From positions 1 to 64,000 of the forward strand of contig NZ_WMID02000016.1 of assembly GCF_009711165.2 (NCBI RefSeq): DNA of 64,000 nucleotides. Direction: 5' to 3'. The notes under the pieces are model-generated. The model did no database searches, was not told the origin of the DNA, and saw nothing but the letters and a program-made list of their open reading frames with translations. Shown here piece after piece: positions 1 through 64,000 of this stretch (its first letter is position 1; each line of letters opens with the position of its first letter). This DNA is from Flavobacterium sp. MC2016-06. Its GTDB lineage: Bacteria; Bacteroidota; Bacteroidia; Flavobacteriales; Flavobacteriaceae. Both the position numbers and the translations under genes were made by a program.

Positions 1-77
1 CAAGTTTCAAGTTTCAAGTTTCAAGTTTCAAGTTTCAAGTTTCAAGTTTCAAGTTTCAAGTTTCAAGTTTCAAGTTT
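1..77. repeat. CAAGTTT tandem repeat, 11 perfect units
   Basis: Eleven uninterrupted copies of the heptamer CAAGTTT run from the first base of the window, so the true array may extend further left. It is noncoding and sits just before a terminator hairpin. The same heptamer, with single-base variants, builds the hairpin between murD and ftsW (54144-54191), so it belongs to a repeat family dispersed in this genome. Confidence 0.95.
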
Positions 78-79
78 AT

Positions 80-116
80 AAAAAATCCGAATCGTAATTT
101 ACGATTCGGATTTTTT
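80..116 (+). terminator. Bidirectional intrinsic terminator
   Basis: An 18-bp perfect inverted repeat (core TCCGAATCG / CGATTCGGA) with a 1-base centre, an A-run before and a T-run after. It would stop transcription entering from a gene left of the window and works in either direction. Confidence 0.8.
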
Positions 117-159
117 ATTTTGTGGTGTTTTGAAAAATTTATAAATATTTGAAAACCAT

Positions 160-167
160 TATCTTTG
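160..167 (+). promoter_or_regulatory. Candidate -7 box for the CocE/NonD hydrolase
   Basis: TATCTTTG matches the Bacteroidota -7 consensus TAnnTTTG. The nearest suitable TTTG upstream is about 27 bases away, longer than the usual 17-23, so the -33 element is weak. The box precedes the ATG at 220 by 52 bases and almost touches the in-frame GTG at 169, which argues against starting there. Confidence 0.4.
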
Positions 168-219
168 AGTGTCAAAAAACGAATTAATCAAATCATTAAC
201 ATTAAAAAAAGTAATACAA

Positions 220-1968
220 ATGAAATCATTTCTGAGGTTTATATTTATTTTTCTGGTTGTTTTAAATTCTTCTGCTCAACAAACAAAAGCGGCTAAAGCA
301 GCTGATTTAGAAAGTGCCTACGATATTCAGGATAGCGTCATGATCAAAACTCGTGATGGTGCATTGCTATCGGCAATGGTTGTTCGGAAAAAAGGAGTAA
401 ATGCTCCAAAACCAGTCATACTTCAATATACGATTTATGTTAGAGATAAAGGAAGAGATATTAAATCGTTAAAAGAAGCCGCAGACAAAGATTATATTGG
501 TGTAATTGCTTATGCGCGAGGAAAGCGATTTAGTCCTGATGAAATATTTCCTTATGAAAATGACGCCAATGATGTTTACGATGTTATAGATTGGATTAGT
601 AAACAAAATTGGTGTAACGGCGGCGTTGGTATGTTTGGTGGCAGCTATAACGGATTTACACAATGGGCTGCTTGCAAAAAAATGCATCCTGCACTTAAAA
701 CAATTGTTCCGTATGTGGCTAGTAAGCCCGGAATGGGTTTACCGATGGAGAATAACGTTTTTGTAAATCCAAATTATGAATGGTCTTTTTATGTTGGTAA
801 CAATAAATATTTAGATACTGTTGCAGGAAACGATAGAAAGCGTTTTAGAGCAATGATGTTTAAATGGTGGGAAACGGGAGCAGCATATAAAAAAATGGAC
901 AGTATTGATGGTACTCCAAACAGGCTTTTTCAGAGATGGATTTCACATCCTTCTTTTGATAAATATTGGCAGGATATGGGACCGTATGGAAAAGAATTTG
1001 CTAAAATAAATATTCCTGTTTTAGCAATCGACGGCTATTATAATGATTCTCAAAATTCTGGATTGTATTATTTACGTGAACTCGAAAAATATAATTCAAA
1101 AGCAAATTACTATCTTATTATTGGGCCATATAGTCATATTGGTGCTCAAAGAGAAGGTAATGCTGTTTTAAATGGTTATAAGGTTGATGCAAATGCTTTG
1201 ATTAATACGAATAAAATAACGTATCAATGGTTTGATTATATTTTGAAAAATGGTACTAAACCTAAAATACTAAAAGATAGAATCAATTATCAGGTTATGG
1301 GAGCAGACGAGTGGAGAGGCGCATCTTCATTAGATAAAATGAGTAATGGCTTTTTGACTTTATATTTGACAAATACAATTGTTAAATCTGAAAAATTCTA
1401 TTCTTTGAATGCTGAGAAACCTAGTAAAAAAGAATGTCTTACGCAAGAAGTTGATTTTGCTGAGAGAGTAAATAGTAATAACGATTATTATCCTGATCCA
1501 ATTATTAAAAAGGAAATTGATACTAGTAACGGTTTTGTTTTTATAAGTGATCCTTTAAAAGAACCTTTGCTTGTAAATGGTTCGTTTTTAGGTGAAATAA
1601 AAGCAAGTATCAATAAAAAGGACATGGATCTAGGGATCACTTTATATGAGGTAACTCCAGAGGGAGAATATTTTCATTTGTCATATTTTATCGGACGTGC
1701 TAGCTATGCTAAAGATATTGCGACAAGGAATTTGCTGAAACCTGACAAGATTGAGTCGATTCCTTTTTCAAATACGCACTTGGTGAGTAAACAATTAAGG
1801 AAAGGAAGCAGGCTGCTCATAACTTTAAATGTAAATAAAAATCCGTTTTCAGAATTAAATTATGGAACAGGTAAAGTTGTTACAGAAGAAACTATAAAAG
1901 ATGCAAAAGAACCATTGAGAATAAAATGGTATAATGATAGTTTTGTAAAAATTCCGATTTGGAAATAA
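220..1968 (+). CDS. CocE/NonD (X-Pro dipeptidyl-peptidase S15) family hydrolase, exported
   Basis: An exported serine hydrolase of the alpha/beta fold. Members of this family cleave acyl or X-Pro peptide bonds; the substrate here is unknown. From the ATG at 220 the protein begins with a clear signal peptide (MKSFLRFIFIFLVVLNSSAQ). A frame extends up to a GTG at 169, but that would bury the signal peptide and nearly overlap the promoter box. The nucleophile elbow GGSYNG puts the catalytic Ser near residue 142; IDGYYND and GPYSHIGA supply the likely Asp and His. The C-terminal part fits the jelly-roll domain of the family. It stands alone, ended by a hairpin at 1990. Length (582 aa) is normal. 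Confidence 0.85.
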   Translation: MKSFLRFIFIFLVVLNSSAQQTKAAKAADLESAYDIQDSVMIKTRDGALLSAMVVRKKGVNAPKPVILQYTIYVRDKGRDIKSLKEAADKDYIGVIAYARGKRFSPDEIFPYENDANDVYDVIDWISKQNWCNGGVGMFGGSYNGFTQWAACKKMHPALKTIVPYVASKPGMGLPMENNVFVNPNYEWSFYVGNNKYLDTVAGNDRKRFRAMMFKWWETGAAYKKMDSIDGTPNRLFQRWISHPSFDKYWQDMGPYGKEFAKINIPVLAIDGYYNDSQNSGLYYLRELEKYNSKANYYLIIGPYSHIGAQREGNAVLNGYKVDANALINTNKITYQWFDYILKNGTKPKILKDRINYQVMGADEWRGASSLDKMSNGFLTLYLTNTIVKSEKFYSLNAEKPSKKECLTQEVDFAERVNSNNDYYPDPIIKKEIDTSNGFVFISDPLKEPLLVNGSFLGEIKASINKKDMDLGITLYEVTPEGEYFHLSYFIGRASYAKDIATRNLLKPDKIESIPFSNTHLVSKQLRKGSRLLITLNVNKNPFSELNYGTGKVVTEETIKDAKEPLRIKWYNDSFVKIPIWK

Positions 1969-1989
1969 AAAGCAATAAGATTAAAAAGT

Positions 1990-2025
1990 AAAACCACAAG
2001 TGCTAATTAAAGCGCTTGTGGTTTT
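1990..2025 (+). terminator. Hairpin after the CocE/NonD gene
   Basis: A 15-bp stem (AAAACCACAAG / CTTGTGGTTTT with one G-U pair) and a short T-run, 21 bases after the stop. The convergent gene on the minus strand ends at 2078, so it probably serves both. Confidence 0.65.
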
Positions 2026-2077
2026 GATCAGAATATTTATTAACCCATTAAAAAACTAAACTGACTTGTATTTTTGA

Positions 2078-2812
2078 TTATGCAGAAGCATATTCTTTTT
2101 TCTTTAAACAATATTGGTTTTTTTCATAATCAATGTTTGAGATAAAATCAAGTAATGCTTTTTTTGATGCATCTTCGCTATATTCAAATGATGGATCAAA
2201 GAAAAATTGACGGCAAATTACAGGTTCTGAACTAAAATCGTAAATAGAATCTTCTATATCATATGTCATCAATGGATTTTGATTAGGGAAGAGTTCTGTT
2301 AATTTCGAAACTGAATCTTCAAACCATTTGTCAAAAGATTTCTTTTTAGGAGTTACATGCCTTGCTAATAAAACTAAACCGATTAACTCGCTTTGTAAAA
2401 AATTTGAACCTTTTTTATATAGAATATCAATAATTCTAATATTCATTAAACTAACCCAAATTGGGCCATTTATATATCCGTTTGCTGGATGATCTAATTC
2501 AGCATCAAAAATTAAGGCATCGGTATTTTCAGGATTTTCGATAGAACTCCAGATTGCTTCTATGCGTTGTCTAATGTCTTCAGATTTTGTAGAAAGTGCT
2601 TTGTATCTCCAGAATACCCATTCTAGTGTTGCTGCTGCCAAAGCCATAGAGGCTTTATGGCCAATTTGATTTAGGATTTTTTCTAAGTATTCGTTTTCTT
2701 CAATTGGATCAATAAGTTTTTCCATCAATTTAGGAGTCCACTTATAATCAATAATATGTCCTATACTTTTAGATTCACTAATTACGTCTGGTGCTTTTTT
2801 TAAGTTTTTCAT
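2078..2812 (-). CDS. Hypothetical protein, 244 aa
   Basis: I do not recognise the family. The protein is soluble, with no signal peptide or membrane segment, and looks mostly helical and acidic. It is rich in Trp-containing segments (LEWVFWRYK near residue 62, GPIWVSLMN near 115) and ends in a Cys/Lys-rich tail. The segment around residues 90-125 (IENPENTD, DAELDHPANGY) looks conserved-domain-like, but I can attach no function. It is a single gene between a convergent neighbour and a long AT-rich leader with a -7 box at 2887. No mobile or defence genes are adjacent. Confidence 0.6.
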   Translation of the reverse strand: MKNLKKAPDVISESKSIGHIIDYKWTPKLMEKLIDPIEENEYLEKILNQIGHKASMALAAATLEWVFWRYKALSTKSEDIRQRIEAIWSSIENPENTDALIFDAELDHPANGYINGPIWVSLMNIRIIDILYKKGSNFLQSELIGLVLLARHVTPKKKSFDKWFEDSVSKLTELFPNQNPLMTYDIEDSIYDFSSEPVICRQFFFDPSFEYSEDASKKALLDFISNIDYEKNQYCLKKKEYASA

Positions 2813-3064
2813 GATATTTTTTAATTAAAAATTAATTGGCTAATAGTATTAGCGAATTCTTTGTTAATGCCTTTATTATAACGATGCAAATTTATTAGCA
2901 GAAGCGTTTTTAGTCATGCTCTAAAAGTTTTTAAAATAACAGAATAAGTTTTTTATCATTTGTATTTATTTGAAATTCAGTTAAATGAGAAAAGTACTAC
3001 AAAATATTCAAAATCTTACTTGTAGGAAACAAGAATGTATAAACTAAAAGATTTAAAATAAAAA
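2813..3064. other. AT-rich intergenic leader, no gene seen
   Basis: Noncoding in all frames. It holds the likely promoter of the minus-strand orphan gene (box at 2887-2894) and, at its right edge, the pruA terminator. No repeat was recognised elsewhere in it. Confidence 0.5.
2887..2894 (-). promoter_or_regulatory. Candidate -7 box for the 244-aa orphan gene
   Basis: TAAATTTG on the minus strand fits TAnnTTTG. No TTG lies 17-23 bases upstream. The predicted leader is roughly 65-70 bases. Confidence 0.35.
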
Positions 3065-3095
3065 AAAGCCGAATCTTAATTTAAGATTCGGCTTT
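3065..3095 (-). terminator. pruA intrinsic terminator
   Basis: A 15-bp perfect stem (AAAGCCGAATCTTAA and its complement) with a 1-base centre, followed on the minus strand by a T-rich run. It lies 37 bases after the pruA stop. Confidence 0.85.
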
Positions 3096-3132
3096 AGTAT
3101 TTATAAAGTCCTTTTGAGACAGAAATGCTTAA

Positions 3133-4758
3133 TTATCCTAAAAATGGATATCTGTAGTCTTCTGGTGTAACAAAAGTTTCTTTGATAGTTCTAGGAGAAG
3201 CCCAACGCAATAAGTTTAATGCAGAACCAGCTTTATCGTTGGTTCCAGACGCTCTTGCACCTCCAAAAGGCTGCATTCCTACAACTGCTCCTGTTGGTTT
3301 GTCATTAATATAGAAGTTACCAGCAGCATTTTGCAATTTAGTTGTAGCAACTTCAATAGCATAACGATCTTGGCTGAAAACAGCTCCTGTTAAAGCATAC
3401 TCAGAAGTAGTATCAACTAATTCTAAAGTTTCTTCCCACTTAGCATCTTCGTATACATAAATTGTCATTACTGGTCCGAATAATTCGGTTTCCATTGTAG
3501 TGTATTTTGGGTTTGTAGTTACAATAATTGTTGGCTCAATAAAGTATCCAACAGATTTATCATAATTTCCTCCAATAATAATTTCAGCATCAGCATCTTT
3601 TTTAGCTTGGTCAATATAACTAGCTAATTTGTCAAAAGAACCTTCGTGAATAACTGCAGTAATAAAGTTTCCAAAATCTTCTGGAGAACCCATTTTCATA
3701 GATTTTACATCAGCAATTAATTGTTCTTTTACAGTTGGCCATAAACTTTGAGGAATATAAGCTCTTGAAGCTGCAGAACATTTTTGTCCTTGAAATTCAA
3801 ATGCTCCACGAGTAATTCCAGTAGAAACTTGTTTTGCGTTTGCGCTTGGGTGTGCAATGATAAAATCTTTACCACCAGTTTCTCCAACAATTCTTGGGTA
3901 CGTTTTATAGTTGTGAATGTTTGCGCCAATTTTAGCCCAAATATCTTTAAATACGTGAGTTGATCCTGTAAAGTGAACTCCAGCAAAATCACGGCTTGCT
4001 AAAACAGTATCTGTAATCATTAAGGCATCACCAAAAACTACATTGATAACGCCATCAGGAACTCCAGCTTCTTTGAAAACATCGATGATAATTTTTGCAG
4101 AAAATACTTGGCTGTCACTTGGTTTCCAAACCACAACATTACCCATCATAGCAGCACTTGCAGGAAGATTTGCAGCAATAGCAGTAAAGTTAAATGGAGT
4201 AATCGCATAAATAAAACCTTCAAGAGGTCTGTATTCTAAACGATTCCAAACAGAAGAATCAGATTTTGGCTGATCGTTGTAAATTTGAGTCATAAACTCT
4301 ACGTTGTAGCGTAAAAAGTCGATTAATTCGCAAGATGCATCAATTTCGGCTTGGTGAATATTTTTAGACTGCCCAATCATAGTTGCAGCATTAATACGCG
4401 CTCTATAAGGACCAGCAATAAGTTCTGCTGCTTTTAAGAAAATAGCAGCACGTTGTTCCCATGCCATATTTGCCCATGCTGTTCTTGATTCAAGAGCATT
4501 TGCAATTGCTTTTTCAATATGTTGTTTTTCTGCTAAATGGTACGTTCCAACAATATGTTTGTGATCGTGTGGAGCAGATATTGTTTTTGTGTTTCCTGTT
4601 CTGATTTCTTCACTTCCGATATATAATGGAACATCAATTTTTGAATTCCATAATGAAGTATACGCAGCTTGAACTGCTGCTTTTTCTGGTGAGTTAGGAG
4701 CGTAACCTTTTACAGGTTCGTTTACCGCTTTTGGTACATGAAAGAATCCTTTTAGCAT
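3133..4758 (-). CDS. pruA: L-glutamate gamma-semialdehyde (1-pyrroline-5-carboxylate) dehydrogenase
   Basis: Oxidises glutamate semialdehyde (from proline through P5C) to glutamate with NAD+, the last step of proline catabolism in the cytoplasm. It is a stand-alone enzyme of 541 aa, not fused to proline dehydrogenase. Aldehyde dehydrogenase hallmarks are present: FTGSTHVF for NAD binding, GETGGKDF with the general base near residue 293, and GQKCSAASR with the catalytic Cys near residue 327. I chose the ATG at 4758 (MLKGFFHVPKAVNEP), the usual start of flavobacterial homologues as I recall them; nine further in-frame residues upstream look like leader. It is monocistronic, with a -7 box upstream and a strong terminator. 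putA-type partners are not in the window. Confidence 0.95.
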   Translation of the reverse strand: MLKGFFHVPKAVNEPVKGYAPNSPEKAAVQAAYTSLWNSKIDVPLYIGSEEIRTGNTKTISAPHDHKHIVGTYHLAEKQHIEKAIANALESRTAWANMAWEQRAAIFLKAAELIAGPYRARINAATMIGQSKNIHQAEIDASCELIDFLRYNVEFMTQIYNDQPKSDSSVWNRLEYRPLEGFIYAITPFNFTAIAANLPASAAMMGNVVVWKPSDSQVFSAKIIIDVFKEAGVPDGVINVVFGDALMITDTVLASRDFAGVHFTGSTHVFKDIWAKIGANIHNYKTYPRIVGETGGKDFIIAHPSANAKQVSTGITRGAFEFQGQKCSAASRAYIPQSLWPTVKEQLIADVKSMKMGSPEDFGNFITAVIHEGSFDKLASYIDQAKKDADAEIIIGGNYDKSVGYFIEPTIIVTTNPKYTTMETELFGPVMTIYVYEDAKWEETLELVDTTSEYALTGAVFSQDRYAIEVATTKLQNAAGNFYINDKPTGAVVGMQPFGGARASGTNDKAGSALNLLRWASPRTIKETFVTPEDYRYPFLG

Positions 4759-4832
4759 GTTATTTAAAATTATTGAATTAGACAATTTAAGGGTTAGAAG
4801 ATTTAATTTGTTATGAATAATCTAACGTTGCA

Positions 4833-4840
4833 CAAAAGTA
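4833..4840 (-). promoter_or_regulatory. Candidate -7 box for pruA
   Basis: TACTTTTG on the minus strand fits TAnnTTTG, about 74 bases before the chosen ATG. No good -33 TTG was found at the usual spacing. Confidence 0.4.
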
Positions 4841-4911
4841 CAAAGGATAAATTAATAATTTGGTACTTTTATGAATAAGATAACTATAAGAAATACAGTT
4901 TTAAGATAGAA

Positions 4912-5298
4912 TTAATTTATAGCAAACGGAGCGCACATTCTAAAAGTAGGAACGATTACTTTGAATGATTTTGTAGTAGTAAAATTAATCATATTAAAAT
5001 GACCTTTCATGGCGCCATAAGGCGAAGATAATAAACAGCCAGAGCTGTAAGTGTGGTTTTCGCCAGGTTTTAAAACTGGTTTTTTACCAATTACGCCTTC
5101 ACCGTCAACAACTTCTAAATCGTTTAAAGAATCAAAAATTTCCCAGTGGCGAGAAGTTAATTGTACAGAATCTTTACTGTGATTTTCGATTGTAACTACA
5201 TAACTAAAGGCAAAATGAATCTTGTAGTTCTTGAAGTAAGTACCTTCAAAACTAGTTAAAACAGATATTTTTATGCCTCTTGTTATTTGAGAAACCAT
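4912..5298 (-). CDS. apaG: ApaG (DUF525) domain protein
   Basis: A 128-aa protein with the whole ApaG fold, a fibronectin-III-like beta sandwich. Typical stretches are visible: FAFSYVVTIEN near residue 30, QLTSRHWEIFDS near 47, VDGEGVIGKKPVLKPGE near 64, and SSPYGAMKGHFNM near 92. E. coli ApaG is linked to cobalt resistance and magnesium efflux, but its biochemical activity is unknown, and related domains occur in some F-box proteins. It is soluble and without a signal peptide. It lies just upstream of the T9SS plug gene on the same strand with a 79-base gap and has its own -7 box. Confidence 0.93.
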   Translation of the reverse strand: MVSQITRGIKISVLTSFEGTYFKNYKIHFAFSYVVTIENHSKDSVQLTSRHWEIFDSLNDLEVVDGEGVIGKKPVLKPGENHTYSSGCLLSSPYGAMKGHFNMINFTTTKSFKVIVPTFRMCAPFAIN

Positions 5299-5332
5299 AC
5301 TAAAGTAGTATATATGTGTGCGTTATAGATGC

Positions 5333-5340
5333 AAAGCTAC
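5333..5340 (-). promoter_or_regulatory. Candidate -7 box for apaG
   Basis: TAGCTTTG on the minus strand fits TAnnTTTG, 34 bases before the apaG ATG. No TTG sits at the expected -33 position. Confidence 0.4.
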
Positions 5341-5377
5341 AAAAAAAAATCATTCGATCGAAATCCTTAACAATGTT

Positions 5378-6637
5378 TTAATTGGTGATGTTTATTGAGT
5401 TTGCGTTTCCTTTTCCGATAACTCTTTGATAACGATCGGTGTTTTCTTTATAATACACTAATATGGTATATTCGTTTTCAGTCTGGTAGAAATTTCCATC
5501 GATAGCATTTTCATTATCAATCACGCCTTTTTTGTCGACAATTGTGTATTGAAAATTAGTAAAACCCTGCTTAATCATTACTGCTTTTTCAAAAACTCCT
5601 TTATCAGAATTATAATCCATTTTGTATTCTGGTGATAAACTGTAGTTGTTAAACATACCAGTGATATATAGGTCTTTGTTTGCTCTAAAAGTTGGAGCCG
5701 AAAGCGTAAAATAAACCCAGGCATAATCGGCCTCAATTTCATTGTTAGAACCATTAATGTTTTTTACAACAAAATTTCCATTCACATCTTGATTCAAAGT
5801 ATAAATCTGACTGGCTCTTGCAGCATTTGTGTATAAATAAGCATTGTAAATATCACTGTTTCGGCCTATTTTTCCAACATTATTACTTGCGGAGCGAATG
5901 TCTTTATTCTCAAAATAAAGATATTCATTTCCTCCCCAAAACTGAGTTTCTTTATCGTATTTATAAATCAGCTGATTTCCCATAGTATATTGCGGTACAA
6001 CATTTTTAATAGCTGTATTAAAATTGCCGTTTTGCAATAAAAGAACTTTTACATTTTGCGCTGGAGTTTGAAAAGTAATGTCGTTTGATACAATAGCAAA
6101 ATCAAGACTTTGCATATAATCGATATTGCTAAGATTACGGCTTCGTTTTACCTGTGCCGTAACGGTAGAATGATCTTCGTACAAAATAAATTTTCTCGAA
6201 AAAAGAACTTCTTTATCTTCATTCAAGATCTTCAAGATATAATTTCCTGAGATTCTCAATTGCGTTGTAAACTGGTTTGGAAAAGCAAGTCTATAATGCG
6301 AATAAATCTGCAGTGTATTAAATGAATTGGTATAATCTGTAATTCTTTGATTGTCGAAACCGCGAACATAATCTGTTTTCGGAATGTCGGTTGGTTTCCA
6401 ATTGTAATCACAATGTGTTACTTCAAAATAATAATTAGCTTCATTACCAAATAAATCATCAAACTGAAATTCAAATGAATCGCCTAATTGAAATATAGGC
6501 ACAACATTAGTCCCGTTTTGTACAAATGAAACTGTTTTAATATTGTATGGAGGATCTACTTCTGTTTGTACTTCTTGGGCTGTCGCCGAAGCAAAAATTA
6601 AAAGTAGAAGTAGGTTTTTAAATGAAAATTTCGGCAT
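5378..6637 (-). CDS. Type IX secretion system plug protein (DUF5103)
   Basis: Matches the DUF5103 family, whose Flavobacterium member blocks the open SprA translocon pore of the type IX secretion system from the periplasmic side. A signal peptide (MPKFSFKNLLLLLIFASATA) sends it to the periplasm. The N-terminal domain shows family-like stretches (YNIKTVSFVQNG, FQFDDLFGNEANYYFEVTHC, GFDNQRITDYTNSFNT), followed by a beta-rich second domain and a last part (residues ~300-410) resembling a carbohydrate-binding fold. The length of 419 aa is normal. It is not beside other gld/spr genes here; gldB and gldC lie 37 kb away. The short gap to apaG could allow co-transcription. Confidence 0.85.
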   Translation of the reverse strand: MPKFSFKNLLLLLIFASATAQEVQTEVDPPYNIKTVSFVQNGTNVVPIFQLGDSFEFQFDDLFGNEANYYFEVTHCDYNWKPTDIPKTDYVRGFDNQRITDYTNSFNTLQIYSHYRLAFPNQFTTQLRISGNYILKILNEDKEVLFSRKFILYEDHSTVTAQVKRSRNLSNIDYMQSLDFAIVSNDITFQTPAQNVKVLLLQNGNFNTAIKNVVPQYTMGNQLIYKYDKETQFWGGNEYLYFENKDIRSASNNVGKIGRNSDIYNAYLYTNAARASQIYTLNQDVNGNFVVKNINGSNNEIEADYAWVYFTLSAPTFRANKDLYITGMFNNYSLSPEYKMDYNSDKGVFEKAVMIKQGFTNFQYTIVDKKGVIDNENAIDGNFYQTENEYTILVYYKENTDRYQRVIGKGNANSINITN

Positions 6638-6718
6638 CTTAATTACGTTGTAAATTGTAAATATAACAATTTTATAGAACGAAAAATAGGATGTTTTATT
6701 GGTTTTAAAAACAAATTA

Positions 6719-9625
6719 TCATGAATTTAAAATATATTCCAAATTAGCTTCTATTTCGCTGCTAATAAAACTTTCTTCTAAAAGTGAATCAGACAACAGC
6801 TTTTTACTTTCCTGCAGTTTGATTATTTTTTCTTCTACCGTATTTTTTGAAATAAAACGAACAACATTTACTTTGTTTAATTGCCCAATTCGGTGTGCAC
6901 GTCCAATTCCTTGCTTTTCAGCAAAAGGATTCCACCAAGGATCTAAGAACAGAACATAAGAAGCTTTGGTTATGTTCAAACCAACACCTCCAGCTTTAAG
7001 CGAGATAAAAAATAACAAAGGTTTTTCGTTTTCCTGAAAAAGATTAACTTGTTGTTCTCTTTTCGAAGAAGGAGTTTCGCCAGTAATTTCACAATATTCA
7101 ATTTTGTTTTCTTTGCACCAATCCGTGTAAAAACTTAAATTGGTAACAAATGAACTGAAAATAATAGTTTTTTGTTTTCCTTTTACTAAATTTTCTAGAT
7201 AATTAGTAACGGCAATATATTTTCCAGAATCAATATCAGACTCTTGATCTACCATTTTTGGATGATTACTCAACTGCCTCAACTTCATCAATGTGTTAAT
7301 AATACTGATTTTGTCTGGACTTGATCCGTCTGTTTTTAATAAAAAATTACGAGCTTTTGATTTTTCTTTCTCATACAATTTTTCCTGTTCAGGATCCATA
7401 TTGCAATAATAAATCTGTTCAGATAAATCTGGTAAATCTTTCAGAACCTGTTCTTTGGTTCGTCTTAAGATGTAAGGCTGAATAAGATTTTTTAATTCAG
7501 ATAAACTGTTTTCGTCTTGTTTTTTTTCAATCGGATTTTTAAAATTTTCTGTAAAAAAAGCAAAACTGCCCAAAATATCCGGATTTATAAATTGCATCTG
7601 CGACCACAAATCGTCTAGCGAATTTTCGATAGGCGTACCGCTCAAAGCGATTTTATGAGTCGTATTTATAGTATTTATGGCTTTAAAAATCTTAGAATTT
7701 TTATTTTTAATGTATTGGCTTTCATCTAAAATTAAATAGCGGAAATTGTATTTCTCTAAAATTGAAATATCACGATGAATGATACTGTAGCTGGTAAAAA
7801 TTAAATCTGATGAATCTAATCTGCTCTGGAGCAATTTTCTATCATTACCAATATATTGCATTTTAGAAAAATGGGGTGTAAATTTTCCGGCTTCGTTATA
7901 CCAGTTAAAAACCAATGAAGACGGCAAAACAATCAAAGCTTTTAAAGGCTGTCTTTCAACAGTAGTTTCGTTTGCAAACAAATCAAAGTTTGTGGTTTTA
8001 GTCGTAAAACCTAACTGTTCTTGTACGGCAACCAAAACTGCCAAAGTCTGCAATGTCTTTCCAAGTCCCATATCATCGGCCAGACAAGCGCCAAAATTTG
8101 AATTAAAATGATCTAAAAGCCATTTTACACCATCAATTTGATAAGGTCTCAAAGTTGCTTTTAGTAAATCAGAAGATACATATTCAGCTTTATAAATTGG
8201 ATCAGCATCATTTTTGATTTCCGAAATTCCATCTAAAACAGCAAAATTACTTTTACGCAAAAGAAGATTCCCATTTTCTGTTTTAGCAAATTTAGCCAGC
8301 GAACTATATTTGCTGAGCCATTCTAAAGGAATCAAAAAATAGTTTCCGTCAGGCAGTAAAAAAAGCCTTTCTTTACTTTTTATATTTGGAATTATTTCAC
8401 TGAAATTGATCGTATAAGACCCAATGGTAATGATTATTTTAATATCAAACCAATCTCCTTTTGTCTCTTTTGAAGTTAGAACGCTATGATTTTCGGTAAT
8501 AATTTCTTTGCTTTCCAGTTTTAGATTTTGAATTGAAAATCCTAAGTTTTCCAATTCTTCTTTTCTATCAATAACAAATTGGATGTTGCTGTAAGGATCA
8601 GGGTTTTCTAATTCTGAATTTAAACTAAATAAATCGTTTTTGATTTTTAATAAACCAATTTCAATTAATCTTTTAACATATAAAGTTTCGGCAGCACTTC
8701 GCTTAAATTGAATTATTTTGGGCTCATTAGCAATACTGAAATCAACAAAAGAATGTGCCTTTTTGATTTTGCTATTGTCGAAAATATACCCGTTATAATC
8801 AAAAAATAGATTCAGATAATAACAGTTTTTAAAGAAATCAAAAATGGGCTGAATTGTACAAGATGTAATTTTATCGCGATATTCAATTTCAAAACCATTT
8901 GCTTCAATATCTATTTTTTTTGCTATTTCAGGAATGAAGCTTTTAAAATAATTATCAACTAATTTTGAAGGTATTTCGATTGATTTCTTTTTTAAAAAAG
9001 GCATCAATTTTTTAGAATTTAGGTCTTTTAACTGCCCTAATTTTTTATCAATAATTAACCAGCCTGGTTCATCCAAAAGAATATCTACACTAGTATTCAT
9101 GGGTAGAAATGTAGTTTTATTTTCTTTTAAAGACAGCGTATAGGTTATGCCTTCAGAATGTTTGTCAAATTGAATTTGAGGTTCAAAATAAAGCACATTG
9201 GTAGCAACTCTAGAGCGATAAAAATCCTTTTCAACTCCGATATTAATGGACAACGGAAATTGTTCTTGTACAATGATGCTGTAAAAAGAACCTAAGTTTA
9301 GCTGTAAATGCTGGCGAATTGCAAATTCAATTTTAGAATCTTTTTGCAGATCAGCAATCGTCTTTGCCGATTTGATTTTTGCGCTAAATTTCTTGAAAAC
9401 AAATTCGGGTTTTAAAGATTCACAAATTGCTAGTATTTTTTTTGTGTTAGAATCTAAATTTTCAGAAACAATTCCAAAACTTTGAAGTACACCAGTACTT
9501 GCTTTTTTGTCTAAATATTTAACTTCTTCGTTTCCTTCAACAATATAGGCTGTTGGAATATAGGTGTTCAGATTTTTTTCAAAACTGATGTCAAAACAAA
9601 ACTGAAATGATTTTGAAGGTTCCAA
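6719..9625 (-). CDS. SNF2-family DEAD/DEAH-box helicase
   Basis: A Swi2/Snf2 ATPase that would translocate on double-stranded DNA to remodel protein-DNA complexes. The C-terminal half holds the motifs in order: DDMGLGKT (Walker A, ~520), LILDESQYIKN (~634), ALSGTPIENS (~660), then LKAGGVGLN and GIGRAHRIGQ (V and VI) near residue 900. The first ~480 residues are a poorly conserved region with no zinc-finger cysteines. The frame opens with TTG at 9625; there is no ATG near the N-terminus, so the start is uncertain. No methylase, nuclease or phospholipase partner adjoins it, so I see no defence-island context. It is probably a housekeeping RapA/HepA-like enzyme. Confidence 0.88.
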   Translation of the reverse strand: MEPSKSFQFCFDISFEKNLNTYIPTAYIVEGNEEVKYLDKKASTGVLQSFGIVSENLDSNTKKILAICESLKPEFVFKKFSAKIKSAKTIADLQKDSKIEFAIRQHLQLNLGSFYSIIVQEQFPLSINIGVEKDFYRSRVATNVLYFEPQIQFDKHSEGITYTLSLKENKTTFLPMNTSVDILLDEPGWLIIDKKLGQLKDLNSKKLMPFLKKKSIEIPSKLVDNYFKSFIPEIAKKIDIEANGFEIEYRDKITSCTIQPIFDFFKNCYYLNLFFDYNGYIFDNSKIKKAHSFVDFSIANEPKIIQFKRSAAETLYVKRLIEIGLLKIKNDLFSLNSELENPDPYSNIQFVIDRKEELENLGFSIQNLKLESKEIITENHSVLTSKETKGDWFDIKIIITIGSYTINFSEIIPNIKSKERLFLLPDGNYFLIPLEWLSKYSSLAKFAKTENGNLLLRKSNFAVLDGISEIKNDADPIYKAEYVSSDLLKATLRPYQIDGVKWLLDHFNSNFGACLADDMGLGKTLQTLAVLVAVQEQLGFTTKTTNFDLFANETTVERQPLKALIVLPSSLVFNWYNEAGKFTPHFSKMQYIGNDRKLLQSRLDSSDLIFTSYSIIHRDISILEKYNFRYLILDESQYIKNKNSKIFKAINTINTTHKIALSGTPIENSLDDLWSQMQFINPDILGSFAFFTENFKNPIEKKQDENSLSELKNLIQPYILRRTKEQVLKDLPDLSEQIYYCNMDPEQEKLYEKEKSKARNFLLKTDGSSPDKISIINTLMKLRQLSNHPKMVDQESDIDSGKYIAVTNYLENLVKGKQKTIIFSSFVTNLSFYTDWCKENKIEYCEITGETPSSKREQQVNLFQENEKPLLFFISLKAGGVGLNITKASYVLFLDPWWNPFAEKQGIGRAHRIGQLNKVNVVRFISKNTVEEKIIKLQESKKLLSDSLLEESFISSEIEANLEYILNS

Positions 9626-9710
9626 GATTAGGCAGGTAGGTTTAAATTTGGGTTGTAATTGGGTAGTGGTCTAAAATTAAAAAGTTCTCAAATTATTACT
9701 ATTTTGAAAA

Positions 9711-9742
9711 CTTTTTAAATGAACTTATATCACTTATATGGT
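9711..9742. repeat. 32-bp dispersed repeat, copy 1
   Basis: A 32-base sequence with the core AACTTATATCACTTATATGG, identical to 13445-13476. It sits 19 bases after the 3' end of the minus-strand methyltransferase gene, the same relative place as the other copy behind gpmI. It is AT-rich with an internal near-direct repeat (ACTTATAT / ACTTATAT). Confidence 0.9.
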
Positions 9743-9761
9743 GTAAAAAATGGTTAACAGT

Positions 9762-10535
9762 TTAGTTTTCCTGTTTAAAGCAAAGCGGAATAATTTCGCC
9801 TTTTGCTAAACAATATTTTTCTACCAATTCTGGTGCAATTTTATGGGTATAATCTTCTTCGATTACGATAAAACCAATGCTTCTTAATTTATCAAAATAA
9901 TCACGGCCATAAATACGAACGTGATCGTATTGACCAAAGATTTTAGCACGCTCTTTTTGATCTGTAATAGTATCATCTGTAAAAGTAACTGCTCTAGATA
10001 AATCTTGAGGGATTTGCAGCACAGCCATTCCGCCTGGTTTTAATACACGAAATAATTCCTGCATTGCTTTTGTATCGTCTGGAATGTGTTCTAAAACGTG
10101 ATTACACAAAATAACGTCATATTCATTGTCTTTAAAAGGCAAATTGCAGATATCTGCTTTTACATCTGCCAAAGGCGAAAGTAAATCGGTTGTCGTGTAA
10201 TCAAGGTTTTTCTGCTTGCGGAATCTTTTATAAAAAGCTTGTTCGGGCGCAAAGTGAAGTACTTTTTTTGGTGCCGTAAAAAAATCAGTCTGATCATTTA
10301 AATACAACCAAAGCAAACGATGTCTTTCTAACGAAAGTGTACTTGGCGAAAGCACATTATTACGTTGTTTACCATATCCGTAAGGTAAAAACGATCTAAA
10401 ACTTTTCCCATCAATTGGGTCAGTATATTTACTTCCTCTTAAAGATAAAGCTAAAATTGGACGTGCTACATAACTCAAACGAATTAATAAAGGACGTGGT
10501 ATTGTATTTAAGACTAATTTGAAAAGTTTCTTCAT
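9762..10535 (-). CDS. Class I SAM-dependent methyltransferase
   Basis: A 257-aa methyltransferase of the Methyltransf_11 type. The fold shows VLHFAPE (glycine-poor motif I, ~90), LSPLADVKADICNLPF (acidic loop, ~125), DVILCNHVLEHIPD (motif IV, ~145) and LKPGGMAVLQIP (~170). The N-terminal segment, including DGKSFRSFLPYG, resembles proteins annotated near cell-surface sugar or lipid genes, but the substrate cannot be read. It may carry a weak hydrophobic N-terminus but no clear signal peptide. It is co-directional with the GxxExxY gene upstream, 22 bases away across a repeat arm, and is followed by a dispersed repeat. Confidence 0.8.
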   Translation of the reverse strand: MKKLFKLVLNTIPRPLLIRLSYVARPILALSLRGSKYTDPIDGKSFRSFLPYGYGKQRNNVLSPSTLSLERHRLLWLYLNDQTDFFTAPKKVLHFAPEQAFYKRFRKQKNLDYTTTDLLSPLADVKADICNLPFKDNEYDVILCNHVLEHIPDDTKAMQELFRVLKPGGMAVLQIPQDLSRAVTFTDDTITDQKERAKIFGQYDHVRIYGRDYFDKLRSIGFIVIEEDYTHKIAPELVEKYCLAKGEIIPLCFKQEN

Positions 10536-10542
10536 GGGGGTG

Positions 10543-11042
10543 TTTCACAGAGTTTCACTAAGAAAGCACAGAGCTTCGCGGAGTGTTTATAAATCTTTTA
10601 ATGTTATTTTTTAAAATTTTAGAATCAAAATTAATCAGAAGTCCTAAAGGGTAATTTCCAAGTTTTAAATAAGTAATAGTTTGAGCAAAATGGACATCAG
10701 TAAAAGCCTCTACGGTTTTCAATTCAATGACAATTTTATTTTCAACTAGTAAATCAATTCGATATCCATGATCCAGTTTTATGTCTTTATAAATTATTGG
10801 CAGAGCTTTTTGCTTTTCAACAATTAACCCAGCATTTTTCAATTCGTACCATAAACATTCTTGATAGGCAGATTCTAATAATCCAGGACCTAATTGTTTG
10901 TGAACTTCAATAGCAAGACCAATTATCTTATATGAAATTGCATCTAAATCTTCACGAGATTCTGTGTTTTCTTGATACATTTTACCTGCTTATAAATAAC
11001 TTTTGTGAATCTTGGCGTATATCTTTGTGAACCTTTGTGAAA
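10543..11042. repeat. Imperfect inverted repeat framing the GxxExxY gene
   Basis: Arm 1 is 10543-10562 and arm 2 is 11023-11042; 17 of 20 positions are complementary. Both have the TTTCACA/TGTGAAA character of a repeat common between Bacteroidota genes. The arm at the gene's 3' end begins inside the coding sequence: the stop codon lies within it. Together they enclose only the 140-aa GxxExxY ORF. Confidence 0.7.
10558..10980 (-). CDS. GxxExxY protein (PD-(D/E)XK nuclease-like)
   Basis: A member of the short GxxExxY family (TIGR04256, related to PDDEXK_3). The name motif is GLLESAY at residues 33-39. A nuclease-like core follows: Asp76 in YRIDLLVE, then Glu86 and Lys88 in IVIELKTVE, the D...ExK arrangement of PD-(D/E)XK enzymes. 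No activity has been shown for the family as far as I know. It is patchily distributed, often in several copies per genome. Here it is framed by an inverted repeat, and its last residues (NTPRSSVLS) are read from repeat sequence. It sits between map and a methyltransferase gene without disturbing either, which suggests insertion of a small unit. Confidence 0.85.
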   Translation of the reverse strand: MYQENTESREDLDAISYKIIGLAIEVHKQLGPGLLESAYQECLWYELKNAGLIVEKQKALPIIYKDIKLDHGYRIDLLVENKIVIELKTVEAFTDVHFAQTITYLKLGNYPLGLLINFDSKILKNNIKRFINTPRSSVLS

Positions 11043-11045
11043 TAA

Positions 11046-11864
11046 TTATAACACCAACGGCACTTGTCTAAATTCATCTTCTTCATTACTTTCAATACCC
11101 AATGCTTGATAAATGTATTGGAAAGTTGATAATAGTTCTGGTTTACCATTAACTAAAGCAACATCATGTTCAAAATGAGCACTTGGTTTTCCGTCAGCAG
11201 TAAGAATTGTCCAGCCGTCTTTTAGCTGTTTGATGTTTTTTGTTCCCATATTAATCATTGGTTCAATTGCAACAACCATTCCTTCAACAAAAAGTTTTCC
11301 GCGGCCGCGTTTTCCGTAATTTGGCATTTCTGGTTCTTCGTGCATTTTTTGCCCAACACCGTGTCCAACCAATTCACGAACCACTCCGTAACCGTGAGAT
11401 TCGGTATATTTCTGAATCGCATTTCCAACATCTTCTACGCGATTTCCAGCTTTAAATTCTCTAATTCCTACATAAAGAGATTCTTTAGTAACTTTCAAAA
11501 GTTTTTTAACTTCTGGAGCCACTTCACCAATCTCAAAACTATAAGCGTGATCACCGTGATATCCATTTTTAAAAGCACCACAATCTACAGAAATTACATC
11601 GCCGCTTTTCAAAGGTGTATTATTAGGAATTCCGTGTACAACTTGTGCATTCGGACTCATACAAAGGGAGTTCGGGAAATCATATAAACCCAAGAAACTT
11701 GGTACAGCGCCATGATCACGAATAAATTCTTCGGCTAATTTATCTAGATATAAAGTGGTAACTCCTTCTTTAATTTCAGAAGCAATCATTCCTAATGTTT
11801 TAGAAACGATCAAAGCACTTTCGCGCATTAATTCGATTTCTTCACGTGATTTTACAATAATCAT
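11046..11864 (-). CDS. map: Type I methionine aminopeptidase
   Basis: Removes the initiator methionine from nascent proteins in the cytoplasm. The 272-aa length is normal for the compact type I enzyme. Metal-ligand regions are visible: ISVDCGAFKNGYHGDHAYSF (two Asp, with the substrate His nearby), ELVGHGVGQKMHEEP (His and the HEEP segment), and VAIEPMINMG plus HFEHDVAL for the two Glu ligands. It is usually found next to ribosomal genes in many bacteria, but not here. A -7 box at 11885-11892 gives a leader of about 20 bases. The GxxExxY unit follows 65 bases downstream. Confidence 0.95.
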   Translation of the reverse strand: MIIVKSREEIELMRESALIVSKTLGMIASEIKEGVTTLYLDKLAEEFIRDHGAVPSFLGLYDFPNSLCMSPNAQVVHGIPNNTPLKSGDVISVDCGAFKNGYHGDHAYSFEIGEVAPEVKKLLKVTKESLYVGIREFKAGNRVEDVGNAIQKYTESHGYGVVRELVGHGVGQKMHEEPEMPNYGKRGRGKLFVEGMVVAIEPMINMGTKNIKQLKDGWTILTADGKPSAHFEHDVALVNGKPELLSTFQYIYQALGIESNEEDEFRQVPLVL

Positions 11865-11884
11865 AATTTCGGATTTTCAGTTGG

Positions 11885-11892
11885 CAAAAGTA
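11885..11892 (-). promoter_or_regulatory. Candidate -7 box for map
   Basis: TACTTTTG on the minus strand fits TAnnTTTG, 20 bases before the map ATG. No TTG lies 17-23 bases upstream. Confidence 0.4.
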
Positions 11893-12053
11893 CAATTTTT
11901 AATATTATTTTTTTGGTTTTGATTTTGAATTTAATTCAAAACAATAAATTTTAAATTCTATTGATAATTAGTGATTCTGCTAGAAATGAGAAGTCTTTAA
12001 AAAATATATTTGAAAAAAAGCCGTAAATTAGTGTAAGAAACAATTTTGTACTT

Positions 12054-13310
12054 ATGAAAATGGATATAGATCAAGAAAATATTTCTAAAGTAAAGGCTTT
12101 AAAAAGGATGAAAAGTAATGCTTTGGCTCTCTTGGGAGTTGCGGTACTTTTATTTATAATAGCTATTTATTTTAAGATTCCAATGCTGCAGGCTTTTAGC
12201 GAAGCTGCAATGGTGGGTGGTATTGCAGATTGGTTTGCTGTTGTAGCACTTTTTCGCCACCCAATGGGAATTCCGATTTGGCATACAGCAATTATTCCAA
12301 CCAAAAAAAATGAAATAGGCGAAAATCTTGGAAATTTTGTCTCAGAAGAATTCTTGGATCGTGAAAAATTAGAAATTAAAATAGAAGAATTCAATTTTGC
12401 CACAAAAGCTGCCGATTGGCTTTCAGAAGAAGAAAACGCAGGTAAAATTGCCAATTTGGTTGTTGTAAATGTTATTCCTGGAATTTTAAGAACGATAAAA
12501 GACGAAGATATAAAGAGATTTATTCAAGTTCAGTTTAAGGAAAAATTGGAAGGGATAAATTTTGGAGATTGGGTTGCACTAGCTTTAGAACCTTTGCAGA
12601 AAGGAAATGTAAAAGACGAATTGCTTACGAATTTGTTTGAAATTATAAGCGGGGAATTAACCAATAATAAAGATTTAATTCGGAAAAAAGTAAAAGAATC
12701 AACTCCTTTCTTGAGTTTTGGTCTAGCTGATAAAAGTATTTCGGAAGGAATTTTTAATGGTTTGCAGGATTTTCTAGATGAAGCTAAAAAATCTGACAGT
12801 GTAATAAGAGCTAAAATAGACGAATACGTTTATAACTTTCTTGATAAAGTAAAAAACTCAGAAGAAATGAGAATCAAAATCAATAATTTAATTCTTGGTT
12901 TTGCAGGTAAAAAAGAGGTTCAGGATTATGTAAACGGAATTTGGGATGAAATAAAACTATCTATTACAAATGATTTAGAAAAAGGCGATCAATCTTCTAT
13001 TAAAAATAATGTCACCAGTCTGGTTCAAACTTTTGGAAACGGAATTAAAGAAGATGCTGTGATGATTGACAAAATCAATACTTTTATAAAAATAGACTTA
13101 TTGTCAATACTTCTAAACAATAAAAAAGTAATTGGAGACTTGATATCTTCTACAGTAAAAAGCTGGGATGGTAAAGAAGTTTCTGAAAAATTAGAATTAG
13201 AAATAGGAAAAGATCTTCAATACATTAGAATCAACGGAACTTTAGTTGGCGGCGTTATTGGACTAATTATTTATGGTGTCGAACAACTTTATCATTATTT
13301 TATAGCTTAA
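12054..13310 (+). CDS. DUF445 family membrane protein
   Basis: A 418-aa inner-membrane protein of the DUF445 family (E. coli YjiN type), function unknown. An N-terminal helix (~24-45) leads into the signature EAAMVGGIADWFAVVALFRHPMGIPIWHTAIIP at residues ~52-84 (described in parts: AAMVGGIADWFAV, ALFRHPMGIP). A long charged helical body follows, with repeated segments around LGNFVSEEFL and IKINNLILGFAG, and a second membrane helix at the end (GTLVGGVIGLIIYGVEQL). The start at 12054 gives MKMDIDQEN; the ATG two codons later is an alternative. It is divergent from map and separated from gpmI by a palindromic repeat. Confidence 0.85.
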   Translation: MKMDIDQENISKVKALKRMKSNALALLGVAVLLFIIAIYFKIPMLQAFSEAAMVGGIADWFAVVALFRHPMGIPIWHTAIIPTKKNEIGENLGNFVSEEFLDREKLEIKIEEFNFATKAADWLSEEENAGKIANLVVVNVIPGILRTIKDEDIKRFIQVQFKEKLEGINFGDWVALALEPLQKGNVKDELLTNLFEIISGELTNNKDLIRKKVKESTPFLSFGLADKSISEGIFNGLQDFLDEAKKSDSVIRAKIDEYVYNFLDKVKNSEEMRIKINNLILGFAGKKEVQDYVNGIWDEIKLSITNDLEKGDQSSIKNNVTSLVQTFGNGIKEDAVMIDKINTFIKIDLLSILLNNKKVIGDLISSTVKSWDGKEVSEKLELEIGKDLQYIRINGTLVGGVIGLIIYGVEQLYHYFIA

Positions 13311-13365
13311 CGATATCAATCCATTTATATTCAACGCAAAATTTGGGTTTCGATTAGAAAGTAAT

Positions 13366-13432
13366 AATCTCGCAAAGTCGTAAAAACGCAAAGTTTTTAT
13401 ATTCCTTTGCGACTTAGCGTCTTTGCGAGATT
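13366..13432. repeat. CGCAAAG-type palindrome with terminator-like tail
   Basis: Arms 13366-13393 and 13405-13432 are complementary at 23 of 28 positions, with an 11-base loop. The outer 12 and inner 7 positions pair perfectly (AATCTCGCAAAG; CGCAAAG). A run of eight T follows, so it can terminate the DUF445 gene. The CTTTGCG wording is a widespread Bacteroidota intergenic repeat, related in style to the arms around the GxxExxY gene, but it encloses no ORF. Confidence 0.8.
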
Positions 13433-13444
13433 TTTTTTAAGAAC

Positions 13445-13476
13445 CTTTTTAAATGAACTTATATCACTTATATGGT
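13445..13476. repeat. 32-bp dispersed repeat, copy 2
   Basis: Identical to 9711-9742 over 32 bases. It lies 17 bases after the gpmI stop, in the same orientation relative to its gene as copy 1 is to the methyltransferase gene. Confidence 0.9.
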
Positions 13477-13493
13477 TTAAAATTAAAATGTTT

Positions 13494-15014
13494 TTACAAC
13501 AACGAGTGACAAGTCATTGCGTTTGGCTGAGCAACTCCCATTAATTCTAAAATAGTAGGAGCGATGTCGCCTAAAACTCCATTTTGTATGTTTTTCAAAT
13601 CTTTGTCAACCAAAATAATCGGCACTGGATTTGTTGTGTGCGCTGTATTTGGGCTTCCGTCAGGATTAATCATAGTTTCACAATTTCCGTGATCGGCAAT
13701 TACAATTGTAGTATAATCATTTGCAAGAGCAGCTTCAATAACTTCTTTTACACAAGCATCAACAGCTTCACAGGCTAAAATTGCAGCACTCATAATTCCT
13801 GTATGTCCAACCATATCGCCATTAGCAAAGTTTAGACAAACAAAATCAACTTCACCTTTATTCAATTCAGGAACAAGTGCATCTTTTAGTTCAAAAGCAC
13901 TCATTTCTGGCTGTAAATCGTACGTAGCCACTTTTGGAGAATTTCTTAAAATACGAGATTCACCTTCAAAAGGAGTTTCTCTTCCGCCAGAAAAGAAAAA
14001 CGTAACGTGCGGATACTTTTCAGTTTCAGCAATACGAATTTGTTTCTTTCCAGCTTTTTCTAAAACTTCACCAAGAGTTTCGGTAATATTATCTTTGTTG
14101 TAAACCACTTTTACGTTTTGATACGTTTCATCGTAATTCGTAAGCGTTACATAATACAATTTTAGTTTGTGCATGTTTTGCTCGTGAAAATCTTGCTGCG
14201 AAAGCGCTTCAGTAAGTTCACGACCACGGTCTGTTCTAAAGTTAAAGAAGATTACAACATCGTCTTCAGTAATTGTAGCCAATGGTTTCTCTTCTTCGTC
14301 AACCATTACAATTGGAGCAATAAATTCGTCCGTAACATTATTTTCATAACTGCTAAGAACACTTGCAACCGCGTTTTTAGATTTAGTTCCTTCTGCGTTT
14401 ACAACCAAATCGTACGCAAGTTTTACACGTTCCCAGCGTTTATCACGATCCATTGCATAATAACGGCCAATGATAGAAGCAATTTTTACTGGAGTATTTT
14501 TAATATGATCTTCTAAATCATGGATATATTTTGCACCCGATTTTGGGTCAACATCACGTCCATCTGTAAAAGCATGAACATAAACTTGATCCAAACCATA
14601 TTCTTGAGACGCATCAATTAAACCGCGTAGGTGAGAAGTATGAGAGTGAACACCACCGTCAGAAACTAATCCTAAAAAGTGTACTTTTTTGTTGTTTTCT
14701 TTAGCATATGTAAAAGCATCAATAAGAACCTGCTCTTTAGCAAGTGTTTTATGAGCTACAGCCAAATTTATTTTAGCTAAATCTTGATATACAATTCTTC
14801 CAGCACCAAGATTCATGTGACCAACTTCGCTATTTCCCATTTGGCCTTCAGGTAAACCAACATTTAATCCGTCAGTACGAAGCTGCGCATTTGGGTAGTT
14901 TTTGTAAAGACTATTTATAAAAGGAACATTTGCATTGTCTATTGCAGATACTTTAGGGTCAGGAGATTTTCCCCAACCATCCAAAATCATAAGGATAACT
15001 TTCTTGTTCATCAT
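13494..15014 (-). CDS. gpmI: 2,3-bisphosphoglycerate-independent phosphoglycerate mutase
   Basis: Interconverts 3- and 2-phosphoglycerate in glycolysis and gluconeogenesis, using two Mn2+ ions and a phosphoserine intermediate. The N-terminal metal site is in LMILDGWG; the catalytic Ser is in GQMGNSEVGHMNLGAGR. The substrate loop HTSHLRGLI and Arg-rich GRYYAMDRDKRW follow, and ADHGNCE near the C-terminus supplies more metal ligands. The length, ~506 aa, is normal. I start at the double ATG 15014/15011 because the consensus promoter occupies 15028-15056; the longer frame would begin inside it. The predicted 5' leader is under 15 bases. Confidence 0.95.
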   Translation of the reverse strand: MMNKKVILMILDGWGKSPDPKVSAIDNANVPFINSLYKNYPNAQLRTDGLNVGLPEGQMGNSEVGHMNLGAGRIVYQDLAKINLAVAHKTLAKEQVLIDAFTYAKENNKKVHFLGLVSDGGVHSHTSHLRGLIDASQEYGLDQVYVHAFTDGRDVDPKSGAKYIHDLEDHIKNTPVKIASIIGRYYAMDRDKRWERVKLAYDLVVNAEGTKSKNAVASVLSSYENNVTDEFIAPIVMVDEEEKPLATITEDDVVIFFNFRTDRGRELTEALSQQDFHEQNMHKLKLYYVTLTNYDETYQNVKVVYNKDNITETLGEVLEKAGKKQIRIAETEKYPHVTFFFSGGRETPFEGESRILRNSPKVATYDLQPEMSAFELKDALVPELNKGEVDFVCLNFANGDMVGHTGIMSAAILACEAVDACVKEVIEAALANDYTTIVIADHGNCETMINPDGSPNTAHTTNPVPIILVDKDLKNIQNGVLGDIAPTILELMGVAQPNAMTCHSLL

Positions 15015-15027
15015 TTTTTGTTTTCTA

Positions 15028-15056
15028 CAAAGATAAGTCATTTCTAAAATTTGCAA
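15028..15056 (-). promoter_or_regulatory. gpmI promoter, consensus flavobacterial type
   Basis: On the minus strand TTG (15054-15056), an 18-base spacer, then TATCTTTG (15028-15035), which fits TTG-N17-23-TAnnTTTG. The box ends only 13 bases before the first ATG, so the mRNA should have a very short leader. Confidence 0.65.
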
Positions 15057-15150
15057 GAAAGCATTGTTACAATTATATTTAATAAAATGAAGCCTATTAA
15101 AAAATAATAATTTAGCTGAAGAACTCTATATTTTTTAAAATAAATTCACG

Positions 15151-17580
15151 CTAGGCTCTGTTTCTAAGCTTATTTTTGACAGCATTGTAGTCAATAAAAT
15201 ATTTTACACTAATTGAAAAAATGTGTTTTAAGGCATCATTATTTAATAAACCCGTTACATTGTGTTTAAAATCTTTGTCGATAATACGCTCAAAATTAGA
15301 AGCACTATTTCGATACAAAACCGAAAGCTGACTGCCAGGCGCAAACCACCAAGAATACGATAAATCGGCATTCCAAGAATAAAAACTTGAATTTTTATTC
15401 TCCGTATATTCAGGATAAGGAGTCAAAGTGCCGTTTGGCTGTAGTTTCATGGCTTCTTTATTTTCGGCATAAGACCAATATTGACGAACTGCTAAATTTA
15501 ATGTCATAGCACTGTTTAATGCGTATTTTCCGCTCAAAGTGTTGGAGTACGTAATTACATCTCGATTGGCAAAAACAATCGTTTTAGGAGTGTTTTCATT
15601 ATTATCGTCATCATAACTGTCAATATAACCCTTATTGTTATTCTTTTGAAAATAACTAAAAGTGTACGTAAGCAAAAGTTTATCATTAAAACGATATCTA
15701 GGACCAATGTCAGCACCATAAGCAATTCGACCAGATTGATCTGTAAATATTATTGACGGATTGATATCTATAGCAAATTTGTAGTTGTAATTGGTAGAAA
15801 TACTCGCCCAGTATTCTATTTTTTTTGGAATAATAACATATCTGTTTTCTGCCCTAGGTTCATAATAATCATTAGTTTCAAGAGGGAAAATAGTAAACCC
15901 AGTTCCGTAATAATTATTTTTTATAGTCGAAAGATTTATTTCTGCGCTGATTTTGTTGTCCTGTAGTTTACCAGATTCTTTATTAAATTCTGTATACATA
16001 CTATAGTCAATCTTGAAACTGTTAAAACGTTTTGTTGGATTTAGAATTCGATAATTGGCATTGCCATAAAAATTATAATAATTAGTGTAGAAATTAATTC
16101 CTAAGTCATTTGGATCAAAGTTTTTAGAAACAAAATCAGAACCTAGGCTGTAACGATAATTACCGCTTGTTTCTGCAAAACCCAGCGTAGTAAAAACACC
16201 AGTCTTATCTTCCGTATCATTAATAAAACTATATTTCGCATTTCCAAACAAACTATATGTATTTGCTTTCGTGTTTAAATCCCAAGCCAAACCTGTTACA
16301 TTAGCATCTCTAAAATGATTGTTTCTAGTAACGTTTGTATTAATTAAAGTAACCGAAGAGTTTTTGCGAAAACGCTGATCTAGAACCAAAACATTATAAT
16401 TGGTCAAAGGCTCCACAACCACACGTCTTGTTTCTCCTGTAATGGTATCTTTTACAGTTGCAAAAGTTTTTTCTGTAACGGCATTTAAAATTCCGACACC
16501 CAAACCATTTTTAGTTCTTCCAGAAACCTTTAGCGCATTGATGAGGTTTACATTCTGAGGAAATTCAGTAACCTCTTCATTATCATTTAAAACAGGTTCT
16601 GTAGACGGACGACCGCCAATTCTTCGAGAATAAAACATATTTCCTTTGCTGAACAAATCAGTTCCCTCCGTAAAAAAAGCCCTATTTTCATTAAATTGCT
16701 GTTCAAACGGACCTAAATTCAAGATTTGATCATCATATTTAGTCTGACCAAAATCAGGAATCAAAATAGCGTCCAGCGTAAAAGCATCGTTAATTCCGTA
16801 TTTAATATCCATGCCGCCTTTCATCGTTCCGTAGGTTTTTTGCCCATCAGCCGCATTTAAATAAAAAGAAGCATACGGCATAAAAAACAATCGAGTAGGA
16901 GGTTTGATGTTTTCAATTCCTTCCAAAGCACCATTTTGCTGTGTAAAAGTGCCAATTTTGGTATCAATTAAATTCCAAGTATATTTTTTACGTTCCCGTT
17001 TTATTTCCCTAAAAAAGTTAATTCCCCAAGTCTGTTTGTTTTCTCCAGAAAAACGCAGTGCGGCATACGGAATCTTAATTTCTACAACCCAGCCTTTATC
17101 GGTAAGTGCAGCTTTACTAATCCAAACAGCATCCCAAGAATAATCTTCGCCATAAGCATCCGTCATAATACAATCACCTTGAACATCAGCTGCAGAAACA
17201 AAAAATTCAAAATTCTGCTGTCCGTCATTAAAACCATTTATAAAAACACCAAAAATGTCAGCAGTTCCAAAATTATCACGCTGCGAAATCTCTTTTAAAA
17301 TCTTATTAGGTTCATCATCGTACATTATTGCAGCAATATAAATCGCGTCGTTGTTGTATAAAACTTTAATGTCGGTTTTTTTAGTGTCAGGAATTGGTTT
17401 TCCGTTGTCTGGCTGAAACATAACAAAGTTAGAAGCAACACTCGCGTTTTCCCATGCAGGTTCATCAAGCTTCCCGTCAATCGAAATGTTTTGTGATGTT
17501 GACCGAGCCTGCAAGACTTTTTTTTGCCCGAAGCTCCAAAAAGTAGATAACAAAAGACTGAAAAAAACTATTTTATTCAT
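15151..17580 (-). CDS. DUF5916 outer-membrane protein with CBM9-like N-terminus
   Basis: An exported 809-aa protein (signal peptide MNKIVFFSLLLSTFWSFG). Residues ~25-220 form a carbohydrate-binding-module-9-like domain, recognisable from ISIDGKLDEPAWENAS, TDIKVLYNNDAIYIAA and WVVEIKIPYAALRF. The remainder is DUF5916, rich in alternating beta strands and aromatic residues and ending in a strand typical of outer-membrane barrels. The function of the family is unknown; surface binding or uptake of a polymer is a plausible guess. No SusC/SusD pair or glycosidase adjoins it, so there is no polysaccharide-utilisation context here. It stands alone on the minus strand. Confidence 0.82.
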   Translation of the reverse strand: MNKIVFFSLLLSTFWSFGQKKVLQARSTSQNISIDGKLDEPAWENASVASNFVMFQPDNGKPIPDTKKTDIKVLYNNDAIYIAAIMYDDEPNKILKEISQRDNFGTADIFGVFINGFNDGQQNFEFFVSAADVQGDCIMTDAYGEDYSWDAVWISKAALTDKGWVVEIKIPYAALRFSGENKQTWGINFFREIKRERKKYTWNLIDTKIGTFTQQNGALEGIENIKPPTRLFFMPYASFYLNAADGQKTYGTMKGGMDIKYGINDAFTLDAILIPDFGQTKYDDQILNLGPFEQQFNENRAFFTEGTDLFSKGNMFYSRRIGGRPSTEPVLNDNEEVTEFPQNVNLINALKVSGRTKNGLGVGILNAVTEKTFATVKDTITGETRRVVVEPLTNYNVLVLDQRFRKNSSVTLINTNVTRNNHFRDANVTGLAWDLNTKANTYSLFGNAKYSFINDTEDKTGVFTTLGFAETSGNYRYSLGSDFVSKNFDPNDLGINFYTNYYNFYGNANYRILNPTKRFNSFKIDYSMYTEFNKESGKLQDNKISAEINLSTIKNNYYGTGFTIFPLETNDYYEPRAENRYVIIPKKIEYWASISTNYNYKFAIDINPSIIFTDQSGRIAYGADIGPRYRFNDKLLLTYTFSYFQKNNNKGYIDSYDDDNNENTPKTIVFANRDVITYSNTLSGKYALNSAMTLNLAVRQYWSYAENKEAMKLQPNGTLTPYPEYTENKNSSFYSWNADLSYSWWFAPGSQLSVLYRNSASNFERIIDKDFKHNVTGLLNNDALKHIFSISVKYFIDYNAVKNKLRNRA

Positions 17581-17811
17581 TGGTTTTGAAAAAGGAGGTT
17601 GGATAGTTGGTTGGATTAATAGACGCTATTTCTTACGGTTTGTTACACTTTTTCCTTTTTGTTTTATAGAATTAAAATATTTAGAAGAAACAGAAAAAAT
17701 ATTTATAAGTAAATTCTTTGTAAAAATGGCTTTTTTACGAGAATATGCTAATTTTTTGCTTATGGTTTGTTAAAGTTTAAACAAAAAGCACCTCATTTAC
17801 AGAGTTTTATT

Positions 17812-17840
17812 TTGTCTGGCGTATTTTTTTTATACTTTTG
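17812..17840 (+). promoter_or_regulatory. Promoter of the 241-aa L,D-transpeptidase gene
   Basis: TTG at 17812-17814, an 18-base spacer, then TACTTTTG at 17833-17840; a good match to the Bacteroidota housekeeping promoter. The ATG is 37 bases after the box. Confidence 0.6.
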
Positions 17841-17877
17841 CCGAACCCAAGTCCAATGTATAACCTAAAGCAATTCA

Positions 17878-18603
17878 ATGATTTACAGAATTTACCCAGT
17901 AATGGTATTTTTCTTGTTGTCTTTTGGAAAAGACTCTAAAAATACCACCGATCTTAAAAAAGCACCAGCAGCAAAAGTTTTTGCGAAAGTTGAAAAGCTG
18001 ACTGTAGATGCCAAAATCGAAAACGTTTACAATGCCTTAAATTCTAACAATTTTAAGATGCCTGAGCTTAGAACTTTTTCTGAAGCGTTGAAAGGATTTT
18101 ATTTATTGAAAGAAAAAGGTCTTGTTCAAAAAGACATTTTAACCCTGATTGATTTTAGTTTGTCATCAAACATAAAACGTCTTTGGGTGATTGATTTGAC
18201 TACAAATACCATTTTATTTAATTCGTTAGTTGCTCACGGAAGAAATACCGGAGAAGAATTTGCGTCTACTTTTTCAAATGCCAATTCCTCTTTTAAAAGC
18301 AGTTTAGGCTTTTATGCAACAGGCGAAATTTATCAAGGAAAACATGGAGCTTCATTGCGTCTTGATGGTTTAGAAAGAGGCGTTAATGATAATGCCCGCG
18401 AAAGAGGCGTTGTGGTTCATGGTGCAGATTATGTTTCTGAATCTTTCATTAGAGATAATAAAAGATTAGGAAGAAGCCAGGGCTGCCCAGCTCTTCCTGT
18501 AGAATTAACAGATGAAATAATTGAAACAATAAAAGATAAATCGTGTTTATATATCTACCATCCTTCAAGAAGTTTTACGATGGAAGAGAAACTAATTTCT
18601 TAG
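17878..18603 (+). CDS. Murein L,D-transpeptidase catalytic domain protein (YkuD_2 type)
   Basis: Predicted to form or exchange 3-3 or lipoprotein-type cross-links in the periplasm. The 241-aa protein starts with a short hydrophobic signal (MIYRIYPVMVFFLLSFG). The catalytic domain shows KRLWVIDLTTN (~100), GVVVHGADYV with the conserved His, and GRSQGCPALP with the nucleophile Cys. The NARERGVVVHG wording fits the YkuD_2 subfamily rather than classical YkuD. It converges on, and overlaps by 12 bases, a second L,D-transpeptidase of the other subfamily on the minus strand, so the two share no reading frame but do share their 3' ends. Confidence 0.85.
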   Translation: MIYRIYPVMVFFLLSFGKDSKNTTDLKKAPAAKVFAKVEKLTVDAKIENVYNALNSNNFKMPELRTFSEALKGFYLLKEKGLVQKDILTLIDFSLSSNIKRLWVIDLTTNTILFNSLVAHGRNTGEEFASTFSNANSSFKSSLGFYATGEIYQGKHGASLRLDGLERGVNDNARERGVVVHGADYVSESFIRDNKRLGRSQGCPALPVELTDEIIETIKDKSCLYIYHPSRSFTMEEKLIS

Positions 18604-20181
18604 TTTAGTATATAAATCCAAATCTAAATCATAAATATCAGCTCTAAAAAGGAGCTGATTTTTTTTGCTCCAAGCAGTCCAATACCATTGGTATAAAGCG
18701 TATTTTTTTTCAATCTTAATGTTAGTCGTTTTTTTGGATGCAATAATAGTGTCAATTCTGCTTTTTGACCAATTTACAGAGTCGTTTAAAATGTGCTGAG
18801 CCAATTCTAAAGGATTTTCGATACGCACACAACCAGAACTTAACGAGCGATTACTTCTTCCAAAATAATTTCGATGATTAGTGTCGTGCAAATACACACT
18901 ATGGTGATTTGGGAATAAAATTTTCATTAATCCCAGAGAGTTATTGTAACCAGGACTTTGTACATAGCGATAATTACCAGGTTTATTTTCGTTCCAAACT
19001 TTAGGATCTACTTCTTTTCCTGTAGTATCATATATAGTAATGTTCTTTTTGGCTAAATAGTTTCTATTTTTTTTCATTGCCGGAACAACATCTTCTTTTA
19101 AAATAGTTGGAGGAACTGTCCATGTTGGATTAAAAACAACCGTTTTTAGTACAGATGTAATAATAGGTGTTCTTCTTTTACTAGTTCCTACTACAACATT
19201 TCTAACCAAAGTTGTGTCTTGACTTTCTACTACATCTAAACTGTAATTTGGAATATTGATAATAAAATAATTTTCAGCCAAATCTGTAGTGTACCATCTC
19301 CAACGCTCCAAATTGGCAATAATTTGTTGTTTTCTTTGCTCTTTAGAATAATTTAAAGCGCTTATAGTTCCTTGTCCAATAACGCCATCTGAAGCTAATC
19401 CATGTCTTTCTTGGAATTTTTTGACCGCTTCAAAAGTTTTTTGGTCATAAATTTTGGTTAGACTGTCGCTTTTTCCAGACATGTCTTCCCAATACAAAAG
19501 TCTTTTTTTAATATTTATTAATGCCGAATTGGTATCTTTTAAAGTTATTTTTTCAGCAGATTCAATAGTTTTAATGTCATCATCTTCTGGATAAGTATTA
19601 ATGATTTCAAGTGCTTTTAGTAATGACTTATAAGTGTCAGATTTCGATTGAACGCTGTCAACAATACTGTCTAATTTGTTTTTATTAAAAGCTTTAATAA
19701 GTGCATTATTTACATCAAATGTTTTCTCTTCCAAATCCCAATCAGTGTAGAGTTTTTTAGGATCTAGTTTTCCTTTATATAGATGTGTTAAGTACAATTC
19801 GAAATTATAAGTTAGCAGAATGTCGTAAGTTGCCAAATCTGAATCGTTTAATGAGCTTATCTTTTTTTCAAATTTTTCTAAAGTAGAAGATTTGTAGTCG
19901 TCTGGATTTAGACCTAATTCATCTGATTTTTTTAATAAAGATAAAATGTAAGTTCTTTTTTTAAGATTTCCCCAAACCGTTTTGTTTTCAGATGAATTGT
20001 AAAACTGCTTAAGAGTCTCGCTTTTAAAAGCATTAATTTTTGCAGTATCAATTTGTACTTTTCTTTCATCAGTAAGAATAATTGCTGGCGGAGGAGTAGT
20101 TTTTACAGGAACTACTTTAGGAGTTTCCTTTTTACAACTAACAAGAATGCATAATACCAACAAAAAGTAAAGTTTCTTCAT
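18592..20181 (-). CDS. L,D-transpeptidase lipoprotein (YcbB/LdtD-like)
   Basis: A 529-aa lipoprotein: the signal MKKLYFLLVLCILVSCK ends in a lipobox with Cys16. Middle residues hold a peptidoglycan-binding domain (KKFQERHGLASDGVIG). The YkuD catalytic domain follows: NYSLDVVES, PTWTVPPTI, then HDTNHRNYF and SSGCVRIENP with the nucleophile Cys. This order (N-terminal helical region, PG-binding, YkuD) is that of E. coli YcbB, which makes 3-3 cross-links and can bypass D,D-transpeptidases. It is anchored to a periplasm-facing membrane. It converges with the smaller L,D-transpeptidase gene. Confidence 0.9.
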   Translation of the reverse strand: MKKLYFLLVLCILVSCKKETPKVVPVKTTPPPAIILTDERKVQIDTAKINAFKSETLKQFYNSSENKTVWGNLKKRTYILSLLKKSDELGLNPDDYKSSTLEKFEKKISSLNDSDLATYDILLTYNFELYLTHLYKGKLDPKKLYTDWDLEEKTFDVNNALIKAFNKNKLDSIVDSVQSKSDTYKSLLKALEIINTYPEDDDIKTIESAEKITLKDTNSALINIKKRLLYWEDMSGKSDSLTKIYDQKTFEAVKKFQERHGLASDGVIGQGTISALNYSKEQRKQQIIANLERWRWYTTDLAENYFIINIPNYSLDVVESQDTTLVRNVVVGTSKRRTPIITSVLKTVVFNPTWTVPPTILKEDVVPAMKKNRNYLAKKNITIYDTTGKEVDPKVWNENKPGNYRYVQSPGYNNSLGLMKILFPNHHSVYLHDTNHRNYFGRSNRSLSSGCVRIENPLELAQHILNDSVNWSKSRIDTIIASKKTTNIKIEKKYALYQWYWTAWSKKNQLLFRADIYDLDLDLYTKLRN

Positions 20182-20376
20182 ATTATATTTTTTTAAACAT
20201 TAAATAATGTTCTTCAATTTCTTTGATATCAAAAGATGAACCAAAAATTTGACAATTCATTTTTTTTTATAAAAACCGATAGTGCTGATTCTGGCATTCA
20301 ACCAAAATAAATCAATGCTTTGTATCTTAAAATAATTTTCACGATGTTAAACTAAAGCTTCTTCAATACTTTATCG

Positions 20377-20622
20377 TTAATGCTTTTTTAAAACGATTGA
20401 CTCCTGAATCTGAACCTGATTTTCGTCGGCAAAGATAATGTTGGATTTTTCGAATAACGAAATAATTCCTGTTAAATTTTGAGCCCTAAATAAACCATAA
20501 TTAGGTGTTGCTTGTAAATTGTCACCTTCAAGGAAGCATCTTTCTGCCGATTTTCCCTTTCAGAGAACGGGATGTTAAGCAATATAACTTTCTTTTGATG
20601 GTATTTCTTTAGTAATATTCAT
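20377..20622 (-). pseudogene. Decayed ORF with two in-frame stops
   Basis: From an ATG at 20622 one frame runs 82 codons to a TAA at 20377 but is broken by TAA at 20575-20577 and TGA at 20560-20562. After the second stop about 60 codons are open and protein-like, containing GDNLQATPNYGLFRAQNLTG and ending ADENQVQIQESIVLKKH. I cannot name the family. It could be the residue of a small gene or of an N-terminal fragment. Chance is possible, since AT-rich spacers often leave 50-codon gaps. Confidence 0.35.
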
Positions 20623-20718
20623 GGTTTGTAAAAATAATCCAATGTATAACTTTTTAGTTTTAAATGGATTATAAGAAATAGTTATTTTTAATTGAATTTT
20701 TTTCAAAAAAAGCTTGTT

Positions 20719-20745
20719 TTGAACTTAACTTATTTTTTATATTTG
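20719..20745 (+). promoter_or_regulatory. Promoter of tRNA-Gly copy 1
   Basis: TATATTTG at 20738-20745 with TTG at 20719-20721 (16-base spacer) or 20714-20716 (21-base spacer). The box ends 10 bases before the mature tRNA. Confidence 0.6.
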
Positions 20746-20755
20746 CACCAGTAAT

Positions 20756-20828
<73 letters not shown>

Positions 20829-20887
20829 CTAAGAAAACCATAACTTAATTGTTTTAGTTTTTTTTAGCAAATTAAAAATTATTGATT

Positions 20888-20922
20888 TTGTTTTTTTAAA
20901 TGATTTAATTTTTTTATATTTG
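20888..20922 (+). promoter_or_regulatory. Promoter of tRNA-Gly copy 2
   Basis: TATATTTG at 20915-20922, 12 bases before the tRNA, with a TTG at 20888-20890 (24-base spacer, slightly long). The -7 box and the following TTTGCACC resemble copy 1, so the promoter was probably duplicated with the gene. Confidence 0.55.
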
Positions 20923-20934
20923 CACCCTGTTAAT

Positions 20935-21007
<73 letters not shown>

Positions 21008-21011
21008 CTTC

Positions 21012-21043
21012 AAAAGCCTCAAACATTGTTTGAGGCTTTTTTG
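21012..21043 (+). terminator. Terminator after the tRNA-Gly pair
   Basis: A stem AAGCCTCAAAC / GTTTGAGGCTT with a 3-base loop and a T-run. It ends the tRNA transcript and, read in reverse, the convergent pepE transcript. Confidence 0.85.
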
Positions 21044-21075
21044 TTTTTTCTTACCATTAAGATATTAAGAAAAAA

Positions 21076-21783
21076 TTATTTTAAATTGCTTAGATCAGTT
21101 TCTGGCTGTAATTCTTCAGGGTTTAGATTTTGTTTAAAAAGTCTAGCAGCTAAATTTCCTTTTAAAGTGATTTTATCACCTTTTACTTCCAGCCAGCTTC
21201 CTTCTCTTAGACCTAAAACAGGAATTGCATTAAAAGCATGAAACTCTTTAATTCTAGTTTCGCGCGTTTCGCCCATGTGCTGCGACTGTGAGTCTGGATC
21301 TAAATAATGCGGATTTAAGTTGAAAGGAACTAATCCTAAAGTCTGAAAACTTGGCGGATAAATAATGGGCATGTCGTTAGTAGTCTGCATTGATAAGCCG
21401 CAGATATTGCTTCCGGCGCTTGATCCTAAATAAGGAGTTCCGTTTTTTACAGTTTCAGAGAGTAACTGCATAACGTTGTTTTTGTACAATTGAGTAACGA
21501 GTAAAAAGGTATTACCGCCTCCTGTAAATATGCCTTCTGCGTTTTTGACGGCATCTTCTGGGTTTTCAAATTCATGAATTCCTTTTACTTTAATATTTAT
21601 AGTAGCAAATACCTGTGCGGCTTTTTTGGTGTATTCGTCATGCGAAATACCGCTTGGGCGTGCGTAAGGAATAAATAAGATGCTTTTGCAGTTTTTAAAA
21701 TGCGATTGTAAAGTGGGTAATAAGTACTCTAAATAACTGCCTCCGTGAAGGGTAGAAGTGCTTGCGATAATGATGCTTTTCAT
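21076..21783 (-). CDS. pepE: Dipeptidase E (alpha-aspartyl dipeptidase)
   Basis: A cytoplasmic serine peptidase of family S51 that cleaves Asp-X dipeptides. Conserved stretches match E. coli PepE: IFTGGGNTF, LGSSAGSN (nucleophile Ser), TTNDMPI, LNPHY and GETRETRI. I chose the ATG at 21783 (MKSIIIASTSTLHGG), matching the E. coli N-terminus; the open frame continues five codons upstream. At 235 aa the length is normal. It converges with the tRNA-Gly pair. Confidence 0.9.
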   Translation of the reverse strand: MKSIIIASTSTLHGGSYLEYLLPTLQSHFKNCKSILFIPYARPSGISHDEYTKKAAQVFATINIKVKGIHEFENPEDAVKNAEGIFTGGGNTFLLVTQLYKNNVMQLLSETVKNGTPYLGSSAGSNICGLSMQTTNDMPIIYPPSFQTLGLVPFNLNPHYLDPDSQSQHMGETRETRIKEFHAFNAIPVLGLREGSWLEVKGDKITLKGNLAARLFKQNLNPEELQPETDLSNLK

Positions 21784-21946
21784 AAAAATAATACTCAATT
21801 TGTTGATGTTAAAGATATTAAAACTCTCTTTTTTGATGCATCAATTCGTGTTTAATTAACATATTTTTACCAAGTTCTTAATACTAAATTTGCAATGCAT
21901 TAGGATATTTTTACATCTTTAAGAATAAATCTAACTTTTTATCATT

Positions 21947-22714
21947 TTGGTTAATAAAATCGCATTTTTTTTTGTTGTTGTTTTGAGTCAGGTAAGTTGG
22001 GCTCAGGATAAAGACCGTTCTGTTATTAATGGCAGGATAGTTTCTAATAGTTCTGATTTAGAAGGGGTTTATGTTATCAATGCTCAGACTGAAGCTATGG
22101 TTACGACAGATGCTGCTGGAGCTTTTTCGATTTTAGCAAAACCAGATGATACGTTGGTTTTTTCTTCTATAAGTTTTAAGGAAAAAAGAGTTTTATTAAC
22201 GGCTGAAAATTTTTCAGATCTTAATTTTGCCGTAAAATTAAACATGGTAATGCATCAGTTAGAAGAAGTCGTTATTAGACGATACGATAATATTAATGCT
22301 GCAGCATTGGGAATTGTGCCTGCAGGACAAAAAACGTACACTGAGGCCGAAAGAAAACTACATACGGCAACAGCTCTTAATGCTACAGCAAGTGCAACCG
22401 GAATGGTTGGTGGCTCTATTTCTGCAGATCCGTTATTGAATTTTTTCTCTGGGCGTACGGCTATGCTGAAAAAAGAAGTTGCGGTAGAAAAGAAAGAATT
22501 TTTTATGAAACTTCTAGAGCACATGTTTAGTTTGGATCATTTTGTTGATCGATTAAAAATTCCTCTTGAATATGTAAAAGGATTTGAATATTATGCGGTG
22601 GAAAATGAAAAGTTTACCGTAATTTTGAATTCTAAAAACAAAACATCTACAGAATTTTTACTTGGCGAATTAGCAGTAAAATACAAAGAAATAATCGCAA
22701 GTGAAATTAAATAA
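21947..22714 (+). CDS. Exported carboxypeptidase-like regulatory domain protein, paralogue 1
   Basis: First of three related exported proteins in a coupled operon. The signal peptide is MVNKIAFFFVVVLSQVSWAQ. Residues ~25-105 form a CarbopepD_reg-like beta sandwich (INGRIVSNSSDLEGVYVIN, TDAAGAFSILAKPDDTLVFS, QLEEVVI). A helical C-terminal domain of unknown role follows (GRTAMLKKEV, LKIPLEYVKGFEYYAV). The start is TTG at 21947; the in-frame stop at 21932 leaves no ATG alternative. The function is unknown; the same beta sandwich caps TonB-dependent receptors and surface proteins. Its 3' end overlaps the next gene by 14 bases. Confidence 0.75.
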   Translation: MVNKIAFFFVVVLSQVSWAQDKDRSVINGRIVSNSSDLEGVYVINAQTEAMVTTDAAGAFSILAKPDDTLVFSSISFKEKRVLLTAENFSDLNFAVKLNMVMHQLEEVVIRRYDNINAAALGIVPAGQKTYTEAERKLHTATALNATASATGMVGGSISADPLLNFFSGRTAMLKKEVAVEKKEFFMKLLEHMFSLDHFVDRLKIPLEYVKGFEYYAVENEKFTVILNSKNKTSTEFLLGELAVKYKEIIASEIK

Positions 22715-23429
22715 TTCTTTACAAATAATCCTCTTATTACTTTTTGTTCAAATTAGCTTTGCGCAGAAGACAGTTTCTAAAGAAATTCTCGGACAAGTTT
22801 CAGAACAGTCAACTTCTGTTGAAGGGGTTAACATCATCAATAACAATACTCAAGTTGCGACTGTTTCTGATGCAGACGGTAAGTTTGCTATTGTTGTAAA
22901 AGAAGGTGATGTTTTGGTTTTTTCTGCTGTAAATTTAGATCCTGTAAAACGCCGTATTACGGCAGAAGATTTAGAAACGACTTTGCTTATAATAAAAATG
23001 TCAGCCAAAGAAGTTCAATTGAAAGAAGTAGTCGTAAACGAGAATGCCAATATTAATGCTGAAAATTTAGGTATTATTTCATACGGACAAAAAAAATATA
23101 CACCAGCAGAAAGAAAAGTATATACAGCAACTTCTACTTCGGTTGATAAGTTGTTGAATGGAATTTCGGGACGAACTAAAATGCTGAAAAAGGAGGTGAA
23201 CGTTGAGAAAAAAGAAATGCTTTTTAGAAAATTAGAATACCTTTTTGAAGAAGATTATTATACGAATCGTCTGAAAATTCCGTTGGATTATATAAAAGGA
23301 TTTCAATTATATTGTGTAGATGATGCCGAATTTGCTGTATCTTTGGATACTAAGAATAAAACAATGAGTATGTTTTTAATTACCGAATTAGCCAGAAAAT
23401 ACTTAATTATACTAGAAAATGAAAAATAG
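22701..23429 (+). CDS. Exported carboxypeptidase-like regulatory domain protein, paralogue 2
   Basis: Aligns along its length with the preceding product: ILGQVSEQSTSVEGVNIIN, DADGKFAIVVKEGD, QLKEVVVNENANINAENLGI, GRTKMLKKEVNVEKKE, NRLKIPLDYIKGF. The shared block from ~GRT.MLKKEV to the end is well conserved, so a tandem duplication is likely. The signal peptide is MKLNNSLQIILLLLFVQISFAQ. It starts with GTG at 22701 inside the end of the preceding gene and overlaps the next by 11 bases, so translation is probably coupled. No enzyme motif is visible. Confidence 0.75.
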   Translation: MKLNNSLQIILLLLFVQISFAQKTVSKEILGQVSEQSTSVEGVNIINNNTQVATVSDADGKFAIVVKEGDVLVFSAVNLDPVKRRITAEDLETTLLIIKMSAKEVQLKEVVVNENANINAENLGIISYGQKKYTPAERKVYTATSTSVDKLLNGISGRTKMLKKEVNVEKKEMLFRKLEYLFEEDYYTNRLKIPLDYIKGFQLYCVDDAEFAVSLDTKNKTMSMFLITELARKYLIILENEK

Positions 23430-24180
23430 ATTAGGAATACTTATTGCGTGCTTATGCTTATTTTGTCAAATCGTTTTAGGACAAAACAATTCAAGAAAAT
23501 CTTTACACGGGCAGGTTACAAATGATTTTCTTGCCATAGAAAGTGGTTATGTAATGAATATTAATGCAAATGTTAGAACATTTATCGGTGCTGGCGGATT
23601 GTTTGATATTATGGCAAGACCAAAAGATACTTTATTATTTTCGGGTTTAGCGTTTCAGTCTAAAAAAATTGTTTTGACAGAGAAAGATTGTTCAGATGTG
23701 CTTTTTTTAGCAAAATTAGATTTAGTAAATAATCAGCTTAGAGAAGTTGTTGTACATAAAGATTTAAAAGTAAAATCGCTTAGTGGCGGTTCTCAAGGAA
23801 TTGTTGATACACAATTTGAAGACGACAAACAGTCTACGGCAAAAAATACTGCAATGTATTCTGATCAAACTATTAAATACGGAATGGACTTTGTTCGTAT
23901 TTTTAAAGATGTAAAAAAACTGCTTCGTAAAAAAGATGATGTTCAGGAAGATGTAATTTCTGATATTGCTTTTGCAGAATATGCTAAAGATAATTTTACA
24001 CCCGATTTTTACAGTAAAACATTAGAATTAAAACCAGACGAAATTGAGCTTTTTTTAATGTACTGCTCAAATGATGCTGAGTCTAAAAAATATCTAAAAC
24101 CAGAAGATAAATTTCAATTGATCGATTTTATGATCAATAAGAATAAAGAATTTAAAAAGGCAGAGCAGACTCAAAAATGA
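23419..24180 (+). CDS. Exported carboxypeptidase-like regulatory domain protein, paralogue 3
   Basis: The most diverged of the trio. The signal peptide is MKNRLGILIACLCLFCQIVLGQ. The N-terminal beta sandwich is recognisable (LHGQVTNDFLAIESGYVMN, GAGGLFDIMARPKDTLLFSG, NQLREVVVHKDL). The C-terminal half is lysine- and aspartate-rich and helical, with KSLSGGSQGIVDTQFEDD replacing the conserved GRT block of the other two. It overlaps the DUF6702 gene by 4 bases (ATGA), a classic coupled junction. Unknown function. Confidence 0.7.
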   Translation: MKNRLGILIACLCLFCQIVLGQNNSRKSLHGQVTNDFLAIESGYVMNINANVRTFIGAGGLFDIMARPKDTLLFSGLAFQSKKIVLTEKDCSDVLFLAKLDLVNNQLREVVVHKDLKVKSLSGGSQGIVDTQFEDDKQSTAKNTAMYSDQTIKYGMDFVRIFKDVKKLLRKKDDVQEDVISDIAFAEYAKDNFTPDFYSKTLELKPDEIELFLMYCSNDAESKKYLKPEDKFQLIDFMINKNKEFKKAEQTQK

Positions 24181-24683
24181 AAAATAAATTAGTTTATGGT
24201 CTGATAGGGATATTGTTTTTTTTGCTGTCGGCTTTTACTTTTCATAAGTTTTATATGGGAGTTTTTCAGGTAAATTATGCTGCCGAGAAAAAAATGCTCC
24301 AAATTACTTCTCGTATTTTTGTTGATGATTTAAACAGCGGATTAGAGAAAAAATACCATAAAAAAACCTTTGTTGGAACAGGAAAAGAAACTCCGGAAGA
24401 TGTAGAATTATTAAAAAAATATCTTGCTGAAAACTTTACTGTAAAAGTAAATGGGCAATTAAAATCCATTACTTTTTTATCTAAAGAGGTAGAATCAAAT
24501 GATGTTTTGGTGTGTTATTCGAGAATAAAAGACGTTGAGAAATTTAAAACAATAGAAATTTCAAACTCGATTTTAGTTGATTGGAATTCTGATCAGCAGA
24601 ATATTACACATATTACAGCATATGGTACTAAAAGAAGTGTTCTCTTTACAGAATCATCAAGGAAAGAAGTGTTAAAGTATTAA
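24177..24683 (+). CDS. DUF6702 family protein
   Basis: A 168-aa protein with an N-terminal signal or membrane segment (KLVYGLIGILFFLLSAFTF). The start of the mature part, HKFYMGVFQVNYAAEKKMLQITSRIFVDDL (seen in pieces: HKFYMGVFQVNY, LQITSRIFVDDL), fits DUF6702, which in Flavobacteriia is often beside M1 peptidases and CarbopepD_reg proteins. Its role is unknown. It is the last gene of the four-gene coupled operon, and the M1 peptidase begins 66 bases later on the same strand, so co-transcription is likely. Confidence 0.65.
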   Translation: MKNKLVYGLIGILFFLLSAFTFHKFYMGVFQVNYAAEKKMLQITSRIFVDDLNSGLEKKYHKKTFVGTGKETPEDVELLKKYLAENFTVKVNGQLKSITFLSKEVESNDVLVCYSRIKDVEKFKTIEISNSILVDWNSDQQNITHITAYGTKRSVLFTESSRKEVLKY

Positions 24684-24749
24684 TGGATAAGTAGAATTAT
24701 CATTTTAATTATTATTTTCACACCCAGACAAAATTACCAATAGAATTTT

Positions 24750-26996
24750 ATGAAAAAACTTTCATTATTGTTGATTTTTCCTGCAATACTTATTGCTCAG
24801 GAAAAATCTGCTACAACTACTGCTCCAAAGCAGCAAGGTAAATACGATACCAATAAATTTAGCCAAATGTACGACTTGCTGGCAACGCCAAATATGTTTC
24901 GTACGGCATCTGGAGCACCAGGTCCAGCGTATTATCAACAACAGGCAGATTATAAAATAGATGTCGAATTAGATGATAAAAATTCAAAACTAACAGGTTC
25001 AGAAGTTATTACTTATTCTAATAATTCGCCAGATAGTTTAGAATATTTATGGGTTCAATTAGATCAGAATCAAGCAAAAGCAAATACACAGACTTCTTTA
25101 GCAGAAAGCGAAAAAATCAGTCAAGTTTTACCGCTTGAAGGGTTTTCTTCTAAATATTTAAAGAAAGATTTAGAACGTGGTTTTAATATTGAGCAGGTAA
25201 AAGATGCCAAAGGAACTGCAATGTCGTATACGATCAACGAAACGATGATGCGTATCAACTTGGCAGCACCATTAAAACCTGGAGAAAAAATCTCTTTTTC
25301 TGTAAAATGGTGGTACAACATCAATAATTATAGAAAAGAAGGCGGACGTTCTGGTTATGAATTATTTGAAAAAGACGGAAATAAATTATATGTAATTGCT
25401 CAGTTTTATCCAAGAATGGCCGTTTACAATGATGTAGAAGGCTGGCAGAATATGCAGTTCTGGGGGAGCGGAGAATTCGCACTTCCTTTCGGAAATTTTG
25501 ACGTAAATATTACAGTTCCTGCAGATCACGTTATTGATGCTACAGGAGAATTAATGAATAGAAGCGAAGTTTTTACAGCAGAACAAGTAAAACGTTACGA
25601 ACAAGCTCAAAAATCTTTTGACAAGCCTGTTGTAATTGTAACACAAGCTGAAGCTGAGGCAACTGAAAAAGGTTTTTCTGAAAAGAAAAAAACATGGAAG
25701 TTCAGTGCTAAAAATGTACGTGATTTTGGAATTGCTTCATCAAGAAAATTCATCTATGACGCAATGGCTGTAAAATTAGGCGGTAAAATTGTTATGGCAG
25801 AATCTGTTTATCCTAAAGAAGCAAATCCGCTTTGGGGAGAAACTTCTACAATGACAGTGGCGCATACTTTAAAAAGCTATTCTTCTCATACTTTTGATTA
25901 TCCTTATCCCAAAGCAGTTTCTGTTTCTGCAGAAGATCAAGGTATGGAATATCCAATGATTTGCTGGAACTTTGGTCGTCCTGACGAAAATGGAGTAACA
26001 AGCAAAGAGGTTAAAAACGGAATGATTGGTGTGGTAGTTCACGAAGTAGGGCATAACTTTTTCCCAATGATTGTAAATTCAGACGAGCGTCAATGGACTT
26101 GGATGGATGAAGGTTTAAACTCTTTTATGGAATACATGGCAGAGCAAGAACTAGATTCAAATTTCCCTTCAAGACGCGGACCTGCAAAAAATATTGTTCC
26201 TTACATGAGTGGAGATCAAAAGTTTTTGGAGCCAATTATGTCTAATTCTGAAACGATCGCTCAGTTTGGAAACAACGCTTACGGAAAACCAGCAACAGGT
26301 TTAAATATCTTGAGAGAAGTAGTTATGGGAAGAGAATTGTTTGATTATGCTTTTAAAACATACGCAAACAGATGGAAATTTAAACACCCAACTCCAGAAG
26401 ATTTCTTTAGAACTATGGAAGATGCTTCTGCTGTAGATTTAGATTGGTTTTTTAGAGGATGGTTTTATTCAACAGATTTTGTAGATATCGGAATAAAAGA
26501 GGTAAAACAATATTATGTTTCAGATACTCCAACTGCAGATATTAAAGATATAAAGGTTAAAAAAGGACGTTTTGGAGTAGATAAAGGACCGTTTGTTTAT
26601 TTAGTATCTGGAGATAATGCAGAAGTAAATGCCTCTAAGAAAAAAGCTTTAAGCGTAGAAGAAGTAAAACCATTGTCAGATTATATTGATCAAACTTTTT
26701 CTGCGGAAGAAAAAGCAAGTTTAAAATCGCCTAAATACTTCTATGAAGTTGAGTTTAATAAACCAGGAGGTATGATTATGCCAATTTTGGTTGAGATTAC
26801 TTACGAAGACGGCACAAAACAAAGCTATCAATATCCGGCACAAATCTGGAGAAAAAATAATGATACTGCTAAGAAAGTTTATGCAACTTCAAAAGCTATA
26901 AAAAGTATTCAAATAGATCCAAAATTAATGACTGCTGATATTGATGTAACCAATAATTCTTGGCCAAAAGCAGAAGAAAAATCAAAATTTGATTAA
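24750..26996 (+). CDS. M1 family metallopeptidase, exported
   Basis: A zinc aminopeptidase-like enzyme secreted by a signal peptide (MKKLSLLLIFPAILIAQ). The gluzincin motif HEVGH lies at residues 431-435 and the third zinc ligand Glu454 in WMDEGLN, spacing HExxH-x18-E. The Tyr/Glu-rich GMEY segment (~395, AEDQGMEYP) occupies the place of the GxMEN exopeptidase motif but is not the canonical GAMEN, so exopeptidase specificity may differ. The Asn/Lys-rich C-terminus looks beta-rich. The 748-aa length is normal for the Bacteroidota subgroup. A strong terminator closes the operon. Confidence 0.88.
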   Translation: MKKLSLLLIFPAILIAQEKSATTTAPKQQGKYDTNKFSQMYDLLATPNMFRTASGAPGPAYYQQQADYKIDVELDDKNSKLTGSEVITYSNNSPDSLEYLWVQLDQNQAKANTQTSLAESEKISQVLPLEGFSSKYLKKDLERGFNIEQVKDAKGTAMSYTINETMMRINLAAPLKPGEKISFSVKWWYNINNYRKEGGRSGYELFEKDGNKLYVIAQFYPRMAVYNDVEGWQNMQFWGSGEFALPFGNFDVNITVPADHVIDATGELMNRSEVFTAEQVKRYEQAQKSFDKPVVIVTQAEAEATEKGFSEKKKTWKFSAKNVRDFGIASSRKFIYDAMAVKLGGKIVMAESVYPKEANPLWGETSTMTVAHTLKSYSSHTFDYPYPKAVSVSAEDQGMEYPMICWNFGRPDENGVTSKEVKNGMIGVVVHEVGHNFFPMIVNSDERQWTWMDEGLNSFMEYMAEQELDSNFPSRRGPAKNIVPYMSGDQKFLEPIMSNSETIAQFGNNAYGKPATGLNILREVVMGRELFDYAFKTYANRWKFKHPTPEDFFRTMEDASAVDLDWFFRGWFYSTDFVDIGIKEVKQYYVSDTPTADIKDIKVKKGRFGVDKGPFVYLVSGDNAEVNASKKKALSVEEVKPLSDYIDQTFSAEEKASLKSPKYFYEVEFNKPGGMIMPILVEITYEDGTKQSYQYPAQIWRKNNDTAKKVYATSKAIKSIQIDPKLMTADIDVTNNSWPKAEEKSKFD

Positions 26997-27006
26997 AGAT
27001 AGAACT

Positions 27007-27036
27007 AAAAAGACTCTGAAAAGAGTCTTTTTTTTT
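27007..27036 (+). terminator. Terminator after the M1 peptidase
   Basis: An 11-bp stem AAAAAGACTCT / AGAGTCTTTTT with a GAAA loop and a long T-run, 10 bases after the stop codon. Confidence 0.9.
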
Positions 27037-27071
27037 AAGTAAATTTTAAAAGACAGCGCTGCAAAATTTAA

Positions 27072-27079
27072 TATCTTTG
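27072..27079 (+). promoter_or_regulatory. Candidate -7 box for tatA
   Basis: TATCTTTG fits TAnnTTTG and ends 21 bases before the ATG at 27101. No TTG at the -33 position. It rules out the upstream TTG at 27077 as start, since that codon is inside the box. Confidence 0.45.
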
Positions 27080-27100
27080 TGGTACACAAAAATAAAAGAT

Positions 27101-27448
27101 ATGTTTGGTATAGGAGGAGGAGAATTAGTTTTTATACTGTTTATAGTGTTAATGCTTTTTGGTGCAGACAAAGTGCCTGAAATTGCTCGTACAATGGGAA
27201 AAGCAATGGCGCAGTTAAAAAATGCAACCAATGATATTAAAAGTGAAATTCAGAAAGGGGCAGAGGCCAATGGTCTTGATGCTAAAGCCTTGACAGATAT
27301 TACTGGAAATATCAATGCAGAGATTAATAATGCAAAAACAAATTTATTGGGAGACACCACTAATTTACTTGGTGATACAACCCATGAAATTGAAAAAGTA
27401 AAAGAAGACATAGATTCAATCTCAGGACCTGTAAAACGCCAAATGTAA
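27101..27448 (+). CDS. tatA: Sec-independent translocase protein, TatA/E family
   Basis: Pore-forming subunit of the twin-arginine pathway that exports folded proteins across the inner membrane. The classic layout is visible: one N-terminal transmembrane helix (GGGELVFILFIVLMLF), the FG hinge then ADKVPEIARTMGKAM as amphipathic helix, and a charged tail. The tail holds a duplicated NLLGDT. The start is the ATG at 27101, after the promoter box. It overlaps the PAP2 gene by one base (TAATG). tatC is not in the window. Confidence 0.9.
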   Translation: MFGIGGGELVFILFIVLMLFGADKVPEIARTMGKAMAQLKNATNDIKSEIQKGAEANGLDAKALTDITGNINAEINNAKTNLLGDTTNLLGDTTHEIEKVKEDIDSISGPVKRQM

Positions 27449-28011
27449 TGCTGGAAAAAATAAAAGAATTAGATACCAATTTGTTTATATATCTTAACGG
27501 ATTAGGTTCTGAAACATACGATAAATTATGGTTAATCATAACCAATCAATTGTATTGGACACCTTTTTTTCTATTCCTTTTTTATCTTATTTATAAAAAA
27601 ATAGGAGGAAAACAAACTTTGTATGTACTGCTTTTTATAGCAGTTTTAATTGCTTTTACAGATCAAACTTGTAATTTATTTAAACATACTTTCGAGCGTT
27701 TACGTCCTTGTAATAATCCCGATATCAAATCGTTTATACGAATTGTACAAGTTAGAACATCATACAGTTTTTTCTCAGGCCATGCTGCCAACACAATGGC
27801 GGTAGCAACCTTTTTATATTTGGTTTTAAAACGCCATTTTAAATATCTTGGATTCTTATTTTTATGGCCGTTAATCTTTGCTTACAGCCGTATTTATTTA
27901 GGGTTGCATTATCCTGGAGATATCCTTACGGGTTATTTCTTCGGAATCCTTTTTGGATCATTACTTTATTTAGTGTATCGCAAGCTAAAACCTCAATATT
28001 TCCCCGGGTAA
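27448..28011 (+). CDS. PAP2 family membrane phosphatase
   Basis: A 187-aa integral-membrane protein with the three PAP2 phosphatase motifs: KHTFERLRP (KxxxxxxRP), FSGHAAN (SGH) and SRIYLGLHYPGD (SRxxxxxHxxxD). Such enzymes dephosphorylate phosphatidic acid, phosphatidylglycerol phosphate or undecaprenyl pyrophosphate in the inner membrane; in a dividing cell the last would recycle the lipid carrier for peptidoglycan. The specificity cannot be told. It is coupled to tatA by a TAATG junction, so the two genes form a unit. A REP-like repeat follows. Confidence 0.85.
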   Translation: MLEKIKELDTNLFIYLNGLGSETYDKLWLIITNQLYWTPFFLFLFYLIYKKIGGKQTLYVLLFIAVLIAFTDQTCNLFKHTFERLRPCNNPDIKSFIRIVQVRTSYSFFSGHAANTMAVATFLYLVLKRHFKYLGFLFLWPLIFAYSRIYLGLHYPGDILTGYFFGILFGSLLYLVYRKLKPQYFPG

Positions 28012-28032
28012 ATTCAATAATAAAACCATAAT

Positions 28033-28098
28033 TTTTGAAGTGCCTCCTGCTTTAACTGGAGGTAATCTGAGAGTGAAAAGAAAAGTGCTTTAGCCAAA
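28033..28098. repeat. REP-like composite, copy 1
   Basis: Begins TTTTTGAAG, then a stem CCTCC..GGAGG around GCTTTAACT, and ends with GCTTTAGCCAAA. The same architecture in the same direction recurs at 28881-28950. The two copies flank the PhyH-family gene. Confidence 0.7.
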
Positions 28099-28164
28099 TG
28101 CGACTTATTTTGTTTTAAAATGATATTTCTTTCAGCTTAAAGGGCTCTGGTTTTTTAAACTTAG

Positions 28165-28869
28165 TTAAATTTTTTCGCTCCAATTCAATCCTTTCGGAAG
28201 TTGTTGATTGCTGAATTCTATATTAATAACACGTCTTCTTTCGTTATTTGTAGTTTTATTAGAAGCATGAAAAAGCAAAGGTTTCATAATCATTATGCCG
28301 CCTTTTTCAACTTCGCAAATCGTTTCATTTTCAATTTCTAGATTTTCGACTCTAAAAATTCCTTTAGAATGGGAGTTGTTAATGACTTTTAAAGCGCCAT
28401 TTTCTTTAGTAGTTTTGTCAATATGAATTCTGATTGTAAAATTGTTTTCTAGAATTTCTTTTGGAGGCTGAACCGCAAACTGATTTTGCTTTACAGTCCA
28501 GTTTTCAAAATTTTCAATTTCAATTTTTTTATCTACAGAAATAGTCAAATCTTGATGATAAGCAACAAACCAATTTGATTTTTCGGGTTTGTCAAAATAG
28601 ATTGATTTAGTGATAAAATATCCTTTTCCAAAAGTATCTTCGATAATATCTTTTAAGTTTTGATTAAATATAAAATCTAGAGTTTCTGGAATTTCTTTAT
28701 GAAATTGTCTAATAGCAAATAAATCCTGTGATTTTCTAAAAGTTGTATTTTCTGCTTTGTTTTCAGTCGTATTTTCAATCAAAGAAATTATTTGTTCAAT
28801 CTCATTTTCATTGTAAACATTGTCAATAATGGTAAAACCTTCGGCATTTATTTCGTTTAAATGTTTCAT
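28165..28869 (-). CDS. Phytanoyl-CoA dioxygenase (PhyH) family protein
   Basis: Predicted Fe(II)/2-oxoglutarate oxygenase of 234 aa. The iron site is HQD (His105, Asp107) plus His201 in LLFHASN, and Arg211-213 in ERRRVINIEF would hold 2-oxoglutarate. Family members hydroxylate varied small molecules; nothing here fixes the substrate. It is cytoplasmic with no signal peptide. It lies alone between two direct copies of a REP-like composite, so it may have been acquired as a cassette. Its base composition looks like its neighbours'. Confidence 0.8.
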   Translation of the reverse strand: MKHLNEINAEGFTIIDNVYNENEIEQIISLIENTTENKAENTTFRKSQDLFAIRQFHKEIPETLDFIFNQNLKDIIEDTFGKGYFITKSIYFDKPEKSNWFVAYHQDLTISVDKKIEIENFENWTVKQNQFAVQPPKEILENNFTIRIHIDKTTKENGALKVINNSHSKGIFRVENLEIENETICEVEKGGIMIMKPLLFHASNKTTNNERRRVINIEFSNQQLPKGLNWSEKI

Positions 28870-28880
28870 TGTGATGCAAT

Positions 28881-28950
28881 TTTTTGAATTACCTCCAGCT
28901 TTAGCTAGAAGTATAAGATTTGGAAGCGATTACAGGGCTTTAGCTAAAAA
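28881..28950. repeat. REP-like composite, copy 2
   Basis: TTTTTGAATT, then CCTCCAGCTTTAGCTAGAAG, then GGGCTTTAGCTAAA; co-linear with 28033-28098 though the stem has decayed. It runs right up to the end of the O-methyltransferase gene at 28952. Confidence 0.7.
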
Positions 28951-28951
28951 A

Positions 28952-29593
28952 TTATAATACTCTAGAAACTGTCAATCCATCACGAATTGGTAATAAAACC
29001 GTTTCAACACGAGGATCATTTTTCAGCAGTAAATTATATTCTAAAAGCACTTTAGTACTCACATCATTTGGGTGAACAGGTTCTAGAATTTTTCCGCTCC
29101 ACAAAACATTATCAGATAAAATAATACCTCCTTTATTCATTTTCGGAACAATCATTTCCCAATAATTCAAGTAGTTTTCTTTATCGGCATCAATAAAAAC
29201 CAAATCAAATTTGACATCCAAATCTGGAATAATATTGACTGCTTCGCCTAAATGCTGAAAAATTTGATTTCCCCAGGGCGACATGTCAAAATATTTTCTC
29301 TGAAAATCTACCAATTCTTCTTTAATGTCTATAGTGTGCAATTGTCCATTTTCCTGCATTCCTTCGCAAAGGCACAAAGCGGCATAACCTGTATAAGTTC
29401 CAATTTCAAGAACATTTACCGGACGAATTAATTTAGACAGCATACTTAAAACACGACCTTGAAAATGGCCGCTCAGCATTCTCGGTAAAAGTATTTTTTG
29501 ATAGGTTTCTTTATTGAGTTTAGCCAGCAATTCTGGTTCGTTTTCAGAATGTTGTTCGATATAATCTTCTAGGTCTTGTGAAATAAAATGCAT
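28952..29593 (-). CDS. Class I SAM-dependent O-methyltransferase
   Basis: A 213-aa enzyme of the Methyltransf_3 (caffeoyl-CoA/catechol type) family. Key stretches: VLEIGTYTGYAALCL (SAM motif I, ~62), TIDIKEE (acidic residue for ribose), DLVFIDADKENYLNYW (metal-binding Asp cluster, ~130) and GGIILSDNVLWSGKI. The substrate is probably a small catechol, but it is not determined. It is soluble, without a leader. A TATTTTTG box is 26 bases before the ATG. The start at 29593 is the only good ATG. Confidence 0.88.
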   Translation of the reverse strand: MHFISQDLEDYIEQHSENEPELLAKLNKETYQKILLPRMLSGHFQGRVLSMLSKLIRPVNVLEIGTYTGYAALCLCEGMQENGQLHTIDIKEELVDFQRKYFDMSPWGNQIFQHLGEAVNIIPDLDVKFDLVFIDADKENYLNYWEMIVPKMNKGGIILSDNVLWSGKILEPVHPNDVSTKVLLEYNLLLKNDPRVETVLLPIRDGLTVSRVL

Positions 29594-29619
29594 CTTGTAG
29601 TATCTTCTAATTTTGAGAG

Positions 29620-29627
29620 CAAAAATA
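29620..29627 (-). promoter_or_regulatory. Candidate -7 box for the O-methyltransferase
   Basis: TATTTTTG on the minus strand fits TAnnTTTG, 26 bases before the ATG. No -33 TTG at the proper spacing. Confidence 0.4.
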
Positions 29628-29655
29628 CAAAAAATATCGGCTCACTTTTTTGCAT

Positions 29656-29683
29656 AAAAAAACCACCCGATGTGGATGGTTTT
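29656..29683 (-). terminator. Terminator of the LEA-like lipoprotein gene
   Basis: A stem of AAAACCATCC against GGGTGGTTTT with one mismatch and a 5-base loop, followed on the minus strand by a T-run. It is 20 bases after the stop. Confidence 0.75.
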
Positions 29684-29703
29684 AGATTTAAAAGGCTTAG
29701 AAA

Positions 29704-30036
29704 TTATTTTTTCAAAGCTTCATTTACTTCTTTAGCAGTTTTTACAGTTCCGTCTTTGGCTGCTTTAGCTGCATTTTCTACTTTTTCAGCCCCTTTTTTA
29801 GTCGCATCTTTTACATCTTCTGCGGCTTTTTTGGTAGCGTCTTTTACGTCTTGAGCAGCATTTTCAGTTTTACTTACAGCGCTGTCTTTTACTTCTTTAA
29901 TATCTGTTGTCAGCGAGTCAACTTTGTTTCCAAGAGTTAATTCTTCATCTGCAGGTTTTGGCTCTTTCTTTTCGCATGATTGTACTCCAAATGCTAATAA
30001 AGCGATAACAGCTAAGCTTAAAATTTGTTTTTTCAT
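29704..30036 (-). CDS. Small lipoprotein with LEA-like repeats
   Basis: A 110-aa lipoprotein: signal MKKQILSLAVIALLAFG then SCEKKEP, so Cys21 would be lipidated. Residues ~35-108 are almost entirely Ala, Lys, Glu, Asp and Val in roughly 11-residue periods (AAQDVKDATKK, AAEDVKDATKK, GAEKVENAAKA), like LEA/apolipoprotein-type amphipathic helices. Such proteins often protect against desiccation or associate with membranes, but that is inference. It is a single gene ended by its own terminator. Two of the repeat units differ by only one residue. Confidence 0.75.
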   Translation of the reverse strand: MKKQILSLAVIALLAFGVQSCEKKEPKPADEELTLGNKVDSLTTDIKEVKDSAVSKTENAAQDVKDATKKAAEDVKDATKKGAEKVENAAKAAKDGTVKTAKEVNEALKK

Positions 30037-30280
30037 AGTAATTCAATTTTTTTAGGTTGTAAAATTTAAAGGTTATAAAGCTGAAAAAATAAAAATACAA
30101 ATTTTAAAATGATTGCGCGCTTTGTAAGATTATTTTTCTGGTGACAGAAATTCAATTCTCGTGCCAAATTTTAATTTTTTGTGCCTGCTGTTAGAAAATT
30201 TTGAAAAAAAATATTTTGCCTTCTATAAAGTAAAGTTTATCACTGATTTTATCTTTTGCTTTTGGTAAACTAACGAATTG

Positions 30281-30874
30281 TTATTTAATCACTAAAGGAC
30301 TTCCGTTTTGAGTAAAATCATCTAAAGTAATATTGAAAATAATAGTCAAATCTTTTCCAGCTCTCACAACTCCAAGAGCAGCAGTAGGAGGAGACATTCC
30401 AAAATCAGCAAAAGTAATTTGGTTAGAACCTCTTAAAATAAAGTTTCCGTTACTAGCCGTTACATTAACCTGAGTTTTGTATTCTTTGCTTACTCCTGCA
30501 ATAGTGTAAGTTCCAGTTAAGTTCCAGGTTACTTCGTTTATTTTACTTGCAGATTTTAAAACATATTTAATGTTTTTATAGGTTTTGGTATCTAAAGCTT
30601 CATAAGCCACGTCATCCATACTAGATTTACTGCTTTTTATACTTTCTGCAGCTAGCGTAATCGTTAAGTTGTTTATATCAACTAGTTTAGAATCTGTAAC
30701 AGTTAGATTAGCAGTACCAGTTCCTTCTGTAGATTTCATTGTCCAATCATGAACATTAGAAGTTCCAGCAACTTCAAAAGAGGCTTTTGTTAAAGTATAT
30801 TTTTGTTGTGCGTTTGTCTGTAAAGCCACGATTGTAAAAATCGCAGTCAATAAAATTGAATTAATTGTTTTCAT
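30281..30874 (-). CDS. YceI-like family protein
   Basis: A 197-aa periplasmic lipocalin-fold protein that in other bacteria binds polyisoprenoid lipids. Signal peptide MKTINSILLTAIFTIVALQTNA. Typical stretches are YTLTKASFEVAG(T), HDWTMKSTEG, DINNLTITLAAESI and TYTIAGVSKEYKTQV, with the family's final strand TFADFGMSPP. The stress role often suggested (acid, osmotic) cannot be judged here. It stands alone upstream of a 443-base spacer that separates it from rlmN. Confidence 0.88.
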   Translation of the reverse strand: MKTINSILLTAIFTIVALQTNAQQKYTLTKASFEVAGTSNVHDWTMKSTEGTGTANLTVTDSKLVDINNLTITLAAESIKSSKSSMDDVAYEALDTKTYKNIKYVLKSASKINEVTWNLTGTYTIAGVSKEYKTQVNVTASNGNFILRGSNQITFADFGMSPPTAALGVVRAGKDLTIIFNITLDDFTQNGSPLVIK

Positions 30875-31317
30875 TTTGATGTGGTATTATAAGTTAAATC
30901 TTTTAAAACAAAGGCGTCTTTAATTCGATTAAGTTTTATTAAAAGTCCACCCTTATTTCTTGGTTCAAATTTATTGCGAACACCTAGCAAATAGGATGAT
31001 AAAAATCATAGTTGAAAATTTATTAAAGGTTTATAATTAGAAGTAAATTCCAAAAGAAAAAGGATTGAATACAAAAAATAAAAAACGAGTAATTACAGCT
31101 GCCGTGTAGACACAAGTATAATACAACATGAATTTCGCCAATTGTCACTAATTAGTTTCTGAAATTAATTTCACAAACGAAAGTTATGCCATTAAAATTT
31201 GTGCAAATTCGTGAAATCCGTGTTCAAATTAAATTATAATAGTATAGGTGCTTGCAGGGATTAATCTGCTGGACATGGTTTAAAAGTTTAAAGAAAAAAA
31301 ATCAGTAACTTTGCGGC
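30875..31317. other. 443-base spacer between yceI and rlmN
   Basis: No reading frame looks coding. Around 31140-31235 there is a degenerate interspersed-repeat segment (AATTTCAC ... TTCGTGAAATCCGTG), a short imperfect inverted repeat of the Bacteroidota GTGAAAT type. The rlmN promoter box is at the right end. Confidence 0.4.
31306..31313 (+). promoter_or_regulatory. rlmN -7 box with leaderless geometry
   Basis: TAACTTTG fits TAnnTTTG and ends 4 bases before the first ATG (31318). Transcription would begin at or within the start codon. Confidence 0.5.
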
Positions 31318-32364
31318 ATGCAAATGGAAAAAAAAGACATACGAGCCTTATCAAAAGAGCAATTGCGCGATTTTTTTGTCGAAAATAACGACAAAGCTTT
31401 TCGCGGTAATCAGGTGTATGAATGGTTATGGAGCAAAGGAGCTCATAGTTTTGATGATATGACTAACGTTGCGAAACCTACAAGGGCAATGTTAGAAAAT
31501 AATTTTGTAATCAATCATATTAAGGTTGATACCATGCAGCGCAGCAGTGACGGAACCGTAAAAAATGCAGTTCGGTTACACGATGGTTTAGTAGTAGAAT
31601 CTGTTTTGATTCCTACCGAAACCAGAACAACAGCTTGTGTATCTAGTCAAGTTGGCTGTAGTTTAGATTGTAATTTCTGTGCAACAGCAAGATTAAAAAG
31701 AATGCGAAATTTAGAACCTGGCGAAATTTACGATCAAGTTCTGGCAATAGATAAAGAAAGTCGTTTGTATTACAATCATCCGCTTTCGAATATTGTTTTT
31801 ATGGGAATGGGCGAACCTCTTATGAATTACAATAACGTAATTAAAGCGATTGATATGATTACGTCTGCAGAAGGTTTAGGAATGTCGCCAAAACGTATTA
31901 TGGTGTCTACTTCTGGGATTCCGAAGATGATTAAAAAAATGGCCGATGACGATGTAAAATTCAAATTGGCAGTTTCGCTTCATTCTGCAATAGACGAAAT
32001 TCGTGCTAGGATCATGCCTTTTAGTAAAAACTTTCCTTTGGCAGATTTACGTGAAGCCTTGGAATACTGGTACAGAAAAACAAAAAATAAAATTTCTTAC
32101 GAATATGTAGTTTGGAAAGGAATTAACGACGATAAAGCTTCGATTGATGCCTTGGTTAAGTTTTGTAAATATGTGCCTTGTAAGGTTAATTTAATTGAAT
32201 ACAACCCAATTGATGACGGAGAGTTTCAACAAGCTTCAGAAGAATCTATTATGGCTTACATAAAAGCATTAGAGAATATTGGAGTAGTTTGTAAAGTTCG
32301 CCGAAGCAGAGGAAAAGATATCGACGCTGCCTGCGGACAATTGGCGAATAAAGAAGGAGCATAA
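31318..32364 (+). CDS. rlmN: 23S rRNA (adenine(2503)-C(2))-methyltransferase
   Basis: A radical-SAM enzyme that makes 2-methyladenosine at 23S rRNA A2503 and tRNA A37, affecting the peptidyl exit tunnel. The 4Fe-4S motif is CSLDCNFC (CxxxCxxC, Cys114, 118, 121 from the first ATG). Other hallmarks are FMGMGEPLMN, ISTSG-like MVSTSGIPKM, and the C-terminal GVVCKVRRSRG with DIDAACGQL carrying the second essential Cys. The N-terminal rRNA-binding domain reads FRGNQVYEWLW. A second ATG at 31324 is possible; I keep 31318, which as I recall matches flavobacterial homologues. The -7 box is so close that the mRNA may be leaderless. Confidence 0.93.
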   Translation: MQMEKKDIRALSKEQLRDFFVENNDKAFRGNQVYEWLWSKGAHSFDDMTNVAKPTRAMLENNFVINHIKVDTMQRSSDGTVKNAVRLHDGLVVESVLIPTETRTTACVSSQVGCSLDCNFCATARLKRMRNLEPGEIYDQVLAIDKESRLYYNHPLSNIVFMGMGEPLMNYNNVIKAIDMITSAEGLGMSPKRIMVSTSGIPKMIKKMADDDVKFKLAVSLHSAIDEIRARIMPFSKNFPLADLREALEYWYRKTKNKISYEYVVWKGINDDKASIDALVKFCKYVPCKVNLIEYNPIDDGEFQQASEESIMAYIKALENIGVVCKVRRSRGKDIDAACGQLANKEGA

Positions 32365-32387
32365 ATTTTATAGTTTTAAAAAAAAAT

Positions 32388-32435
32388 AAAAAAGCATTAA
32401 AGACAAGAGTTGAACTTGTTTTTAATGCTTTTTTT
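32388..32435 (+). terminator. Bidirectional terminator rlmN / lipoprotein
   Basis: A 14-bp outer stem (AAAAAAGCATTAAA and its complement) with an inner ACAAG / CTTGT stem, flanked by an A-run and a T-run. Two convergent genes end on either side. Confidence 0.85.
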
Positions 32436-32449
32436 GGGCAAAAAGGATT

Positions 32450-33310
32450 CTATTTTTTCAAATCTACTTCTTCTGTAACGCCATCTTTTGTTATAGTTAC
32501 AAGCGTATCGCAGTCACCGTTTCCGTAATCAATAACTGCCGAAACTTCATTTTTAGTTACAGATACAATACCTTTTGTTGCAAAAGGTTTTTTGCACAAA
32601 GCCTTAAACTCTAGCGGTGTTGTGATCTCGGCAGAGAAAGTATCTCCGTTAGGAAAAGTTGTTGTACCGCTTCCTGTCACTACAAAAACATTATCTTCCC
32701 AATTAAACCAAGTATCATAACCAGCTGTCATTTCTTTTATCAAAGTTCCTTTTCTAGTATATACACTTCCGTCGTCAAAAGTCACTTTCATGTCGATTGC
32801 AGCGGTAGAAACAGGATGTGCCGCAGCCAATAAATCGGTAGTTTTAATAGTTCTAACAATACTTTTACTTCCTTGAAGTTCTTTGCCATTATGATAGAAT
32901 CCCTCAAAAGTATAGCTAATGGTTTGTGTAGAAGCAGTAAAATCATTAGAAAAAGTAATAACCATTTTTCCTTTTACTGTATTTCCGTTCTCAAGAGTAC
33001 AGCCTTCTACGCCAAAATCAACAGTTCTTGTCCAAGTATTGTTGGTTAAAACCGTTGTGATAACCGCGCAGCTTGGTAAAAAATTTTTTACTATACCGCT
33101 GGGTTTTTTGTCAGTGTTCTGCTGTGCGTTAAATTGATCTTCAGCAATATTGGTGACATCTTCTATAGAAGCGTCGATTTTGGAGCTATTGATAATCTCC
33201 TCTTTTGAAATTGCTGCAGTTGATCCGTCATTTTTACTTTCATTAGAATTACAACCAATGAAAAGGAATAAAGCCAAGCAAGGCCCAATTAATAAAAATT
33301 TTGTTTTCAT
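32450..33310 (-). CDS. Lipoprotein of unknown function
   Basis: A 286-aa lipoprotein: MKTKFLLIGPCLALFLFIGC, lipidated Cys20, then a Ser/Asn-rich spacer. The mature body is beta-rich (KGKMVITFSNDF, ISYTFEGFYHNGKELQG, VTGSGTTTFPNGDTFSA), with repeated acidic Gly/Asn turns like a surface-exposed barrel or sandwich. Four Cys besides the lipobox (SCAVIT, EGCTLENG, ALCKKPF, GDCDTLV) could pair as disulfides. I cannot place it in a family. Repeats of the kind TxxxGxxxxGSKS suggest lineage-specific proteins of Flavobacteriia. Confidence 0.6.
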   Translation of the reverse strand: MKTKFLLIGPCLALFLFIGCNSNESKNDGSTAAISKEEIINSSKIDASIEDVTNIAEDQFNAQQNTDKKPSGIVKNFLPSCAVITTVLTNNTWTRTVDFGVEGCTLENGNTVKGKMVITFSNDFTASTQTISYTFEGFYHNGKELQGSKSIVRTIKTTDLLAAAHPVSTAAIDMKVTFDDGSVYTRKGTLIKEMTAGYDTWFNWEDNVFVVTGSGTTTFPNGDTFSAEITTPLEFKALCKKPFATKGIVSVTKNEVSAVIDYGNGDCDTLVTITKDGVTEEVDLKK

Positions 33311-33455
33311 AATAAATAGTTTAAAGTTTCACTTTGTGTTAATGAATTTAAATTAGATATTAGATTTAGATGTTTTTGGTGTGTTTTTAAAATCAGTATA
33401 GAAAAAATATTGTTATACTAACTTTAAATACACAACGTTTTTTTATTTAAAATAG

Positions 33456-33463
33456 TATATTTG
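33456..33463 (+). promoter_or_regulatory. Candidate -7 box for the polyprenyl synthase
   Basis: TATATTTG fits TAnnTTTG and ends 8 bases before the ATG at 33472, so the leader would be only a few bases. No TTG at -33. Confidence 0.4.
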
Positions 33464-33471
33464 GAATCGAA

Positions 33472-34449
33472 ATGAATATTACTTCTCAAATAAAACAGCC
33501 CATCTTTAACGAGATGGAACTTTTTGAAACAAAGTTCCATGAATCGATGACCTCAAAGGTCGCATTACTGAACCGCATTACGTATTATATCGTAAACAGG
33601 AAAGGGAAGCAAATGCGCCCAATGTTTGTTTTTCTAACTGCAAAAATGGTTTCTGGAGGTTTTGTAAACGAAAGAACCTATCGCGGAGCATCGGTAATTG
33701 AACTTATTCATACCGCAACTTTGGTACACGATGATGTGGTGGATGACAGTAATCGCCGACGTGGTTTTTTCTCAATCAATGCACTTTGGAAAAATAAAAT
33801 TGCCGTTTTAGTTGGAGATTATTTGCTTTCAAAAGGATTACTGCTTTCTATTGATAATGGAGATTTTGATTTACTTCGAATTATTTCTGTTGCCGTTCGC
33901 GAAATGAGCGAAGGGGAATTACTTCAAATAGAAAAAGCCCGCAGACTTGATATCACCGAAGATGTTTATTACGAAATTATCCGAAAGAAAACCGCGACAC
34001 TTATTGCGGCTTGTTGTGCACTTGGCGCAAAATCGGTAATAGAAGATGATGTTCAGGTAGAGCACATGCGCAAATTTGGAGAACTTATCGGAATGGCTTT
34101 TCAGATCAAAGACGACTTATTTGATTATAGCGAAGAAGCTATCGGAAAACCAACGGGAATTGATATTAAAGAACAAAAAATGACTTTGCCTTTAATTCAT
34201 GTTTTAAATACGTGTACACCACAGGAAAAAAAGTGGCTGATAAACTCCATCAAAAACCACAACAAAGACAAAAAACGCGTAAAAGAAGTAATTGCTTTTG
34301 TAAAAGATAATAATGGTTTGACTTACGCCGAAAACAAAATGGTCGAATTCCAGCAGGAAGCACTTTCGTTACTTGAAAATTTCTCCGATTCAGAATTTAA
34401 AGATGCTTTGATTTTAATGGTGAATTATGTTATTGAGAGGAAAAAATAA
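33472..34449 (+). CDS. Polyprenyl diphosphate synthase
   Basis: A trans-isoprenyl diphosphate synthase of 325 aa that lengthens FPP to a long polyprenyl chain for the quinone side chain (menaquinone in these organisms). The first Asp-rich motif is VHDDVVDDSNRRRG, the second IKDDLFDY (DDxxD). KGKQMRP and FQIKD surround them. The wording (EMSEGELLQ, KTATLIAACCALG) fits an octaprenyl/heptaprenyl enzyme of the IspB type rather than FPP synthase. It has its own promoter box with a nearly leaderless geometry and no co-directional partner; the GNAT gene downstream is convergent. Confidence 0.88.
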   Translation: MNITSQIKQPIFNEMELFETKFHESMTSKVALLNRITYYIVNRKGKQMRPMFVFLTAKMVSGGFVNERTYRGASVIELIHTATLVHDDVVDDSNRRRGFFSINALWKNKIAVLVGDYLLSKGLLLSIDNGDFDLLRIISVAVREMSEGELLQIEKARRLDITEDVYYEIIRKKTATLIAACCALGAKSVIEDDVQVEHMRKFGELIGMAFQIKDDLFDYSEEAIGKPTGIDIKEQKMTLPLIHVLNTCTPQEKKWLINSIKNHNKDKKRVKEVIAFVKDNNGLTYAENKMVEFQQEALSLLENFSDSEFKDALILMVNYVIERKK

Positions 34450-34501
34450 TTAGAAAATTCAGAAAATTTGTCAATTAGATAATTGGTTTTCCGAATTGAT
34501 A

Positions 34502-35023
34502 CTATTTCAATACGAGTTTCATCATCAAATCAGTCTGCACATCATTACCTAATTTAAAAATGTGTTTGTCAAATTCTACAAAACCATTTTTCTTGTAGAA
34601 ACTAAGTGCTCTAAAATTTTCTTCCCAAACACCTAACCAAACATATTCAACCTCTTTTTGTTTTGCAATCTGTATCGCTTTTTCGTAAAGAATTTGTCCT
34701 ACACTTTGTCCATGATATTCTTTTGCGACATAAATACGCTCTATTTCAAGTGCTTTATTGTCTTTTAATTCCGTTTGAGATGCTCCAAAGTTTAGTTTTA
34801 AATAGCCAATTACAGTAGTATCAAGTATGGCAAAATAAAATTCAGAGTCTTTGTTGTTAATCTCAGCAGTAAGTTTTTCTACAGAAAAATTCTCGTCTAA
34901 ATATTTATTCATGTCTTCTTCTGAATTCTCTTCTGAGAAAGTTTCAGAAAAAGTCTGTCTTCCAATTTTCTGTAATTGGTTAATATCATTTAGACTTACT
35001 TTTTGAAGGGTAATATTTTTCAT
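34502..35023 (-). CDS. GNAT family N-acetyltransferase
   Basis: Acetyl-CoA-dependent transferase of 173 aa. The core fold is recognisable: DTTVIGYLKLNFGAS (beta4), KALEIERIYVAKEYHGQSVGQILYEKAI (motif A with the CoA-binding loop HGQSVGQ), VEYVWLGVWEENFRALSFYKKNGF (motif B). The substrate is unknown; the sequence resembles peptide or polyamine acetyltransferases with YLKxN-like substrate loops only loosely. It is a single minus-strand gene before the membrane protein at 35159. Confidence 0.82.
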   Translation of the reverse strand: MKNITLQKVSLNDINQLQKIGRQTFSETFSEENSEEDMNKYLDENFSVEKLTAEINNKDSEFYFAILDTTVIGYLKLNFGASQTELKDNKALEIERIYVAKEYHGQSVGQILYEKAIQIAKQKEVEYVWLGVWEENFRALSFYKKNGFVEFDKHIFKLGNDVQTDLMMKLVLK

Positions 35024-35106
35024 TTTATTTTAGTATAATCGGTTTGCATCATCATCTTTTTCTCAACTATTTATTGAGTTGCTATCTCTAGATTATTTTG
35101 TTTAAA

Positions 35107-35142
35107 AATAAACCTCTTTTAAAATAGTAAAAGAGGTTTATT
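35107..35142 (-). terminator. Terminator of the two-helix membrane protein gene
   Basis: A 15-bp perfect stem (AATAAACCTCTTTTA and its complement) with a 6-base loop and a T-rich tail on the minus strand. It lies 17 bases after the 35159 stop. Confidence 0.85.
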
Positions 35143-35158
35143 ATATATTTAGAAAAAC

Positions 35159-35671
35159 TTATTCTGCAGCTTCAACTTTAGTCTCAGTCTCTTCTTTTTT
35201 CTTAAATTCGTCAATAAGACCAATAAGCATTATTATACCTAATATACCCCATCCAATTGCCCAATATAAACTACTGTTAGAAGAATTTTTTTCTTTTTCT
35301 TTCTCTAATTCCGATTTAGGATTTTGCACATTAAAGTTAGGATCACTTTTTAAATAATAAACCTTTAATAAATTTGATTTTGGTAAATCAGTATTAAAAG
35401 TATGTTCTCCTTCGTACTTATTTCCATCTATTTCAAAATGATATCTAAACTCATAAGATTTCATTGGTAAGCCGGCAATTTTAATTGTAGTTTGTTTATA
35501 GTCCGGATATAATTCTGCTTCAACAACAGAATCGTCAAAAAGCATTTTTTCATAATTAGAAATTGCTTTGTTGTCGCCTCCTTTAACATACTCAGAAGTA
35601 CATTGTTTGCAGCAGAAGAAAGCGATAAGCACAAGTACAATTCCAAAGATTTTGTCTTTTAGGTTTTTCAT
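35159..35671 (-). CDS. Putative two-helix membrane protein, hypothetical
   Basis: A 170-aa protein with an N-terminal helix (IFGIVLVLIAFFCCKQC), a central soluble domain of about 90 residues and a C-terminal helix (LYWAIGWGILGIIMLIGLI) followed by an acidic tail. The central region (YEFRYHFEIDGNKYEGEHTF, KVYYLKSDPNFN) resembles DUF3592-like proteins of uncertain function. The first segment could also be a lipoprotein signal (ACC near residue 20), but CC-K is not a typical lipobox. Its function is unknown. Confidence 0.6.
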   Translation of the reverse strand: MKNLKDKIFGIVLVLIAFFCCKQCTSEYVKGGDNKAISNYEKMLFDDSVVEAELYPDYKQTTIKIAGLPMKSYEFRYHFEIDGNKYEGEHTFNTDLPKSNLLKVYYLKSDPNFNVQNPKSELEKEKEKNSSNSSLYWAIGWGILGIIMLIGLIDEFKKKEETETKVEAAE

Positions 35672-36062
35672 TTTTTAAAATTAAGATTAGTTTTTGGGTA
35701 TAAATTCAGAAAGTAAATATAAAATTTTTAAGATATAATTAAGATTTTTTTAGTAAAAAAAGTTCGCGTAAAAAAGAGCATTAAAAAAAAGCCATCTCAG
35801 ATTTAGAAGGGTTTAGCAGAGTATTTTTTTAGAATGTGAGCCAAAGTTTACTTAAGTTTACATCTTGTAAATAAAAAAAGTTTTATTTTTTTTTAATTCC
35901 ATTTTTGCATTCATTTCGTTGTAAATAAGTGTTTTAAGTTTATAATTTGGAATTTAAAAAATTGGAGTTTAATTTTTTTTCACCTTCATGCAACCATTTT
36001 AAAACTTCACTCGTCTATGCTAATAGAAGACTATACCAAAACCAAAATTTGAAAGCTTATTA
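35672..36062. other. 391-base spacer before the sigma factor operon
   Basis: AT-rich leader with no convincing frame on either strand. It must hold the promoters of the flanking genes, but no TTG/TAnnTTTG pair at good spacing is obvious. An ECF gene is often autoregulated from such a region, so a -35 element recognised by its own sigma factor may lie here. Confidence 0.4.
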
Positions 36063-36623
36063 ATGAAAATTATTCAGTTACATCAAGAAGAAACCAAAAT
36101 CATAAAGCTGGCTGTCGAAAATAATCGACAAGCACAACAGCAGATTTATAGTAAGTTTTCTTCAAAAATGCTGAGTGTCTGCAGACAATATATAAAAGAC
36201 ATACAATTGGCAGAAGATGTAATGATTACCGCTTTTATGAAAGTGTTTAGCAACTTAAATAAGTTTGAACACAAAGGAAGTTTTGAAGGCTGGATTCGCC
36301 GTATTATGGTCAACGAATGCATTTCATATTTAAGAGTTCAGAAAAAAGTAAAATTTGTTGAAGATGAGATTTATGTTGAAGAAAGTTTTAATGCAACAGA
36401 CAGTCAGTTTTCAATAGATCAGATTCAGTTTTTGATAGACGCTCTGCCAGACGGCTACAAAATGGTTTTCAATTTATATGCTATAGAAGGATACAAACAC
36501 AATGAAATTGCGAAGATGTTAGGAATTAATGAAGGAACATCAAAATCGCAGTTATCGCACGCTAGAAAAATGCTGCAAACACAAATTACGATTTTAAAAA
36601 AACAAGATAATGGAACCGAATAA
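36063..36623 (+). CDS. RNA polymerase ECF-type sigma factor
   Basis: A 186-aa sigma-70-family factor with region 2 (KMLSVCRQYIKDIQLAEDVMITAFMKVFSNLNKFEHKGSFEGWIRRI, read in parts: LAEDVMITAFMKVF and GSFEGWIRRIMVNE) and region 4 (DALPDGYKMVFNLYAIEGYKHNEIAKMLGI, INEGTSKSQLSHARKML) as the -35-binding helix-turn-helix. No region 3 is present, so it is ECF class. The overlap of 14 bases with the next gene, which begins with a soluble segment then a helix, suggests it is controlled by an anti-sigma factor. The target genes are unknown; the barrel protein downstream is a candidate. Confidence 0.9.
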   Translation: MKIIQLHQEETKIIKLAVENNRQAQQQIYSKFSSKMLSVCRQYIKDIQLAEDVMITAFMKVFSNLNKFEHKGSFEGWIRRIMVNECISYLRVQKKVKFVEDEIYVEESFNATDSQFSIDQIQFLIDALPDGYKMVFNLYAIEGYKHNEIAKMLGINEGTSKSQLSHARKMLQTQITILKKQDNGTE

Positions 36624-37356
36624 TTTTGAAAAGGATTTCCGTGAAAAACTAAATCAGCGTGAGATTGAACCAAGTGATAAAGCTTGGGACAGACTAGACG
36701 CAATGCTGAGTGTTGCCGAAAATAAGAAATCAACAGTTCGACTTGGCTCACTGCAAGCTTCGAAAAAGAGATGGATGTATGTCGCAGCTAGTATTGTCGG
36801 GTTTTTATTAGTTGGAACTTTCTTTTTTAACCAGAAGAAAAACACGATAGAAACGCCTAAAAATAATGTTGCTGTAGAAGAAAACATTCAAAAAGGTACA
36901 ACAAAAAAACAAAATCTATTAAAAGTAGATTCAATTGAAAACCAAGTTGTGGTTTCTGAAAAAGAAGCAATTCAGAACTCAGAAAATTCAATAGCAGCAG
37001 AAAAAAAATCTAATCCAAACCAAAATAAAAATATTAAAAATGAAGTAAAACAAATCGCGGAGTCTTCAATCATCAATCAGAAAAATCAACAATCACAAAC
37101 AGTTATCAATCAAACTGCAGTGCCGGAAACGTCTAAAAATGAAGTAACAGATCAACTCTTAAATGTGGCAGAGAAAAATGTTGTTGCAGAAAATCTGGCT
37201 AAACCAAAATCTAAAGTAAAAATCAATGCCAATGATTTATTAAATCAAGTCGATGGTGAATTGGAACTTTCCTTTAGAGAAAAAGTAATTACCAAAGTCA
37301 ACAAAAACTACCAAACCGTAAAAGTAGCTTTGGCGAATAGAAATCAACAAGAATAA
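36610..37356 (+). CDS. Putative anti-sigma factor, single-span membrane protein
   Basis: A 248-aa protein overlapping the sigma gene by 14 bases. Residues ~1-52 are soluble (EPNNFEKDFREKLNQREIEP), then one membrane helix (WMYVAASIVGFLLVGTFFF, ~55-73), then a Lys/Asn/Gln-rich periplasmic domain of low complexity. This matches the layout of anti-sigma proteins: cytoplasmic sigma-binding part, one helix, periplasmic sensor. No HXXXCXXC zinc motif is visible, so it is not a ZAS type. The assignment rests on context more than on sequence. Confidence 0.6.
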   Translation: MEPNNFEKDFREKLNQREIEPSDKAWDRLDAMLSVAENKKSTVRLGSLQASKKRWMYVAASIVGFLLVGTFFFNQKKNTIETPKNNVAVEENIQKGTTKKQNLLKVDSIENQVVVSEKEAIQNSENSIAAEKKSNPNQNKNIKNEVKQIAESSIINQKNQQSQTVINQTAVPETSKNEVTDQLLNVAEKNVVAENLAKPKSKVKINANDLLNQVDGELELSFREKVITKVNKNYQTVKVALANRNQQE

Positions 37357-37375
37357 AATATTTAGCTGTGTTTTT

Positions 37376-37496
37376 AACACATAGAAAGATAGCTTTTATA
37401 ATCTAAAAAAGGCATTTTACTTTATTTGAAAGCACAGAGCTATGTGAACCAATGTATTGGGTAAAATCCTCTTTTTATTCTATGATTCTATGTGTT
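37376..37496. repeat. ACACATAGAA inverted repeat
   Basis: Perfect 11-bp arms AACACATAGAA (37376-37386) and TTCTATGTGTT (37486-37496), 99 bases apart. In between lies AGCACAGAGCTATGTGAACC, which has the same flavour as other CACAGAG/TGTG repeats of the window. Noncoding; it separates the putative anti-sigma gene from the barrel protein. Confidence 0.65.
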
Positions 37497-37574
37497 TAAT
37501 TTTAATTGTGTTCAATCAACATAAATAAGAATAGTATCAATCAAAAATCATCAATCAATTTAAAAAAATCAATC

Positions 37575-38606
37575 ATGAAAAATTGTATCATTTACCTTTT
37601 TGTTTTAGTTTTCTCATTTGTCACCAAAGTAATGGGACAGGAAACATTTGAATCTAAAGCAAAACAAATTGCCAATAAAATAGAGAAAGTTACCAAAGAA
37701 GAAAAAGCAGCTTTAAAAGAAGAAGTAGAAGCCGTAAATGTTCAATTATCTGCAGGAACAATAACGCAGGAACAAGCCGATAAACGCAAAAAAGAATTGG
37801 CAGAAGCAAGAGCAGTTATTATCGAAGAAAAAGTGACTTTGGCTCAAAACGAATTGAATGATTTAGTACAGCAAAAAGTAGACGGTAAAATCAAAGAACA
37901 AGATTCGAGCCGTACGTATACCATTCGCTGGAACAGAAAAAATTGTGACAAAGATTCTATTCGCGGTGAGAGAAGAACGACTTCGCAATTTGTATTTGCA
38001 TTGGGTTTAAACAATATGATGGTCGACGGAAAACTTCAAGACTCCAATTATGGTTTTATAGGTTCGCATTTTTACGAATGGGGTTTTACCTATAATTCAA
38101 GATTAATGAAAAATGACAATCTGTTACACGCTAAATACGGACTTTCGTTAATGTACAATAATATTCGCCCGACAGACAATCGCACTTTTGTGGTAAATGG
38201 AAACCAAACAAATTTAGAAACAAGTCCTATAAATCTAGACGAATCTCGTTTTAGAAATGTATATATAGCCGTGCCGGTGCACTTAGAATTTGATTTTTCT
38301 AAACCAACAGTAAAAGACGGAAAAACATATTTTAAAACACATCAAAGTTTTCGTTTTGGAATTGGAGGTTACGCAGGAATCAACGTAAAATCTAAACAGA
38401 TTATAAAATACGATCAAGACGATTTAAAATATAAAACGACCATAAAAGGCGATTATAATGTAAATAATTTTGTTTATGGATTAAGTTCTTATATAGGCTA
38501 CAAAGAAATGAGTTTGTATTTAAAATATGATTTGAATCCTTTGTTTCAGGATAATTTAATTAAAGAGAATAATATTTCATTAGGATTACGTTTTGATTTC
38601 AATTAA
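37575..38606 (+). CDS. Outer-membrane beta-barrel-like protein with an N-terminal coiled coil
   Basis: From the ATG at 37575 a signal peptide is visible (MKNCIIYLFVLVFSFVTKV ending ...MGQ). Residues ~25-115 are a charged helical segment rich in K, E and A (FESKAKQIANKIEKVTKEEKA), probably a coiled coil. The rest is beta-rich and ends in the aromatic strand typical of barrels (LGLRFDFN). Lengths of barrel strands suggest 8-10 strands. The trio sigma factor, putative anti-sigma factor, barrel protein suggests envelope-stress sensing. A frame extends up to 37506, but it would put 23 residues before the signal. Function unknown. Confidence 0.65.
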   Translation: MKNCIIYLFVLVFSFVTKVMGQETFESKAKQIANKIEKVTKEEKAALKEEVEAVNVQLSAGTITQEQADKRKKELAEARAVIIEEKVTLAQNELNDLVQQKVDGKIKEQDSSRTYTIRWNRKNCDKDSIRGERRTTSQFVFALGLNNMMVDGKLQDSNYGFIGSHFYEWGFTYNSRLMKNDNLLHAKYGLSLMYNNIRPTDNRTFVVNGNQTNLETSPINLDESRFRNVYIAVPVHLEFDFSKPTVKDGKTYFKTHQSFRFGIGGYAGINVKSKQIIKYDQDDLKYKTTIKGDYNVNNFVYGLSSYIGYKEMSLYLKYDLNPLFQDNLIKENNISLGLRFDFN

Positions 38607-38630
38607 GATTACAGTTAATTAAGTTTGTAG

Positions 38631-38660
38631 AAAAAGTGCTTCGAGAGAAGCACTTTTTTT
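38631..38660 (+). terminator. Terminator after the barrel protein
   Basis: A 12-bp stem AAAAAGTGCTTC / GAAGCACTTTTT with a GAGA loop and a T-run, 24 bases after the stop. Confidence 0.9.
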
Positions 38661-38721
38661 GCTAAAAACCGATTGTTTTGTGTACTTTTACAGACTCCAA
38701 AATTTTAAAATATTTTACGTT

Positions 38722-40788
38722 TTGATTTCACAAAATACAATAGATACTGTTTTTGAAACCGCTCGAGTAGAGGAGGTTATTGGTGATTTTGTTAATTTAA
38801 AGCGTGCCGGAAGTAATTTCAAAGGACTAAGTCCATTCTCAGACGAACGATCTCCGTCGTTCATGGTTTCGCCTGTAAAACAGATCTGGAAAGATTTTAG
38901 TACCGGAAAAGGCGGTAACTCGGTCAAGTTTTTGATGGAACATTCACAATTTACCTATCCAGAAGCTATTCGATATTTAGCCAGAAAATACAATATCGAA
39001 ATTGAAGAAACCGAGCAGACAGACGAAGAAAAAGCCATAACAGACGTGCGCGAGAGTATGTATTTGGTTTCTGAGTTTGCATCGAAGTATTTTCAAGATG
39101 TACTTTTAAATCATGAAGAAGGAAAAGCAATTGGTTTATCTTATTTTAAAGAAAGAGGTTTTACCAATGAAACCATCAAAAAATTTGCTTTAGGATATTC
39201 GCCAGAAACTTGGGATGCTTTTACCAAAGAAGCATTAGGAAAAGGATATAAATTAGAATATCTAGAAAGTACAGGTTTAACCATTGCTAGAGAAGATCGT
39301 CCGTTTGACAGATTCAAAGGACGTGTAATGTTTCCGATACAAAGTATGTCGGGACGAGTTTTAGGTTTTGGTGGACGTATTTTAACTAACGATAAAAAAG
39401 CAGCCAAATATTTAAATTCACCAGAAAGTGATATTTACCATAAAAGTAAAGTGCTTTACGGAATTTTTCAGGCAAAACAAGCTATTGCCAAACAAAACAA
39501 TTGTTATTTAGTTGAAGGTTATACTGATGTTATTCAGTTTAACCAAGCCGGAATTGAGAATGTTGTGGCTTCTTCTGGAACGGCTTTAACGCCAGATCAG
39601 ATTCGATTAATCAATCGTTTAACGAGAAATATTACTGTTCTTTTTGATGGTGACGCTGCGGGATTACGTGCGTCTATTAGAGGAATCGATTTGATTCTTG
39701 AAGAAGGAATGAATGTAAGAGTCTGCTCTTTTCCTGATGGAGAAGATCCAGATAGTTTTGCTAGAAAAAACACGCACGATGAGTTAGTAGCGTATTTAGA
39801 GGAAAATAGTAAAGACTTTATACAGTTTAAAGCTTCTATTTTGATGGGCGATGCTAAAAACGATCCTATCAAAAAAGCCGATTTAATTCGTGATATGGTC
39901 AGTAGTATTTCTAAAATTCCAGATCGTATTCAACGTGAAATTTACATTCAAGAATGTGCTCGAATAATGGATATTTCGGAGCAGGTTTTGGTAAGTACTT
40001 TGGCACAGTTGATTCAAAAAGATCTTGCAGAAACAAATAAAAAGCAAAAGCAGGAACAAAAACCTTTTGAAGTTCATAGAAATCAAAATCCAAAAAATGC
40101 AGGTTATTCTGGAGGAGATCCAGATGATCCAAGAACAGGACCGCCGGACGATTATCCTGGAGAGCCGGGATATTTTGGAGAGCCAGTTGAAAAAGTGGAT
40201 ATTTTGTTTGGCTTTGAACGAAAAATTATTGAAATCTTACTGCTTTACGGAAGCGTACAAGAAAATTTTGAAGACGTTTTTCTAAAGACTGATGAAGAAG
40301 GCGTTGTGAAAGAAGTTTCAGAAAAAAGACAATATAAAGTGTATGAGAGAGTGTATCTAAGTCTGCAAGAAGATGAGGTAGAACTTTCTAATCCGCTGTT
40401 TCAAGATATTTTTACCAATATAATGAATTTCTACAATCAGAACGAAACGTTTAGTCTAGACAAATATTTGATGCATTTACAGCCCGAATTTGCGCAGGAA
40501 GTCACCAATATTTTGATGGAAGACGAAAATGTTACGATTCACAATTGGGAAGGCCAGAATATTTTTCCGAAACATAAAACAGAAACTATTGAGCAGAATG
40601 TATCTGATACTATTTTTTCGATGCGTTGGTTCTTGGTTTCAAAAATAATTTCAGATTTAAAGAATTCACTTCTTACAGATCCACAAGATGACAATTCAGA
40701 GCTTTTGTCTATGGTTATGGATTATTCTAAATTATTGAACAATTTCTCCAGAAAATTAGGTAGAGTAGTGGTTCCGTACCACTCATAA
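38722..40788 (+). CDS. dnaG: DNA primase with degenerate zinc-binding domain
   Basis: Makes the RNA primers for the lagging strand. From the TTG at 38722 (LISQNTIDTVFETARVEEV) the N-terminus matches the family; the open frame begins earlier at 38659 but would read through promoter-like sequence (TACTTTTA near 38685). The TOPRIM core is intact: YLVEGYTDVIQF (Glu), VLFDGDAAG (DxD). In the zinc domain all four metal ligands are replaced: Ser37, Ser40, Asp58 and Thr61 (GLSPFSDERSPSF; WKDFSTGKGG) where C..H..C..C normally stand. I believe other Flavobacteriia share this. The C-terminal third is the DnaB-binding domain. Confidence 0.93.
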   Translation: MISQNTIDTVFETARVEEVIGDFVNLKRAGSNFKGLSPFSDERSPSFMVSPVKQIWKDFSTGKGGNSVKFLMEHSQFTYPEAIRYLARKYNIEIEETEQTDEEKAITDVRESMYLVSEFASKYFQDVLLNHEEGKAIGLSYFKERGFTNETIKKFALGYSPETWDAFTKEALGKGYKLEYLESTGLTIAREDRPFDRFKGRVMFPIQSMSGRVLGFGGRILTNDKKAAKYLNSPESDIYHKSKVLYGIFQAKQAIAKQNNCYLVEGYTDVIQFNQAGIENVVASSGTALTPDQIRLINRLTRNITVLFDGDAAGLRASIRGIDLILEEGMNVRVCSFPDGEDPDSFARKNTHDELVAYLEENSKDFIQFKASILMGDAKNDPIKKADLIRDMVSSISKIPDRIQREIYIQECARIMDISEQVLVSTLAQLIQKDLAETNKKQKQEQKPFEVHRNQNPKNAGYSGGDPDDPRTGPPDDYPGEPGYFGEPVEKVDILFGFERKIIEILLLYGSVQENFEDVFLKTDEEGVVKEVSEKRQYKVYERVYLSLQEDEVELSNPLFQDIFTNIMNFYNQNETFSLDKYLMHLQPEFAQEVTNILMEDENVTIHNWEGQNIFPKHKTETIEQNVSDTIFSMRWFLVSKIISDLKNSLLTDPQDDNSELLSMVMDYSKLLNNFSRKLGRVVVPYHS

Positions 40789-40794
40789 ATGACA

Positions 40795-40834
40795 AAGCTC
40801 TATAAATCTGGTGGAAACAGACTTTATAGAGCTT
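40795..40834 (+). terminator. Hairpin after dnaG
   Basis: A 12-bp stem AAGCTCTATAAA / TTTATAGAGCTT with a small inner TCTG/CAGA stem. There is no immediate T-run, so as a terminator it is weak. Confidence 0.5.
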
Positions 40835-40889
40835 AGTTAATAGAGTGTTTTTTCGAGTTCTTAAATTTCTTTAAGAGTGTCGATGTGGC

Positions 40890-41519
40890 TTAGATAATTT
40901 CTAAAGTCTTAGCTTTGTTTACTAAGTCAACTAAATTAGTCACGTTTAATTTAGTTAATAATCTTAATTTGTAAGTACTGATCGTTTTCTCGTTCAGATT
41001 TAAGATTTTAGAAATTTCATTGTTCTTTTTACCATCGCTTAAGTAACGTAAAACTTCGATTTCACGATTTGAAAGTTTACGGTATAAACGTTCACTTTTG
41101 CTTTGTTTAGCAATAAGAGCCATGTTTTTACGTACAGTTTCGTTGATGATAATCTTACCTTCGTGTACTTTAATAATAGAAAGACCCAATGTTTCAAGTT
41201 TTTCTGTTTTGTGCACATACCCAGAAACTCCAGCTTTGATTGCGTTTGGTGCATACATTTGTTCAGCTAGATCACTAAAAATAACAATTTTCGTTTTAGG
41301 GAAGTTTTTCAGGATCGACTTCACTTCAAAGATGCTTGAAAGACCTTCTAACTCTAAGTCTAGAATTAGGATGTCGATCTCCTTCGTCTGAAGAATGTCT
41401 CTTACCATTGAAAAATTGCCCACGTTGGCTACAATTGAAATTTGATCGTGGTCTTTGAAATACGACTTAACGCCAAAGTGCGTAACAGGATGATTGTCTG
41501 CTAGACATACTTTAATCAT
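40890..41519 (-). CDS. NarL/FixJ-type response regulator
   Basis: A two-component response regulator of 209 aa. The receiver domain has Asp54 (ILDLELEG) as phospho-acceptor and Thr/Lys residues (IVIFSDLAE, YVHKTEKL) in place. The C-terminal LuxR helix-turn-helix reads LSNREIEVLRYLSDG then NEISKILNLNEKTISTYK. No histidine kinase adjoins it, so it is an orphan here and its partner is elsewhere. The upstream gap holds no consensus promoter box that I could see. Overall similarity is to regulators that use small-molecule or stress signals, but the regulon is unknown. Confidence 0.88.
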   Translation of the reverse strand: MIKVCLADNHPVTHFGVKSYFKDHDQISIVANVGNFSMVRDILQTKEIDILILDLELEGLSSIFEVKSILKNFPKTKIVIFSDLAEQMYAPNAIKAGVSGYVHKTEKLETLGLSIIKVHEGKIIINETVRKNMALIAKQSKSERLYRKLSNREIEVLRYLSDGKKNNEISKILNLNEKTISTYKLRLLTKLNVTNLVDLVNKAKTLEII

Positions 41520-41611
41520 AATTTTTACCTTTTTTAGAATTGTTCATGTTTTTGGAACGGTAAAATTAATAAATAAATTCTGTAATTAATTGCAGAGAAT
41601 GTTAAAAAGTT

Positions 41612-42418
41612 TTATTTTAACGTTTTTGGTATTAAACAAACCGGAATTGGATCCATTTTATGCTTGTTGTTGGTGTTTAAACGTTTATAGATTTCAAAGA
41701 CAGATTTTTCTCTCCCTGTGAACTCATCCACCGTATTTCCTGACTCCGCGACGGTCATCGCCCATTCAAGTTCGTCATAACTTGCACCCAATTGATCCTC
41801 ATCGGTACGATTATCACCAAAAAGTCCATCTGTAGGTGCAGCTGTTAAAATTGATAGCGGAATTGTTAAAAATTCACCAAGAGCATAAACATCGGATTTC
41901 ATTAGGTCGGCAATTGGACTTAAATCGACGCCGCCGTCTCCATATTTAGTATAAAATCCTACACCAAAATCTTCAACTTTGTTTCCTGTTCCAGCAACTA
42001 ATAACCCATGAATTCCTGCTAAATAATATAAAGAAGTCATTCTAATGCGTGCACGTGTATTTGCAAGTGATAAACTTACTTTAGCTTCGTCGTCTGTTTT
42101 AGGCACAGAACTTTTAAAAGCCTCAAAAACCGCAGTTAAATCTGTTTCTACGCTAGAAACATTAGGAAAACGTTTTTGTAATTGATCAATATGTTCTCTT
42201 CCTCTAGAAACTTGGCTGGCAGCTTGGTGAATCGGCATTTCAACACATAAGACCTTTAGTCCTGTCTGTGCGCATAAAGTAGAAGTAACAGCAGAGTCAA
42301 CTCCGCCAGAAATTCCAATTACAAAACCGTTTACTTTTGCATTGTCAGCATAATTTTTTAACCACTCTACAATGTGAGTATTTACTTTTTCTGTCTGAAT
42401 AGTACTTTTTTTAGCCAT
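41612..42418 (-). CDS. nadE: NH3-dependent NAD+ synthetase
   Basis: Last step of NAD biosynthesis: amidates nicotinate adenine dinucleotide using ammonia and ATP. The ATP pyrophosphatase P-loop is FVIGISGGVDSA (~32-43). Other stretches are NTRARIRMTSLYYLAG, GTGNKVEDFGVGFYTKYGDGGVDLSPIADL (in parts) and TDGLFGDNRTDEDQLG. The length of 268 aa is that of the ammonia-dependent type with no glutaminase domain. It is divergent from gldB with about 100 bases between, an arrangement seen in other Flavobacterium genomes as I recall. No other NAD genes are in the window. Confidence 0.93.
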   Translation of the reverse strand: MAKKSTIQTEKVNTHIVEWLKNYADNAKVNGFVIGISGGVDSAVTSTLCAQTGLKVLCVEMPIHQAASQVSRGREHIDQLQKRFPNVSSVETDLTAVFEAFKSSVPKTDDEAKVSLSLANTRARIRMTSLYYLAGIHGLLVAGTGNKVEDFGVGFYTKYGDGGVDLSPIADLMKSDVYALGEFLTIPLSILTAAPTDGLFGDNRTDEDQLGASYDELEWAMTVAESGNTVDEFTGREKSVFEIYKRLNTNNKHKMDPIPVCLIPKTLK

Positions 42419-42518
42419 AATAGTTCAAGTTTTTAGATGCAGGGATGTATATTTGCAGAATTATTTTTAAGTATCCATTTACTTTAAATTCTTGCCTCAC
42501 AAATTTAATTAAAATAAA

Positions 42519-43475
42519 ATGAAAATATACCGCTTTGCAGTCGTTCTATGCTTGTTTTTTTTGTCTTGCGATCAAAAAACTAAAGTCGAAAAAGAAGTTG
42601 AAGAAATTCCTGTAGATATCAAAGTAGAACGTTTTGATAAAGTGTTTTTTGAAACTAAACCAGAAGATTTAGCCAAAGTAAAAAAACAATATCCTTTCTT
42701 TTTCCCCGCTGGCAATGATGATGCAGTTTGGCTGCACAAAATGCAAGATCCAATCTGGAAAGATGTATATACAGAAGTGCAGAAAAAATATGCCGATTTT
42801 GAGCCCGTGCGCGAGCAGTTTAATTCACTTTTTCAGCATGTAAAATATTATTTTCCAAAAACAAAAACACCAAAAGTAATTACTGTAATTGGAGAAATGG
42901 ATTATAATGCTAAAGCAATTTATGCAGACAGTCTCGTTATTGTAGCTTTAGAATTGTATTTAGGAAAAGAACACAAGTTTTATGAGTTTCCTAATTATTT
43001 GAAAGCAAACTTTGAAGAAAAACAAATCATGCCAGATGTCGTTTCTAGTTTTGCTTACAGAAAAATTCCAAACTTTCCCGATAAAAGCTTACTGGCTCAA
43101 ATGGTTTTTGAAGGAAAACAATTGTATGCAAAAGATTTACTGCTTCCTGATTATTCAGATGCAGATAAAATGGGTTACACACCCGAGCAGATAAAATGGT
43201 GCGAAGCAAATGAAAATTACATGTGGCGTTATTTTATTGAAAAAGAAATGCTGTATAGTGATGATCCTAAACTAACGACTCGATTTATCGCACCCGCTCC
43301 ATTTTCTAAATTTTTCTTAGAAATAGATAACGATTCTCCTGGAAGAGTTGGCGCTTGGATTGGCTGGCAGATGGTGCGTTCTTATATGAAAAACAATAAT
43401 GTTACATTACCCGATTTATTAAAAACAGAAGCGAAAGAAATTTTCGAAAAATCAAAATACAAACCTAAGAAATAA
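42519..43475 (+). CDS. gldB: Gliding motility lipoprotein GldB
   Basis: A lipoprotein required for gliding in Flavobacterium johnsoniae. The signal MKIYRFAVVLCLFFLSC gives lipidated Cys17. The mature protein contains conserved stretches DIKVERFDKVFFE, YPFFFPAGNDDAVWL, HVKYYFPKTKTPKVI, YADSLVIVALELYLG and GRVGAWIGWQMVRSY. GldB belongs to the motility machinery, though its molecular job is unclear. The downstream gldC overlaps by one base (TAATG), so the pair is translationally coupled as in F. johnsoniae. This anchors the organism within gliding-capable Bacteroidota. Confidence 0.95.
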   Translation: MKIYRFAVVLCLFFLSCDQKTKVEKEVEEIPVDIKVERFDKVFFETKPEDLAKVKKQYPFFFPAGNDDAVWLHKMQDPIWKDVYTEVQKKYADFEPVREQFNSLFQHVKYYFPKTKTPKVITVIGEMDYNAKAIYADSLVIVALELYLGKEHKFYEFPNYLKANFEEKQIMPDVVSSFAYRKIPNFPDKSLLAQMVFEGKQLYAKDLLLPDYSDADKMGYTPEQIKWCEANENYMWRYFIEKEMLYSDDPKLTTRFIAPAPFSKFFLEIDNDSPGRVGAWIGWQMVRSYMKNNNVTLPDLLKTEAKEIFEKSKYKPKK

Positions 43476-43810
43476 TGGCAGATACAATAAACTCAGAAAT
43501 AAAATTCAATATAGAATTAGACGAAAACCGTGTTCCAGAAAAATTAACTTGGAGCGCTCAAGATGGTGGTGTAAAAGCAGAAGAAGCAAAAGCAATTATG
43601 TTGTCTATTTGGGACAGCAAAGCCAAAGAAACCATGCGAATTGATTTATGGACTAAAGATATGCCGGTTGACGAAATGAAAATTTTCTTTCACCAGACTT
43701 TAGTAGCAATGGCAGATACTTTTAAACGTGCTACAGACGACGAAAAAATGTCGGACACAATGAAAGATTTCTGTGATTATTTTGCAGAAAAGCTAGATCT
43801 AACGAAGTAA
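43475..43810 (+). CDS. gldC: Gliding motility protein GldC
   Basis: A small 111-aa acidic protein always found with gldB. Typical stretches are EIKFNIELDENRVPEKL, AQDGGVKAEEAKAIMLSIWD and TMRIDLWTKDMPVDEMK. No signal or membrane segment is present, so it is cytoplasmic. In F. johnsoniae its loss weakens but does not abolish gliding; the mechanism is unknown. The start ATG overlaps the gldB stop. A pair of nested inverted repeats follows the stop. Confidence 0.93.
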   Translation: MADTINSEIKFNIELDENRVPEKLTWSAQDGGVKAEEAKAIMLSIWDSKAKETMRIDLWTKDMPVDEMKIFFHQTLVAMADTFKRATDDEKMSDTMKDFCDYFAEKLDLTK

Positions 43811-43816
43811 GAAATT

Positions 43817-44014
43817 AAATTCCAATTTTAGAAATTCCAAATTCCAACCAAGGAATAGATATAAACAAAAAAATCCCAAATCTCAATCTATAAAATTGGA
43901 ATTTGGGATTTTTTTTATTGGAATTTCTCCAAATGATTCCTTAATTGGAATTTGGAATTTTTTTATTGGAATTTCCTCTATCGATTGGAATTTGGAATTT
44001 CTAAATTGGAATTT
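43817..44014. repeat. TTGGAATTT inverted repeat enclosing a terminator
   Basis: Arms 43817-43847 and 43985-44014 are complementary over 30 bases with one inserted base. Each is built of AAATTCCAA / TTGGAATTT units. A separate terminator hairpin (43868-43914) is nested inside, and a second TTGGAATTT run lies around 43918-43970. The whole convergent spacer is repeat. The same wording recurs before mraY (51055-51086). Confidence 0.85.
43868..43916. terminator. Bidirectional terminator gldC / engB
   Basis: A 14-bp perfect stem AAAAAATCCCAAAT / ATTTGGGATTTTTT with a 19-base loop; A-run and T-run on the two sides serve both convergent genes. Confidence 0.85.
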
Positions 44015-44019
44015 ATTTT

Positions 44020-44652
44020 TTAAATCCCATTTAAAAAATTATTGTTGTTTTTAAAAACTTCCTGATTTACTTCGTCGATATAAGACAAAAGTTCTTCTTT
44101 TCCGATTGATTCTGTAGATGAGGTTACAAAATACTGAGGCATTTCGGCCCAGTTATTGGCAAACATTTGTTTTTTGTAAGCAGCAACATGCGAATCAATT
44201 TTTACTTTACTGATTTTATCGGCTTTAGTAAAGATGATACAAAACGGAATTTCGCTTTCGCCCATATACGACATAAACTCAATGTCAATTTTTTGAGCTT
44301 CGTGGCGAATATCAATTAAAACAAAAGCACAAACTAATTGTTCTCTCGTTTCAAAGTAATCGGTAATAAATTGCTGGAAAACAGATTTTGTTTTCTTAGA
44401 TACTTTAGCATAACCATAACCTGGTAAATCGACAAGAAACCAATTGTTGTTAATCTTAAAATGATTAATCAATTGTGTTTTTCCAGGTCGTCCAGAAGTT
44501 TTAGCTAAGTTTTTATGATTGGTAATCATGTTTATCAACGATGATTTACCTACGTTTGATCTTCCGATAAATGCGTATTCTGGCAAAAAATCCTGCGGAC
44601 ATTTTGTAACATCAGAATTACTGACAATAAATTCGGCGGTATTAATTTTCAT
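44020..44652 (-). CDS. engB: Ribosome biogenesis GTPase YihA/YsxC
   Basis: Essential GTPase needed for maturation of the large ribosomal subunit. The G motifs are present: GRSNVGKSSLIN (G1), GKTQLINHF with the switch Thr (G2), DLPGYGYAKVS (G3) and FTKADKIS (G4). The 210-aa length is normal. A YAFIGRSN start is typical. It is followed toward the left by the repeat-laden spacer and has the alpha/beta hydrolase upstream on the same strand, 42 bases away. A TTTAAGGAGG lies upstream at 17 bases, too far to act as a Shine-Dalgarno. Confidence 0.93.
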   Translation of the reverse strand: MKINTAEFIVSNSDVTKCPQDFLPEYAFIGRSNVGKSSLINMITNHKNLAKTSGRPGKTQLINHFKINNNWFLVDLPGYGYAKVSKKTKSVFQQFITDYFETREQLVCAFVLIDIRHEAQKIDIEFMSYMGESEIPFCIIFTKADKISKVKIDSHVAAYKKQMFANNWAEMPQYFVTSSTESIGKEELLSYIDEVNQEVFKNNNNFLNGI

Positions 44653-44694
44653 GTTTTTGGGTTTTAAAACCTCCTTAAAGTCGAAAGTTAGGTG

Positions 44695-45459
44695 CTATAA
44701 ATTCTTTTTAACGAGCCATTCTTCAAGAATTGTGTTGAATTCTTGAGGATGTTCCATCATAGCAGCGTGTCCACATTTGTCTATCCAATACAAAGTTGAA
44801 TTAGGCAATAATTTATCAAATTCTTCGGCAACATTTGGAGGAGTTACAGCATCATTTTTACCCCAGATGATGCAGGTTTCTGCAGTCATTTTTGGTAAAT
44901 CTTTTGCCATGTTATGACGAATAGCACTTTTGGCAATAGTAAGCGTTTTGATCAATTTGATGCGGTCGTTTACCGTTGCATATACCTCGTCAATTAAGTC
45001 TGGAGTTGCAATTTTAGGATCATAAAATACATCTTCAGCTTTCTTTCTGATGTATTCGTAATCACCTCTTTTTGGATAGCTGTCTCCCATAGCGCTTTCG
45101 TAAAGACCAGAACTTCCGGTAATTACAAGACCAGCTACTTTTTCAGGATATAGTTTAGTATGGTAAAGAGCAATATGTCCTCCTAATGAATTTCCCAATA
45201 GAATAACTTTATCATAACCTTTAAAAGTGATGAAGTCCTTTACGTATTTTGCAAAACTTTTTACGTTCGTTTTTAATATACTTTGAGTATATATTGGCAA
45301 ATCTGGAATGACAACTTTGTATCCTTTAGTTGGAAAATATTCCGCTACAGCATCAAAGTTACTAAGGCCTCCCATTAAGCCATGCAATATTACGATAGGA
45401 GTACCTTCTCCAGCTTCAAAATAGCTGTATTTGCCTTCTTTTTTGTAGTGTTTGTCCAT
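44695..45459 (-). CDS. Alpha/beta hydrolase
   Basis: A 254-aa soluble hydrolase. The oxyanion turn is ILHGLMGGLSNF, the nucleophile elbow GNSLGGHIAL (Ser in GxSxG), and the catalytic Asp and His are suggested by IWGKNDAVTP and IDKCGHAAMMEHP. Closest in style to esterases or dienelactone/peroxidase-like enzymes with a small cap domain. No signal is present. The substrate is unknown. It has a TATATTTG box 27 bases upstream and probably heads a unit with engB, whose function it does not explain. Confidence 0.85.
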   Translation of the reverse strand: MDKHYKKEGKYSYFEAGEGTPIVILHGLMGGLSNFDAVAEYFPTKGYKVVIPDLPIYTQSILKTNVKSFAKYVKDFITFKGYDKVILLGNSLGGHIALYHTKLYPEKVAGLVITGSSGLYESAMGDSYPKRGDYEYIRKKAEDVFYDPKIATPDLIDEVYATVNDRIKLIKTLTIAKSAIRHNMAKDLPKMTAETCIIWGKNDAVTPPNVAEEFDKLLPNSTLYWIDKCGHAAMMEHPQEFNTILEEWLVKKNL

Positions 45460-45486
45460 CTAATCTAATGCCAATTTCAATTTGGA

Positions 45487-45494
45487 CAAATATA
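45487..45494 (-). promoter_or_regulatory. Candidate -7 box for the alpha/beta hydrolase
   Basis: TATATTTG on the minus strand fits TAnnTTTG, 27 bases before the ATG. No TTG in the -33 window. Confidence 0.4.
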
Positions 45495-45735
45495 GGGTTA
45501 AATAAATAAAAATGAATTTTTGCTGCTGTTTTTTAACGACATAATTTTTGTTTTACTTCTAACTATTTAAAAACCAGCTTTTATGGGGCTTTTTGATGAA
45601 TTATCTAAATGTTAAGAAATCTGCATTATGCTTACTTTTTTAAGAAAAACCGCGTGTTATTTTTTCGATTGATTAACATAATTACAGATATGCTAATTAA
45701 TAGCTAAAGTATTGATTAGTTATAAATTAGCGAAA
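45495..45735. other. Left part of the 377-base spacer before mraZ
   Basis: AT-rich, with no frame or repeat that I recognise. It joins the hydrolase promoter on the left to the mraZ operator on the right. Confidence 0.4.
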
Positions 45736-45792
45736 GTGGTAGGGAAGTGGTTAAACTTATTAACAAAGTGGTATATTGTGGTAAAATGTGGT
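45736..45792 (+). promoter_or_regulatory. Candidate MraZ operator: five GTGGT boxes
   Basis: GTGGT occurs at 45736, 45747, 45768, 45778 and 45788. The last three are separated by exactly 10 bases (GTGGT-N5), the geometry in which E. coli MraZ binds TGGG-type direct repeats with 5-base gaps; Mycoplasma MraZ sites are also described as AAAGTG[T/G]. The set abuts the -7 box at 45804 and would cover the -33 region, so binding should repress mraZ and the downstream cluster. Confidence 0.6.
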
Positions 45793-45803
45793 AAAATTTT
45801 TTA

Positions 45804-45811
45804 TATTTTTG
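45804..45811 (+). promoter_or_regulatory. mraZ / dcw promoter -7 box
   Basis: TATTTTTG fits TAnnTTTG, 25 bases before the TTG start of mraZ. A TTG at 45776-45778 is 25 bases upstream, slightly long for -33, and lies inside the GTGGT array. Confidence 0.5.
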
Positions 45812-45836
45812 CTGTATAACATCTTAATGAGTTTTT

Positions 45837-46310
45837 TTGAACACAATTGTAGGAACATATGAGTGTAAAGTTGATGCTAAAGGGAGGCTGATGTTGCCTG
45901 CGCCCTTAAAAAAGCAATTGACTTCTTCTCTTCAAGACGGGTTTGTTTTGAAGCGCTCTGTTTTTCAACCGTGTTTAGAATTGTATCCAATGGAAGAATG
46001 GAACTTGATGATGCAGAAAATCAACAAGCTTAATCGTTTTGTAAAAAAGAACAATGATTTCATCAGAAGATTTACAGCTGGTGTTAAAATGGTAGAGATT
46101 GATGCATTAGGAAGATTATTGGTTCCGAAGGATTTGGTAGCTTTTTCAAGTATTTCTAAAGATGTTGTATTCTCATCTGCGGTTAATATTGTGGAGATTT
46201 GGGATAAAGATTTATACGAAAAATCAATAAGCGGCGAAGATATGGATTTTGCAGATCTAGCCGAAGAAGTAATGGGAAATATTAATGACGACGACAATGG
46301 AATATCATAA
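45837..46310 (+). CDS. mraZ: Transcriptional regulator and division-cluster repressor MraZ
   Basis: A 157-aa DNA-binding protein with two AbrB-like half-domains, each carrying the DxxGR motif: VDAKGRLMLP (~12) and IDALGRLLVP (~94). It forms a ring that binds direct repeats upstream of its own operon. The start is TTG at 45837 (MNTIVGTYECK); no ATG is near. It overlaps rsmH by 26 bases, so the operon is coupled from the start. It is the conserved first gene of dcw clusters. Confidence 0.95.
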   Translation: MNTIVGTYECKVDAKGRLMLPAPLKKQLTSSLQDGFVLKRSVFQPCLELYPMEEWNLMMQKINKLNRFVKKNNDFIRRFTAGVKMVEIDALGRLLVPKDLVAFSSISKDVVFSSAVNIVEIWDKDLYEKSISGEDMDFADLAEEVMGNINDDDNGIS

Positions 46311-47193
46311 TCCGGTTTTGCTTCATCCTACAGTAGATGGTTTAAATATTAAACCCGATGGTGTGTATGTTGATGTTACGTTTGGCGGAGGAGGTCATTC
46401 AAAAGAAATTTTGAAAAGATTAGGACCAAACGGAAAATTATTTGCTTTCGATCAAGACGAAGATGCGCTTGCAAATGCATTGCCTGATGAAAGGTTTACC
46501 TTAATTAATGAGAACTTTAGATTTATAAAAAGATTTTTACGTTTTCACGGAGTAAAGTCAGTAGATGGTATTCTGGCAGATTTAGGAGTTTCGTCTCATC
46601 AATTTGATGTAGCAGAGAGAGGTTTCTCGACACGATTTGATGCAGAGCTGGATATGCGGATGAGTCAGAAAAATGATTTAAATGCTTATCGAGTGGTTAA
46701 CGAATATGAAGAACAGGATTTACGTCGTGTTTTTTTTGATTATGGGGAGTTGAAGAATGCACCGGTTTTAGCCAGAACAATTGTAGAAGCAAGAGAGCAT
46801 AGACCAATCAAAACCACAGACGAATTAAAAGAAGTTTTAAAGAAATTTTTACCAGAGAAAGTTCGAAATAAAATATTAGCTCAGATTTATCAAGCGATTC
46901 GTATTGAAGTAAATCAGGAAATGGATGTTTTAAAAGAATTTATAGAGCAGTCTTTAGAAATTTTAAATCCAGGCGGTAGATTATCGGTGATTTCATACCA
47001 TTCTTTAGAAGATCGATTAGTAAAAAGATTTATTAAAAACGGAATGTTTGAAGGAGAACCAGAACGAGATTTTTACGGAAACTTTTCAGTTCCGTTTAAA
47101 ACCATCGGAAAATTGATTGTTCCAGACGATGCAGAAATCAAGATCAACAATAGAGCAAGAAGTGCAAAATTGAGAATTGCTGAAAAGGTATAA
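46285..47193 (+). CDS. rsmH: 16S rRNA (cytosine(1402)-N(4))-methyltransferase
   Basis: Methylates C1402 of 16S rRNA in the decoding centre (also called mraW). SAM motif I: DVTFGGGGHSKEIL (~25-40); others: FAFDQDEDALANA, GVSSHQFDVAERGFS, GGRLSVISYHSLEDRLVKRF. The 302-aa length is normal. The ATG at 46285 gives MTTTMEYHNPV; the ATG at 46297 (MEYHNPVLL) is the more usual family start and is equally likely. It overlaps the end of mraZ. Its place between mraZ and ftsL is standard. Confidence 0.93.
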   Translation: MTTTMEYHNPVLLHPTVDGLNIKPDGVYVDVTFGGGGHSKEILKRLGPNGKLFAFDQDEDALANALPDERFTLINENFRFIKRFLRFHGVKSVDGILADLGVSSHQFDVAERGFSTRFDAELDMRMSQKNDLNAYRVVNEYEEQDLRRVFFDYGELKNAPVLARTIVEAREHRPIKTTDELKEVLKKFLPEKVRNKILAQIYQAIRIEVNQEMDVLKEFIEQSLEILNPGGRLSVISYHSLEDRLVKRFIKNGMFEGEPERDFYGNFSVPFKTIGKLIVPDDAEIKINNRARSAKLRIAEKV

Positions 47194-47212
47194 TATATAT
47201 TAAGGTATAAAA

Positions 47213-47563
47213 ATGAAAAGTAATGGAGTTTTTGGAATATTAAAAGCAAGATTTCTGATAAACGATGACGCTGTTAAAAATTGGCGGTTTATTGTTTTTA
47301 TCATTCTGCTGGCGATTCTGATGATTGCCAATACACAGCGATACGAACAAAAGGTTTTTGAAATTGCAAAATTGAGCAATGATGTAAAAGAGCTGCGATC
47401 TGAATTTGTAGATCGACGTTCAGAGTTAATGAAATTAAAAATGGAGTCAACAATCTCGGATAAAATGATGGAAAAACAGATTTATCCATCAACAGTTCCT
47501 CCAGTAAAAATAGAAGTAAAAAAAGAAGAAGAAAAAAGTTTCTTTAAAAGAATATGGCAGTAG
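47213..47563 (+). CDS. ftsL: FtsL-like cell division protein
   Basis: A 116-aa bitopic membrane protein that in other bacteria joins FtsB and FtsQ at the septum and activates FtsI/FtsW. One helix (NWRFIVFIILLAILMIANTQ, ~23-43) is followed by a periplasmic heptad region (KVFEIAKLSNDVKELRSEF) and a charged tail. Sequence conservation is low in this family, so the call rests on size, topology, coiled coil and position between rsmH and ftsI. It overlaps ftsI by 10 bases. Confidence 0.82.
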   Translation: MKSNGVFGILKARFLINDDAVKNWRFIVFIILLAILMIANTQRYEQKVFEIAKLSNDVKELRSEFVDRRSELMKLKMESTISDKMMEKQIYPSTVPPVKIEVKKEEEKSFFKRIWQ

Positions 47564-49563
47564 ACGATAAACATATATCCTACAGAATTTACCTCGTAGC
47601 AGTTTTCATCTTTGTGATGGCAATTGCTATTGTCGTTAAATTAACCAATATTCAATGGGTACAAGGAGATCATTACAGACAGTTGGCCAAACAGCGTACG
47701 GTTAGAAACTTTGTAATCCCTGCTAATAAAGGAAATATCTATTCTGCAGACGGAAGTTTATTGGCAACATCAATTCCTAATTACGAGATTAGATTTGATG
47801 CAAAAGCGCCAAAAACAGAAACTTTTGAAAAATATGTAAAAGCATTATCAGATTCTTTGGCTACAGTTTTGGATAGACCAGGAGGTTATTACGAGCAGGA
47901 ATTAAGAAAAGCAAGACAGAATAAAAATCGTTATTATTTAATTGCGCGCAATTTGAGTTATACCGATTATGTAAAAATAAAAGGCTTTCCGTTGTTCAAT
48001 TTAGGCGCTTTTAAAGGTGGTATTATTATCGAGCAGGAAACTGTTAGAAAACACCCAATTGGAAAAATTGCTGAGAGAACAATTGGTTATGACAGAATTG
48101 ATCCTGCAACTGGGGTTGAAGTTGGAAAAGGAATTGAATGGGCTTTTAAAAGTTATTTGAACGGGAAAGACGGTAAAATTCTAAAACAAAAAATTGCAAA
48201 AGGGCAATGGAAACCAATTCGTGATATAAATGAGGTTGATCCAGTTGATGGTTATGATGTTATTTCGACAATAGACGTTTTTATTCAGGACATAGCACAT
48301 CATGCTTTATTGAAACAACTTACAGATTACGAAGCAGATCATGGGTGCGTAGTGGTAATGGAAACCGAAACAGGTAATGTTAAAGCAATTTCAAATTTAG
48401 GAAGAGCCGAAGACGGATCGTATTACGAAACAACAAATTACGCAATTGCTGAATCTCACGAACCAGGATCAACTTTTAAACTAGTTGATTTAATGGCGAT
48501 TTTAGAAGATAAAGTAGCCGATACAAGTACAGTTTTTGACACTCACGGAGGTTTAGTTAAATATTATGGACGTTCCGTTCGTGATTCGCACAATGGCGGT
48601 TACGGAAAAGTCTCTTTAGCACGCGGATTCGAGCTTTCGTCAAATACAGTAATGGCTCAAGCAGTTTATGATAATTACAAAAGTAATCCGTCAAAATTTG
48701 TGAATCATATTAGAAATTGGGGATTGGATAAAACTTTAGGCTTACACTTTGCAGGAGAAGGAAGACCTATTATTCCACATCCGGGAGATAAAAGATGGTC
48801 AGGAATTTCACTTCCGTGGATGGCATTTGGGTATGAAGTTTCAGTTACACCAATGCAGACTTTAGCATTTTATAATTCGGTTGCCAATAATGGCGTAATG
48901 GTAAGACCTCAGTTTGTTTCAGAAATTAAAGAATGGAATAGAACTATTAAAAAGTTTGATACAGAAGTAATAAATCCAAAAGTTTGTTCACCAGAAACGA
49001 TCAAAAAAATAAAGGCTGTTTTGCTGAATGTGGTTAAAAAAGGAACAGGTTCTAAATTGTATTCGAAAGATTTCTCGATGGCAGGAAAAACCGGAACAGC
49101 TCAGATGAATTATGGAGGAAAAGAAGGAAAGTCGGCATTGTATTACGCATCTTCTTTTGTTGGATATTTTCCAGCAGATCATCCTAAATATTCTTGTATA
49201 GTAGTTGTTCATAAACCAAATACATCAAAAAATAATTATTACGGAGCAGATGTTGCAGGGCCGGTTTTTAAAAGAATTGCTCAAAAAATATTTACAGACG
49301 CGCCTTCAACAAATAAGATTAAGACACTAGATGTTAAAATCGCAAAGCAGGAAGATAGTTATAAAAACTATGAAACGCTGGAGAATAAGAAGTTCAAGCA
49401 AATTCCAGATTTAAAAGGAATGCCGGGAATGGATGCCATTGCTTTACTCGAAAATTTAGGTTTGAAAGTAAAAGTAAACGGAGTAGGAAAAGTAAAAAAA
49501 CAGTCTTTGCAGGCTGGACAAAATATTAGTAAAAACGCAACAATAGTATTAGAATTATCGTGA
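47554..49563 (+). CDS. ftsI: Penicillin-binding protein FtsI with C-terminal PASTA domain
   Basis: Septal transpeptidase (class B PBP3 type). One N-terminal helix (RIYLVAVFIFVMAIAIVVKLT), then the pedestal domain, then the transpeptidase: SxxK at Ser306 (GSTFK), SSN near 365 (LSSNTVMAQ), KTG near 512 (MAGKTGTAQMN). A PASTA repeat closes the protein (IPDLKGMPGMDAIALLENLGLKV in parts), unusual for E. coli-like FtsI but common in Bacteroidota. Length 669 aa. It overlaps ftsL and, by four bases, murE. Confidence 0.94.
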   Translation: MAVDDKHISYRIYLVAVFIFVMAIAIVVKLTNIQWVQGDHYRQLAKQRTVRNFVIPANKGNIYSADGSLLATSIPNYEIRFDAKAPKTETFEKYVKALSDSLATVLDRPGGYYEQELRKARQNKNRYYLIARNLSYTDYVKIKGFPLFNLGAFKGGIIIEQETVRKHPIGKIAERTIGYDRIDPATGVEVGKGIEWAFKSYLNGKDGKILKQKIAKGQWKPIRDINEVDPVDGYDVISTIDVFIQDIAHHALLKQLTDYEADHGCVVVMETETGNVKAISNLGRAEDGSYYETTNYAIAESHEPGSTFKLVDLMAILEDKVADTSTVFDTHGGLVKYYGRSVRDSHNGGYGKVSLARGFELSSNTVMAQAVYDNYKSNPSKFVNHIRNWGLDKTLGLHFAGEGRPIIPHPGDKRWSGISLPWMAFGYEVSVTPMQTLAFYNSVANNGVMVRPQFVSEIKEWNRTIKKFDTEVINPKVCSPETIKKIKAVLLNVVKKGTGSKLYSKDFSMAGKTGTAQMNYGGKEGKSALYYASSFVGYFPADHPKYSCIVVVHKPNTSKNNYYGADVAGPVFKRIAQKIFTDAPSTNKIKTLDVKIAKQEDSYKNYETLENKKFKQIPDLKGMPGMDAIALLENLGLKVKVNGVGKVKKQSLQAGQNISKNATIVLELS

Positions 49564-51023
49564 AAATACTTAAAGACATATTATACAAAGTAGCTATTGA
49601 ATCTGTAAACGGTTCGACAGATATTGCTGTGCATAAAATTGATTTTGATTCAAGAAAAATTGAAGCAAATGATGTTTTTGTAGCCATTCGCGGCTCACTT
49701 TCAGATGGACATGATTTTATCGAAAAAGCCATTCAGCTTGGAGCGACAGCTATTATTTGCGATACGCTGCCAGAAAATATTCAAAAAGGAATTACCTATA
49801 TAAAAGTAAACGATACCAATACAGCATTGGCTTTTATGGCCGCTAATTATTTCGGAAATCCTTCCGAAAAATTAAAATTAGTAGGTGTAACAGGAACAAA
49901 CGGAAAAACAACAATTGCGTCATTATTATTTCAATTGTTTGAAAAAGCAGGATTTAAAGTTGGTTTATTATCAACCGTAAAAATCATGGTCGATAAAACG
50001 GAATATAATGCAACGCACACAACTCCAGACTCTATCACGATTAATCATTATTTGAATGAAATGATCGAAGCTGGCGTAACACACTGTTTTATGGAAGTGA
50101 GTTCACATGGAATTCATCAAAAACGTACAGAAGCTTTACATTTTGTTGGAGGTGTTTTTACCAATCTATCACACGATCATTTAGATTATCATCCAACATT
50201 TGCAGAATACAGAGATGTGAAAAAATCATTCTTTGATTCTTTGCCAAAAACAGCTTTTGCTTTGTCGAATATCGATGATAAAAATGGAACTGTAATGCTG
50301 CAAAATACCGTGGCAAGAAAATATACGTATGCTTTAAAAACGTACGCAGATTTTAAAGCACAGATTTTAGAAAGCCAATTGTCAGGATTATTATTAAAAG
50401 TAAACGACAATGAAGTTTGGGTAAAGCTAATAGGAACTTTTAATGCCTACAATGTTTTAGCCATTTACGGAACGGCTGTAGAGTTAGGAATGGATAGTCT
50501 TGAGGCATTGCGATTACTGTCTGATTTAGAGAGTGTTTCGGGTCGTTTTCAGTATATCGTTTCAAACGGAAACATTACGGCAATTGTAGATTATGCACAT
50601 ACGCCTGATGCGTTGGATAATGTATTAAGAACAATAAATGATATCCGTACCAAAAATGAACAATTGATTACAGTTGTAGGCTGCGGTGGAAACAGAGATA
50701 AAACCAAAAGACCAATTATGGCTAAAATCGCATCAGATCTTAGTGATAAAGCAATCTTAACCTCTGATAATCCTAGAAATGAAGATCCAGAAGTGATTTT
50801 AGACGAAATGGAACAAGGTGTTGAAGCACATAATTATAAAAAAATATTAAGGATTACCGACAGAAAGCAAGCCATAAAAACAGCTTGCCAATTGGCGCAG
50901 CCAAATGATATTATTCTAATTGCAGGTAAAGGACACGAAACCTATCAAGAAGTAAATGGCGTTCGTCACCATTTTGATGATATGGAAACTGTAAAAGAAA
51001 TCTTAGATCAACTAAACAAATAA
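49560..51023 (+). CDS. murE: UDP-MurNAc-L-Ala-D-Glu:meso-DAP ligase
   Basis: Adds the third residue to the peptidoglycan stem peptide. ATP-binding GVTGTNGKTT near residue 110, HTTPDS, SSHGIHQKR (carbamylated Lys region is nearby), and DNPR at residues 403-406, the signature for meso-diaminopimelate rather than lysine. So the stem peptide is meso-DAP type. The start is a GTG at 49560 overlapping the ftsI stop (GTGA). It is followed by a 77-base spacer made of TTGGAATTT repeat. Confidence 0.94.
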   Translation: MKILKDILYKVAIESVNGSTDIAVHKIDFDSRKIEANDVFVAIRGSLSDGHDFIEKAIQLGATAIICDTLPENIQKGITYIKVNDTNTALAFMAANYFGNPSEKLKLVGVTGTNGKTTIASLLFQLFEKAGFKVGLLSTVKIMVDKTEYNATHTTPDSITINHYLNEMIEAGVTHCFMEVSSHGIHQKRTEALHFVGGVFTNLSHDHLDYHPTFAEYRDVKKSFFDSLPKTAFALSNIDDKNGTVMLQNTVARKYTYALKTYADFKAQILESQLSGLLLKVNDNEVWVKLIGTFNAYNVLAIYGTAVELGMDSLEALRLLSDLESVSGRFQYIVSNGNITAIVDYAHTPDALDNVLRTINDIRTKNEQLITVVGCGGNRDKTKRPIMAKIASDLSDKAILTSDNPRNEDPEVILDEMEQGVEAHNYKKILRITDRKQAIKTACQLAQPNDIILIAGKGHETYQEVNGVRHHFDDMETVKEILDQLNK

Positions 51024-51030
51024 TAATTAA

Positions 51031-51092
51031 ATTTTTAAGTTCAAATACCACCAGAATTGGAATTTGGAGTTTCAAAATTGGAATTTAAAAAA
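51031..51092. repeat. TTGGAATTT-type repeat between murE and mraY
   Basis: The spacer holds AATTGGAATTTGGAGTTT and AAAATTGGAATTT, the same units as 43985-44014, plus a weakly complementary AAATTTTTAAGTTCAA on the left. No gene. It is the first spacer in the cluster that breaks the tight overlapping of genes. Confidence 0.65.
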
Positions 51093-51100
51093 TAGAAAAT

Positions 51101-52333
51101 ATGCTGTACTATTTATTTGAATATTTAGACAAAACATTAGACATACCAGGAACGGGAGTTTTTCAGTACATCACTTTTAGATCGGCTTTAGCATTTATGC
51201 TTTCGCTTCTTTTGTCAACTATTTACGGAAAAAGAATTATTAACTTTTTACGCAATCAGCAAGTTGGTGAAACCGTTCGTGAGTTAGGTTTAGCAGGTCA
51301 AAATGAAAAAGCAGGAACACCAACAATGGGTGGACTGATTATCATTTTTGCAACGCTTCTGCCAGTATTGTTATTTGCTCGTTTGCATAATATTTACATC
51401 GTATTGCTTATTGTAACTACGCTTTGGATGGGAACAATTGGTTTTGTAGATGATTATATTAAAATATTCAAAAAAGATAAACAAGGGCTTAAAGGAATTT
51501 TTAAAGTTATTGGTCAAGTTGGTTTAGGAATAATCGTAGGAACAGTTCTTTATTTTAATCCTGCTGTAACCGTGAGAACAGATACAGGTCGTACAGATAT
51601 TTTGAAAGCAGGAGTACATACAACAGTTGTTATGCCGGCTCCAGTTGAAGAAAAATCGACTGCAACAACAATTCCTTTCATTAAAAATAATGAATTTGAT
51701 TATGCAGAAATCTTGGCTTGGACAGGTGACGGATATGAAAAATGGGCTTGGTTAGTTTTTATTCCAGTTGTAATTTTTATTATCACAGCAGTTTCAAACG
51801 GAGCAAATCTAACAGATGGAATTGATGGACTCGCTGCGGGAACATCGGCAATTTCCGTCTTAGCACTCGGAATATTTACATTCCTTTCAGGGAATATTGT
51901 TTTTTCGAATTACCTAAACATTATGTATATCCCCAATTCGGGAGAAATGACGGTCTTTATATCCGCTTTTGTCGGAGCCTTGATTGGATTTCTTTGGTAT
52001 AATTCCTATCCCGCATCCGTTTTTATGGGAGACACAGGAAGTTTGACAATTGGAGGAATCATTGCAGTTTTAGCAATTGCAGTTCGTAAAGAAATCTTGA
52101 TTGTTTTGTTCTGTGGAATTTTCTTAGCAGAAAGTGCTTCGGTAGTAATACAAGTATTTTATTTTAAATATACAAAGAAACGTTTTGGCGAAGGACGAAG
52201 AATTTTCTTGATGGCGCCATTACATCATCATTATCAGAAAAAAGGATATCATGAAAGTAAAATCGTAACTCGATTTTGGATTGTAGCCATCATGTTAGCC
52301 ATATTATCAATCGTTACTTTAAAACTTAGATAA
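51101..52333 (+). CDS. mraY: Phospho-N-acetylmuramoyl-pentapeptide-transferase
   Basis: Makes lipid I by moving the MurNAc-pentapeptide phosphate onto undecaprenyl phosphate in the inner membrane. About ten helices are predicted. Active-site stretches: GTPTMGGL near residue 72, [17 protein letters not shown] (DDD-type acidic site), [20 protein letters not shown], and [13 protein letters not shown] (HHH motif). At 410 aa it is longer than E. coli MraY (360), because of an extra loop around residues 155-205 ([17 protein letters not shown]) between helices, a feature seen in Bacteroidota. It is followed after 5 bases by a 29-bp inverted-repeat arm. Confidence 0.95.
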
Positions 52334-52338
52334 GTTTA

Positions 52339-52798
52339 AATTAAAAATTGAGAATTAAAAATTAAAAGATTATACGTTCTTGTAGATGAAGGAGAATATT
52401 GTTCAGGAGAAATCATTTCTTTTTGCGGTTAGAATTATCAATTTGTACAAATATTTAACCACAGCTAAAAAGGAATTTGTTTTGAGTAAACAAATTTTAA
52501 GAAGTGGAACTTCAGTTGGAGCTAACATAGAAGAATCAATAGGAGGGCGTTCTGATAAAGAGTTTTTGTTCAAGCTTGAAATTTCATACAAAGAAGCAAG
52601 AGAAACTATTTATTGGTTGAAATTATTGAAAGCAACAGATTATATTTCTGTAAATGAATTTGAGAGCATCTATGGTGAAGCAGATGAAATTTGTAGAATA
52701 TTAGCGAAAATTATATTAACCCTAAAAGGAAAATAAGAAGATGATTAAAAATCTAGGATTCAAAATGATTTTTAATTTTTAATTCTCAATTTTTAATT
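52339..52798. mobile_element. Perfect 29-bp inverted repeat enclosing the four-helix-bundle gene
   Basis: Arms 52339-52367 and 52770-52798 are perfect reverse complements (core AAAAATTGAGAATTAAAAAT). They enclose only the 116-aa ORF at 52386-52736. The unit begins 6 bases after the mraY stop and ends 9 bases before the murD ATG, so it fills the spacer of an otherwise tightly packed cluster. Transcription through it would form a long hairpin in the dcw mRNA. Called a putative mobile unit on structure alone. Confidence 0.6.
52386..52736 (+). CDS. Four-helix-bundle protein (S23/IVP family)
   Basis: Matches the S23/23S rRNA intervening-sequence protein family (TIGR02436). Signature stretches: LRSGTSVGANIEESIGG, KEFLFKLEISYKEARETIYWLKLL, then EADEICRILAKIILTL. 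The fold is an antiparallel four-helix bundle that assembles into a pentamer; its biochemical role is unknown. In some bacteria the gene lies inside an intervening sequence of 23S rRNA framed by inverted repeats. Here no rRNA is near, yet the gene is again framed by a perfect inverted repeat, inserted into the dcw cluster. The start ATG is at 52386, 18 bases after the left arm. Confidence 0.9.
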   Translation: MKENIVQEKSFLFAVRIINLYKYLTTAKKEFVLSKQILRSGTSVGANIEESIGGRSDKEFLFKLEISYKEARETIYWLKLLKATDYISVNEFESIYGEADEICRILAKIILTLKGK

Positions 52799-52807
52799 AT
52801 AAAGAGT

Positions 52808-54139
52808 ATGAGATTAGTTGTTTTAGGAGGAGGAGAAAGCGGCGTAGGTACTGCTATTCTTGGAAAGAAAAAAGGATATGATGTTTTTGTATCGGATTTT
52901 GGAAAGATTAAAGAAAACTATAAAGAAGTTCTTATCATTAATAAAATTGCTTGGGAGGAAGAACAGCATACAGAAGACCTGATTTTAAATGCCGATGTGG
53001 TGATGAAAAGTCCAGGAATTCCAGAGAAATCTCCCATAGTAAAAAAGCTTGTTGCAGCAGGAATTAAAGTGATTTCTGAAATTGAGTTCGCAAAGCCTTT
53101 TACCGAAGCATTGACAATTGGGATTACCGGAAGTAATGGTAAAACAACAACAACAATGCTGACACATCACTTGCTGAAATCTGCAGGTTTAAATGTTGGG
53201 TTAGGAGGAAATATCGGAAAAAGTTTTGCCTGGCAGGTAGCAGAAAATAAGTTTGATGCTTACGTTTTGGAATTAAGTAGTTTTCAGCTGGACGGAATTA
53301 TAGATTACAGACCAGATATTGCCATAATAACTAATATTAGTCCTGATCATTTAGATCGATACGAATATAAATACCAGAATTATATCAATTCGAAGTTTCG
53401 AATTACAATGAACCAAACTGAAGACGATTATCTGATTTACGATGCAGACGATGAAGCGAGTGTAGAATGGTTAAAAAATAACAAAACAAAAGCAAAATTA
53501 ATTCCTTTTTCATTGACTCAAAGTTTTGACGAAGGAGCTTCTATAAATAACAACAAAATGGAAATAAAGATCAACCAAGAAGAGTTTACAATGGAAACAG
53601 AACACATTGCGTTAGAAGGAAAACATAACATGAAAAACGCAATGGCAGCAAGCTCAGTAGCGAAATTGATGCAAATTAGAAATGCAACAATACGCGAAAG
53701 TTTATCTAATTTTCAGGGTGTTGAACACCGTTTAGAAAAAGTATTAAAGATTCAGAATGTACAATACATCAACGATTCTAAAGCAACAAACGTAAACGCA
53801 ACTTTCTTTGCTTTGGACAGCATGAATGTGCCAACCGTTTGGATTGTTGGTGGTGTAGACAAAGGAAATGATTACAACGAATTAATGTCATTAGTTCGCG
53901 AAAAAGTAAAAGCAATTATCTGTTTAGGAGTAGATAATCGTAAAATCATCGACGCTTTTGGAAACGTCGTTGATATCATGGTTGAAGTCAACAATATGAG
54001 TGACGCTGTAAAAACAGCACAACGCTTAACAGAAAAAGGTGATGCTGTTTTATTGTCTCCAGCCTGCGCAAGTTTCGATTTATTTGAAAACTACGAAGAT
54101 CGCGGAAAGCAATTTAAACAAGCTGTTCATAATCTATAA
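52808..54139 (+). CDS. murD: UDP-MurNAc-L-Ala:D-glutamate ligase
   Basis: Adds D-Glu to UDP-MurNAc-L-alanine. N-terminal GGGESGVGTAIL (UDP site), ATP site ITGSNGKTTTT near residue 107, NISPDHLDR, GKHNMKNAMAAS, and the C-terminal LLSPACASFDLF. The 443-aa length is normal. The start ATG follows the right inverted-repeat arm by 9 bases. It is followed by the heptamer hairpin before ftsW. Confidence 0.95.
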   Translation: MRLVVLGGGESGVGTAILGKKKGYDVFVSDFGKIKENYKEVLIINKIAWEEEQHTEDLILNADVVMKSPGIPEKSPIVKKLVAAGIKVISEIEFAKPFTEALTIGITGSNGKTTTTMLTHHLLKSAGLNVGLGGNIGKSFAWQVAENKFDAYVLELSSFQLDGIIDYRPDIAIITNISPDHLDRYEYKYQNYINSKFRITMNQTEDDYLIYDADDEASVEWLKNNKTKAKLIPFSLTQSFDEGASINNNKMEIKINQEEFTMETEHIALEGKHNMKNAMAASSVAKLMQIRNATIRESLSNFQGVEHRLEKVLKIQNVQYINDSKATNVNATFFALDSMNVPTVWIVGGVDKGNDYNELMSLVREKVKAIICLGVDNRKIIDAFGNVVDIMVEVNNMSDAVKTAQRLTEKGDAVLLSPACASFDLFENYEDRGKQFKQAVHNL

Positions 54140-54143
54140 AAAA

Positions 54144-54191
54144 GTTTCAAGTTTCAGGTTTCACGTTATGTAGAAACTTGAAACCTGAAAC
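54144..54191. repeat. TTTCAAG/TTTCAGG heptamer hairpin
   Basis: Left half contains GTTTCAAGTTTC (54144-54155) then GTTTCAGGTTTC (54151-54162); right half contains GAAACTTGAAAC (54173-54184) then GAAACCTGAAAC (54180-54191). Each pairs with its partner over 12 bases, but the two pairings cannot coexist, so this RNA has two alternative hairpins. The units are the heptamer of the array at 1-77. Confidence 0.8.
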
Positions 54192-54214
54192 AAGAAAAAC
54201 CTGAAACTAAAAAC

Positions 54215-55525
54215 ATGAAGGAACTTGTAAACAAACTAAAAGGAGATAGAGTAATATGGTCATTCGTGGCTTTATTAGCGCTGTTTTCGTTTATGCCTGT
54301 TTTTAGTGCGAGTAGTAATTTGGCTTATATCGGTCACGGAACAGGAAATACATTGGGTTATTTGGTCAAACATTTGGCACATATTTGTATTGGTTTCTTG
54401 ATTATTTATTGGGTGCATAGAGTGCCGTATCATTATTTTAGAGCAATTTCAAAAATTGCACTTCCGGTGGTTTGGCTTTTATTGGCGTATACGCTTCTAA
54501 AAGGAACTGTAATAGCAGGAGCAAATGCAAGTCGTTGGATTCAAGTTCCATTTATCGGAATCACGTTTCAGACTTCAACATTAGCTTCTATTGTATTGTT
54601 TATTTATGTGGCGCGATATTTATCTAAAACAAAAGAAGAAAACGAACCCTTTCAAACGTCATTAATACAGCTTTGGGTTCCAGTTTTTATAACGTTAGCA
54701 CTTATTTTACCAGCCAACTTTTCGACCACAGCGTTGATTTTTGCAATGGTAATGATGTTGACTTTTATTGGTAAATATCCAATAAAATATATTGCATTTA
54801 TTATTGGTTCAGGAATCGCGATGTTGCTGTTTTTCCTTCTGATAGCAAAAGCATTTCCAGATTCGAGATTCTTTAGCAGGGTATCAACTTGGGAAAGCCG
54901 TATTATGAATTTTACAACGGATAAACCTGACGAAGATGATTATCAGATTGAGAAAGCTAAAATTGCTATTGCATCTGGTCAATTTGGCGGATTAGGACCA
55001 GGAAAAAGTGTTCAGAAAAACTTTTTACCACAATCGTCTTCCGATTTTATTTATGCCATAATTGTAGAAGAATATGGACTAGTAGGAGGCGTTGCAATAG
55101 TGATTTTGTATTTGTTATTATTGTTTCGATTTGTAATCGCTTCACATAAAGCCAATACATTATTTGGAAAATTAGTCGTCGTCGGACTTGGATTTCCAAT
55201 GATATTTCAAGCGATGATCAATATGGCGGTTGCAGTAGAATTGCTGCCCGTAACAGGACAAACTTTACCACTGATAAGTAGTGGAGGTAGTTCGATCTGG
55301 ATGACATGTTTCTCTCTTGGAATTATCATTAGCGTAACTAAAAAAGAAGAAGAAATCATAGAAGAGCAGCAAGAAAAAGAAAAACGAAAAGAAGCACTTC
55401 AACGATTAATAGATAAAGAATTAGCAGAAGAAGATCTTCCTGTTGATGAAGTTTATGAAGAAGAAGGAATGTATTCAATCCAAGATAATTCTAGGAATCC
55501 GATGAATGCAGTGTTGAATAAATAA
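54215..55525 (+). CDS. ftsW: Cell division protein FtsW (SEDS)
   Basis: Integral-membrane SEDS glycosyltransferase that polymerises septal peptidoglycan with FtsI. About ten helices; family signatures: GANASRWIQVPFIGITFQ near 105, GGLGPGKSVQKNFLPQSSSDFIYAIIVEEYGL near 270 (read in parts: PQSSSDFIYAII, EEYGLVGG) and the final PLISSGGSSIW. The C-terminal ~50 residues are acidic cytoplasmic tail with EEEIIEEQQEKEKRKE. Length 436 aa. It is after the heptamer hairpin and 44 bases before murG. Confidence 0.93.
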   Translation: MKELVNKLKGDRVIWSFVALLALFSFMPVFSASSNLAYIGHGTGNTLGYLVKHLAHICIGFLIIYWVHRVPYHYFRAISKIALPVVWLLLAYTLLKGTVIAGANASRWIQVPFIGITFQTSTLASIVLFIYVARYLSKTKEENEPFQTSLIQLWVPVFITLALILPANFSTTALIFAMVMMLTFIGKYPIKYIAFIIGSGIAMLLFFLLIAKAFPDSRFFSRVSTWESRIMNFTTDKPDEDDYQIEKAKIAIASGQFGGLGPGKSVQKNFLPQSSSDFIYAIIVEEYGLVGGVAIVILYLLLLFRFVIASHKANTLFGKLVVVGLGFPMIFQAMINMAVAVELLPVTGQTLPLISSGGSSIWMTCFSLGIIISVTKKEEEIIEEQQEKEKRKEALQRLIDKELAEEDLPVDEVYEEEGMYSIQDNSRNPMNAVLNK

Positions 55526-55569
55526 GATAATAAAGAATCGTTTTTAAAACGTCGCAATATTAGAAGAAA

Positions 55570-56655
55570 ATGACAAAACATAAATTCATACTAAGCGGAG
55601 GCGGAACAGGAGGACATATTTATCCTGCAATTGCGATTGCAAACGAATTAAAGTTACAATTTCCAGATGCTGAATTTCTTTTTGTAGGCGCCAAAGATAA
55701 AATGGAAATGCAAAAAGTACCTCAAGCAGGTTATGAAATAAAAGGTCTTTGGATTGCTGGTTTGCAAAGAAAATTGACCTTACAGAATATGATGTTTCCT
55801 CTTAAACTCGCAAGCAGTTTATTAGAATCAAGAAAAATCATCAGAAAGTTTAAACCAGATGTAGTAATCGGAACAGGAGGTTTTGCAAGCGGACCTTTAT
55901 TGCAGGCCGCAGGTTCAGCAGGAATTCCAACAGTAGTTCAAGAGCAAAATTCTTTTCCGGGAATTACAAACAAATTATTGAGTAAAAAGGCCAATGCTAT
56001 TTGCGTAGCCTATCAAAATTTAGAACGTTTTTTTCCAAAAGAGAAAATTGTTTTAACCGGAAATCCAGTTCGTCAGGATTTAATCGACATAGACAGTAAA
56101 AGAGACGAAGCGATTGCATTTTATGATTTAGACCCAAATAAAAAAACGCTTTTAGTTTTAGGCGGAAGTTTAGGAGCCAGAAGAATCAATCAGTTAATTG
56201 AAAAAGAATTGCAAAATTTTCTTTCGCAGAACGTTCAGGTAATCTGGCAATGCGGAAAATTATATTTTGAAGATTATAAAAAGTACAATCAACCCAATGT
56301 AAAAGTGGTTGATTTTATTGAAAGAATGGATTTTGTTTACGCTGCGGCAGATGTAATTATTTCGAGAGCAGGAGCATCGTCAGTTTCGGAATTGTGTATT
56401 GTCGGGAAACCAGTAGTTTTTATTCCCTCACCAAACGTGGCCGAAGATCATCAAACAAAAAACGCACAGGCTATTGTAGATGCAAAAGGCGCAATTTTGT
56501 TGAAAGAATCAGAGTTAGACGCTCAATTTAGCATTGTTTTTGAAGCGCTGTTGAAAGACGAAGGAAAACAAAAACAATTAAGTGACAATATTAAAAAATT
56601 GGCTATGCCAAATGCTACAAAAGTTATTGTAGAGGAGATTAAAAAGTTGTTATAA
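55570..56655 (+). CDS. murG: UDP-GlcNAc:lipid I GlcNAc transferase
   Basis: Converts lipid I to lipid II at the cytoplasmic membrane face. The N-terminal [15 protein letters not shown] (residues ~9-24), GTGGFASGP, the acceptor/UDP site stretches [13 protein letters not shown] and [16 protein letters not shown] (Q-rich UDP-GlcNAc clamp) are all visible. Length of 361 aa is normal. It is followed by 155 bases before murC, with no repeat I recognise in that spacer. Confidence 0.95.
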
Positions 56656-56810
56656 TGTAATTTTTTCTGAAAATTATAGAACATCGGAGAAAATGAAGAA
56701 TGTTATTTTAGGCATTTTTGATCGTTAAAAAGAAAAAAATACAAAGGCTTAACTGTTAGTTTTTTATGAAATCAACTAAAATGTAATAGCCTTAAAAATA
56801 GAAATTTAAG

Positions 56811-58160
56811 ATGAATTTAAATCAGATACAAAACGTTTATTTTATTGGTATTGGAGGCATCGGAATGAGCGCCCTGGCCCGCTATTTTAAATATATAGGG
56901 AAACAGGTTTCAGGTTACGATAAAACGCCGTCAATGCTTACTAGCGAATTGATCGAAAGTGGTATTGATATTCATTTTGAAGATAATATTGGTTTAATTC
57001 CTGCTAATTATTTTGTTGAAAATACATTGGTGATTTTTACACCAGCCATACCAACAACGCATTCAGAATTTAATTATTTCAAAGAAAGAGAGTACGAAAT
57101 TAAAAAACGTGCAGAAGTTTTAGGAATAATAACAAAAGATACTTTTTGTTTTGCTGTTGCAGGTACACACGGAAAAACAACAACGTCAAGTATTTTAGGT
57201 CATATTTTATACCAAAGTGGTGCAGATGTTACAGCTTTCATTGGAGGAATTGTAGAAAATTATAATTCAAACTTAATTGGAAGTGGTAAAACCGTAACAG
57301 TTGTAGAAGCAGATGAATTTGATAGATCGTTTTTGCATTTACACCCAGATATTGCCTGCATAACATCAATGGATGCTGACCATTTGGATATTTACGGAAC
57401 TAGCGAAGCTATTGAAGCCTCATTTGTAGAATTTGCTAATAAAGTTGAAGATAAGAAAAACTTGTTTATTACCAAAGAACTGCCTTTAGAAGGCGTTCAG
57501 TGTGCTATAAACGAAGATGCAGTATATAAAGCGTTCAATGTTAGAATCGAAGACAGCAGCTACGTATTTGATGTGCAGACGCCATCAGAAATCATCAAAG
57601 ACTTGCATTTTGGACTGCCTGGGAAACATAATCTAATGAATGGATTAATGGCTATTGCGATGGCTAAGACGTTCGGCACCCCGACCGACTCGATTGCAAA
57701 AGCCATTGCTTCATTTAATGGAATTAGAAGACGTTTTTCGTATCAAATTAAAACAGATAATTTAGTTTATATTGATGATTATGCACATCATCCAACAGAA
57801 ATAAACGCAGTACATCAGGCAGTTAGGGAATTGTATCCAAATCGCAAAGTTTTGGCCATTTTTCAACCGCATTTATTCAGCAGAACAAGAGATTTTATTG
57901 ATGGATTTGCAGCGAGTTTATCTCAATTTGACGAAGTGTTTTTAATGGATATTTACCCGGCTAGAGAACTTCCAATGGAAGGAGTAACCTCAGAATGGCT
58001 GTTAGGTAAAATGACAAATTCGAACAAAAAAATTGTTGCAAAAAATGATTTATTGGGGCTTATAAAAGACAGCGATGCGCCAATAATTGTAACAATAGGA
58101 GCTGGTGATCTTGGTGAAATGGTTCCATCAATCAAAAGAATGCTAAATGAAAATATTTAA
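56811..58160 (+). CDS. murC: UDP-MurNAc:L-alanine ligase
   Basis: First ligase of the stem peptide. N-terminal GIGGIGMSALARYF (UDP binding), ATP loop VAGTHGKTTTSS near residue 118, VEADEFDRSF, SMDADHLDIYG, GKHNLMNGL and DDYAHHPTEI. Length 449 aa is normal. It overlaps ftsQ by 14 bases, so translation of the two is coupled. Confidence 0.95.
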   Translation: MNLNQIQNVYFIGIGGIGMSALARYFKYIGKQVSGYDKTPSMLTSELIESGIDIHFEDNIGLIPANYFVENTLVIFTPAIPTTHSEFNYFKEREYEIKKRAEVLGIITKDTFCFAVAGTHGKTTTSSILGHILYQSGADVTAFIGGIVENYNSNLIGSGKTVTVVEADEFDRSFLHLHPDIACITSMDADHLDIYGTSEAIEASFVEFANKVEDKKNLFITKELPLEGVQCAINEDAVYKAFNVRIEDSSYVFDVQTPSEIIKDLHFGLPGKHNLMNGLMAIAMAKTFGTPTDSIAKAIASFNGIRRRFSYQIKTDNLVYIDDYAHHPTEINAVHQAVRELYPNRKVLAIFQPHLFSRTRDFIDGFAASLSQFDEVFLMDIYPARELPMEGVTSEWLLGKMTNSNKKIVAKNDLLGLIKDSDAPIIVTIGAGDLGEMVPSIKRMLNENI

Positions 58161-58869
58161 CTGGACAAATATTCGATTAATGCTCATTTTTGGGCTTGTA
58201 CTTTTTTTGTATTCGTTTGCACAGCATAGAAACGGAGATCGAAAACTAAAGAAATCTATGGTTGTTTTTGTAGGAGAAAATACGCTTTTTGTGAAGCCCG
58301 AAATAGTTAATAAATTGTTGATAGAAAATAAAAAAGATGCTTCCAGTATTAGAAAAGATGAAGTAGATTTGAATAAGATAGAGAAAACACTCGATACGCA
58401 AGCGATGATTGAAAAGTCGGACGTTTTTGTAAGTATTGATGGAGTTCTAAAAGCAGTAGTAAAACAGAAGACACCAATAGCGCGAGTTTATGATGGTGCC
58501 TCTTCGTTTTATATTGACTACGAGGGTAATAAAATGCCTTTATCGGACAATTTCACTGCGCGAGTTCCTCTTGTTTCGGGGGCAATTAATGCAAAAAATA
58601 ACGAAGATTTAGCTGATCTATTTCGCACAATTTATGACGATGCGTTTTTGAAAAAAAACATCATTGCAATACAAATTATGCCTAATGGCAGCCTAAAAAT
58701 GTTTAATAGAAATTACAATTACTTCATCGATTTTGGCAGAACGATGAATGTTGATAAAAAATTTAGAAACTATAAAGCGTTTTTTCAAAAAGCAGTTTTA
58801 GATAGTTCGTTATATAAATACAGTAAGATTGACCTTAGGTTTACGGAACAAGTAGTTTGCACTAAATAA
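58147..58869 (+). CDS. ftsQ: Cell division protein FtsQ
   Basis: A 240-aa bitopic protein: a short cytoplasmic start, one helix (IRLMLIFGLVLFLYSFA, ~9-25), then a periplasmic POTRA-like and beta domain (VKPEIVNKLLIENK, DVFVSIDGVLKAVVKQKTPIARVYD). FtsQ recruits FtsL/FtsB to the septum. Sequence identity is low in this family, so the call rests on topology plus position between murC and ftsA. Its start overlaps murC and ftsA begins 6 bases after its stop. Confidence 0.9.
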   Translation: MKIFNWTNIRLMLIFGLVLFLYSFAQHRNGDRKLKKSMVVFVGENTLFVKPEIVNKLLIENKKDASSIRKDEVDLNKIEKTLDTQAMIEKSDVFVSIDGVLKAVVKQKTPIARVYDGASSFYIDYEGNKMPLSDNFTARVPLVSGAINAKNNEDLADLFRTIYDDAFLKKNIIAIQIMPNGSLKMFNRNYNYFIDFGRTMNVDKKFRNYKAFFQKAVLDSSLYKYSKIDLRFTEQVVCTK

Positions 58870-58875
58870 TAGAAA

Positions 58876-60291
58876 ATGGAAAAAGATAACATTGCAGTAG
58901 GTCTAGATATTGGAACGACAAAGATAGTTGCCATGATAGGCAAGAAGAATGAATATGGTAAGCTGGAAATTTTGGGTATTGGAAAATCCAAAAGTTTGGG
59001 TGTTGCCAGAGGAGTTGTAAACAACATTACGCAAACAATACAATCGATTCAGCAAGCTATAATCGAAGCAGAAAATAATTCAGGTTACAAAATAAAAGAT
59101 GTAGTTGTGGGTATTGCCGGGCAGCACATTAGAAGTATTCAGCACACAGATTACATCAGTAGAAGTAATCCGGAAGAAGTAATTGGCGAAAATGATATTC
59201 AACTGTTAATCGATCAGGTAAACAAACTGGCGATGTTACCAGGAGAAGAAATCATTCACGTATTGCCGCAAGAATTTAAAATCGACGGACAATCTGAAAT
59301 AAAAGAGCCAATCGGAATGTACGGCGGAAGACTAGAATCTAGTTTTCACGTAGTAGTTGGGCAGGCATCTTCAATCAGAAATGTTGGAAGATGTATTCAG
59401 AGTTCAGGAATCGAATTATCAGGATTAACATTAGAACCATTAGCCTCGGCAGATGCGGTTTTAAGCCAAGAAGAAAAAGAAGCAGGAGTAGCGCTTATCG
59501 ATATCGGTGGTGGTACTACTGATTTAGCCATTTTTAAAGATGGTATCATTCGTCATACAGCAGTAATTCCTTTTGGAGGAAATGTAATAACAGATGATAT
59601 TAAAGAAGGCTGTTCGATTATCGAAAAGCAAGCTGAACTTTTAAAAGTAAAATTCGGATCGGCTTGGCCGGGAGAAAACAAAGACAACGAGATTGTTTCA
59701 ATTCCAGGATTAAGAGGAAGAGAGCCAAAAGAGATTTCACTTAAAAACTTATCTAAAATTATTCATGCCCGCGTGGTAGAAATTGTAGAGCAGGTTTTCG
59801 CAGAAATTAAAGCATATGGTCACGAAGATCCTCGTAAAAAATTAATTGCAGGAATTGTTTTAACAGGTGGAGGCGCACAGCTGAAACACATTAAACAATT
59901 AGTAGAATACATAACAGGAATGGATACTAGAATTGGATATCCAAATGAGCATTTAGCAGGAAATTCCAGCGAAGAAATCTCAAGTCCGTTATTTGCAACT
60001 GCAGTTGGATTAGTAATGAACAGTATCGAGAATAGTACACAAAGTGCTGTTAGAATGGAACTTGTAAATGAGCAGCCAAAAGTTGTTTATAGAAATGTTC
60101 CAAATCCAGTACAACAGCGATACGAAGTAGAAGAAAACTACGTTGACAAAGTAGAAACATTTGAAGAAACACCAAGAGAAATTAGAAATAATAAGGCCTC
60201 TTCTGATGAATCTACAGAGACAAAAATAAGAAGATCATTTTTTGATCGATATGTCGATAAAATCAAAGAATTTTTAGACAACGCAGAGTAA
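58876..60291 (+). CDS. ftsA: Cell division protein FtsA
   Basis: Actin-like ATPase that tethers FtsZ to the membrane. Phosphate-1: GLDIGTTKIVAMIG (~10); phosphate-2 and adenosine: LIDIGGGTTDLAIF near 207 and ILTGGGAQLK near 325. The 1C domain is between. A charged, disordered linker follows, and the last ~20 residues (IRRSFFDRYVDKIKEFLDNA) form the amphipathic membrane-targeting helix. At 471 aa it is longer than E. coli FtsA (420), because of the linker. Confidence 0.95.
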   Translation: MEKDNIAVGLDIGTTKIVAMIGKKNEYGKLEILGIGKSKSLGVARGVVNNITQTIQSIQQAIIEAENNSGYKIKDVVVGIAGQHIRSIQHTDYISRSNPEEVIGENDIQLLIDQVNKLAMLPGEEIIHVLPQEFKIDGQSEIKEPIGMYGGRLESSFHVVVGQASSIRNVGRCIQSSGIELSGLTLEPLASADAVLSQEEKEAGVALIDIGGGTTDLAIFKDGIIRHTAVIPFGGNVITDDIKEGCSIIEKQAELLKVKFGSAWPGENKDNEIVSIPGLRGREPKEISLKNLSKIIHARVVEIVEQVFAEIKAYGHEDPRKKLIAGIVLTGGGAQLKHIKQLVEYITGMDTRIGYPNEHLAGNSSEEISSPLFATAVGLVMNSIENSTQSAVRMELVNEQPKVVYRNVPNPVQQRYEVEENYVDKVETFEETPREIRNNKASSDESTETKIRRSFFDRYVDKIKEFLDNAE

Positions 60292-60369
60292 TAATAAGAG
60301 AAGGAATTACTATTGGCCCCAAGTCAAGAGTAAAAAATGTATTAAATAAGAATTTCAAAAACCAAAAAG

Positions 60370-62355
60370 ATGATGAGCAACTCAGAATTTGGAAGTATTT
60401 CATTTGATTTACCAAAAAACCAATCAAATGTAATCAAAGTAATAGGCGTAGGCGGCGGTGGAAGTAATGCTATCAACCACATGTTTAAACAAGGTATTAA
60501 AGGCGTAGATTTTATCGTTTGTAATACCGATTCACAAGCACTTCAAAATAGTTCAGTACCGAATAAAATTCAATTGGGTATGAATTTAACAGAAGGACTT
60601 GGAGCAGGAGCAAATCCTGATGTAGGACAGCAGTCTGCTATAGAAAGTATTGCCGATATTGAGAAAATGTTAGACCGTGGTACTAAGATGGTATTTATTA
60701 CCGCTGGTATGGGTGGTGGTACTGGTACAGGTGCTGCTCCGGTAATTGCACAGTTGGCAAAAGAAAGAGAAATATTAACCGTAGGTATCGTGACAATTCC
60801 GTTTCAATTTGAAGGGAAAGTACGTCAGGAACAAGCGCTTTTAGGAATCGAAAAATTGCGTAAGCAAGTCGATTCGTTAATTGTAATCAACAATAATAAA
60901 TTAAGAGAAGTATACGGAAATCTTGGTTTTAAAGCAGGATTCTCTAAAGCAGATGAAGTTTTGGCAACAGCCTCTAGAGGTATTGCCGAAGTAATTACGC
61001 ACCACTATACTCAAAATATCGATTTACGTGATGCAAAAACTGTTTTGGCAAACAGCGGAACTGCGATCATGGGATCTTCTGTTGCTACGGGTGAAAATAG
61101 AGCAAAAGATGCGATTATTTCTGCATTGGATTCTCCGTTGTTAAACGACAACAAAATTACAGGAGCCAAAAACGTATTGTTGCTTATCGTTTCTGGATCA
61201 AACGAAATTACATTGGATGAGATTGGAGAAATCAATGATCACATTCAAGCTGAAGCAGGTTACAATGCCAATATTATCATGGGAGTTGGTGAAGACGAAA
61301 CTCTTGGTGAGGCTGTTGCTGTAACTATTATTGCTACAGGTTTTGACGTTGAACAACAAAATGAAATTGTAAATACTGAACCTAAAAAAATCATCCACAC
61401 GCTGGAAGATGAGCAAAGAAGTGTTCACAATTTAACAAACAGAGCGCTTACTTCTTTTGATTTGAATGCAGAAACACCTACTGCGAAATCAGAAGAGAAA
61501 ATTGTTTTTGAATTGATGGAAGATACGGTTGCTCCCGTAGTACCAACTCCTGTTGCACCAGTTGCAGTTGCTCCAAAGATGAATCAGGAAGAATTAGTAG
61601 TAATGTCAGAGTTTATTAAAAACCTTGATGTTACTTTTGAAATCGTTTCGCCAATTACTGATATCGATTTTACTATTTCTGCTCCAGAAACACAGCTTTT
61701 TGAAGAAACAAGACAAGTACAACATAGAGTTTTTGAAAAAGAAGAACAAACTACTTTTTCATTCGATCTGCCTCTTTTTAGAGCTGAACCAGAAGTGAAG
61801 AAAGAGCCGGTTGTAGAACAGGAAACTAAAATTTTATTCGAATTAACGAATGAAACACGTAATATAAAAGTAAATGATCCGGTACAATTTGTTCCGGTAA
61901 CTGAACTTTCGGATAATGGTATTATTAAATATTCATTAGAAGAGTACATGGAAGTTGAGAATGACTTGATAACATCAAAACCGGTTGAAAAAGTGATAGA
62001 AGATGTAATTCCTGCGGAATTAAACATTACTTTAAAGCCTAGAGTTGATTTTGCTCAAGAAGCTTCATTTACAACTACAGACAACGTTTCTCCGTTAGAA
62101 TTAACAATCGAAGAAACTTTACGCTTAAGAGCAGAAGAAAGAAGAAAGAAACTAAAAGAATTTAATTATAAGTTCCACAATAATGTTTCTAGAATTGACG
62201 AACTTGAAAAAGAGCCAGCTTACAAAAGATTAGGTATCGATCTTTCAAATAATCAGTCAAATACAACAAATTCTAGAATCTCTGTAGGTACAGATAGTAA
62301 CAATGATTTACAATTGCGTTCAAACAATTCGTTTTTGCACGACAACGTAGATTAA
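60370..62355 (+). CDS. ftsZ: Cell division protein FtsZ with a long C-terminal extension
   Basis: Tubulin-like GTPase forming the Z-ring. The GTPase core (~15-325) has VGGGGSNAINHM, AGMGGGTGTGAAPV (G-loop near 115) and NNKLREVYGN. After it comes a region of about 300 residues rich in Val, Glu, Thr and Pro (PVVPTPVAPVAVAPK), far longer than the ~50-residue linker of E. coli. Near residue 615 is EPAYKRLGIDL, a conserved segment, then another ~35 residues of Asn/Ser-rich tail. The start could be the first or second ATG (MMSNSEF). A strong terminator follows. Confidence 0.96.
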   Translation: MMSNSEFGSISFDLPKNQSNVIKVIGVGGGGSNAINHMFKQGIKGVDFIVCNTDSQALQNSSVPNKIQLGMNLTEGLGAGANPDVGQQSAIESIADIEKMLDRGTKMVFITAGMGGGTGTGAAPVIAQLAKEREILTVGIVTIPFQFEGKVRQEQALLGIEKLRKQVDSLIVINNNKLREVYGNLGFKAGFSKADEVLATASRGIAEVITHHYTQNIDLRDAKTVLANSGTAIMGSSVATGENRAKDAIISALDSPLLNDNKITGAKNVLLLIVSGSNEITLDEIGEINDHIQAEAGYNANIIMGVGEDETLGEAVAVTIIATGFDVEQQNEIVNTEPKKIIHTLEDEQRSVHNLTNRALTSFDLNAETPTAKSEEKIVFELMEDTVAPVVPTPVAPVAVAPKMNQEELVVMSEFIKNLDVTFEIVSPITDIDFTISAPETQLFEETRQVQHRVFEKEEQTTFSFDLPLFRAEPEVKKEPVVEQETKILFELTNETRNIKVNDPVQFVPVTELSDNGIIKYSLEEYMEVENDLITSKPVEKVIEDVIPAELNITLKPRVDFAQEASFTTTDNVSPLELTIEETLRLRAEERRKKLKEFNYKFHNNVSRIDELEKEPAYKRLGIDLSNNQSNTTNSRISVGTDSNNDLQLRSNNSFLHDNVD

Positions 62356-62378
62356 TACTACTTCTATAATAATTTTAG

Positions 62379-62418
62379 TAACCCGAAAATTGGATTTAAT
62401 TTTCGGGTTATTTTTTTT
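62379..62418 (+). terminator. Terminator of the dcw cluster
   Basis: A 13-bp perfect stem TAACCCGAAAATT / AATTTTCGGGTTA with a 6-base loop and eight T, 23 bases after ftsZ. Confidence 0.93.
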
Positions 62419-62475
62419 ATCTTCGCACAGAATTTAAGAATTTGACTTTTATAAGTAGTATATAAAATAAATATT

Positions 62476-62538
62476 GTCTTCCTAAGCAAAGTAGAAGGTT
62501 GATTCAATATAAAAGGCTTCGACTTCGCTCAGCCTGAC
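62476..62538. repeat. GAGCGAAGTCGAAG-type repeat pair
   Basis: AAGCAAAGTAGAAG (in 62476-62500) and the complement of GAGCGAAGTCGAAG (in 62513-62538) are near-complementary (11 of 14 in the core). The second copy (CTTCGACTTCGCTCAGCC) is the intact form of a repeat I know to be common between genes in Bacteroidota. No ORF is enclosed. Confidence 0.65.
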
Positions 62539-62627
62539 AAAGTGTATTAGATTAAAACAAGTCACTAAGAAATTTTCAAGTTATAATATCAATATATAAG
62601 CATAGCTTATTTAAATACGAAACAAAA

Positions 62628-63077
62628 ATGAGTTTACAAACATTAATCATGGACGAGATTAAAACCGCCATGAGAGCCAAAGATACAGTAGCATTAGAAG
62701 CATTAAGAGCCATTAAATCTGAAATGTTATTAGCAGCAACTGCATCTGGATCTAAAGAAGACTTAACAGAAGACGATGAAGTTAAATTACTTCAGAAATT
62801 AGTAAAAACACGTAAAGAAAGCGCTAGAATTTTTACAGAACAAAATCGTCCAGATTTAGCTGAGCCAGAATTAGCTCAGATTGCTGTAATCGAGAAATTT
62901 TTACCAGCACAATTAAGTGAAGAAGAAGTAGAAGCTGTAATTGCTAAAATTATCGCCGAAACTGGAGCTTCTGGAATTGCATCAATGGGAAAAGTTATGG
63001 GATTGGCATCTGCACAATTGGGCGGAACTGCTGAAGGTAAAACGATCTCTACGATTGTGAAAAAACTATTGGTTTAA
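62628..63077 (+). CDS. GatB/YqeY domain-containing protein
   Basis: A 149-aa protein matching the YqeY family, which resembles the C-terminal part of GatB, the amidotransferase subunit that helps charge tRNA-Gln/Asn. Signature stretches: IMDEIKTAMRAKDTVALEALRAIKSEML, DDEVKLLQKLVKTRKESA, EFLPAQ-like EKFLPAQLSEEEVEAVI, MGKVMGLASAQLGGTAEGK. The free-standing form has an unclear role and may bind tRNA. It follows the dcw terminator and precedes tRNA-Arg, separated from it by a palindrome. Confidence 0.88.
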   Translation: MSLQTLIMDEIKTAMRAKDTVALEALRAIKSEMLLAATASGSKEDLTEDDEVKLLQKLVKTRKESARIFTEQNRPDLAEPELAQIAVIEKFLPAQLSEEEVEAVIAKIIAETGASGIASMGKVMGLASAQLGGTAEGKTISTIVKKLLV

Positions 63078-63094
63078 AATAAATTTTAGATATT

Positions 63095-63141
63095 AGAGTG
63101 TAGATTTTAGATTCCAATAAGTAATCTAAAATCTACACTCT
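63095..63141. repeat. Perfect 19-bp inverted repeat
   Basis: AGAGTGTAGATTTTAGATT (63095-63113) and its exact complement (63123-63141) with a 9-base loop. It is not followed by a T-run, so it is not a normal terminator, though it lies 17 bases after the YqeY stop. It belongs to the palindromic spacer class of this window. Confidence 0.85.
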
Positions 63142-63158
63142 GAAATCAGCAATTAACT

Positions 63159-63232
63159 GACCGCGTAGTTCAACTGGATAGAATATCAGATTTCGGCTCT
63201 GAGGGTTGGGGGTTCGAACCCCTCCGCGGTCA
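63159..63232 (+). tRNA. tRNA-Arg (TCG)
   Basis: A 74-base cloverleaf: acceptor GACCGCG / CGCGGTC, anticodon stem TCAGA / TCTGA, loop TTTCGGC with anticodon TCG at 63193-63195, T-arm GGGGGTTCGAACCCC. It reads CGA and related codons. CCA is not encoded. It is probably co-transcribed with the YqeY gene. Confidence 0.95.
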
Positions 63233-63243
63233 CTACAAAAATT

Positions 63244-63279
63244 AAAAAGCCTGCAAAATATACATTTGCAGGCTTTTTT
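63244..63279 (+). terminator. Terminator after tRNA-Arg
   Basis: A 14-bp stem AAAAAGCCTGCAAA / TTTGCAGGCTTTTT with a 7-base loop and a T-run. Confidence 0.88.
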
Positions 63280-63481
63280 ATGTTCGAAAATCTTTTAGTT
63301 ATTTTTTTACTTTTTACAAAATCAATTTACGCGAGTAATGTTAGTATGGATTTCAACACGGTTATTTAATTTATAGATTATATTTTTTCTTACTGCTAAT
63401 CTAATTACAAAATGATCTTTAAATTCACTCAAATGTCCAAACTTGGTGTAACAGCTTTTAACGGTTCATTGTTTCTGTTGT

Positions 63482-63991
63482 TTATTCTTTTAGTTTTAGT
63501 TTCCAATTGAATAATGTTTTTGTTTCTTCAATTTTCAAAAAATTATTTTTCAACAAGATTTTAAATGAAGCGATATTTTCTTTTTCGGTAGACGCAATTA
63601 TTGAAAATACCTTAGGTTGGGATTTAGCCCAAGTTATTAATCCAGCAACAGCTTCTGTCATAAACCCTTTTTTTTGAAATTCTTCATAAGTTCCATATCC
63701 AATTTCAATTTCTCCATCTGAATTTGGTTCTCCAACAATGCAAATATCTCCAACCATTTTGTTGTCAACTTTTGAAATTGCTGTCCAAAGAGTTGAGTAT
63801 AAGTAGTTTTTAGTCGTATCGGCTACATTTGGTAAAATTGTTTGTTCAAAAGCTTCTTTTAGTTCGGGTGAAATTTTTCTTGAAGTTGTATTTAAATTTA
63901 ATTCTTCTTCCAAAGAGTTGTCACATTTAGTATATTTTACTAATTGCTCATAATTTAATGGTCGTAAAATAAGTCGTTCTGTTTCTATCAT
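63482..63991 (-). CDS. RimJ/RimL-type GNAT N-acetyltransferase
   Basis: A 169-aa acetyltransferase. ETERLILRPLNYEQL at the start is the usual RimL-like beginning; NKMVGDICIVGEPN, GEIEIGYGTYEEFQKKGFMTEAV (with the CoA-binding R/QKKGFMTEA region) and ASTEKENIASFKILLKNNF follow. RimL-type enzymes acetylate ribosomal or other protein N-termini and antibiotics or amino acids, so the substrate cannot be read. The start ATG is 9 bases before the window end, so the promoter is outside the window. Confidence 0.85.
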   Translation of the reverse strand: MIETERLILRPLNYEQLVKYTKCDNSLEEELNLNTTSRKISPELKEAFEQTILPNVADTTKNYLYSTLWTAISKVDNKMVGDICIVGEPNSDGEIEIGYGTYEEFQKKGFMTEAVAGLITWAKSQPKVFSIIASTEKENIASFKILLKNNFLKIEETKTLFNWKLKLKE

Positions 63992-64000
63992 TTTTGGTTG

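Follow-up and report, generated by a model that had tools for sequence, protein, structure and literature searches.

Heptanucleotide repeats are known in bacteria as the STRR of cyanobacteria, and in MITE and REP-RAYT families a gene is framed by palindromes that also occur gene-less elsewhere. The DGR accessory protein Avd is a four-helix-bundle relative of S23, which is not known to be a nuclease. One report (PMC4990558) describes an intervening sequence (IVS) of 23S rRNA that ends in a stem of 28 bp, has heptameric repeats in tandem ahead of its S23 start and is cleaved by RNase III in vitro; it is thought not to express S23, and the copy is said to be decaying. Heptanucleotide repeats of the sequences GGGAATC in Xanthomonas and TAACTGA in Beggiatoaceae are treated in two further papers (PMC4692102, PMC4679880), the first of which gives 70 and 75 convergent inverted heptad pairs for two Xanthomonas genomes; neither main text contains the terms S23 or four helix. 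Among the matches listed by a literature search, with subscription journals and preprints outside its scope, nothing beyond PMC4990558 joined S23 to heptad repeats. The rRNA IVS and the heptanucleotide repeats are each already known; S23 genes with inverted heptads at operon junctions across phyla are, according to this search, new.

The window, which is the whole stretch of 64,000 nucleotides analysed here from Flavobacterium sp. MC2016-06, carries an S23 gene in a 474-nt spacer between mraY, which ends at 52333, and murD, which starts at 52808. The features of this junction and of the following one, between murD and ftsW, are:

52334..52807, + strand: whole element, from the mraY stop to the murD start, 474 nt
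52339..52367, + strand: left arm, 29 nt, made of words with a 7-bp period (AATTAAA AATTGAG AATTAAA AATTAAA A)
52386..52736, + strand: S23/IVP four-helix-bundle gene, 116 aa, in sense with mraY and murD
52770..52798, - strand: right arm, perfect reverse complement of the left arm
54140..54214, + strand: murD-ftsW spacer, gene-less palindrome of GTTTCAA/AACTTGA heptads

An earlier note on this DNA had described a perfect 29-bp inverted repeat around an ORF of the S23/IVP family, and this description is borne out. The arms (52339-52367 and 52770-52798) are 29 nt long, 100% complementary and separated by 402 nt, and the ORF at 52386-52736 matches PF05635 (E 1e-28; 100.1 bits against a curated cut-off of 33.8) and the TIGR02436 four helix bundle protein (111.2 bits against a cut-off of 24). 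The left arm begins 5 nt past the mraY stop and the right arm finishes 9 nt ahead of the murD start. The predicted RNA fold of the element region has the arms paired at -102.6 kcal/mol (z -3.8), and 0 of 100 shuffles were as low. No transposase or recombinase is present, S23 being the sole ORF of at least 80 aa between mraY and murD. The arm sequence has no further match in the window at up to 3 mismatches, and no Rfam family was matched in 51900-54400 at E values up to 0.1. A chance palindrome was ruled out, with 0 arm matches expected in 100 shuffles.

S23 copies from the mraY-murD site have a median dN/dS of 0.08, with 0.03 for the flank. These proteins are under purifying selection, and the protein therefore matters to something. 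Among solved structures the only match is 2rld_A (E 3e-34), itself an uncharacterised protein. Identity as an anti-phage defence system was set aside, as 0 families in PADLOC-DB match the S23 protein.

Avd works with a hairpin-bearing nucleic acid target, and by likeness S23 may do the same. The element also resembles MITE and REP-RAYT arrangements in that its S23 gene lies within palindromes of a kind found gene-less elsewhere, and is unlike them in that comparison of filled and empty junctions by eye revealed no target site duplication. The closest resemblance is to the 23S rRNA IVS. Both have a sense S23 ORF enclosed by terminal inverted repeats, about 28 bp long, that can form a stem, a length of about 430-470 nt and a sporadic presence at fixed sites (here 20 of 101 genomes filled); one described IVS shares the heptameric repeats, which there stand in tandem before the S23 start (PMC4990558). 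Unlike the rRNA IVS, the mraY-murD element is located between protein-coding cistrons rather than in rRNA and both of its arms are composed of heptads, and unlike the described rRNA copy, which is said to be decaying, its S23 gene is under purifying selection (PMC4990558).

By analogy with the rRNA IVS, the unit is best read as an S23-type intervening element that lives in mRNA and has a stem cut by RNase III, and we place the probability of this reading at roughly 0.6. The element fills the whole intercistronic junction and would be co-transcribed in sense with the operon, and its heptad arms can pair into a long stem, the loop of which would hold the S23 gene. RNase III would most likely cut this stem, as it does that of the rRNA IVS, and the cut would free the S23 message and leave the neighbouring cistrons as separate, still translatable messages. 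Insertion there would be tolerated in the same way as at the helix tips of rRNA. An S23 oligomer may bind the arms, and S23-aided copying into empty junctions may occur on long time scales.

A small, tight insertion in transcripts, together with hairpins, would also fit a retroelement-like system in which S23, as a relative of Avd, works with a reverse transcriptase in trans, and a hairpin beside the target is reported to be critical for DGR homing (PMC3240598). Unlike a DGR, the element has no reverse transcriptase beside it; the one RVT_1 of its own genome is on a different contig. RVT_1, the reverse transcriptase family searched, was found in only 49 of 101 genus genomes, against S23 in 141 of 150, and genome G008 has 4 S23 hits and no RVT_1. 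With RVT_1 not found in 52 of the 101, a reverse transcriptase in trans is unlikely to be required, and a retroelement-like origin of this kind appears very improbable.

The distribution of the element within the genus was examined using mraY, for which 385 of 398 genomes gave a match; the best 100 mraY-scoring regions and the window made up the 101 that were compared. The mraY-murD junction is filled in 20 and empty in 81, and in the empty form the stop and start codons are 0-3 nt apart, with a 1-nt overlap in L077. The earlier note's statement that mraY and murD are normally adjacent or nearly so agrees with these 81 tight junctions in the same genus, and the empty site it proposed to look for in related Flavobacterium is present in them, so that the ORF and arms are not carried by all relatives. 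Its further suggestion that gene and palindrome travel as one unit fits their absence from 81 of 101 sister genomes but does not extend to genome-wide hopping, of which this subfamily gives no sign. Two filled copies are shrunken with arm sequence remaining, L089 (270 nt) and L123 (162 nt), the S23 frame is broken or shortened in L102, L155, L170 and L174, and L082 is without the usual start codon. On a 101-tip tree of the mraY tail and murD, the filled or empty state changes at least 16 times.

The murD-ftsW spacer contains another S23 subfamily in 26 of the 101 genomes, mostly with TTTTAGA arms, and its proteins are about 33-43% identical to the S23 protein of the window. Most of the remaining 75 spacers hold a gene-less heptad palindrome of the GTTTCAA type. 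The state of this element changes at least 21 times on the tree of the mraY tail and murD. Both elements are found together in 7 genomes and neither is found in 62.

Other copies of the arm were also sought. The exact arm is found at 2 further places in the same genome, both lacking an S23 gene; the sequence thus recurs, contrary to one of the outcomes that the earlier note said would refute it, though not with the ORF. Allowing up to 3 mismatches, there are 10 arm places (the two element arms included) against 7 for a reversed control pattern, and in this AT-rich genome loose matches are therefore hardly above chance. In a repeat-family test, AATTNNNAATTNNNAATT gave 62 matches against 31 for the control. 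The arms of L181 match more than 30 times in three relatives, and a single place is often matched on both strands.

Several gene-less repeats were observed in passing. In L009 (about 1501-1529) and L011 (87-115) the exact arm has an imperfect inverted partner and no gene, and is situated in an apparent rRNA spacer between two tRNA genes, identities being assigned by eye; a palindrome resembling this one was seen, also by eye, just ahead of a 5S-like sequence. The window itself has several AATTCCA/TTGGAAT heptad inverted repeats within 200 nt at 43815-44014, with similar words at 51042-51093, and a TTTTAGA-like inverted repeat with 9 nt between its arms at 63082-63154, which resembles the murD-ftsW S23 arms of relatives. 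A tandem run of the heptad CAAGTTT occupies positions 1-77, at the start of the window.

Like the heptanucleotide repeats of other bacteria, the arms consist of 7-bp units that are intergenic and often beside start codons (PMC4692102, PMC4679880). Unlike those repeats, the inverted heptads here frame an S23 gene. The association was measured in 89 S23 loci of the genus, picked mostly by similarity to the protein of the window, of which 7 were without a usable ORF. Of the remaining 82, 65 have S23 framed by an ungapped inverted repeat scoring at least 15, a score that shuffled flanks reached once in 82. Identity within the arms is 0.72 at lag 7 and at lag 14 and 0.21-0.37 at other lags, and lag 7 is the best in 64 of 73 usable arms compared with 5 of 73 shuffled ones.

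The same structure is found beyond Flavobacterium. Of fifty named loci (L279-L328), 8 were left out for being at mraY-murD or coming from Flavobacterium or its relatives, and 1 for its short frame, which leaves 41. These 41, which include Saprospiraceae, Chitinophagaceae, Bacteroidales and MAGs of candidate phyla, have a frame scoring at least 13 in 33 cases (control 1 of 41), and lag 7 is the best in all 31 with usable arms. In five arms that contain neither AATTAC nor AATTAA, identity at lag 7 is still 0.80.

Inverted heptad frames mark S23 genes and not other genes. Frames scoring at least 15 surround 53 of 67 S23 genes and 0 of 55 other genes of the window, a comparison in which the mraY-murD site supplies 27 of the 72 named loci, so that neither side consists of independent cases. 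Among other ORFs in the named loci, 8 of 147 score at least 15; each of these 8 is itself an S23 gene at murD-ftsW, which brings the count for other ORFs not beside S23 to 0 of 139. For ORFs directly beside S23, 3 of 87 score. Heptads as direct repeats are not exclusive to S23, with a lag-7 stretch near 12 of 78 other ORFs.

A set of S23 genes chosen by best Pfam score, consisting of 28 of 30 phylum-wide loci with an ORF and 5 more copies from the genome of the window (33 in total), gave a frame of at least 13 in 16 (control 0) and of at least 15 in 10. Lag 7 is the best in 11 of the 16 framed cases and lag 8 in 3, and when stretches are used instead of frames, lag 7 is the best in 17 of 28 and lag 8 in 10 of 28. 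From this split, the length of the arm unit seems to go with the subfamily. The arms of the best-Pfam set are weaker, and many of them are degenerate. S23 arms with 8-bp rather than 7-bp units were seen in L348, L359 and L362. Compensatory change between the two arms was looked for at a variable position and was not found.

These comparisons bear on a reading in which the repeat family comes first, as REP- or MITE-like heptad palindromes, some of which have picked up an S23 gene as cargo. It would account for the gene-less heptad palindromes in most genomes without S23 at murD-ftsW and, by eye, in the rRNA spacers of the window's own genome, and for the many matches to the L181 arms in three relatives. 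It is opposed by the finding that inverted heptad frames accompany S23 genes and not other genes, and by the constancy of the gene family while the arm words vary between lineages. The shrunken L089 and L123 show, furthermore, a route from an element to a nearly gene-less palindrome. A primary palindrome family with captured S23 genes is thus considered improbable.

The context of the S23 genes was compared by junction, and most elements lie between cistrons and in sense. Clustering of 184 locus records by homology of both neighbours gave 68 junctions, which is an overcount where a neighbour is cut off or miscalled, and among the records some genomes occur under two ids (167 different proteins among 182). 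The target is accordingly not limited to rRNA, as had been proposed, and no rRNA was found at the 20 S23 loci scanned for it. Of the 63 junctions with both neighbours called, 49 have both genes running in the direction of S23; at 10 the upstream gene does so and the downstream gene is convergent; 2 are divergent and 2 antisense. Gene triples of the window fall into these classes 28, 11, 11 and 5 times out of 55. The upstream gene is co-directional at 59 of 63 junctions against 39 of 55 window triples (p 0.001), and divergent contexts number 2 of 63 against 11 of 55 (p 0.006), where the control is a single window and the junctions are not independent lineages. In the 82 genus loci the arms typically begin no more than a few nt from the upstream stop and finish no more than about 10 nt from the downstream start; there are exceptions, some of them of about 300 nt.

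Clades of S23 go with their junction. When the 20 junctions that have two or more members (135 records) are used as labels, the S23 tree, which has few columns and is weak at single forks, requires 21 label changes, where the minimum is 19 and the shuffled mean is 87. All 25 named loci that are at least 78% identical to the S23 of the window are between mraY and murD. Homologs of 65-75% identity from other orders are at different sites, where most have AATTACG or AATTAAA arms; L282 and L287 depart from this. These two MAG contigs, labelled Bdellovibrio and Lentimicrobium, have the order mraY-S23-murD with mraY 83-88% identical to that of the window, and are probably misbinned Flavobacteriaceae contigs. 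At another site, that of L179, G006 has an S23 element, G063 and G057 have other small ORFs (one of those in G057 resembles, by eye, a ParE-type toxin and has a partner), and G108 has no more than about 60 nt (L231, L232 and L236); this site is possibly a hot spot for small cassettes.

As all named loci of at least 78% identity are at mraY-murD and the exact arms elsewhere have no S23, movement within the genus is between alleles of one site, and ordinary recombination could bring it about. Divergence of the element is correlated with that of murD at the two sites (Spearman 0.75 and 0.79). In no more than 5 of 153 and 2 of 325 pairs is the element closer than all 444-nt segments of murD, and recent lateral gain is therefore uncommon. 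The low dS of the pair L116-L154 rests on few codons, L116 having an early stop, and its whole-element identity of 0.93 is unremarkable beside murD. Median dS for element and murD is 0.88 against 0.83 at one site and 0.85 against 0.91 at the other. The element and murD each reject the other's tree, but separate parts of murD also do this among themselves, and for this reason the incongruence is not taken as proof of homing; since murD itself recombines, the patchiness within the genus is explicable by ordinary recombination.

L109 and L110 are near-identical in the mraY tail and murD, and their differences cluster next to the two elements: at the first junction within 9 and 17 nt, at the second within 64 and 26 nt. 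In murD, a stretch of about 915 nt between the junctions has no difference, and three scattered ones are at murD 83, 155 and 353; in ftsW, differences resume from about 215 onwards. Elsewhere the two genomes (G063 and G006) are less alike, with identities of 92-93% for three S23 loci that both have and of 88-97% in the surroundings of two further sites. The pattern possibly reflects a recently imported segment that ended at the elements or left them out. Homing with co-conversion was considered for this pair and downgraded, given that the divergence of the genomes makes an element-skipping import equally explanatory.

An account resting on recombination alone would make the element an old resident of its junction, already there in an ancestor of the genus, where homologous recombination swaps filled and empty dcw alleles and S23 is a passenger or local regulator with no self-driven mobility today. 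The similar dS of element and murD, their correlated identity, the internal recombination of murD and the L109/L110 pair all fit it, as does L018, in which an S23 82% identical at the same junction accompanies an mraY 79% identical. What it leaves unexplained is the same anatomy at about 68 junctions and a similar anatomy at unrelated sites in other orders and phyla; spread to new junctions and phyla over a long time is harder to explain by allelic recombination alone. An old resident without mobility of its own is, on balance, rather unlikely. The other view is some form of homing, for which an association between the flank and the state of the element would speak; this was assessed in 84 of the 101 regions, 17 deep lineages being dropped. 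Within 20-30 nt it is seen for sp1 (z -2.3 and -2.2) and for sp2 on the murD side (z -5.7; -1.4, not significant, on the ftsW side), while other windows and off-site controls stay within about 1.8, values that are uncorrected for the number of windows. Selection on the start-codon context could be an alternative cause of this association.

S23 genes are also carried by plasmids. Of 27 plasmid or phage S23 hits, 14 records were examined and 11 have heptad inverted arms, in hosts that include Nostoc, Dolichospermum, Aulosira, Planktothrix and Chlorohelix, with arm words such as GTCGGAA, AATTCGT, AATTCAA and AATCGTA. Among the 14, heptad inverted arms were not found in Pseudanabaena, Monoglobus and one phage contig. 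The words vary, but a period of 7 bp is seen again in other Bacteroidota, in MAGs of candidate phyla and on plasmids of cyanobacteria. By annotation, 9 of 13 plasmid records have S23 in sense, 3 antisense to both neighbours and 1 divergent, a weaker bias than elsewhere.

A broader proposal, offered tentatively and with the odds somewhat against it, is that S23 genes and heptanucleotide repeats are halves of one multi-phylum class, in which an S23 oligomer would act on the arms as RNA, DNA or both, each lineage would home to one kind of junction, scattered heptads would be remains and the rRNA IVS would be one niche. Two puzzles, the role of the S23 protein of the rRNA IVS and the origin of heptanucleotide repeats in cyanobacteria, Bacteroidota and others, would then perhaps be one. 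If S23 elements populate operon junctions generally, they would form a compact and testable class of transcript-dwelling elements without a recognised nuclease, and would be hidden mRNA processing sites in essential operons such as dcw.

The plasmid S23 genes L331, L333, L335, L336, L337, L338 and L341 are located between genes that are annotated as defence genes or resemble them. The defence neighbours of plasmid S23 include cas2/cas1, csx2/cas1, helicase/methylase pairs, one of them annotated as DISARM DrmD and BREX PglX, and HsdS/HsdR.
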